A stretch of DNA of 32,554 bases from Burkholderiaceae bacterium (lineage in GTDB: Bacteria > Pseudomonadota > Gammaproteobacteria > Burkholderiales > Burkholderiaceae_B): NCBI GenBank assembly GCA_029866055.1, contig JARXAG010000037.1:1-32554 (forward strand), given 5' to 3'. The notes below the pieces were generated by a model, which was given only the letters and a program-made list of their open reading frames with translations, made no database searches and had not been told where the DNA came from. Made by a program: the position numbers and the translations under genes. This document shows, in pieces, positions 1-32,554 of the stretch. Position 1 is the first letter of the stretch. Each line of letters starts with the position of its first letter.

Positions 1-1248
1 TGGCGCTTGTGTACCGAGATAGCCCAAGACAACAAAGTTGGCAAAGAAAATGCCGTAAAGTGTTTTGTGCCAGCCTGGACGGTAGCGTATGGATTTGACA
101 GGGCTGTAATCCAACCAAGGCAGGAAGAACAGCAACACGACTGCGCCACCCATTGCCACGACACCCCAGAACTTAGCGTCGATCAGGCGCAGCAATACGG
201 CTACGCCGATTAGCACGACGGGCACAATCAGTTTGACTAAGCCCTTGCTACGAAAAAACATTACGATTGCTGCTATGACGGCTGAACCAGCCAGCACCCA
301 CGTAAAGTCGTCGGTCGTGGCGCGCAGCATGGAGTAGAACGGAGTGAAATACCAGACCGGCGCAATGTGCAAAGGTGTTTTAAGTGGGTCAGCCGGAATA
401 AAGTTGTTGAACTCTAGAAAGTAGCCGCCCATCTCGGGGGCGAAGAAAACAATCGCCATGAAGATGATGAGAAATCCCATAAAACCCATGATGTCGTGCA
501 CGGTGTAGTAGGGGTGAAACGGGATGCCATCAAGTGGACGACCGTACTTGTCTTGTTTGGTTTTGATGTCAACGCCGTCTGGGTTGTTTGAGCCCACTTC
601 GTGCAAGGCGACGACGTGCGCGGCAACCAGGCCGAGCAGCACCAGGGGGATAGCAATCACATGGAAGGCGAAAAAGCGATTCAGTGTAGCGTCAGATACC
701 ACATAGTCACCCCGAATCCAGATCGAGAGCTCAGGCCCTATAAATGGGATCGCCGAGAAAAGGTTCACAATCACCTGTGCACCCCAGAAAGACATCTGAC
801 CCCAAGGTAAGAGATAGCCAAAAAACGCCTCGGCCATTAGGCACAAGAAAATACCGACACCGAAGATCCAGACTAATTCACGCGGTTTGCGGTAAGAACC
901 GTAAATCAGCGCACGCACCATGTGCAGGTACACCACGACAAAAAACATCGAGGCCCCGGTTGAGTGCATATAGCGGATAAACCATCCGCCGGGCACTTCG
1001 CGCATGATGTATTCGACAGATTGAAACGCAAACTTCGCGTCGGGTTTGTAGTGCATGACCAAGAAAATACCGGTGACAATTTGCAGCACCAACACTAATA
1101 ATGAGAGGGCGCCAAAAAAGTACCAGAAGTTAAAGTTTTTTGGAGCATAGTACTCAGACAGGTGCGCTTTATATGTGGATGTCAGCGGAAAACGCTGATC
1201 AATCCAACCTAGCAGTCCGGTCGTTTCGACAGTTTTATGGCCAGCCAT
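1..1248 (-). CDS. petB: Cytochrome b subunit of the cytochrome bc1 complex (partial, C-terminus outside window)
   Basis: Membrane subunit of ubiquinol:cytochrome c oxidoreductase, carrying the two b hemes and both quinone sites. The reading frame is open for 416 codons from an ATG at 1248 (MAGHKTVETTGLLGWIDQRF) to the left edge with no stop, so the C-terminus is missing. An AAAGGAACC ribosome site precedes the start. Several hydrophobic helices are visible, with histidines typical of the heme-binding helices (YMHSTGAS, YLHMVRAL, FFAFHVIAIP, AAHVVALHEVGS). The Qo-site motif reads PVWY at residues 297-300 instead of the mitochondrial PEWY. It follows petA on the same strand with a 56-base gap, so petA-petB form an operon; petC would be expected just beyond base 1. 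Confidence 0.96.
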   Translation of the reverse strand, partial: MAGHKTVETTGLLGWIDQRFPLTSTYKAHLSEYYAPKNFNFWYFFGALSLLVLVLQIVTGIFLVMHYKPDAKFAFQSVEYIMREVPGGWFIRYMHSTGASMFFVVVYLHMVRALIYGSYRKPRELVWIFGVGIFLCLMAEAFFGYLLPWGQMSFWGAQVIVNLFSAIPFIGPELSIWIRGDYVVSDATLNRFFAFHVIAIPLVLLGLVAAHVVALHEVGSNNPDGVDIKTKQDKYGRPLDGIPFHPYYTVHDIMGFMGFLIIFMAIVFFAPEMGGYFLEFNNFIPADPLKTPLHIAPVWYFTPFYSMLRATTDDFTWVLAGSAVIAAIVMFFRSKGLVKLIVPVVLIGVAVLLRLIDAKFWGVVAMGGAVVLLFFLPWLDYSPVKSIRYRPGWHKTLYGIFFANFVVLGYLGTQAP

Positions 1249-1304
1249 GAAAACGGTTCCTTTACTTGTTCAGTGTCAAGTTGTGGGGGGTGAGCAACAG
1301 ACCG

Positions 1305-1946
1305 TTAGGCCTTGTTGTTCTCGTCAACCCCAACAACAATGCGGGTGTCGCTTAAATATTGGTAAGGAGGCACTTCGAGATTGTCGGGTGCGGGTTTATT
1401 TTTAAACGCGCGGCCGGCCATATCAAACGTTGAGCCATGGCAGGGGCACAAAAAGCCGCCATCCCAATTGTTAGGCAGACTTGGTTGCGGGCCAGTGACA
1501 AATTTGGGTGTAGGCGAGCAGCCCAGATGGGTGCAAATACCGACGGCGACGAAGAGTTCTTGTTTACGCGAGCGCCATTCGTTTTTTGCATAAGCAGGTG
1601 TAAAACCGGGGCGGTTTGAGTTTGGATCAGCAAGCTCGCCATTATTTTGTTTCAGCGAATCGAGTTGTTCTTTAGTGCGGCGAATGAGCCAGACAGGCTT
1701 GCCGCGCCATTCAACGGTGCGCATTTCGCCGGGTGCCAAGGTGCTGATGTCGACTTCAACGGGTGCGCCGGCAGCGCGGGCGCTATCGGACGGTGCAAAG
1801 GTGCTGACAAATGGTACAGCGGCGGCTAAACCCGCCACCCCACCCATCGCACAGGTGGTGCCAATCCAGAAACGGCGCGAGGGGTCAGACGGAAGCGTGG
1901 CCGGAACCGCGCCTTCGTCGTCATGCATAACTGAATCCTGACTCAT
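1305..1946 (-). CDS. petA: Rieske iron-sulfur subunit of the cytochrome bc1 complex
   Basis: Carries the 2Fe-2S cluster that takes an electron from ubiquinol and passes it to cytochrome c1 on the periplasmic face. The 213-residue protein has an N-terminal twin-arginine-like stretch (SRRFWIG, residues 23-29) followed by one hydrophobic anchor (about 32-50). The two cluster-binding boxes are CTHLGC (138-143) and CPCH (167-170), both complete. The start ATG at 1946 is preceded by AAGGATAGGAAG, a good ribosome site. It is first gene of a petA-petB(-petC) operon. Rieske proteins commonly use the Tat pathway, and tatABC lies a few kilobases away on the same strand, though that proximity may be coincidental. 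Confidence 0.97.
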   Translation of the reverse strand: MSQDSVMHDDEGAVPATLPSDPSRRFWIGTTCAMGGVAGLAAAVPFVSTFAPSDSARAAGAPVEVDISTLAPGEMRTVEWRGKPVWLIRRTKEQLDSLKQNNGELADPNSNRPGFTPAYAKNEWRSRKQELFVAVGICTHLGCSPTPKFVTGPQPSLPNNWDGGFLCPCHGSTFDMAGRAFKNKPAPDNLEVPPYQYLSDTRIVVGVDENNKA

Positions 1947-2027
1947 CTTCCTATCCTTGTGGTTGCGCGGGCGACCTTACCTTATCAACGCCGCCTAGCA
2001 GTCATTACCCAACAAACATATTTCGTC

Positions 2028-2056
2028 TTGTTGCAAACGTTTTAACCCCTTATTAT
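2028..2056 (+). promoter_or_regulatory. Candidate sigma-70 promoter for mscL
   Basis: A -35-like TTGTTG (2028-2033) and a -10-like TATTAT (2051-2056, five of six consensus bases) are separated by 17 bases in the 150-base gap between divergent petA and mscL. The mscL start lies 40 bases further on. The -35 match is weak beyond the TTG; the call rests mostly on the -10 box and spacing. Confidence 0.4.
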
Positions 2057-2096
2057 AGCCCGACCGAGCCGGTACTTTCTGTGGGAGAAATTAGAA

Positions 2097-2540
2097 ATGG
2101 CGCAGGGAAAAGGAATTTTCAAAGAATTTGAGCAATTTGCACTACGCGGCAACGTGGTTGATTTGGCTGTGGGCGTAATCGTGGGTGCTGCTTTTGGCAA
2201 GATCGTTGACTCGCTGGTCAAAGATATTGTCATGCCGTTGGTGAATTTTTTGGTGGGCGGTTCGGTCGACTTCAGTAACAAATACATTGTGTTGTCTCGC
2301 CCCGCGCAGTATGCCGGGCCTGAAACTTACGCTGATTTAACGAAGGCTGGGGCTAACTTGTTTGCCTGGGGTAATTTTTTAACAATTGTCATTAACTTTG
2401 TTTTGCTGGCGTTCGTCATCTTTTTTATGGTGAAGGCAATCAATACTGCCCGCGCCAAAATGGATCTAGCGGCGCCCCCGGCTAAGACACCTGAAGACAT
2501 TGAGTTGCTACGCGAGATCAGAGACTCGCTTAAAAAGTAG
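2097..2540 (+). CDS. mscL: Large-conductance mechanosensitive channel
   Basis: Homopentameric inner-membrane channel that opens under membrane tension during osmotic downshock to release solutes. The 147-residue protein has the family layout: amphipathic N-terminal helix ([20 protein letters not shown]), TM1 with the glycine/alanine-rich pore helix ([18 protein letters not shown], about 22-40), a periplasmic loop, TM2 (about 75-107) and a charged C-terminal helix ending [16 protein letters not shown]. Its length is close to the E. coli protein (136), with a slightly longer loop. The ATG at 2097 has GGGAGAAA about 7 bases upstream. It stands alone between petA (divergent) and the NIF3 gene (convergent). 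Confidence 0.97.
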
Positions 2541-2662
2541 GCACTTACACTTCGCAAGAGACCCGATGAAAGGTTGACAGCACTCGGCAAGATCCATTCG
2601 TCGGACTTGGATCGCGCGAGCGAGGTTGTGAAGCCTGCCGGTCATGCGCAGTGAAAGAGGGG

Positions 2663-3421
2663 TCACACAGGGTTATCAAGATCGACAAAGTCAACCCGGA
2701 TACCGAACTCTTGGGCAATCGCCTGGCCGAGCGCTTGGACACCATAGCGCTCAGTTGCGTGGTGGCCTGCGCTGATAAACCCCACGCCTGCCTCACGAGC
2801 GAGATGCACCGTAGGCTCAGAGACTTCGCCAGTGATAAACACTTGGGCGCCCCCGTGAATGGCCTGATCAAGCATGTTTTGGGCCGCCCCAGTACACCAA
2901 GCAATCCGTTGTACGGCTAATTCTTCTGCGCCAATCACCATGGGCGGGCGGTTTAAGCGCTGCTCGACAAGGCTGGCGACCTGGCCAAGTGTGTTGGCCT
3001 CAGGCATCGAGCCAAACCAAAGTAGGCCATTTGAAGTCGTTGTTGGCTCTGCTACCAAGCCAAGCACCCGCGCGAGTTGCGCGTTGTTGCCAAGCACTGG
3101 GTGGGCGTCCAAAGGCAAATGAAAGGCCAACAAATTGATGTCGTGTGTCAGCAGCGCGGCGAGGCGTCGCTTGCGTATGCCGAGCACCCTTGGGTCTTCG
3201 CCTTTCCAAAACCAACCATGATGCACAAGTAAGGCGTCGGCCTCGCGTTGGGCTGCGACGTCAATTAAGGCCTGACTTGCTGTCACGCCCGAGATAATAT
3301 GCGAGATGGTTGGTTTGCCTTGAACTTGGAGACCATTTGGGCAGTAGTCATTGAAGGCAGCGGTGCTGAGGGTACTGTTGAGCCACTGCTCTAAAGTTTG
3401 GGTTGATACCGTTTTCATCAT
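2663..3421 (-). CDS. NIF3/YbgI-family dinuclear metal-centre protein
   Basis: Member of the NIF3 (GTP cyclohydrolase 1 type 2-like) family, whose proteins form hexameric toroids with a dinuclear metal site; the physiological reaction is not settled. Family signatures present are the N-terminal NGLQVQG, the metal-binding LLVHHGWFW and FHLPLDAH, and the C-terminal GHHATERYGVQALG. The protein is about 252 residues from tandem ATGs at 3421 and 3418; a longer frame exists but would begin at a TTG inside the opposing protease gene and is unlikely. No strong ribosome site precedes either ATG. Its start codon is 15 bases from that of the divergent protease gene, so the promoters must lie in or near each other's coding sequence. 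Confidence 0.9.
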   Translation of the reverse strand: MMKTVSTQTLEQWLNSTLSTAAFNDYCPNGLQVQGKPTISHIISGVTASQALIDVAAQREADALLVHHGWFWKGEDPRVLGIRKRRLAALLTHDINLLAFHLPLDAHPVLGNNAQLARVLGLVAEPTTTSNGLLWFGSMPEANTLGQVASLVEQRLNRPPMVIGAEELAVQRIAWCTGAAQNMLDQAIHGGAQVFITGEVSEPTVHLAREAGVGFISAGHHATERYGVQALGQAIAQEFGIRVDFVDLDNPV

Positions 3422-3436
3422 TTTCTGGAAAACCTC

Positions 3437-4594
3437 ATGCGTCGTCTTTGGTTGCTGTTTACCCAAGCGGTAACGGTCTGTATAGCAGTTTTATTTGTGG
3501 TGACAACTTTGCGCCCAGATTGGCTAGGGGTCAAACCGCAACTTCGCGGCCCGAATGGCGCTGTTGGATTATTGCCTAGTACGGACAGCAACGCTTCACA
3601 AGCACCAGGCTCTTACGCTGGAGCTGTCTCTGTGGCTGCGCCAGCAGTGGTCAATATTCACACCACTAAACGGGCAACCGTGTCGCGCCTTCCTTTGCCA
3701 CCTGATCCAGTGTTGCGCAAATTTTTTGAACAAATGCCCGGATTTAACCAAACACAACAAACGACTAGTTTGGGCTCGGGCGTGGTGGTGTCTGCCAAGG
3801 GGCATGTGTTAACGAACCTTCACGTCATTGAGGGGGCGGACGAGATTGTGGTTGCACTCACAGATGGCCGTCAAGCGGTCGCCAAGGTGCTGGGCGTCGA
3901 TGCAGACTCAGATCTTGCGGTGTTGCAAGTTGAAATGAGCCAGCTACCCGTGTTGGGCTTTGCGTCACTTGACCCTCCCAAAATCGGGGATGTAGTGCTT
4001 GCCATTGGCAACCCGTTTGGTGTTGGTCAAACGATCACAATGGGTATCGTGTCTGCGCTGGGCCGTGAAGGGTTAGGGATCAACACCTATGAAAACTTCA
4101 TTCAGACTGACGCCGCAATCAATCCCGGAAACTCGGGTGGGGCCTTGGTGGACACTCTGGGTCGGTTGGTGGGCATTAATACGGCAATTTATTCAAGATC
4201 CGGCGGCTCGCTGGGAATTGGCTTTGCGATTCCAGCCGTAGCGGCGCAAAAGGTCTTGAGCGAAATCGTGACGTTTGGCTTTGTGAAACGAGGGTGGCTT
4301 GGCATCGAACCGCAAGACATGACAGCCGACTTGGCCCGCGCCTTTGGCCTAGAACGGGTTCGCGGCGTGATTATCGCTGGCATCATGCGAGACGGCCCCG
4401 GCGCTAAAGGCGGCCTAAAGGTCGGTGATATTGTTCAAACGATTGCGGGTCAACCGGTTAACGATACCCAGCGGCTCATGGCGCGCATTGCTGCGAATGC
4501 GCCTGGTGAAACGATTGAGTTGGGAATCTATCGTAACGGGCGCACCCAAACCTTAACGCTGACGCTAGGTCAGCGTCCGGTCAGGCCGAAGTAA
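3437..4594 (+). CDS. HtrA/DegS-like trypsin-type serine protease with one PDZ domain
   Basis: Periplasm-facing quality-control protease of the HtrA family. The 385-residue protein has an N-terminal signal anchor (WLLFTQAVTVCIAVLFVV, about 5-22), then a trypsin-like domain with the complete triad His129 (TNLHV), Asp159 (SDLAVLQ) and Ser233 (NPGNSGG), then a single PDZ domain (about 285-380, beginning near GWLGIEPQDM). One PDZ and a retained membrane anchor make it closer to DegS/AlgW than to DegP; in those relatives the PDZ senses misfolded porins and starts sigma-E release by cutting the anti-sigma factor. That role here is inference, since no rpoE/rseA is in the window. It is divergent from the NIF3-family gene and convergent with the XRE gene (14-base gap). 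Confidence 0.93.
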   Translation: MRRLWLLFTQAVTVCIAVLFVVTTLRPDWLGVKPQLRGPNGAVGLLPSTDSNASQAPGSYAGAVSVAAPAVVNIHTTKRATVSRLPLPPDPVLRKFFEQMPGFNQTQQTTSLGSGVVVSAKGHVLTNLHVIEGADEIVVALTDGRQAVAKVLGVDADSDLAVLQVEMSQLPVLGFASLDPPKIGDVVLAIGNPFGVGQTITMGIVSALGREGLGINTYENFIQTDAAINPGNSGGALVDTLGRLVGINTAIYSRSGGSLGIGFAIPAVAAQKVLSEIVTFGFVKRGWLGIEPQDMTADLARAFGLERVRGVIIAGIMRDGPGAKGGLKVGDIVQTIAGQPVNDTQRLMARIAANAPGETIELGIYRNGRTQTLTLTLGQRPVRPK

Positions 4595-4608
4595 CTCTGT
4601 ACACAAGT

Positions 4609-4950
4609 CTACTTGGTGGGCTCTGCCGCGACGGTCTTTGCAACAGGTGGGTTTGCTGCGAACAAAGACTCGGCCTGTACAAACAATGGCCGACGTACAT
4701 TGGCGTCGAGGTGAAACGCGATTTCTTGCAGACGCGCAAGTTCTTCGTCCTCGGTGTAAAACCAACTGACTGGCATATTCAGTATTTCAGCCACACGGCA
4801 CATCAATTGATAGTCGGGTGAATGCTTACCGCGTTCGTATTGGTTCATACGAGCGCTTGCTGACATTGGATCAATACCGGCGAGTTTGCCGAGCTTTTCT
4901 TGTGACAACCCCGCGCGTAGACGGGCCTGTTTAAGACGATGAGCGAGCAC
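4609..4950 (-). CDS. XRE-family (Cro/CI-type helix-turn-helix) regulator
   Basis: Small DNA-binding protein of 113 residues. Residues about 4-60 form an HTH_3 domain: LKQARLRAGLSQEKLGKLAG followed by the recognition region and the family hallmark NQYERGKHSPDYQLMCRVAEIL. The remaining 50 residues have no recognised domain and end in an Ala/Pro-rich tail. The start is a GTG at 4950, supported by AAAGGGA about 8 bases upstream. A 24-bp palindrome lies 21 bases before the start, which suggests autoregulation. It is on the same strand as tatC, 217 bases downstream, so it probably has its own promoter. Its target genes cannot be told from sequence. Confidence 0.9.
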   Translation of the reverse strand: MLAHRLKQARLRAGLSQEKLGKLAGIDPMSASARMNQYERGKHSPDYQLMCRVAEILNMPVSWFYTEDEELARLQEIAFHLDANVRRPLFVQAESLFAANPPVAKTVAAEPTK

Positions 4951-4971
4951 GATGGTCCCTTTAAGTACCGC

Positions 4972-4995
4972 GATCGAACCACAATAGGTTCGATC
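4972..4995. promoter_or_regulatory. Perfect 9-bp inverted repeat upstream of the XRE gene: probable operator
   Basis: Arms GATCGAACC (4972-4980) and GGTTCGATC (4987-4995) are exact reverse complements, separated by 6 bases. The site sits 21 bases upstream of the GTG start of the XRE regulator. On the minus strand its centre reads TATTGT, a possible -10 box. Size, symmetry and position fit an autoregulatory operator for a dimeric HTH_3 protein. Binding by this protein is inference. Confidence 0.6.
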
Positions 4996-5073
4996 TGACT
5001 GGGCATTGATCAGCTTGGCCGAAGCTAAGATTATTGACCAATGATTAAAAGATATACCTTAAAACATTTAGTC

Positions 5074-5125
5074 ACAAGAGATATTTTTCTTGTAACCATT
5101 CGTACAAATAGGATAAATGGTTACA
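5074..5125. repeat. Two overlapping inverted repeats in the AT-rich tatC-XRE spacer
   Basis: A 6-bp inverted repeat, ACAAGA (5074-5079) with TCTTGT (5088-5093), overlaps the left arm of a 10-bp perfect inverted repeat, TGTAACCATT (5091-5100) with AATGGTTACA (5116-5125), 15-base spacer. Neither is followed on the minus strand by a T-tract, so they do not look like a tatC terminator. The shared arm means the two hairpins are mutually exclusive if transcribed. They could alternatively be a protein-binding site in the XRE promoter region; a weak promoter-like TTGTGA lies here on the minus strand. Confidence 0.45.
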
Positions 5126-5167
5126 GATATATTTAATGCGCAAACTACGCCTAGTCTGTGCAAAAAG

Positions 5168-5986
5168 TTAGGACTCGGCATCAGTATTGTCTTGGCTGCG
5201 GGGTTTGACCCCCGTTGCAACCAAGATGCCAATCTCATAGAGCACACACAACGGTACAGCCAGCAAAAACTGACTGACGACGTCTGGTGGGGTCACAACG
5301 GCAGCAATCACAAAGGCCCCTACGACGACGTAACCCCGCGCTTCTCTAAGCTTTGCGACAGTCACAATCCCCATGCGCACCAATAAGACAACGGCAACAG
5401 GGACTTCAAATGTGACCCCAAAGGCCAGAAACATGGTCATCACAAAGCTCAGGTAGGCTTCGATGTCAGGCGCCGGGGTGATGGATTCGGGCGCAAAGGA
5501 CGCAATAAAGGTGAAAACCGACTTGAACACAACGAAATAGCAAAAAGCCATCCCGGCAATAAAGAGCAACGAACTTGAAACGATCAAGGGCAGGGCTAAG
5601 CGCTGCTCGTGCCGATATAAGCCAGGTGCCACAAAAGCCCACACCTGATAAAGCACGACGGGCAAGGACACAATGAAAGCAGCCATCATGGTGACTTTCA
5701 TGGGCACCATAAATGGAGTAATGACGCCTGTGGCGATCATGCGGGTACCTTGAGGCAGCGAGGCGAGCATCGGTGCGGCCAAGATGTCATAGATCACCGA
5801 GGCGCCGGGATAGATAAACAGCACCACAAAGATGGCCACTACGGTGCCAACTGCGCGCAATAAACGTGTGCGCAGTTCAACCAGATGCGACATAAAACTT
5901 TCGTTGACTGCCGACGCTTGGTCGGCGTCTTGATTAGGCTGGGTGGTGCCTTCAGTTGCAGTGTTAGCAGAACGGTCAGAGCTCAA
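5168..5986 (-). CDS. tatC: Sec-independent protein translocase subunit TatC
   Basis: Six-helix inner-membrane core of the twin-arginine translocase; with TatB it recognises the twin-arginine signal of folded substrates. The 272-residue protein carries the family N-terminal motif SHLVELRTRLLRAV (from about residue 33), the cytoplasmic MVPMKVTMMAAFIVSLPVVLYQVWAF region and multiple hydrophobic helices. The upstream-most start is a TTG at 5986 overlapping the tatB stop as TTGA, with CAGGA about 9 bases before it. This adds a polar 31-residue leader; the next in-frame ATG is at 5893, just before SHLVELR. Last gene of tatABC and probably of the whole mla-his-tat transcription unit. Confidence 0.97.
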   Translation of the reverse strand: MSSDRSANTATEGTTQPNQDADQASAVNESFMSHLVELRTRLLRAVGTVVAIFVVLFIYPGASVIYDILAAPMLASLPQGTRMIATGVITPFMVPMKVTMMAAFIVSLPVVLYQVWAFVAPGLYRHEQRLALPLIVSSSLLFIAGMAFCYFVVFKSVFTFIASFAPESITPAPDIEAYLSFVMTMFLAFGVTFEVPVAVVLLVRMGIVTVAKLREARGYVVVGAFVIAAVVTPPDVVSQFLLAVPLCVLYEIGILVATGVKPRSQDNTDAES

Positions 5987-6609
5987 GATGCAGATCCTGG
6001 GGTTGAAGAGGCGACCGAGGTCTGTTTTGGGTTGTGAGCCGTCGTAGGTGCCAAAGCGCCGAGCTCGAGTTGAGTTGGGGCCGCGGCGAGTGGCAGTGTG
6101 TGTGCGGCCACCGGAACGAGTTCTGGCAGGGGCACTAACGTTGGGAGCGGATCTGGTACCAGCATGGCCTGCGCCTCAGCTTCGGCAAAAGAGGGGATTG
6201 AGGCTGCAGCGATACTCGAAGGGCTCGTATTGGTCGCTGTTGCCACCGAGGGCTTTGGGATCTCGGGGTTGACCGGCTCGACGAGATCTGAGCTGGTATG
6301 GGACAGCGATTCTTTTATTGCTGAGACGTCTTGTTCGAGTGACTCAAGAGGCTTGCGCAGCGATGACTCGGTATTTTGCAGGCTTGACTGCACGCTTTGA
6401 GCGGCATCTTGCATTTGGTCTTTTAGCTTGCGCAACTCGTCGAGTTCGACCTCTCGCTGAATGTCAGTTTTGACATCATTCACATAGCGCTGCGCGCGCC
6501 CCACCAAGTGGCCGAGCGTACGAGCCACTTTGGGCAGACGCTCTGGGCCGATGACGACCAGAGCTACGACCCCGATAACGAGTAGTTCGGTAAAGCTGAC
6601 GTCAAACAT
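5983..6609 (-). CDS. tatB: Sec-independent protein translocase subunit TatB
   Basis: Forms the substrate receptor with TatC. Residues 1-22 are the short membrane helix (FDVSFTELLVIGVVALVVIG), followed by the conserved PERLPKVARTLG hinge and a long amphipathic/charged helix (to about residue 110). At 208 residues it is longer than the E. coli protein (171); the extra length is an Ala/Pro/Thr/Ser-rich, low-complexity C-terminal tail. The start ATG at 6609 has only a weak ribosome site. The stop overlaps the tatC start by four bases, so the two are translationally coupled, matching their equimolar assembly. Confidence 0.96.
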   Translation of the reverse strand: MFDVSFTELLVIGVVALVVIGPERLPKVARTLGHLVGRAQRYVNDVKTDIQREVELDELRKLKDQMQDAAQSVQSSLQNTESSLRKPLESLEQDVSAIKESLSHTSSDLVEPVNPEIPKPSVATATNTSPSSIAAASIPSFAEAEAQAMLVPDPLPTLVPLPELVPVAAHTLPLAAAPTQLELGALAPTTAHNPKQTSVASSTPGSAS

Positions 6610-6624
6610 GGTGTGTGATGTGCC

Positions 6625-6650
6625 AAAAAGACTCAGCTAGAAAAGCTAGC
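6625..6650 (-). other. Small hairpin plus T-run in the tatA-tatB spacer
   Basis: In the 49-base gap, GCTAG (6636-6640) and CTAGC (6646-6650) can form a 5-bp stem with a 5-base loop. Read on the minus strand, the stem is followed after six bases by TTTTT (6629-6625). It is too weak for a confident terminator, but could act as a leaky attenuator or processing site that lowers tatB relative to tatA. That role is inference. Confidence 0.3.
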
Positions 6651-6658
6651 GGAAAGGG

Positions 6659-6922
6659 TTAACGCGGACCGGGCTGAGTATTTGATTTCTCTGTTGCTTG
6701 CACGTCTATGGTCTCGGCCGTCGCAACGCGTTGCACCGGTGCTGCCTCAGCTGCTGCTGTCGTGGCCTCACCTTCTTTCGCGTTTGGGTCTTTCATGCCT
6801 TCTTTGAAGCCTTTTACCGCACCGCCTAAATCGGCTCCGATGTTTCTAATCTTTTTGGTGCCAAAAACGAGCGCAACAATAACCAAAACAATTAGCCAGT
6901 GCCAAATACTAAAACTACCCAT
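6659..6922 (-). CDS. tatA: Sec-independent protein translocase subunit TatA
   Basis: Pore-forming component of the twin-arginine translocase, polymerising on demand around folded substrates. The 87-residue protein begins [20 protein letters not shown], a classic TatA membrane helix, followed by the [20 protein letters not shown] amphipathic helix and a charged, disordered tail. The ATG at 6922 was chosen because TatA proteins begin this way and GGAGAA lies about 8 bases upstream; a longer frame would add 15 unrelated residues encoded over the end of hinT. It follows hinT by 14 bases. Confidence 0.96.
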
Positions 6923-6936
6923 GATCGTTCTCCAGA

Positions 6937-7305
6937 TTAATTCTTGATGGGGGTGAAGCCCTGCCAAGGACGTTTACCACCAAGGATATGAAAATGCAGG
7001 TGTTTAATCTCTTGGCCGCCCTCAAGGCCTGAATTCGTGGTGAGACGAAAACCGCCTTCAGGCCCCGGGTTGCAGCCATTTGTTAATGCGATGTGTTGCA
7101 CTTGAGTCAGCATTCTACCTAACCAGCCAGCATCTTCGGGTTTGATATCTTGCATGGACACGATATGGTGACGGGGCACCATGAGTAAATGTACTGGAGC
7201 TGCGGGGTGAATGTCATGAAAAACCACACAATCGTCATCGGTGTAGACGATTTTTGCAGGGATTTCACCTTTCACAATCTTGCAGAAGAGGCAGTTTTCG
7301 CTCAT
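6937..7305 (-). CDS. hinT: HIT-family purine nucleotide phosphoramidase (HinT-like)
   Basis: Histidine-triad hydrolase that cleaves adenosine 5'-phosphoramidates and similar nucleotides. The 122-residue protein begins [20 protein letters not shown], with the zinc-type cysteine pair C5/C8, and has the catalytic HLHFHILGG triad (His102, His104, His106) near the C-terminus. Length and motifs match bacterial HinT. The ATG at 7305 is 10 bases after the hisE stop; there is no clear Shine-Dalgarno sequence, so translation is probably coupled to hisE. A HIT protein between hisE and tatA is a common arrangement in Burkholderiales (from memory). Confidence 0.93.
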
Positions 7306-7315
7306 GGGAGTTCGT

Positions 7316-7696
7316 TTAAGGGTTACGGGAAGCTTTTTCTTGAAGGCCAGATACGCCTTCGCGCCTAGCCAATTCGGCCAATACCTGTTCGGGGCGCAAA
7401 CCATGCTCAGTGAGCACCACCAAGCAATGAAACCACAAATCTGCAGTTTCTGCCACGATTCGCTCGGGTTGTTGGTCTTTGACCGCCATAACGAGTTCAG
7501 TGGCTTCTTCACCAATCTTTTTTAACGCAGCGTCGGGCCCTTTCGAAAACAGCTTGGCCACATAGGAGGTAGCAGGATCGCCACCGCGCGCTGGTAAACG
7601 AGTGGCTAGGATGTCAGCGATTCTTGCCAGAATGACATCGGACGTGTCAGTCGGTGAGGCGGTGGAAGTAGAAGCTGTCATGTTTAGGGCGTTCAC
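7316..7696 (-). CDS. hisE: Phosphoribosyl-ATP pyrophosphatase
   Basis: Second step of histidine synthesis: hydrolyses phosphoribosyl-ATP to phosphoribosyl-AMP. The 126-residue frame contains the MazG-like all-alpha signature [26 protein letters not shown] and [13 protein letters not shown] with the metal-binding acidic residues. The frame can start at GTG 7696, overlapping the hisI stop, or at ATG 7681 five codons in; the leader before residue 20 is Ser/Thr-rich and non-conserved, so the start is uncertain. HisE is separate from HisI here rather than fused as in enterobacteria. Confidence 0.95.
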
Positions 7697-8109
7697 TTGT
7701 AAATGAGCTCGGGGTCTTTGAGAACTGGATCAACGCTTACCCATTTTGAGGATAACGGATCAGCACTTTGTTCAAGACGCCGATAGAAACAACTTGCGCG
7801 TCCAGTATGGCAGGCGATCTCGCCGATTTGTTCGACTTTTAGCAACAGTACATCACCATCGCAATCCAGTCTGAGTTCAACTAGGCGTTGTACGTGACCA
7901 GACTCTTCGCCCTTGCGCCAAAGCCGGTTACGCGAACGCGACCAAAATACCGCACGGCCTGTTTGTGCCGTCTCAGAGAGTGCATCGGCGTTCATCCATG
8001 CCACCATCAAAATTTGCCCGGTGGTGGCGTCTTGCGAAATCGCTGGGATCAAGCCCTTATCGTCAAATTTGACCTCGCTCAGCCAGGCGGGGCGCGCAGT
8101 GGTTGTCAT
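7693..8109 (-). CDS. hisI: Phosphoribosyl-AMP cyclohydrolase
   Basis: Third step of histidine synthesis: opens the adenine ring of phosphoribosyl-AMP. The 138-residue protein has the family motifs [28 protein letters not shown], the RLDCDGD metal site, IACHTG and SCFYRR; the three expected zinc cysteines are all present. It overlaps the hisF stop by four bases at its start and hisE by three to four at its end. Confidence 0.97.
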
Positions 8110-8912
8110 ATATTGCGCCTCACGGCAATGCCTTGGTTTGCCATAAAGTCTTTGGCCTGACCCACGGTGAACTCACCGTAGTGAAAAATACTGGCGGCCA
8201 GTACCGCGCTGGCACCGCCCAAGGTCACACCATCAGCTAAATGCTGCAGAGTCCCTACGCCGCCCGAGGCAATCACCGGGATCGCGACGGCGTCGGCCAC
8301 GCGGCGTGTGAGTTCGAGGTCAAAACCGGCTTTGGTACCGTCGCGATCCATGCTGGTTAAGAGCAGTTCGCCCGCACCGTATTCTGCCATTTGACGCGCC
8401 CAAGCGATAACGTCCAAGCCGGTGCCACGACGCCCGCCATGAGTGAAGACCTCCCAGGCGGGGGTCGTACTATCGGCCACACGTCGCGCATCAATCGCCA
8501 CAACAATGCACTGCGAGCCGTGATAATTAGAGGCGGCGCGAACAAGCTCTGGGTTGGCGACTGCAGCACTATTCATCGAGACTTTGTCGGCGCCCGCATT
8601 GAGCAGCCGTTGCACATCACTCACCTGACGCACACCACCGCCTACTGTCAGGGGGATAAAAATTTGCGAAGCGACTCGCTCGATGATCGAGAGAATCAAA
8701 TCACGCCCGTCGCTCGTGGCGGTGATGTCTAAAAAGGTGAGCTCGTCTGCGCCTTGTTCGTTGTAGCGCTGAGCAATTTCAACAGGGTCGCCTGCATCAA
8801 TCAGATTGACGAAGTTCACGCCTTTCACAACGCGACCTGCGGTGACGTCAAGGCACGGAATGATTCGACGAGTCAGGCCGCTATTGGTGCTCGGCGTGAC
8901 TAACTGACTCAT
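8106..8912 (-). CDS. hisF: Imidazole glycerol phosphate synthase cyclase subunit
   Basis: Beta/alpha-barrel partner of HisH; uses the ammonia delivered through the barrel to form imidazole glycerol phosphate and AICAR. The 268-residue protein shows [20 protein letters not shown] with the catalytic Asp, a second catalytic Asp in VVAIDARR, and the phosphate-binding VGGGVR and ASGGVGTL loops. It has an N-terminal extension of about 12 residues before TRRIIPCL. Start ATG at 8912 overlaps the hisA stop (ATGA). Confidence 0.97.
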
Positions 8913-9649
8913 GGTGCGAGTTCATCAGCACGCAGCTGTGCGGCTTCAAAATCAAGGGTACCTTCATAGATGCTACGACCTAAAATCGCGCCCTCAATGC
9001 CCTCGGCCTCAACTGCGCACAGAGCTTCGATGTCGCGCATGTCTGTGACTCCGCCCGAGGCGATCACCGGGATCCGCACGTGTTGAGCGAGTCGTACCGT
9101 TGCTTCGATGTTGACGCCCGTCAACATGCCATCACGGCCAATATCCGTATAGATAATTGCTTCGCAACCGTAGTCTTCAAATTTTTTGGCCATGTCGAGC
9201 ACATCATGCTTGGTGAGCTTGCTCCAGCCATCGGTCGCAACTTTGCCATCGCGCGCGTCGAGTCCAACGATAATGCTGCCGGGAAACGCGCCGCAGGCAT
9301 CGTGCAAAAATCCGGGATTTTTAACCGCAGCGGTACCGATGATGACGTAGGTGATACCGAAATCTAGATAGCGCTCGATCGTGTCGAGGTCGCGAATGCC
9401 ACCGCCAATTTGAACCGGAATATCTGAACCAACCGAATCGACAATCGCGCGAATGACAGATTCGTTTTTAGGTTTGCCGGCTACAGCGCCATTGAGGTCG
9501 ACTAAATGCAGGCGTCGTGCGCCTCGGTCAAGCCAAAGGTTAGACATGGCGGTTGGGTCTTCTGAGAAGACTGTTGCGTCGTCGAGGTCGCCTTGACGCA
9601 GGCGGACGCAGCGTCCGTCTTTGAGATCAATTGCAGGGATCAGCAGCAT
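8909..9649 (-). CDS. hisA: ProFAR isomerase (phosphoribosylformimino-AICAR-phosphate isomerase)
   Basis: Fourth step of histidine synthesis, an Amadori rearrangement in a beta/alpha barrel. The 246-residue protein begins [20 protein letters not shown] with catalytic Asp8, has a second catalytic Asp in [16 protein letters not shown], and the phosphate loops IGGGIRD and IASGGVTD. It overlaps hisF by four bases and lies 67 bases after hisH, an unusually wide gap for this cluster. Confidence 0.97.
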
Positions 9650-9716
9650 GTGAGTATTGAGTGGTCACGTAAAGTTCAAAGCACTCACAATAAGCGAGTG
9701 TGGATAAGGGATTAGT

Positions 9717-10352
9717 TTAAGGCTTCCAGTCTACAAAATTACGGTAAAGACGCAAACCATAATCGGCACTTTTTTCTGGATGAAACTGTACGGCAAAGAT
9801 ATTGTCGGCTGCAACAGCACAGGTAAACAGGCCGCCGTAGTTGCTTTGCCCGACGGTGAGCTCAGCCTGAGCGGGCACGGCATAGTAACTGTGAACAAAA
9901 TAAAAGGGGGTCATATCGGGGATACCCTGCCACAGGGCATGCTCACGGCTTTGTTTGACTGGATTCCAGCCCATATGCGGCACTTTGAGCTGTTGTGGGC
10001 CCGCAGAGAAGGCGGAGCCCTGAAAACGCCGAACCTCGCCTTTAAAGATGCCCAGGCTGGCGGTGTTGCCTTCTTCGCTGCGTTCAAACAACATTTGTTC
10101 GCCCACGCAAACGCCAAGTAAGGGCTTGCTTTTTGCTGCGTTAAGCACCGCCTCACGCAAGCCCGCCTCATCCAACGTGCGGATGCAGTCGGCCATTGCC
10201 CCCTGACCCGGAAACACCACGCGGTCAGCAGCCAAAATGTCGCGCGCCTGACTGCATAAGCGGATATCAGCCTCGGGGGCGGCGTGGCGCAATGCCCGCT
10301 CGACCGAGTGGATATTGCCCATGCCATAGTCGACGATGGCAATCAAGGCCAT
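9717..10352 (-). CDS. hisH: Imidazole glycerol phosphate synthase glutaminase subunit
   Basis: Class I glutamine amidotransferase that makes ammonia for HisF. The 211-residue protein has the complete triad: Cys82 in [12 protein letters not shown], and His191 and Glu193 in [12 protein letters not shown]. The oxyanion-side PGQGAM loop is also present near residue 48-53. The start ATG at 10352 lies 3 bases after the hisB stop. The region between hisH and hisA (9650-9716) holds no gene, only a weak CACTC/GAGTG inverted repeat at 9682-9700. Confidence 0.97.
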
Positions 10353-10355
10353 GGT

Positions 10356-10943
10356 TTACAGGACACCTTTGGTAGACGGCACAACGCCAGCACTGCGTGG
10401 ATCGAGTTCGAGCGCCATGCGTAGCGCTCGACCGGTGGCTTTGAAGATCGTTTCGCACTGATGGTGAGCATTGACGCCGCGCAAGTTATCAATGTGCATG
10501 GTGAGTAGCGCATGGTTGACCAAACCCTGAAAAAATTCAATGGTGAGGTCAACATCAAAATCACCAACGCGTGCGCGGGTGAAGGGCACATGAAATTGCA
10601 AGCCGGGCCTGCCTGAAAAATCTACCACCACGCGCGAAAGCGCCTCGTCCAGAGGCACATACGCATGGCCGTAGCGACGAATCCCGGCTTTATCGCCCAC
10701 GGCTTTAGCAATGGCTTGACCAAGCGTGATGCCAACGTCTTCAACCGTGTGGTGAGCATCAATTTCTAAATCGCCCTGAGCATGCACCTCAAGGTCAATT
10801 AAACCGTGGCGCGCAATTTGATCAAGCATGTGATCTAAAAAAGGCACGCCCGTGTCGAGCTTTTGGCGGCCTGTGCCATCTAGATTGATTGCGACACGTA
10901 TTTTTGTTTCGTTGGTATTGCGGATAATTTCGGCGGTGCGCAT
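10356..10943 (-). CDS. hisB: Imidazoleglycerol-phosphate dehydratase (monofunctional)
   Basis: Dehydrates imidazole glycerol phosphate to imidazole acetol phosphate. The 195-residue protein has the two manganese-binding HHxxE motifs, His64-His65-Glu68 ([10 protein letters not shown]) and His160-His161-Glu164 ([10 protein letters not shown]). It lacks the histidinol phosphatase domain found fused in enterobacteria. The preceding gene is hisD rather than the usual hisC, with 82 non-coding bases between; a TACAAT box at 10977-10972 (minus strand) in that gap could serve as an internal promoter, though no good -35 is seen. Confidence 0.97.
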
Positions 10944-11025
10944 GGCTTGGGCTCTTAGCGTCAGAATCTACATTGTAGGGCGGTCTGAGCGAATTGTTGT
11001 TGTGAATCGTGCTGGATCGCTGAAA

Positions 11026-12339
11026 TTACTTGCTGCTTGGTGTCGTGAGGCGGTAGGTGGCGCTTGCCGCATGGGCTTGCAGGCCTTCGCCTAGCGCGAG
11101 TTCAGCAGCAATTTTGCCCAGTGTTTGCGCACCGGCTTGCGAGACGTGGATCAAACTTGAGCGTTTTTGAAAGTCATAGACGCCTAGCGGTGAAGAAAAC
11201 CGAGCAGTACGCGAGGTTGGCAACACGTGGTTCGGACCCGCGCAATAGTCACCAAGCGACTCAGAGCTGTGCTGCCCCATAAAAATCGCACCAGCGTGAC
11301 GCAAATGAGGCAGCCAGGCGTCAGGCTCTTCAGTTGACACTTCAAGGTGCTCAGGCGCGATCTGGTTGCTAATTGTGCAAGCCTCGTTCAAATCTCGTAC
11401 CAAAATCAGCGCGCCGCGGTCGCGCAAGCTTGCACGAATGATGTCAGCCCTGGGCATGGTGGGTAGTAATTTGTTGATCGAGCGCTCGACTGCGTCGAGG
11501 TAACTCGCATCTGGGCACAACAAGATCGCCTGAGCAAGCTCGTCGTGTTCGGCTTGCGAGAACAGATCCATCGCGATCCAGTCGGGCGACGTTTTACCGT
11601 CGCAGATGATGAGGATTTCGCTTGGGCCTGCAATCATGTCGATGCCCACGACGCCGAAGACGCGGCGTTTTGCCGCAGCGACGTAGGCATTACCTGGGCC
11701 AACAATTTTATCGACGGCCGGCACCGTTGCAGTGCCGTAGGCGAGCGCGCCGATGGCCTGGGCACCACCCATCGCGAAACAGCGGTCAACACCTGCAATC
11801 GCCGCAGCGGCTAGCACCATGGCGTTACGATGGCCACCAGGGGTTGGCGTTACCATCACGACCTCTGAAACGCCAGCCACCTTCGCTGGAATCGCATTCA
11901 TCAGCACCGAAGAGGGATAAGCGGCTTTGCCACCTGGTACGTAGACCCCAACGCGGTCGAGGGCCGTAATCTGTTGCCCTAAACGCGTGCCGTCGGCCTC
12001 AGTGTAAGACCAGCTGTTTTGAATTTGGTGTACGTGATACGTACGTACGCGCTCGGCCGCCGCCTCAAGCGCTTGACGCTGTGCCAAAGGGAGCTCGGCA
12101 AGGGCCTTGAACCACTCGCTACGCGGGATTTCTAACTCGGCGGCCTGATTGATTTGAACACCATCGAACTCACGCGTCAGGCGAACAAGCGCCGCGTCGC
12201 CCTCAGCGCGCACTTGCTTCAGAATACGCGCAGCCGCATTGTCGATGGCCTCATCTTGTTCGGCATCAAACGCCAACAAGGTGGTGAGCTTTGCGTCAAA
12301 GTCTGGGTCGCGCGAGTCTAGGCGTGAAATGGTTGCCAT
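11026..12339 (-). CDS. hisD: Histidinol dehydrogenase
   Basis: Final two steps of histidine synthesis: zinc- and NAD-dependent oxidation of histidinol to histidine. The 437-residue protein contains [20 protein letters not shown], the NAD-binding [27 protein letters not shown], the catalytic [10 protein letters not shown] and IAPEHLEV, and [14 protein letters not shown] with zinc ligands. Length matches the family. Start ATG at 12339 lies 18 bases after hisG; the ribosome site (GAGAC) is weak. Confidence 0.97.
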
Positions 12340-12357
12340 GGTGTCAGTCTCTAGGTG

Positions 12358-13044
12358 TCACGCGGTTGCCACGTTTGCGTGACTGGCTTGTTCAAAGGCG
12401 TCTAACAGCGGTTGCAGTTGTGCATGACGGGTTTTAAGTGCGGCACGGTTGACCACCAAGCGCGATGAAATCGGCATGATGTCTTCGACCGCGACTAAAT
12501 CGTTAGCCTTTAAGGTGTTGCCGGTTGAGACCAGGTCGACGATCGCATCGGCCAGGCCCACTAAGGGTGCGAGTTCCATTGAGCCGTAAAGTTTGATGAG
12601 GTCAACGTACACACCTTTTGCGGCAAAGTGTTCGCGCGCTGCTTGGGTGTATTTGGTCGCAACACGTAAGCGTGCACCTTGGCGCACAGCAGCCTCGTAA
12701 TCAAATCCTTTTCGCACTGCGACAGCCAAGCGACAACGTGCGATGTTTAGGTCAATCGGCTGATACAACCCACCAGGGTGTTGCGCTGCGTGTTCGATGA
12801 GTACATCTTTACCAGCAATACCCAGATCAGCCGCGCCGTATTCAACGTAGGTTGGAACGTCAGAGGCGCGTACAATAATTAACCGCAAGCCAGGGTTGCT
12901 GGTGGCGATAATCAGCTTACGCGACTGCTCTGGGTTTTCAGAAACTTGAATGCCAGCCGCCTCGAGAAGCGGCAGAGTTTCTTCAAAAATCCGTCCTTTC
13001 GAGAGGGCCATCGTTAAAGGCCGAAGCGACTCAGCTGCACTCAT
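12358..13044 (-). CDS. hisG: ATP phosphoribosyltransferase catalytic subunit, short form
   Basis: Committed step of histidine synthesis: joins ATP and PRPP. At 228 residues it is the short HisG type; the N-terminal [20 protein letters not shown] and the PRPP-binding [19 protein letters not shown] are present but the regulatory C-terminal domain of the long form is absent. Short forms are known to need the HisS-like partner HisZ for activity and feedback inhibition; no hisZ is in the window. Start ATG at 13044 overlaps the murA stop (ATGA). Confidence 0.96.
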
Positions 13045-14309
13045 GAGAGATCCTTGCTAGAAATGCGTTCGATGTTGGCGCCTAGCTGTCTGAGCTTGTG
13101 CTCCATGCGCTCGTAGCCTCGGTCAAGGTGATAGATTCGCTCGACGATGGTCTGGCCCTCAGCTGCTAAACCCGCAATGACAAGGCTTGCAGAGGCACGC
13201 AAATCGGTGGCCATGACAGTTGCTCCCGACAGTTTTTTTACACCACGTACAACTGCTGTGTGACCGTCGATGTCAATGCGAGCGCCCAAGCGCAGTAGCT
13301 CTTGCACGTGCATGTAGCGGTTTTCAAAAATTGTTTCAGCGATGACCGAGGTGCCGTCGGCCAGCGCGTTTAGCGCCATTAATTGGGCTTGCATGTCAGT
13401 GGCAAACCCTGGGTATTCGTGTGTACGAAAGTCAACAGGTTTGGGCCTCTGTGTCATGCTGGCGCGAATCCAGTCAGTGCCGCAGGTCAGGGTCACACCA
13501 GCCTCTTGGAGTTTAGAGAGGGTGGCACCCATGGTGTCGGGCGCGACCTGGCGTAACGTGATGTCGCCTCCGGCTGCACCCACTGCACACAAAAAGCTAC
13601 CCGCTTCGATACGATCAGGTATCACCTGATGGGTGGCACCGTGCAGGCTCTTGACGCCTTCAATGATGATGCGATCGGTACCATGGCCACGAATCTGCGC
13701 GCCCATCTTAATCAACAGTTCGGCTAGATCCACGACCTCGGGTTCACGCGCGGCGTTTTCTAAAACGGTTTGACCTTCTGCTAAGACGGCAGCCATCAGC
13801 AGATTTTCGGTGCCAGTGACTGTCACCATGTCGGTACGTATGACGGCGCCCTTTAGGCGCTGGGCACGCGCTACGACAAAACCGTGTTCGATGCTGATGT
13901 CAGCCCCTAACGCGGCCAAGCCGTGAATATGTTGGTCGACTGGGCGCTGACCAATTGCACAGCCGCCGGGCAGGCTGACTCGTGCCTGACCAAACCGTGC
14001 GAGCAGCGGCCCCAGCACCAAAATCGAAGCGCGCATGGTTTTCACCAGTTCATAGGGCGCCTCGAGGGTCGTGACGTCGTTGGCAGTGATATGAACCGTG
14101 CCATCGGTTTCGCGCGTGCAACGAACGCCCATCTGGCCTAATAATTTAAGCGTGGTCGCAATGTCGTTTAACTTGGGTACGTTAGTGAGTGTGACCGTAT
14201 CGGCAGTGAGTAAACCAGCACACAAAATTGGCAGGGCCGCATTTTTTGCGCCAGAAATACTGACTTCACCGTGCAGGCGACTACCACCCGTGATTCGTAA
14301 AATATCCAT
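13041..14309 (-). CDS. murA: UDP-N-acetylglucosamine 1-carboxyvinyltransferase
   Basis: First committed step of peptidoglycan synthesis, transferring enolpyruvate from PEP to UDP-GlcNAc in the cytosol. The 422-residue protein has the catalytic Lys22-Asn23 ([10 protein letters not shown]), the loop with Cys117 ([16 protein letters not shown]), which is the fosfomycin-target cysteine, and the C-terminal [19 protein letters not shown]. The start overlaps the ibaG stop by one base (TGATG). Position between ibaG and hisG is conserved in many betaproteobacteria. Confidence 0.98.
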
Positions 14310-14551
14310 CAGACGGGTTTGCTGAACTCTTCGGGGGTTAAGGTCCGCATCGAGAGTGCGTGGATTTCTTGTTTCATCCGATCACCTAACGCGGCATACA
14401 CCAACTGATGGCGGGCGATCAGGCGTTTACCTGCAAACGCGTTGCTGACGATGACTGCCTCGAAATGCGCGCCATCGCCGCTGACTTCAAGGTGCTCGCA
14501 GGCGAGCCCGGCGGCGATGTAAGCACGAATATCTTCTGGGGTAGGCAACAT
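14309..14551 (-). CDS. ibaG: BolA-family protein (IbaG-like)
   Basis: Small BolA-like protein that, in relatives, pairs with monothiol glutaredoxins around 2Fe-2S clusters and is linked to acid stress. About 80 residues: [20 protein letters not shown] at the start, then [20 protein letters not shown], the conserved RHQLVYAAL with the ligand-type histidine, and [15 protein letters not shown]. The ATG at 14551 is preferred over an upstream TTG because AAGGA lies about 11 bases before it. It is encoded between the ABC permease and murA, the place ibaG occupies in E. coli and betaproteobacteria. Confidence 0.94.
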
Positions 14552-14608
14552 GATCTGCAAGGTCCTTGAGGGGGTAACGATTCTAGAATATTCGTTATTT
14601 TAGATGGT

Positions 14609-15400
14609 TTAGCTACGCAGCTTGTAGCCTCGGCCTAAAAGGCGCAGGGCAAACGTTGCCAAAACGGAAAACACCCCGGCGACAACGGCTAGGCTTTGCC
14701 AAGGCGAGACATCGGCCACGCCAAAAAACCCGTAGCGAAACCCATCAATCGTGTAGAAGAGCGGATTCCAGTGCGACACAGTCTGCCAAAAGGCAGGTAG
14801 GGTGTGCACTGAATAAAACACTCCAGATAAAAACGTGGCAGGCATAATCAGAAAATTTTGAAAAGCGGCGAGCTGATCAAATTTTTCGGAGGTCAGCCCA
14901 GCAATTAAACCCAAGATCGCCATAATGCCGCACGAGAGAATCGCGAAGACGAGCGCCCAAAGCGGATGCTTGATTGGTGTCGAGCTGAAATATTGGGATA
15001 CCAGCCAGACACAGGTTCCGACGGCCAGACCCCGCACAATGGCGGCCAACACATAGGCACTGAAGAACTCTCGGTGCGAGATGGGTGGCAACAAGACAAA
15101 TACCAAATTGCCTGTGACGCGGCTTTGAATGAGCGATGACGACGGGTTAGCAAAGGCGTTTTGCAGCATGCTCATCATCATGAGCCCTGGGATCAAAAAA
15201 GCGGTGTAGGGCACGCTGCCATACACCTGGATCCGATCTTGTAACACCTGAGCAAAAATCACAAGGTACAGCAATGCTGTGATGACGGGAGCGGCAATGG
15301 TCTGAAAGCTGACCTTCCAAAAACGCAGTAATTCTTTGCCAAGTAGGGTCGGAAATCCTGAGCCGGCACCTGCACGAGCGGTCAAAATCGGGGCGCTCAT
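14609..15400 (-). CDS. ABC-2 type transporter permease (YadH-like)
   Basis: Membrane component of an ABC-2 family exporter. The 263-residue protein has about six hydrophobic segments and the ABC-2 signature region (ILGLIAGLTSEKFDQLAAFQ, then NFLIMPATFLSGVFYSVHTLP). It overlaps the ATPase gene by four bases (ATGA), so the two form one transporter. It resembles E. coli YadH; the substrate of that pair is not established. Sited between mla genes and murA it may act in envelope biogenesis, which is inference. Confidence 0.92.
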   Translation of the reverse strand: MSAPILTARAGAGSGFPTLLGKELLRFWKVSFQTIAAPVITALLYLVIFAQVLQDRIQVYGSVPYTAFLIPGLMMMSMLQNAFANPSSSLIQSRVTGNLVFVLLPPISHREFFSAYVLAAIVRGLAVGTCVWLVSQYFSSTPIKHPLWALVFAILSCGIMAILGLIAGLTSEKFDQLAAFQNFLIMPATFLSGVFYSVHTLPAFWQTVSHWNPLFYTIDGFRYGFFGVADVSPWQSLAVVAGVFSVLATFALRLLGRGYKLRS

Positions 15401-16188
15401 GCTTGTGCCTCAGAAAACTTAGACGGTTGGGCGTTCATGATTTGGACAAACGCTTGTTCGAGATTGCCGCCCGCGCGTGCGATCAGGGCTTTGGTTGTGT
15501 CGAGTGCGACGATGCGCCCGCCCTTTAGCATGGCAGTGCGGTTACACAGCATTTCAGCTTCTTCAAGGTAGTGCGTGGTCAAGATGATGGTGTGGCCTTT
15601 GGCGTTGAGCCGGGAAATGAATTCCCAGAGGCTGCGGCGTAAGTCGACATCAACTCCTGCTGTGGGTTCGTCAAGCACGATGACGGGTGGGCGGTGCACC
15701 AGCGCTTGAGCAACCAGCACGCGACGCTTCATCCCGCCAGACAAGGCACGCATGTTCTCATCGGCCTTGTCGGTGAGCCCAAGGTTGGCCAAGATTTCGT
15801 CAATCCAGTCGTCGTTGTGGCGAAAGCCAAAATAACCTGATTGAATTCTTAAGGTTTCGCGGACTGTAAAAAATGGGTCGTACACCAACTCTTGGGGCAC
15901 GACACCTAACGAGCGCCTGGCCGCCTGATAATCGTTGACCACATCATGGCCACAAACACTGGCACGCCCTTGGGTAGCCTGGCACAGCCCTGCCAGCACA
16001 GAAATGAGTGTCGTTTTGCCGGCGCCGTTAGGCCCCAGCAACGCAAAAAACTCGCCGTGCTCGATTGTTAAAGACACATCATCAAGCGCCTGAAAGCCGG
16101 GGCCTGTAGGTGGGCGAAACAAGCCACGCCAGCCCAAGGTGCGAGGTGCAAAAACTTTAGAAACATGTTCAAACGAAACAGCAGACAT
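15397..16188 (-). CDS. ABC transporter ATP-binding protein (YadG-like)
   Basis: ATPase partner of the downstream ABC-2 permease. The 263-residue protein shows Walker A LGPNGAGKTT (about 51-60), Q-loop VVPQELVYDPFF, signature LSGGMKRRVLVAQAL, Walker B VIVLDEPTAGVD and the switch histidine in TTHYLEEAEMLC. The ATG at 16188 has AAGG upstream. In related genomes an STAS-domain mlaB gene usually sits just before it; here only a 65-base spacer separates it from mlaC. Confidence 0.94.
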   Translation of the reverse strand: MSAVSFEHVSKVFAPRTLGWRGLFRPPTGPGFQALDDVSLTIEHGEFFALLGPNGAGKTTLISVLAGLCQATQGRASVCGHDVVNDYQAARRSLGVVPQELVYDPFFTVRETLRIQSGYFGFRHNDDWIDEILANLGLTDKADENMRALSGGMKRRVLVAQALVHRPPVIVLDEPTAGVDVDLRRSLWEFISRLNAKGHTIILTTHYLEEAEMLCNRTAMLKGGRIVALDTTKALIARAGGNLEQAFVQIMNAQPSKFSEAQA

Positions 16189-16229
16189 GACGACCTTGTT
16201 GTGGGGCGGTACCCCCGAGCGACCAGATG

Positions 16230-16245
16230 CCCCGCAGGAGCGGGG
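16230..16245. other. GC-rich hairpin between mlaC and the ABC ATPase gene
   Basis: CCCCGC (16230-16235) and GCGGGG (16240-16245) form a perfect 6-bp stem with a 4-base loop in the 65-base spacer. No T-tract follows on the minus strand, so it is not a standard terminator; it could stabilise or delimit the upstream mla mRNA. It lies where mlaB is missing. Confidence 0.4.
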
Positions 16246-16253
16246 ACTAATCG

Positions 16254-16892
16254 TTATTGTTGTTGAGCGCGTTGATTGAGCGCTTGAATCAGGCCATCGA
16301 TCCCGTTTTGACTAATTTGCTGAGAAAACTGATTACGGTAGTTTTCAATCAGCCAGATATTTTCAACGTTTAGGTCATAGATCTTCCAGCCTTGGGGTGT
16401 TTTTTCAAGTCGGTAATCTAGCGCAATCGGTTGAGTATTGGCGCGCTGCATGACCTGAGATTTGACGACGAGGTCGGTGGCATCGGCGTCGCCTCGCAAA
16501 GGCAAGACTTTAATGCTGGTGCCCTCGTCGACGCGGGTGAAGGCACCGCTGTAAGAGCGACCTAAGGTGCCGCGAAAGGCTTTGACCAAGGCTGCCTGTT
16601 GTTCGGGTGTTGCCTGTCGCCAATAGCGACCCGCTGCGAGGCGCGTTGTTTTTTCAAAATTGACGTGAGGCAAAATGAGGTCGTCAACGATTTGATTGAC
16701 GCGCGCGGTGTTGCCGGCGCGCACGCTGCTATCGGTCTTAAGCGCGGTGAGGACTTGATCGGCGACCTGCTGCACGAAGTCGTTGGGGGCGGCCTTCGGA
16801 TCAGGTTTTGTCTGCGCACGTGAAGTGTGACCCAACCCCAGCAGCACGCACAAGACAATCAGTTTAAAAAATAAATCGATGCGAGACTTCAT
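16254..16892 (-). CDS. mlaC: Periplasmic phospholipid-binding protein MlaC (Ttg2D-like)
   Basis: Soluble shuttle that carries phospholipid between the outer-membrane MlaA complex and the inner-membrane MlaFED complex. About 212 residues, with a signal peptide (FFKLIVLCVLLGLGHTSRAQ, cleavage expected after SRA). Family features follow: VADQVLTALKTD, VDDLILPHVNFEKTTRLAAG, RYWRQATPEQQAALVKAF, and YDLNVENIWLIENYRNQF. The ATG at 16892 is preferred because AAGGA lies 8 bases upstream; an in-frame TTG directly before it is unlikely. It follows mlaA by 55 bases. Confidence 0.95.
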   Translation of the reverse strand: MKSRIDLFFKLIVLCVLLGLGHTSRAQTKPDPKAAPNDFVQQVADQVLTALKTDSSVRAGNTARVNQIVDDLILPHVNFEKTTRLAAGRYWRQATPEQQAALVKAFRGTLGRSYSGAFTRVDEGTSIKVLPLRGDADATDLVVKSQVMQRANTQPIALDYRLEKTPQGWKIYDLNVENIWLIENYRNQFSQQISQNGIDGLIQALNQRAQQQ

Positions 16893-16947
16893 CAAACATA
16901 TCCTTGCAATAGGCTAAATATCTGCTGGCAGGTACTACAGGGGAACC

Positions 16948-17745
16948 CTATTTTTTTGGCGCGATGCCAAGCGCTTTTTCATCGGCCGGTGCGGCCCCAA
17001 AGTCTTCGTAGTTCGGTAGAGTCTGGGCCTCAGCGGTGGCTCCGGCAACTTGAGCCTGACGCCGCTTTAGGTAGGCATCACGTATGAAGCTGTAGCGGTC
17101 TAGCGCGGTACGGTCAATCGTGTTTGTGACTGCGAGCAGTGCCTCTCGGCGCTCGATCACCTCAAGACCATAAATTGAATTACGAACATCGATGTTCGTA
17201 ATCAACGAACCATACCCGAACTGATTCACATAGATATCAACGGCTCGGCCCGCACCGTCTCTGAGGGTCGAGGAGCCCATAATCGGCAGTACAAGGTAAG
17301 GACCAGAGTCGAGCCCCCAAACCCCAAGCGTGACACCAAAGTCGTTAGGAATTCGTTTGGCGCCAGTTTGACTCGCTAAATCCAAACAACCCCCAAGCCC
17401 CATCGTCGAGTTGAGTAAGACGCGGCCAAAGGTATTCAGTGCATCGGCTTGGCGCCCTTGAAGCGAACTGTTAAACCAAGACCATACGTCACCGAGGTTT
17501 AAAAAGACGTTGTTGATACAGGTGCGAACAGGTTGCGGCACGACAAAGGCGTACGCTTCAGCGGCCGGTTTTAACACTGCGCGATCGATCGCATCGTTGA
17601 ACTCGAAGACCGCTCGGTTTGAGGCCTCGAGCGGGTCAGCGGGGTTGGCTGGGGCTGTTGAGCGCGTAGCGCAGCCCGATAACATCACCAAGGCGAGTGC
17701 GCACAGCGCTCGGCTAAATTGTTGAGTAAAAAAACGAGTGCGCAT
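16948..17745 (-). CDS. mlaA: Outer-membrane lipoprotein MlaA (VacJ)
   Basis: Outer-membrane lipoprotein that extracts mislocalised phospholipid from the outer leaflet. The 265-residue precursor has a lipoprotein signal ending LVMLSGC with the lipobox cysteine near residue 24. The VacJ signature follows: DPLEASNRAVFEFNDAIDRA, FLNLGDVWSWFNSSLQGR, LNSTMGLGGCLDLA, DFGVTLGVWGLDSGPYLVLP. It has a 30-residue C-terminal extension rich in Ala/Gln. Its presence within the mla operon, rather than elsewhere as in E. coli, is a betaproteobacterial feature. Confidence 0.96.
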   Translation of the reverse strand: MRTRFFTQQFSRALCALALVMLSGCATRSTAPANPADPLEASNRAVFEFNDAIDRAVLKPAAEAYAFVVPQPVRTCINNVFLNLGDVWSWFNSSLQGRQADALNTFGRVLLNSTMGLGGCLDLASQTGAKRIPNDFGVTLGVWGLDSGPYLVLPIMGSSTLRDGAGRAVDIYVNQFGYGSLITNIDVRNSIYGLEVIERREALLAVTNTIDRTALDRYSFIRDAYLKRRQAQVAGATAEAQTLPNYEDFGAAPADEKALGIAPKK

Positions 17746-17757
17746 GATGCTTGACCG

Positions 17758-18273
17758 TTATTGAGAGAGTTTGGGCGACTTGGGTGCGGGGGCTGATTCG
17801 GTGCCTTGGGGCGTGCCTTGTTTTTCAGCAGACGAGTATAAGAATTGACTGATCAGGCTTTCAAGGACGATCGCGCTTTGCGTAAACTGAAGCGTGCCAC
17901 CCGCGACCAGGTTGGCGTCATCGCCACCCGCTTCAAGGCCGATATATTGTTCGCCTAACAAGCCCGAGGTTAAAATCTTGGCTGAAGAATCTTTCGGGAA
18001 ACGATAGTTCTTTTCGATTTGAACGGTCACGACCGCCTGAAAGGTTTTTTCATCTAGAGCGATGCTGGCAACGCGTCCGACCACGACGCCCGCACTTTTT
18101 ACCGGCGCACGCACCTTGAGCCCGCCGATGTTGTCGAACTTTGCCGACAGAGCGTAGGTGGGGGCAAACGAGAAGCTGCTGAGGTTGCCGGCTCGTAAGG
18201 CTAGAAAAGAGAGCGCGATTGCGCCTAACAAGATAAAGAGCCCTACCCACCAGTCTGTTTTTTCGTTTGACAT
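17758..18273 (-). CDS. mlaD: MCE-domain phospholipid transport protein MlaD
   Basis: Inner-membrane-anchored periplasmic ring protein of the MlaFEDB complex. The 171-residue protein has one N-terminal helix (WWVGLFILLGAIALSFLALR, about 8-27) and an MCE domain starting LSAKFDNIGGLKVRAPVKSA with the conserved VGRV and LTSGLLGEQYIGLEAGG segments. The Ser/Pro-rich C-terminus is non-conserved. Start ATG at 18273 has AAAGGG upstream, 11 bases after the mlaE stop. Confidence 0.96.
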   Translation of the reverse strand: MSNEKTDWWVGLFILLGAIALSFLALRAGNLSSFSFAPTYALSAKFDNIGGLKVRAPVKSAGVVVGRVASIALDEKTFQAVVTVQIEKNYRFPKDSSAKILTSGLLGEQYIGLEAGGDDANLVAGGTLQFTQSAIVLESLISQFLYSSAEKQGTPQGTESAPAPKSPKLSQ

Positions 18274-18284
18274 TATTTGACCCT

Positions 18285-19070
18285 TTAATTGCTGAACATC
18301 AGCGCAGTCAGTAGAAAATCAAGCCCCAAGACCGCGAGCGAGCCGGTCACAACGGTACGAGTGGTGGCACGCGCCACCCCCTCAGGTGTTGGACGAGCCT
18401 GCCAGCCTTCGTAGAGGGCGATCAGCGTCACTGCTACCCCAAAGATGATACTTTTTATGACGCCGTTCAACACATCATTGAAGACGTCGACACCGCTTTG
18501 CATTTGTGACCAAAAGGCACCGGTATCGATACCAATTAGAAGCACACCGACCACCCAGCCTCCGATAATCCCGACCATTGAGAATACAGCAGCCAAAACA
18601 GGCATTGCAATGACTCCGCCCCAAAAGCGTGGGACAAAGACTCGTCTGATTGGGTCGACGGCCATGACTTCCATCGCGGCTAATTGTTCACCGGCTTTCA
18701 TTAAGCCAATCTCAGCAGTGAGCGAGGTGCCGGCGCGTCCGGCAAAGAGCAGTGCGGTAATGACTGGGCCGAGCTCACGTGTCAATGAGAGCGCGACCAG
18801 CAAGCCAAGCGCCTCTTCAGAGCCGTAGCGGTTCAGGGTGTAATAGCCCTGTAATCCTAAAACAAATCCAACGAATAAACCCGAGACAATAATGATGAGC
18901 AAAGAAAAATTGCCGATGAAATGCACTTGTTGAGACACGAGCCGCGGGCGGCTAAACACGATGCTGCTGCGTTGCAACAGCATGAAAAAGAAACGCGTAA
19001 ACAGGCCCAGCCCAGCGAGACGCTCGCGCGCCTGTTTGCCAAGATGGGCTAAAAAGTTAGATTGACTCAT
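18285..19070 (-). CDS. mlaE: Phospholipid ABC transporter permease MlaE
   Basis: Integral membrane subunit of the MlaFEDB complex. From ATG 19070 the protein has 261 residues beginning MSQSNFLAHLGKQARERLAG and contains the MlaE/YrbE core: GLFVGFVLGLQGYYTLNRYG, ELGPVITALLFAGRAGTSLT, AEIGLMKAGEQLAAMEVMAV and DPIRRVFVPRFWGGVIAMP. The start overlaps the mlaF stop by four bases; a longer frame into mlaF would add nine non-conserved residues. Confidence 0.96.
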   Translation of the reverse strand: MSQSNFLAHLGKQARERLAGLGLFTRFFFMLLQRSSIVFSRPRLVSQQVHFIGNFSLLIIIVSGLFVGFVLGLQGYYTLNRYGSEEALGLLVALSLTRELGPVITALLFAGRAGTSLTAEIGLMKAGEQLAAMEVMAVDPIRRVFVPRFWGGVIAMPVLAAVFSMVGIIGGWVVGVLLIGIDTGAFWSQMQSGVDVFNDVLNGVIKSIIFGVAVTLIALYEGWQARPTPEGVARATTRTVVTGSLAVLGLDFLLTALMFSN

Positions 19071-19900
19071 GCCTGTGTGCCTGTGCGAGCAAGCCAAGCT
19101 TCAAAGGCAGGGGTGACGGGGTAGTCGAAAGCAACCGGGCCGTCGGCATGCCCGTGTAAAAACTGCTGAACATAGGGGTCAGTCGAGGCACCGAGCGTGG
19201 CCGGTGTGCCGTGCGCTTTCAGTTCACCCTGACCGACCAGATAAACGTGATCAGCAATCGCAAAGGACTCGGCGATGTCGTGGGTAATGACCACGGAGGC
19301 GCAGCCTAAGCGGTCAGAGAGGCTGCGAATTAAGCGCGCTGTGATGCCGAGCGAGATTGGGTCAAGGCCAGCAAAGGGCTCGTCATACAGAACCAGTTCA
19401 GGTTCTAGCACCACTGCGCGTGCGAGCGCGACGCGGCGCGCCATACCACCAGAAATTTCAGATACCTTTAGATGCGCGGCAGCACGCAAACCCACTGCGT
19501 TGAGCTTTTCGAGCACGCGCTCGGTGAGTTGCGTGGCTGACAGACTGAGGTGCTCACGCAGCGGAAATGCGACGTTTTCGAAGACGTTTAGGTCGGTGAA
19601 CAGCGCACCCTGCTGAAACAACACCCCCATGCGCTGGCGCAGTGATTGCAACAGCGGGCGATCGGCATGCGCGAGATTTTGCCCAAATAGGGTGATGGTG
19701 CCCTGTCGCGCGACGAGTTGGCCAGTGGCCGCGCGCAACAAGGTGGTTTTGCCCGACCCCGAGCCACCCATCATGGCCACGACTTGCCCTGGCAAGACCT
19801 CGAGCGAGATCTCGCGCAGAACCGTGAAGTCGCCGTAGCCTAGCGAAACACCTTCAAGGCGTAGCACGGGTTGGTGTGAGTTCTGAGGGGGCGTCAGCAT
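19067..19900 (-). CDS. mlaF: Phospholipid ABC transporter ATP-binding protein MlaF
   Basis: ATPase powering the Mla lipid transporter. The 277-residue protein has Walker A GGSGSGKT (45-52), the signature ISGGMARRVALARAV (about 149-163), Walker B ELVLYDEPFAGLD (168-180), and the H-loop in VVITHDIAE. The C-terminal tail (FLHGHADGPVAFDYP) resembles the MlaF extension that in E. coli stabilises the dimer. It is the first gene of the long minus-strand unit. No strong ribosome site is seen before ATG 19900. Confidence 0.95.
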   Translation of the reverse strand: MLTPPQNSHQPVLRLEGVSLGYGDFTVLREISLEVLPGQVVAMMGGSGSGKTTLLRAATGQLVARQGTITLFGQNLAHADRPLLQSLRQRMGVLFQQGALFTDLNVFENVAFPLREHLSLSATQLTERVLEKLNAVGLRAAAHLKVSEISGGMARRVALARAVVLEPELVLYDEPFAGLDPISLGITARLIRSLSDRLGCASVVITHDIAESFAIADHVYLVGQGELKAHGTPATLGASTDPYVQQFLHGHADGPVAFDYPVTPAFEAWLARTGTQA

Positions 19901-19977
19901 GTTGAACCAAAGGGATCAGAGCAAAATCCAGGCGCTGAACGGTACGGCGCAGCTGGGCAGTCAGGCTCAGGCTCTCA

Positions 19978-20005
19978 ATTGTAACGCCCACACAGAAAGT
20001 TGTAA
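19978..20005 (-). promoter_or_regulatory. Candidate promoter for the mla-murA-his-tat unit
   Basis: On the minus strand, TTACAA (20005-20000) and TACAAT (19983-19978, five of six consensus bases) are spaced 16 bases apart, 78 bases before the mlaF start. This is the best sigma-70-like pair in the 141-base gap after the Bug gene. A run of eight G/C bases (20019-20026) lies just upstream. Confidence 0.45.
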
Positions 20006-20041
20006 CACTCCCTTATTAGGGGGGGGTAGCGATCTCGGTAC

Positions 20042-21049
20042 TTACTGCGGTTGAATATTTGCCGACTTAATGACTTTGGCCCATTTAGCGGTTTCTGAGG
20101 CAATAAACTGCGCAAAGGCTTCGGGCGTGCCACCGCCGACCTGACTGGCAGCATCGGAGATCTGTTTGACCACCTCAGGATCGAGCAAGATTTCGTTGAG
20201 TACCGCATTGAGCTTGGAGATGATGGTTGCTGGCGTGCCGCCTGGAGCGATGATGCCTTGCCAGTTGTAGGACTCGAAGTTAGGGATGCCGAGTTCGACC
20301 ATCGTCGGTACGTCTGGCAAAAGTGCCAGACGTTTGGTCGAAGTCACGGCGAGTGGGTGTATTTTTTGGCCCTTGATGGCGGGGAGGGCGGCGTAGCCCA
20401 TCTCAAACATCATACTCAAGTGCCCAGCCATCAGGTCGGTGGCGGCCGGCGCACCACCTTTATATGGCACATGCACGATATCAATGTTGGCGAGGTTACG
20501 AAACATTTCACCAGAGAGATGATGCGCGCCACCGATACCTGACGAGCCAAAGGTCAGTTTGCCCGGATCTTTTTTAGCTAAAGCAATCAGGTCAGTTAAG
20601 TTTTTAACGGGCAGGTTATTGGCCACACTCAGCACTAAGGGGCTGTTTTCAATCAAAATGACCGGGGCCAGGTCTTTTTGAGGATTGTAGGGCAGCATGG
20701 TCATCAAGGTCGGATTCACCGCCAGTGGCGCCAGATTGCCCGAACCGATCGTGTGGCCATCAGCCGGCGCCTTGGCGATCAAGGATGTACCAATCACACC
20801 ACCCGCGCCGCTCTTGTTTTCGACCACGACCGACTGGCCAAGCTTTTCGGTGAGCTTGCGCGCCAACAGTCGCATGCGCGTGTCAGAGAAGCCGCCCGCT
20901 GCATAGGGAACAATTAAGGTAATGCTTTTGGCGGGCCAAGCCTGCGCACTCGCTGAACTGGCTGGTGTTTGAGCCACAGCAGTCGATAGGCCAGAGATGG
21001 CCAAGAGGCTCACCGCAATTGAACAGAGGCGTTTAACGGGGTAGATCAT
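20042..21049 (-). CDS. Bug-family (TctC-like) periplasmic solute-binding protein
   Basis: Periplasmic receptor of the tripartite tricarboxylate transporter family. About 335 residues from ATG 21049, chosen because GGAG lies 7 bases upstream (an in-frame TTG two codons earlier is too close to it). A signal peptide (LCSIAVSLLAISGLSTAVAQ) is followed by the Bug signatures WPAKSITLIVPYAAGGFSD, VVVENKSGAGGVIG, VHVPYKGGAPAATDLMAGH and PDVPTMVELGIPNFES. Here residue AAGGFSD takes the place where AAGGxxD binds the ligand carboxylate in known structures. It lies 23 bases after gltD on the same strand with no tctA/tctB membrane genes, so it is an orphan receptor whose ligand is unknown; a dicarboxylate or amino acid is plausible from context only. 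Confidence 0.93.
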   Translation of the reverse strand: MIYPVKRLCSIAVSLLAISGLSTAVAQTPASSASAQAWPAKSITLIVPYAAGGFSDTRMRLLARKLTEKLGQSVVVENKSGAGGVIGTSLIAKAPADGHTIGSGNLAPLAVNPTLMTMLPYNPQKDLAPVILIENSPLVLSVANNLPVKNLTDLIALAKKDPGKLTFGSSGIGGAHHLSGEMFRNLANIDIVHVPYKGGAPAATDLMAGHLSMMFEMGYAALPAIKGQKIHPLAVTSTKRLALLPDVPTMVELGIPNFESYNWQGIIAPGGTPATIISKLNAVLNEILLDPEVVKQISDAASQVGGGTPEAFAQFIASETAKWAKVIKSANIQPQ

Positions 21050-21072
21050 TGACAATCTCCGGCTGGTTTGGC

Positions 21073-22539
21073 TTAGCGAGGTAAGTCGCTTGTACCCATT
21101 AAAAATTCATCAACTGAGCGTGCGCATTGGCGACCTTCTCGTATCGCCCAAACTACCAGCGACTGACCGCGTCGCATGTCCCCGGCCGCAAAGACCTTTG
21201 CAAGATTGGTGCGGTAATCGTCAGTGTTGGCGCGCACGTTACCGCGCGCATCTTGATCGACGCCAAAGGCCGTCAAGATATTACTCACGGGGGCGACAAA
21301 GCCCATGGCCAGCAGAACGAGATCCGCTTGAATATCGAATTCAGAGCCTTTGACCTCTTGCATCTTCATCTGGCCTGATGTTTCGTCTTTGATCCATTCG
21401 ACGCGAGCCGCGACAAGCTTTTCGACTTTGCCACCTTTGCCTGCCAAAGATTTACTTGTGATTGCCCAGTCGCGGTCGGCACCTTCTTCGTGCGATGACG
21501 AGGTGCGCAATTTTGCAGGCCAGTAAGGCCAAGTCATCGCTTTGTTCTCGCTCTCGGGCGGGCGTGGCATCAATTCAATTTGTGTGACGGATTTGGCGCC
21601 ATGGCGGTTACTGGTGCCGACACAATCTGAGCCGGTATCGCCACCACCAATTACGACCACATGCTTGCCTTTGGCCAGCACTTGCGAACTGAGCTTGTCG
21701 CCGGCGACGACTTTGTTTTGCGGACGCAAGAAATCCATCGCGTACATCACGCCGTCGAGCTCGCGACCGGCAATTGGTAAGTCGCGCGGAGTCTCACAGC
21801 CGCCAGTTAACACCACGGCATCAAACTCTTTTTGCAAATCCGCTGGAGTTTTAACGGTGAGGTCTTTGCTAGGGGCTTGTGCGGCCTCGCCAATGTAATG
21901 CGAGGTTTTGAACGTGACGCCTTCAGCTTGCATTTGAGTGATACGCTGATCAATCAAGGTTTTTTCAAGTTTGAAATCGGGTATGCCATAGCGCAGCAAG
22001 CCACCGATACGATCATTTTTTTCAAAGACGGTCACGGCATGACCGACACGTGCGAGCTGTTGCGCGCAGGCTAAGCCTGCTGGACCCGAACCAATCACCG
22101 CAACCGTTTTACCGGTTTTGTGAGCGGGCGGCTGGGGCACAACCCATCCTTCGGCCCATCCTTTGTCAATAATTGCATGCTCAATGGATTTGATCCCAAC
22201 GGCATCATCATTAATGTTCAGTGTGCAAGCCGCTTCGCAAGGCGCGGGGCAAATACGCCCCGTAAATTCTGGAAAATTGTTGGTCGAGTGAAGCACATCC
22301 AGAGCCCCGCGCCAGTTTTGGCGAAATACGAGGTCGTTCCAGTCGGGGATGATGTTGTTCACGGGGCAGCCGTTATTGCAAAACGGTATGCCGCAATCCA
22401 TGCAGCGCGCCGCTTGTTTGCCCGCTTGCTCATCCGAGAGATGCAAGACGAATTCGCGCCAATGTTTGAGGCGACTCGTAGGCGCTTCAGACGCCTCTTG
22501 CAGACGATCGTGCTCTAAAAAGCCAGTGATTTTTCCCAT
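21073..22539 (-). CDS. gltD: Glutamate synthase (NADPH) small subunit
   Basis: Oxidises NADPH and passes electrons to GltB for reductive synthesis of glutamate from glutamine and 2-oxoglutarate. The 488-residue protein begins [16 protein letters not shown] and has the N-terminal 4Fe-4S cysteine cluster ([20 protein letters not shown], then CPAPCEAAC), an [17 protein letters not shown] motif and an [18 protein letters not shown] motif. The start ATG at 22539 is 9 bases after the gltB stop, and its ribosome site AAGGAA overlaps that stop codon, indicating coupled translation. Confidence 0.97.
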
Positions 22540-22548
22540 GATGATTCC

Positions 22549-25500
22549 TTATGCTGCTTTGGGTTGTGGATTGGCAGCGCGCCACATCTCGCCAAGGGCG
22601 CGCTTGTAATCCACAGGCATGATTTTGATGAATTTACCGCGTGCGTTTTCCCAGTGGCTGACTAAGTCGCGTGCGCCAAAACTACCGGTGTAACGGAAAT
22701 GGTTTTCAACCAATCGTTTGAGGATCGCTTCGTCGGTTTCGCGCGCATCGTTGCGGCCCAAGCTGTGCCAGATGTCGATACCTTGTGTCTTCTCTTGTTC
22801 AGCAGAAGACAGCACGGGCTCGATCGCGACCATGCTCAGATTGCAACGTTCAGCAAAGGTACGCTCTGGATCCCAGACATAGGCGACGCCACCCGACATG
22901 CCGGCCGCGAAGTTGCGCCCGGTTGCGCCCAACACCACGACGGTGCCGCCAGTCATGTACTCGCAACCATGGTCGCCCGTGCCTTCGACAACTGCCGCGG
23001 CACCCGAGTTGCGCACGGCAAAGCGCTCGCCAGCAACGCCGTTGAAATAGGCCTCGCCACCCGTGGCGCCGTATAGCACCGTGTTACCGATAATGATGTG
23101 GTCAGTTCCTAAACCACGAAAATCGTTAGGTGAGCGTACGATGATTCGACCGCCCGACAAACCTTTACCAACGTAGTCGTTGCCTTCACCCACTAAATCG
23201 AGTGTGATGCCACGAGCCAAGAAGGCGCCAAAGCTTTGGCCGGCTGTGCCGTTGCACTGAATATGGATGGTGTCGTCGGGCAGACCTTCATCACCATAGC
23301 GTGTGGCGATTCGCCCAGACAACATCGCGCCAATCGTGCGATTACGATTACGTACCGGTACGATGAAGGACACTTTTTCACCGCGTTCGATCGCAGGCTT
23401 GCTGCGCTCAATCAGTTCGTGATCAAGCGCCGACTCAAGGCCGTGGTCTTGTGTTTCGAGCTGACGGCGTGGGCTGTCGTTGGCGGGCTGGTAAAACACA
23501 CGACTGAAATCCAGGCCGTGGGCCTTCCAGTGCTCGATGCCCGAGCGGGTATCGAGCAGATCGACACGGCCGACCAATTCGTCGAACGTGCGAATGCCCA
23601 GCTGAGCCATGATTTCGCGAACCTCTTCGGCCACAAAAAAGAAGTAGTTCACAACGTTTTCTGGCTTGCCTTGAAATTTTTGACGTAAGACTGGGTCTTG
23701 CGTGGCGACACCAACAGGGCAGGTGTTCAGATGGCATTTGCGCATCATGATGCAGCCCTCAACGACTAGAGGCGCTGTTGCAAAGCCGAATTCGTCAGCC
23801 CCGAGCAGTGCGCCAATTGCAACGTCGCGGCCTGTTTTCATTTGACCGTCGGCCTGCACGCGAATACGGCTGCGCAGTTTGTTGAGCATCAGCGTTTGTT
23901 GCGTCTCGGCCAGGCCAAGCTCCCAAGGCGTGCCAGCGTGCTTGATGGATGAAACAGGAGACGCACCCGTGCCGCCGTCATGCCCTGAGATGGTGACGTG
24001 ATCTGCCTTCGCTTTGGCGACGCCAGCAGCGACCGTACCGACACCAACCTCAGAAACAAGCTTGACTGAAATTGAAGCGCGCGCATTGACGTTTTTAAGG
24101 TCGTGAATCAGCTGTGCCAAATCTTCGATCGAGTAAATGTCGTGGTGCGGAGGTGGTGAAATAAGACCAACGCCAGGCACCGAGCAGCGCAACTTAGCGA
24201 TGTACTCTGAAACTTTATGACCAGGTAATTGACCGCCCTCACCAGGCTTGGCCCCTTGCGCCATTTTGATCTGGATTTGATCTGCGCTTGAGAGGTATTC
24301 GGCACTGACGCCAAAGCGCCCCGAGGCAACCTGCTTAATCTTAGAGCGCATCGAATCGCCAGCTTGCAAGGGCACGTCAGCGGCAATCCGATCGGCGCCA
24401 AGCTCAGAGGCGAGGGTAGCGCCTGCGAGAATGCCACTGTTGCCGGTACGCAATTCGTTACGGTAGCGCAGCTCGTCTTCGCCGCCTTCGCCGGTGTTTG
24501 ATTTTCCGCCAATTCGATTCATGGCAACGGCGAGAACCGAGTGCGCTTCTGTTGAAATCGAACCAAGCGACATTGCACCGGTTGCAAAGCGTTTGACAAT
24601 CTCTTTGGCGGATTCAACTTCGTCGATCGCGATGGCACGCGCCGGATCCACCTTGAATTCAAAGAGGCCGCGCAAGGTCATGTGACGCTTGCTTTGATCG
24701 TTAATCAACTGCGCGTATTCTTTGTATGTACGGTAGTTATTCGCACGCGTGGCGTGTTGCAATTTAGCGATCGAATCAGGCGTCCACATGTGGTCTTCGC
24801 CGCGGACACGGTAGGCGTACTCGCCACCCGCATCCAAGGCGTTTGCCAACACCGGATCGTTACCAAAGGCCGCACGATGAGTGCGCAAGGCCTCTTCGGC
24901 AACTTCAAAAATACCGATACCTTCGATCGTGCTGGCGGTGCCTGAAAAGTATTTGTTGACTAAGGCTGTGCGCAAGCCAACCGCTTCGAAAATTTGCGCG
25001 CCGCAGTACGACATGTAAGTCGAGATGCCCATTTTGGACATGACTTTATTGAGGCCTTTGCCGATTGCTTTGATGTAGTTTTTTTCTGCTTTGTCAGGCG
25101 TGACCGACATGTCTTTCAAGCTTTCTAGAGCAAGAAAAGGATGGATGGCCTCGGCCCCGTAGCCGCCCAGCAAGGCAAAATGATGTACCTCGCGCGCTGA
25201 GCCTGTTTCAACGACCAAGCCAGTGTTGGTGCGTAACCCTTCGCGAATCAGGTGCTGATGAATCGCAGAGGTGGCGAGCAAGGCTGGGATCGCAACGCGC
25301 TCGTGATCAACCGCGCGGTCGGTTAGGATCAGGACATTAAAGCCGGTGTTCACGGCGTCAACGGCGCGTGCACAAAGCGCTGCGATGCGCGCCTCAATCC
25401 CCTGCGCGCCCCACGAAGCAGGATAGGTGATATCCAACGCAAAGCTGCGAAACTTGTCGCCCGTAAGCTCGGCAATTGAACGCAACTGGGCCATTTCGGC

Positions 25501-27285
25501 CACGTCAAGAACGGGCTGCGTCACTTCAAGACGTAACGGTGGATTGACGTTGTTGATATCGAGCAGGTTGGGCTTAGGTCCGATGAACGAGACCAAGGAC
25601 ATCACCATTTGCTCGCGAATTGGGTCGATCGGCGGGTTAGTCACCTGCGCAAACAACTGACGAAAGTAATTGTAAAAAGGTTTTGCACGGCTCGACAAAA
25701 TCGCCAACGGCGCGTCGTTACCCATCGAACCAATTGATTCTTCACCTGTCTCGGCCATCACCTCAAGAATGAATTTGTAATCTTCTTGCGTCCAGCCAAA
25801 AGCTTGTTGACGGTCTAACAATGTGTTCTTTGTATGGATCAGTGCGGCGCTTTGCGGCGCGGGTAAGGATTCAAGCTTGACGCGCAGGCGATCAATCCAC
25901 TGGCGATAGGGCCGCGAGTTTGCCAGCTGTGATTTGATCTCAGCATCGTCAATGATTCGGCCTTGTTCAAGGTCGATTAAAAACATTTTCCCTGGTTGCA
26001 GGCGCCATTTTTTGACGATACGATTTTCTGGGATCGGAAGCGTGCCGGCCTCAGAGGCCATGATCACCATGTCGTCATCAGTGATGAGGTAACGTGCGGG
26101 GCGCAAACCGTTGCGGTCAAGCGTCGCACCAATTTGACGGCCATCGGTAAACGCGACGGCTGCGGGGCCGTCCCAGGGCTCCATCATTGCGGCGTGATAT
26201 TCATAGAAGGCACGACGGCTCGCGTCCATGTGTGTGTGTTGTTCCCAGGCCTCTGGAATCATCATCATCATGGCGTGTGCGAGCGAGTAGCCTGACATGA
26301 CCAACAACTCAAGGCAGTTGTCGAAGGTGGCTGTGTCGGATTGTCCTTCGTAGACAATCGGGTAAAGTTTTTGCAGATCTTCACCGAGCACGGCAGATTG
26401 CATCATGCCTTCGCGCGCGCGCAACCAGTTGAAATTGCCTTTGACAGTGTTGATCTCGCCGTTGTGCGCGATCATGCGGTAGGGGTGCGCGAGCGGCCAA
26501 GCTGGAAACGTGTTGGTCGAAAAGCGCTGGTGGACTAAGGCCACGGCGGATACGGTTAGGGGATCTGCCAAGTCGCGATAGTAGCGACCCACTTGATCGG
26601 CAAGCAGCAAGCCTTTGTAGACAATCGTGCGTACCGAAGCCGAAGGAACAAAGTACTCTTGGCCGTGCACTAAGCCCATGGCTTGGATGGCGTGGCTGGC
26701 AGTTTTGCGAATAACGTACAGTTTGCGCTCGAGGGCGTCAGGCACCATCACGTCGGCACCACGGCCAATGAATAGCTGGCGTATGACGGGCTCGCAGGCG
26801 CGCACGGTTGGCGACATAGGCATGTCGGCATCAACCGGCACATCGCGCCAGCCCAATACAACTTGTTTCTCAGCACGTACAGCGCGCTCGAGTTCTTGTT
26901 CACAGGCTAAACGCGAGGCGATTTCTTTGGGCAAAAACACCATGGCCACACCGTACTCGCCAGGGGCGGGCAGCACGACGCCTTGACGGGCGAGTTCTTG
27001 GCGAAAGAAAGCGTCGGGAATCTGGATCAAGATGCCCGCACCGTCGCCCATCAGCTTGTCGGCACCTACGGCGCCGCGATGGTCAAGGTTTTCAAGAATT
27101 TTTAGACCTTGTTGAACGATTGAGTGGCTTTTTAACCCCTTGATGTGCGCGACAAACCCGACACCGCAGGCATCGTGTTCGTTGGCGGGCGAGTAGAGGC
27201 CTTGCGCTTTGGGCAAGCCAACCACAGGGGTTGCCGCAGTCTGTTTAACGGCTGCGGGTTGAAATGTTAAGGGAAACGTTTGCAT
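22549..27285 (-). CDS. gltB: Glutamate synthase (NADPH) large subunit
   Basis: Hydrolyses glutamine and channels the ammonia to an FMN site where glutamate is formed. The ATG at 27285, with AGGAG about 8 bases upstream, gives 1578 residues; a longer frame from 27360 would start inside the promoter region. The N-terminal nucleophile of the mature enzyme is Cys40 in [15 protein letters not shown], so a propeptide of 39 residues is expected. Next come the amidotransferase domain ([20 protein letters not shown]), the central domain, the FMN-binding synthase domain ([30 protein letters not shown]), the 3Fe-4S cysteines ([15 protein letters not shown]) and the C-terminal beta-helix with GxxGG repeats ([11 protein letters not shown]). 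Confidence 0.97.
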
Positions 27286-27313
27286 AAGGTGCTCCTGAAC
27301 CACTACAGGCATG

Positions 27314-27360
27314 TTGCAGTGCGAGGGGGAGACGATACGCCTGAAAATGCGGCACTGCAA
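27314..27360 (-). promoter_or_regulatory. Candidate gltB promoter embedded in a 9-bp inverted repeat
   Basis: On the minus strand TTGCAG (27360-27355) and TATCGT (27337-27332) are spaced 17 bases apart, about 47 bases before the gltB start. The same -35 hexamer is part of a perfect 9-bp inverted repeat, TTGCAGTGC (27314-27322) and GCACTGCAA (27352-27360), 29 bases apart, which brackets the -10 box. Such an arrangement could bind a regulator at both ends of the promoter; no known glt regulator motif is claimed. Confidence 0.45.
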
Positions 27361-27365
27361 GGGGA

Positions 27366-27439
27366 TTTAATTGGGGTGCGTCCCTAATTAAAGAGCAAAA
27401 GCAAAATAGGTAGGGTTAATTGGGGACGCACCACCCTAC
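27366..27439. repeat. REPIN-like pair of inverted palindromic repeats beside the RAYT gene
   Basis: GGTGCGTCCCTAATTAA (27375-27391) recurs in inverted orientation at 27416-27432 with 16 of 17 positions matching, 24 bases between. The first unit is itself a hairpin: TTTAATTGGGG (27366-27376) pairs with CCCTAATTAAA (27382-27392), one G-T wobble, around a 5-base loop. The second unit is enclosed by GTAGGGT (27410-27416) and ACCCTAC (27433-27439). Two inverted REP-like units directly after a RAYT stop codon is the REPIN layout. The pair lies between the gltB promoter and the RAYT 3' end, so it could also act as a bidirectional transcript boundary. Confidence 0.65.
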
Positions 27440-28128
27440 AGAGTGACCCGCTTGGGCCTGCCGCGCAGACCTGGTTGCACACGGCGATTGGCGCAAAGAG
27501 CAAGCTCGGTCAAAAAATGCTGGTCTCCTAAGCCCCACTGACCCTTCAAGGCTAACTCGATTTGATGGTCGCTGGCGGCACCATTACCTGCATTGAGCCG
27601 ATCGCGATAGGCAGCTTGTCGGGCAAAGGGGGTGTTGCCGCACAGCCAATAATCGGCGTGCGGTTGCAGCCAATTCGCCCTGGAGTCACTGCCCTCGGTG
27701 TGTGCGTGTGCAGACGACCACGCCCATTGCGTCGGTTCGTCAACCAAGCCTTCTCGCGTTGTGCTGCGCTCTAACCAAATGAGGCAAGGCAAGACCCAGC
27801 TCTCGGGTTGTGGGATCGTTGAGCGATATCGCCCGCTAAACACGCCACCAAGCTTTAAGTGCGCAGCTAACCGGCGCCCAAGATCTTGAATCAAGCGAGA
27901 CATGCCGACTGCTTCGCTTGGTGTAGCGAGCACGTATAACCCTGTTGACGCGATGCACCAGCCGTGGATAGCAACGCGATGCTGATGGGCGCTCTGCCCA
28001 AGCCAACTGGCCAAACGCTCAAAGCTTTGCCCCGCAGACGTACTCAGCACACGGGCGGTGGCAGGGGTGAACTGTGCCGTAATGAGTTGCGCTTGATCCG
28101 GCGCAAACAGCCGAGGGAGTCGAGCCAT
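27436..28128 (-). CDS. RAYT-like (IS200/REP-associated transposase family) protein, catalytic motifs degenerate
   Basis: 230 residues from ATG 28128 (MARLPRLF). The frame of the TnpA_REP family is recognisable: RLPRL at the N-terminus, HRVAIHGWCIASTGLYVLAT where family members read Y-x-LMPNHxHLL-x-TP, MSRLIQDLGRRLAAHL, GVFSGRYRSTI for the usual LWQGRFKS, then ESWVLPCLIWLER where the catalytic-tyrosine helix (YLLxxYRYIELNPVRA) should be, and WAWSSAHAH for WSSYRxH. The HUH histidines are replaced by STGLY (61-65) and the tyrosine positions by W/L, so it should not cut DNA. The C-terminus has NRRVQPGLRGRPKR, with an AT-hook-like RGRP core. It starts 31 bases after the YjiK-like gene, with a poor ribosome site. 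Probably a domesticated DNA-binding protein; alternatively a decaying transposase, though the reading frame is intact. Confidence 0.75.
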   Translation of the reverse strand: MARLPRLFAPDQAQLITAQFTPATARVLSTSAGQSFERLASWLGQSAHQHRVAIHGWCIASTGLYVLATPSEAVGMSRLIQDLGRRLAAHLKLGGVFSGRYRSTIPQPESWVLPCLIWLERSTTREGLVDEPTQWAWSSAHAHTEGSDSRANWLQPHADYWLCGNTPFARQAAYRDRLNAGNGAASDHQIELALKGQWGLGDQHFLTELALCANRRVQPGLRGRPKRVTL

Positions 28129-28159
28129 CGCTAAAGAAGCTTCATTTTTAAAACTAAGC

Positions 28160-29107
28160 TTAGGGCTTGCGTAGGCGGTAGAACAAATTTGGCGCGCTGA
28201 CGATATACAGACTACCCGCTTCGTCGGTTGCCACGCCTTCTGGCCTAGGCATCGGGGTTGCACCTTTGTTGGGCGATAAAGACAACATGCCCCGGCCTTC
28301 GCCGCTATCTCCGTCAAGCTGCACAATCATCTGAGACTCTTCGCTTAACAGGAACACACGCCCCGTGACTGGGTCAACCTCGACCGACGACAGATCAGTG
28401 GCAAAGGGTATCTCTTCAAGCCAACGGCTCACATTTTCAATACGTAGACCGCGCGAATCCGGAGACTGCAGATAATTTAGCCCGCTGACTCGGTATAAGG
28501 CCCTTGGGCTGTGTTCTTTAGCGATATAAAGGCGGTCACGCTTGAGGTCATAGCCCAAGCCTTGAAAACCGTGATTACTGTCCTCTGACTCGCCAAATCT
28601 TAAGACCAGCGAGAAACTGCGAGTGGTGTCAATTGTTTGCGGGGTTGCTGGAATCTCGACCAGCGCGATCCGGTTGCGCGCGCCATTGACTAACGCCACG
28701 CGATTACCGCCTACCCAGGCGATCCCATCGACGTCTGACATGCCTTTCACTGGATAAGTTGCCAGCAATTGGCCGTCGATCGACAGCGCATGTAGGGCTG
28801 TGGGCTTGTTGGAAACGGCCAAGAGGCGCTTTTGCAGTGCATCATAGGTCAGACCCGAGAGATTGCCCTCGACGCCCGCGATGACCTTGGCACGGTCTGG
28901 CGGGGCATACCCAGTCAGTGTGTTGCCTCCACCGCTAGCGACCTTTTTCTCAAACTGCGCCTGTTTGGCGGCCAAACCCGACACCCAGCGGTATGCCACT
29001 TGCTCGGCATGATAAAAGCGCACACCGATATAGGTTGTCCAGCCCATGGCTATGACAACAAGACAAGCTAACAAAATCTTTGATAAAAACTTGACTAAAT
29101 CGGACAT
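28160..29107 (-). CDS. Membrane-anchored SdiA-regulated (YjiK-like) beta-propeller protein
   Basis: About 315 residues. An N-terminal helix (ILLACLVVIAMGWTTYIGVR, about 11-30) anchors it; the rest is expected in the periplasm. The body resembles the SdiA-regulated/YjiK family: NLSGLTYDALQKRLLAVSNK, GMSDVDGIAWVGGNRVALVN, GFQGLGYDLKRDRLYIAKEH, LSSVEVDPVTGRVFLLSEES and PEGVATDEAGSLYIVSAPN are successive propeller blades. No enzymatic function is established for the family. Start chosen at ATG 29107; an in-frame TTG four codons earlier is possible and ribosome sites are weak for both. It is divergent from rpoH and followed closely by the RAYT-like gene. Confidence 0.82.
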   Translation of the reverse strand: MSDLVKFLSKILLACLVVIAMGWTTYIGVRFYHAEQVAYRWVSGLAAKQAQFEKKVASGGGNTLTGYAPPDRAKVIAGVEGNLSGLTYDALQKRLLAVSNKPTALHALSIDGQLLATYPVKGMSDVDGIAWVGGNRVALVNGARNRIALVEIPATPQTIDTTRSFSLVLRFGESEDSNHGFQGLGYDLKRDRLYIAKEHSPRALYRVSGLNYLQSPDSRGLRIENVSRWLEEIPFATDLSSVEVDPVTGRVFLLSEESQMIVQLDGDSGEGRGMLSLSPNKGATPMPRPEGVATDEAGSLYIVSAPNLFYRLRKP

Positions 29108-29221
29108 ACCAGAACCCAAAATGAACCAGCAAGGCTATCGCCCGCTAGTCGCCGACCGCAGCCCCTTGAGATTAACACCACAAGAAGAAATGCGGAACTT
29201 TCTGATCATAAGCCCGTCTTA

Positions 29222-29248
29222 TTAGCACTCGGGCAACGAGAGTGCTAA
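29222..29248. promoter_or_regulatory. CIRCE element (HrcA operator) upstream of rpoH
   Basis: The sequence TTAGCACTC (29222-29230), nine bases, GAGTGCTAA (29240-29248) is an exact match to the consensus CIRCE operator of the heat-shock repressor HrcA; symmetry extends two more bases each side (29220-29250). It lies 43 bases before the rpoH start. Because the likely rpoH promoter overlaps it, HrcA binding should repress rpoH at normal temperature. hrcA itself is not in the window. Confidence 0.92.
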
Positions 29249-29251
29249 TAT
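29222..29251 (+). promoter_or_regulatory. Candidate rpoH promoter overlapping CIRCE
   Basis: TTAGCA (29222-29227, four of six bases to the -35 consensus) and TAATAT (29246-29251) are 18 bases apart, and both fall in the CIRCE arms. This gives a transcript start near 29258 and a short leader. The overlap with the operator supports repression by occlusion. The -35 match is moderate. Confidence 0.4.
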
Positions 29252-29291
29252 ATCCAAATGCATCGTGCCCGTGTTTTGGAGCGATTTTCTC

Positions 29292-30170
29292 ATGACAAAT
29301 TCAGCTGCTTTGACTTTACAACCATCACAACTTGCAATGGCTATCTCGAATCCTGGCTCGCTGGGAACGATTGAGGCCTATATAACGACTGTCAACCGCT
29401 TGCCGGTGCTATCCGCTGAGCAAGAGCTCACGCTCGCGCGTCGCTTGCGCGACAACGAGGATATCGCCGCGGCCCGCGAACTTGTGCTGTCGCATCTGCG
29501 CTTGGTGGTTTCAGTCGCCCGGCAATATTTGGGCTACGGCTTGCCTCACGCAGATTTGATCCAAGAAGGCAACGTAGGGCTGATGAAGGCGGTTAAACGC
29601 TTTGATCCCGAGCGTGGCGTGCGCCTCGTATCGTTTGCTGTGCACTGGATTAAAGCCGAAATTCATGAGTACGTCGTGCGCAACTGGCGTATGGTTAAAG
29701 TCGCCACAACCAAAGCCCAACGCAAGTTGTTTTTTAACTTGCGCAGCATGCGACCCGACGGCCAAACGCTTGACACACACCAAGTGGCAGAGATCGCTGC
29801 AACGCTAAAGGTGAGCCCCGAAGACGTCCGTGAAATGGAAGTCCGGATGTCGGGGCGCGAACTGTCGCTCGAAAATCAGGACGACGATGACGAGTCATAC
29901 GCACCAATCGCCTACCTGTCAGACGAGGGTCGCTCAGACCCCACGCAGGTACTCGAGCGTCACGCCGCGGATGAGAGGCAGGGCAGTGGTTTGACGCAGG
30001 CACTCGACATCCTCGACGAGCGCTCACGACGCATCGTAGAGGCACGCTGGTTGCAAGACGACGGCGGCGCCACTCTGCATGACTTGGCGGCCGAATTCGG
30101 CGTGTCAGCAGAACGTATTCGCCAGATCGAAGTTGCAGCGATGAAAAAAATGCGCTCGCACCTGAGCTAA
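29292..30170 (+). CDS. rpoH: RNA polymerase heat-shock sigma factor (sigma-32)
   Basis: Directs transcription of heat-shock genes. From ATG 29292, with GGAG about 10 bases upstream, the protein has 292 residues. Region 2 shows LVLSHLRLVVSVARQYLGYG, LIQEGNVGLMKAVKRFDPER and RLVSFAVHWIKAEIHEYVVR; the diagnostic RpoH box QRKLFFNLR is at 143-151; region 4 ends with the helix-turn-helix TLHDLAAEFGVSAERIRQIE. A GTG nine codons earlier would add a non-conserved leader. It is preceded by a CIRCE operator and followed after 3 bases by an antiporter gene, so the two are likely co-transcribed. Confidence 0.97.
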   Translation: MTNSAALTLQPSQLAMAISNPGSLGTIEAYITTVNRLPVLSAEQELTLARRLRDNEDIAAARELVLSHLRLVVSVARQYLGYGLPHADLIQEGNVGLMKAVKRFDPERGVRLVSFAVHWIKAEIHEYVVRNWRMVKVATTKAQRKLFFNLRSMRPDGQTLDTHQVAEIAATLKVSPEDVREMEVRMSGRELSLENQDDDDESYAPIAYLSDEGRSDPTQVLERHAADERQGSGLTQALDILDERSRRIVEARWLQDDGGATLHDLAAEFGVSAERIRQIEVAAMKKMRSHLS

Positions 30171-30173
30171 ACA

Positions 30174-32554
30174 ATGGGTATCGGCTCAGTTGTCTTCGGA
30201 TTTGCTGGGCTGTTAGCGCTGATTTGTTTTATGCCCCCGCTGGCGGGGCGACTCAAACTCCCGTACGCGGTGTTGCTCGCGATTGTAGGCTGTGCGATCG
30301 GCCTGTCTGGTCAATATCACCACCATATGCCACCCGTGTTGGGCGAGTTTTTAAGCCTCTTCAATCACATTGAAATATCGTCCGACACTTTCTTAATTGT
30401 CTTCTTGCCGGTGCTGTTGTTCGAGACGGCGTTAGCAATGAACGTACGGCGCCTGATTGATGATTTAGGCCCCATTCTTCTGCTTGCGATTGTTGCCGTC
30501 TTTGTGAGCACAGCCTGCGTAGGACTGGTCCTCGCACAGTTCTCTGGCTTTAGTCTGGTGATCTGTCTGATTCTGGGCGCAATTGTCGCCACGACCGATC
30601 CGGCGGCCGTGGTAGGTATCTTCAAAGAGGTCGGGGCGCCGACTCGGCTCTCGACACTAGTTGAGGGAGAAAGCCTGTTAAATGACGCGGCTGCGATCGC
30701 GGTCTACACCTTCATGCTTGCCCTGTTGTCTCAAGCGGGTGAGGGCGCATCACCAATGCTCATCCCCGCTTTTTTAAAGATGTTTCTAGGTGGAGCGGCA
30801 ACAGGGTTTTTGCTCGGCCGCCTGACTTGCTTATCGTTTGTTTGGTTGCGGGGCTGGCCCGTTGCAGAAATCTCGCTGACTCTGTCACTTGCCTATTTTG
30901 CCTACTTTGTGGCCGAGCACTATCTACACGTGTCTGGTGTGGTGTCAACCGTGGTCGCTGGCTTGGTTGTCGGCTCGACCGGGCGCACACGCATGGCGCC
31001 ACTGACATTTGAAAACTTATCACAGTCGTGGCATCAGTTTGGCTTTTGGGCCAACTCGCTAATTTTTATTCTTGCCGCGATGCTGATCCCGAAAATGACC
31101 GAGCACGCGACGTGGATCAATTTGTTTTACGTCGCTCTGGTGTTTGGTGCCACGCTTTTTGCGCGTGCGACCGTTGTCTTTGGCTTGTTGCCCCTGATGT
31201 CTTGGTTGCGCATCGGCACGCGCGTGAGCACGAGTTTTAGAGTGGTAATTTGGTGGGGCGGTTTACGTGGTGCGGTGTCGTTGGCCTTGGCGTTAGCCGT
31301 GACAGAACACTCTAGTCTGCCCGAGGAGGCGCGCAGCTTCATCGCCATCTCTGTCACCGGTTTTGTATTGGCGACGCTGTTTTTAAATGGCCTCACGTTA
31401 CAGCCACTGATTAAGCTTTTGGGGCTCAACGCACTGACTGCAAAAGAGCGTGCGTTGAGCAACCAGGCCGTGATTGTGACGACCGCTCTGATTCAATTAG
31501 AAACGGACCAACTTGCAAAAAGCGAGGCGGTACATGAAAGTGCACACACGCGAGTGCACAAGGTCTTTGATCAGGCACTCTTGCATGCTAGCGACATTCA
31601 ACTTGCCGATTTTTCAGAGGCCGAAAAGTTTGAATTGGGCTTGTTGATTTTGGCGCGCCGTGAGTTTGAACGCTACTTCAATGTGCTCAAGCACGACATC
31701 ATCGATCGGCGACTCGCCGAAAAACTCTTGGGCCGCGCCGAGCGGCTTGAGGACCTCGTACGCACCTCGGGCTTAGAAGGGTTTCGCTCAGGGGTGACCC
31801 GTTCACTGCGTTACCCACGCCGGTTTCGCCAAGCTTTGCGAGTGCACGAGCGCTTTGGCGTGCAAAGTTGGCTTGCCTACGAACTGACCCAGCGCTTTAT
31901 CGCCTTGATGTCGACGCGTTCGGTCGCACAGCAATTGCTCGAATTTGCAGAAACGAAATTGCCAAAAATTATCGGACCCAGCGCGACCGCACAAGTGTCT
32001 CAGGCGCATCGAGAGCGCCTTGAGCTTGTCCGCGAGGCATTACATGCTCTCGAGCTGCAATATCCGATCTACTCGTTGTGGCTGCAAGAGCGTTACCTTG
32101 GTCGGATAGCGCGCGGTTTGGAGCGTGAAAAATATGCTGAGATGCTTGAGCAGTCGCTAGTGAGTGGTGAGGTGTACGCCGATCTGCGTGACAAAGCCGA
32201 TGCGCGGTGGGAGTTTCTTGAACAAGAACAGCCCTTGGATATTGAAATGAGTGCTGTCGCACTGGTGACTCGTGTGCCGCTGCTCTCAGAGTTGCCCGCA
32301 CAAGCCTTGAGCGAAGTCACAAAAATGTTGACGCCACGGCTCTTTCTACCCAATCAGCTCATTTGGGGGGCGCAGTTGCCTCCCTTCGGTCTTTATATCG
32401 TCGCCTCTGGGGCCGTCACGGTGCTCTTGCCAGACGGCACTCACGCAGAACTCGGATCAGGTGAGTTTTTTGGTGAGCTTGCTTTGTTAAGTGCCGAAAA
32501 GATCGAGGGCTTTGAGGTTCGCTCGTTGGGCTACAGCAAAGTGTTGTGCCTGCC
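30174..32554 (+). CDS. CPA1-type Na+/H+ antiporter with C-terminal cyclic-nucleotide-binding-like domain (partial)
   Basis: Open for 793 codons from ATG 30174 to the window edge. Residues 1 to about 418 are a multi-helix CPA1 exchanger (MGIGSVVFGFAGLLALICFM at the start) with TTDPAAVVG (Asp142) and the ESLLNDAAA signature containing the CPA1 Asn170-Asp171 pair; WWGGLRGAVSLALALAV is also typical. A cytosolic, mostly helical, charged region follows (about 420-700), then a cyclic-nucleotide-binding fold: LYIVASGAVTVLLPDG and GEFFGELALLSAEK (763-776). In the phosphate-binding cassette the usual PRxA arginine is not seen (KIEGFEV instead), so ligand binding is doubtful. Transporter plus long tail plus CNBD is the arrangement of plant SOS1. 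It begins 3 bases after rpoH with a weak ribosome site, implying coupling. Confidence 0.9.
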   Translation, partial: MGIGSVVFGFAGLLALICFMPPLAGRLKLPYAVLLAIVGCAIGLSGQYHHHMPPVLGEFLSLFNHIEISSDTFLIVFLPVLLFETALAMNVRRLIDDLGPILLLAIVAVFVSTACVGLVLAQFSGFSLVICLILGAIVATTDPAAVVGIFKEVGAPTRLSTLVEGESLLNDAAAIAVYTFMLALLSQAGEGASPMLIPAFLKMFLGGAATGFLLGRLTCLSFVWLRGWPVAEISLTLSLAYFAYFVAEHYLHVSGVVSTVVAGLVVGSTGRTRMAPLTFENLSQSWHQFGFWANSLIFILAAMLIPKMTEHATWINLFYVALVFGATLFARATVVFGLLPLMSWLRIGTRVSTSFRVVIWWGGLRGAVSLALALAVTEHSSLPEEARSFIAISVTGFVLATLFLNGLTLQPLIKLLGLNALTAKERALSNQAVIVTTALIQLETDQLAKSEAVHESAHTRVHKVFDQALLHASDIQLADFSEAEKFELGLLILARREFERYFNVLKHDIIDRRLAEKLLGRAERLEDLVRTSGLEGFRSGVTRSLRYPRRFRQALRVHERFGVQSWLAYELTQRFIALMSTRSVAQQLLEFAETKLPKIIGPSATAQVSQAHRERLELVREALHALELQYPIYSLWLQERYLGRIARGLEREKYAEMLEQSLVSGEVYADLRDKADARWEFLEQEQPLDIEMSAVALVTRVPLLSELPAQALSEVTKMLTPRLFLPNQLIWGAQLPPFGLYIVASGAVTVLLPDGTHAELGSGEFFGELALLSAEKIEGFEVRSLGYSKVLCL

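Follow-up and report, generated by a model that had tools for sequence, protein, structure and literature searches.

The gene orfX, directly upstream of the glutamate synthase genes gltB and gltD and on their strand, probably encodes a domesticated RAYT that has lost its nuclease centre and would bind DNA in trans as a regulator dedicated to gltBD, with an operator derived from the terminal repeat of the ancestral element. Judging from sequence comparison, we propose that the same may well hold for a gltB-linked RAYT clade in many families of the order. This clade would have made its own transposon end the glutamate-synthase operator and become a single-target regulator of nitrogen assimilation, and the role would have preceded loss of the nuclease (at least six times, twelve by parsimony), leaving nuclease-dead Y1 transcription factors. 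In the window, the whole stretch of 32,554 nt analysed here, the relevant features are as follows.

27436..28128, minus strand: orfX, nuclease-dead RAYT/TnpA-REP homologue of 230 aa (CDS 27439-28128 plus stop), assigned from homology, alignment, predicted fold and dN/dS
22549..27285, minus strand: gltB, large subunit of glutamate synthase (start codon ATG at 27285; the automatic ORF call begins earlier, at a TTG)
21073..22539, minus strand: gltD, glutamate synthase small subunit
27367..27391, no strand assigned: putative proximal operator, 25-bp palindrome TTAATTGGGG-TGCGT-CCCTAATTAA, directly 5' of the gltB -35 box
27416..27432, no strand assigned: distal half-site, inverted copy of the proximal arm (94% over 17 nt)
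27355..27360, minus strand: -35 box TTGCAG of the predicted gltB promoter (consensus prediction)
27332..27337, minus strand: -10 box TATCGT of the predicted gltB promoter, 17-bp spacer (consensus prediction)

The orfX protein and its missing catalytic residues

The orfX frame runs from the ATG at 28128 to the TAG at 27436-27438 through 230 codons without interruption, as the preliminary description of this DNA had stated. A longer start at the TTG at 28326 is possible and would overlap the upstream gene. Residues 1-227 align with an intact RAYT of the same family at 31% identity (E 7.8e-26; G056:C4:64926-65615), and orfX also falls into a single alignment with intact gltB-linked members. That intact RAYT, L041, exceeds the cut-offs of both Pfam Y1_Tnp (46.9 vs 23 bits) and NCBIfam REP_Tyr_transpos (81.4 vs 80). 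With orfX itself, searches of Pfam, NCBIfam and PHROGs gave no match at E<=1 and the curated Pfam and NCBIfam cut-offs were not reached, because the protein has diverged so far. The earlier assignment to the RAYT family was thus right in a case where the profile libraries fail; the homology to RAYTs extends from end to end. A phmmer search of orfX against PDB sequences returned a chance match only; with an intact relative as query, IS200-type transposases appeared among the chance matches and a hemocyanin ranked first. No Pfam HTH match was found in orfX, and Rfam gave no match on the window.

The AlphaFold2 model of orfX, built from an alignment of 54 sequences, reached a pLDDT of 92.6 and a pTM of 0.89, and that of L150, an intact gltB-type relative, is equally good (pLDDT 92.7). 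The best PDB structural match of the orfX model is 4er8, a RAYT bound to a REP hairpin that we take to be the E. coli TnpA-REP protein (E 1e-6; TM-score 0.72 normalised to the target and 0.53 to the query). It is the only match with E <0.001, and the IS608 and ISDra2 transposases follow at E 0.001 or above. As predicted, orfX retains the Y1 fold, which answers the structure check suggested in the preliminary description. Among the stretches well conserved in the orthologues are the start MARLPRLY, the beta-4 stretch GRVFxGRYRS, GNTPF, GQWALG and the tail RGRPRK, with GNTP and GQWxLG containing nine of the 27 invariant columns. Of the gltB-type proteins, 156 of 159 have the GRP-type tail, as do 18 of 24 other RAYTs.

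Alignment places TNHVHLL of L041 on STGLYVL of orfX, so that the two His columns are occupied by Gly63 and Tyr65. The column of the catalytic Tyr holds Trp118, and the Asn of Y---NP is replaced by Ser122, followed by Thr123. The metal-binding histidines of the HUH motif, the catalytic Tyr and the Y---NP motif, by which RAYTs are recognised, are all absent from orfX. The loss of both histidines and the Tyr had been read from the letters before, and the alignment now puts defined residues in their place. A displaced HUH motif was considered and rejected, as the HUH and Tyr columns are filled by other residues. That orfX is still an active nuclease working through substitute residues is scarcely credible: it does have the complete fold, and one His or the Tyr survives in some relatives, but neither His column holds a conserved replacement among 37 orthologues (commonest residue 46% and 32%), and position 118 is Trp in 97% of them, a residue incapable of serving as the nucleophile.

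Two neighbouring loci were also observed. An inverted repeat, TATTAGCACTC-N9-GAGTGCTAATA, lies at 29220-29250 just upstream of rpoH (29265-30170, plus strand) and fits the CIRCE element of HrcA; if it is one, the heat-shock sigma factor RpoH would be under HrcA control. An SdiA-regulated-domain protein (28160-29119, minus strand; Pfam PF06977, E 1.3e-60) is encoded between rpoH and orfX in the window's genus, and among the loci compared it occurs outside the genus only at L056 (36% identity).

Distribution, selection and the gltB-linked clade

The orfX family is present in 153 of 200 sampled genomes of the window's family (141 of the 178 of good quality) and in 37 of 43 genera. The positive genomes mostly hold a single match each, and no stop occurs among the matches listed. 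By record title, the best 80 of 578 loci belong mostly to Alcaligenaceae (Zwartia, Achromobacter, Bordetella, Pusillimonas, Pigmentiphaga, Advenella, Pelistega and others) and include some MAGs under wider or other labels. RAYT and gltB occur together in 152 of the 200 family genomes, RAYT alone in 1, gltB alone in 14 and neither in 33. Nine of the 14 gltB-only genomes belong to one genus, two contain distant gltB relatives and one is a fragmented assembly. In G107 (L043/L288), the sole family genome of the 200 with a dead RAYT and no gltB found, the gene is still beside rpoH.

By their dN/dS values, the nuclease-dead RAYT genes are under purifying selection. Nei-Gojobori estimates over pairs with dS 0.05-1.5, which share loci and are hence non-independent, yielded a median dN/dS of 0.134 (range 0.011-0.345) for dead-dead pairs (371 pairs, 56 loci) and 0.093 for intact-intact pairs (10 pairs, 16 loci). 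Comparison of orfX with its closest relative gave a dN of 0.038 and a dS of 0.41. In favour of orfX being a slowly decaying pseudogene or passenger, whose frame is intact by chance, orfX evolves faster than gltB, with a within-genus identity of about 50% vs about 90%. Such decay is nonetheless highly improbable: neutrality would require a dN/dS near 1, the matches listed for the 153 positive genomes are free of stops, and the operator described below co-distributes with the gene. The earlier suggestion that selection has kept the frame agrees with these values.

Across the order, the orthologue profile matched 194 of 399 genomes when up to 7 first-look candidates were scored per genome, and the matches comprise RAYTs of mixed kinds. 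Filtering a selection of fetched loci for RAYT-like proteins with a minimum of 180 aa and 70 bits left 183 non-identical ones, the short or duplicate loci L001-L031 and L152-L181 being excluded. Of the 183, 133 are followed in the fetched DNA by gltB on their own strand, no more than 3 kb downstream, and every one of these 133 proteins carries the motif G[ND]TP[FYL] (signature GNTPF). Another 26 bear the motif with no close gltB in the fetched DNA. The motif is missing from the other 24 RAYTs, none of which is gltB-linked in the fetched DNA. The catalytic centre is dead in 88, intact in 30 and partly lost in 15 of the gltB-linked proteins, and dead in 20, intact in 4 and partly lost in 2 of the motif-bearing unlinked ones; it is intact in all 24 RAYTs without the motif. 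The gltB-linked clade includes catalytically intact members too, which extends the preliminary description. A vertically inherited group near gltB had been suggested there, together with a proposal to check the synteny; the spread over the family and the gltB linkage of 133 of the 159 GNTPF-type proteins bear this out, and the order-wide synteny with gltB speaks for vertical descent.

A quick tree was computed from 99 of the 183 rows, with Alcaligenaceae thinned, the catalytic columns omitted, and support given as SH-aLRT only, with no bootstrap. One branch with an SH-aLRT of 100 splits the gltB-linked clade from the other RAYTs. Intact and lost states require 12 changes by parsimony, at least 6 of them on branches with support of 95 or more. 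The count itself gives no direction, and we read the changes as losses because a regain of HUH and Tyr is implausible.

A paired repeat at the gltB promoter

The centre of the palindrome in the window lies near -54 of the predicted gltB promoter (the -35 box being taken to begin at -36), with the distal half-site about 48 bp further up. When up to two mismatches were allowed, the arm matched the 2.65-Mb assembly at two places, both of them here, and the backwards control at one; a dispersed REP family in the window genome was rejected on this count. A related repeat is found across the order; its core reads GGGACGnACCC at the lost-type loci within the window's family and GACTCTGACCC or GGGGTCAGACCCC at many loci whose enzyme is intact; the operator core itself varies between GGGACG and GACTCTGACC across loci. 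Generic palindrome scoring gave a moderate signal only (the real sequence outscored the average of 3 shuffles in 109 of 133 cases) and was replaced by a half-site score, because it also picks terminators. The linked intergenic regions hold 2.08 half-sites each, vs 0.11 in mononucleotide shuffles.

Phasing was measured in 197 distinct upstream regions, in each of which the best sigma-70 promoter was chosen blind to the repeat. The putative operator is conserved at fixed distances from the -35 box, which peak at 12 bp (34 loci) and 60-62 bp (80) for direct half-sites and at 20-21 bp (64 loci) for inverted ones. The remaining distances scatter, as expected if another promoter was picked or the site lies elsewhere. 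Half-sites are spaced by 48-49 bp in direct orientation (49 pairs) and by 35-37 bp when inverted (113). When all regions were shuffled five times, a single one of 78 direct half-sites fell at 11-13 bp.

The preliminary description had suggested selection for DNA binding, and the DNA that orfX probably binds can now be named as the paired repeat at the gltB promoter. Both the binding of the operator by orfX and its binding as double-stranded DNA are what we infer from this arrangement. Alternatively, the protein might act on single-stranded DNA or RNA hairpins, at the replication fork or on a read-through transcript, the palindrome then mattering as an extruded hairpin and not as a duplex operator. 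In 4er8, the nearest solved structure, the RAYT is bound to a REP hairpin, and the complementary arms here could pair into a hairpin too. We regard this as quite improbable, since the palindrome precedes the predicted promoter, is not part of the gltB transcript and keeps a fixed distance from the -35 box, and the same is seen where the RAYT is not adjacent, hence where no RAYT read-through is expected. The sign of gltBD control may be judged from position: lying upstream of the -35 box, the site would suit an activator a little better than a repressor. We lean a little towards activation, as a palindrome centred near -54 suits contact with RNA polymerase from upstream; repression by bridging both sites is possible.

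No matching repeat was seen by eye upstream of orfX in the window, where the right-side repeat is present, so that orfX does not have the terminal repeats on both gene sides that characterise TIRYTs. A left half-site within 300 nt accompanies 17 of 30 intact vs 8 of 103 lost-type gltB-linked loci. The association of catalytic loss with left-repeat loss is strong in the raw counts and not significant over six phylogenetically independent pairs, and for that reason is not used as evidence.

The paired operator was scored within 400 nt of gltB in distinct regions. With the gene adjacent, the pair was found in 113 of 126 regions (intact 28/29, lost 85/97). With the gene present but separated from gltB (by at least 1.4 kb, or located elsewhere in the genome), gltB still carried the pair in 24 of 29 and at least one half-site in 28 of 29. 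Conversely, for 22 lost-type genes the fetched DNA shows no gltB within 3 kb (one of them, L138, has a contig that ends 281 nt behind the gene), and 20 of the 22 are not followed by a half-site. These two results indicate that the repeat belongs to the gltB promoter and not to the gene, that is, the operator follows the target gene and not the regulator gene. A mere transposon end attached to the gene was rejected on the 20 of 22. Where the gene is absent, no pair was found at gltB in any of 48 genomes (10 from the window's family, 6 from family f9 and 32 from other families), the absence being confirmed with every first-look candidate scored. Isolated half-sites occur in 6 of the 48, five of them in one genus and there terminator-like. 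The genomes are related and Fisher tests on these counts ignore kinship; many of the 48 gene-less genomes may never have had the gene, and clear independent co-losses number about three (the family genera g2 and g42, and perhaps the f9 genera g111/g149).

Loci known beforehand had been used to tune the half-site and spacing rules, and regions fetched later served as the held-out set. Here, the pair was found in 6 of 7 regions with a gltB-type RAYT (three genes elsewhere in the genome, four adjacent) and in 0 of 33 without one; among the 33 is G577, which has three RAYT matches, none with the motif. Two gene-negative genomes, G012 and G079, were set apart before the 48-genome count. G012 (L287) has a well-formed pair upstream of gltB and no RAYT found, its genus mate G051 has the gene, and either recent loss or a missing part of the assembly would account for this. 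G079, an assembly of 540 contigs, has half-sites but no pair. In L136, a RAYT is present and the operator absent, and in L185, L188 and L194 (family f31) a lost-type RAYT stands beside gltB with no pair. L188 has a different palindrome, CCAATT-TGAT-AATTGG, in place of the pair. Terminator-like hairpins with T runs directly follow the RAYT stop in L185, L188, L194 and L235, which suggests that RAYT and gltB are transcribed separately there. Variants were found in Achromobacter/Bordetella: inverted half-sites separated by about 140 bp in L093, L097 and L107, and just one in L098.

The repeat could instead be the operator of another transcription factor, with the RAYT a neighbour kept for an unrelated reason. 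Other bacteria have conventional gltBD regulators, namely Lrp, IHF, Crp and ArgR for E. coli (PMC1784095) and NtrC for some betaproteobacteria (PMC5343134), binding of the site by the RAYT is itself inferred only, and G012 has the site with no detectable RAYT. However, the repeat resembles the GGGGWSAS terminal repeats of RAYT-type elements (PMC3733652), the half-site also accompanies the 24 intact RAYTs that are not gltB-linked, in 16 on the upstream and in 15 on the downstream side, and the pair is missing at all 48 gltB promoters of the gene-less genomes. We consider a separate regulator rather unlikely and keep to orfX as the candidate operator-binding protein.

A strict whole-operator pattern matched the gltB promoter in 18 and missed it in 8 of 26 gene-bearing family genomes. 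It matched elsewhere 6 times in all, which is no more than chance given 13 matches of the backwards control. Six gene-less genomes of one genus gave no gltB match and one other (control 2). The arm was also searched in six genomes of other families with a gltB-linked RAYT, five intact and one lost (G336). In G205 (L203; one RAYT match, intact and gltB-linked), 43 arm matches were found chromosome-wide vs 2 in the control, and 28 of the 43 form 14 inverted pairs, mostly 43-49 bp apart. The other five genomes had 2-3 arm matches each vs 0-4 in the control. At least one intact member therefore seems to have spread its repeat, like an active RAYT, and the G205 copies are possibly a REPIN/MITE population mobilised by its RAYT.

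Proposed origin and comparison with known systems

Based on these comparisons, we propose a sequence of events. In some ancestor within the order, an intact RAYT element would have become established upstream of gltB, and its right end would have become the promoter operator while the enzyme was still intact. The operator is placed before the nuclease loss because intact members share the site pairs. The nuclease may then have become dispensable and disappeared several times, one of these losses preceding the radiation of the window's family, and the remaining protein would be a single-target regulator of gltBD. The genomes in which the gene is moved, absent, intact or dead form a natural experiment on this proposal.

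RAYTs elsewhere are regarded as domesticated transposases with a host benefit yet uncharacterised (PMC6006769; PMC8266576, which gives Y115 as the catalytic residue of TnpA-REP), and here one clade would receive a specific, testable job. PMC6006769 cites earlier work in which tnpA-REP genes are mainly vertical below the genus level and their benefit uncharacterised, and itself favours multiple horizontal transfers for class 2. For its tree, this survey by Quentin et al. (2018) retained only sequences with HuH and Y motifs, because of which HUH-less members stand outside it; surveys filtered on catalytic residues in this way would hide an exapted branch.

With RAYT/TnpA-REP of subclass 2.1 (PMC6006769), whose C-termini are described there as HTH-like, and with the TIRYT genes, described with GGGGWSAS terminal repeats (PMC3733652), orfX shares the Y1 fold, end-to-end homology, a C-terminal extension, the GRP tail, a usually single copy and a GGGGWSAS-like repeat. 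Unlike them, it has no HUH, Tyr or Asn, the left repeat is mostly lost, and the right repeat is a promoter-phased site. The gltBDF operon of E. coli is the same target under different regulators, namely Lrp, IHF, Crp and ArgR (PMC1784095). The word RAYT is absent from the available text of a review of such recruitments (PMC8987985). In our literature search, judged mainly by titles and abstract starts, no description of a gltB-linked or HUH-less RAYT was found.

E. coli TnpA-REP, the best structural match to the orfX model, is an active enzyme of 165 residues with many REP targets, whereas orfX has 230 residues and one putative operator. Transcription regulators that descend from nuclease-dead TnpB are known. 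They offer an analogy in function only, from transposon enzyme to transcription regulator, as they belong to an unrelated, RNA-guided protein family of which we claim no membership for orfX. If the proposal is true, the gltB-linked RAYTs would be the DNA-recognising counterpart to the TnpB-derived regulators.
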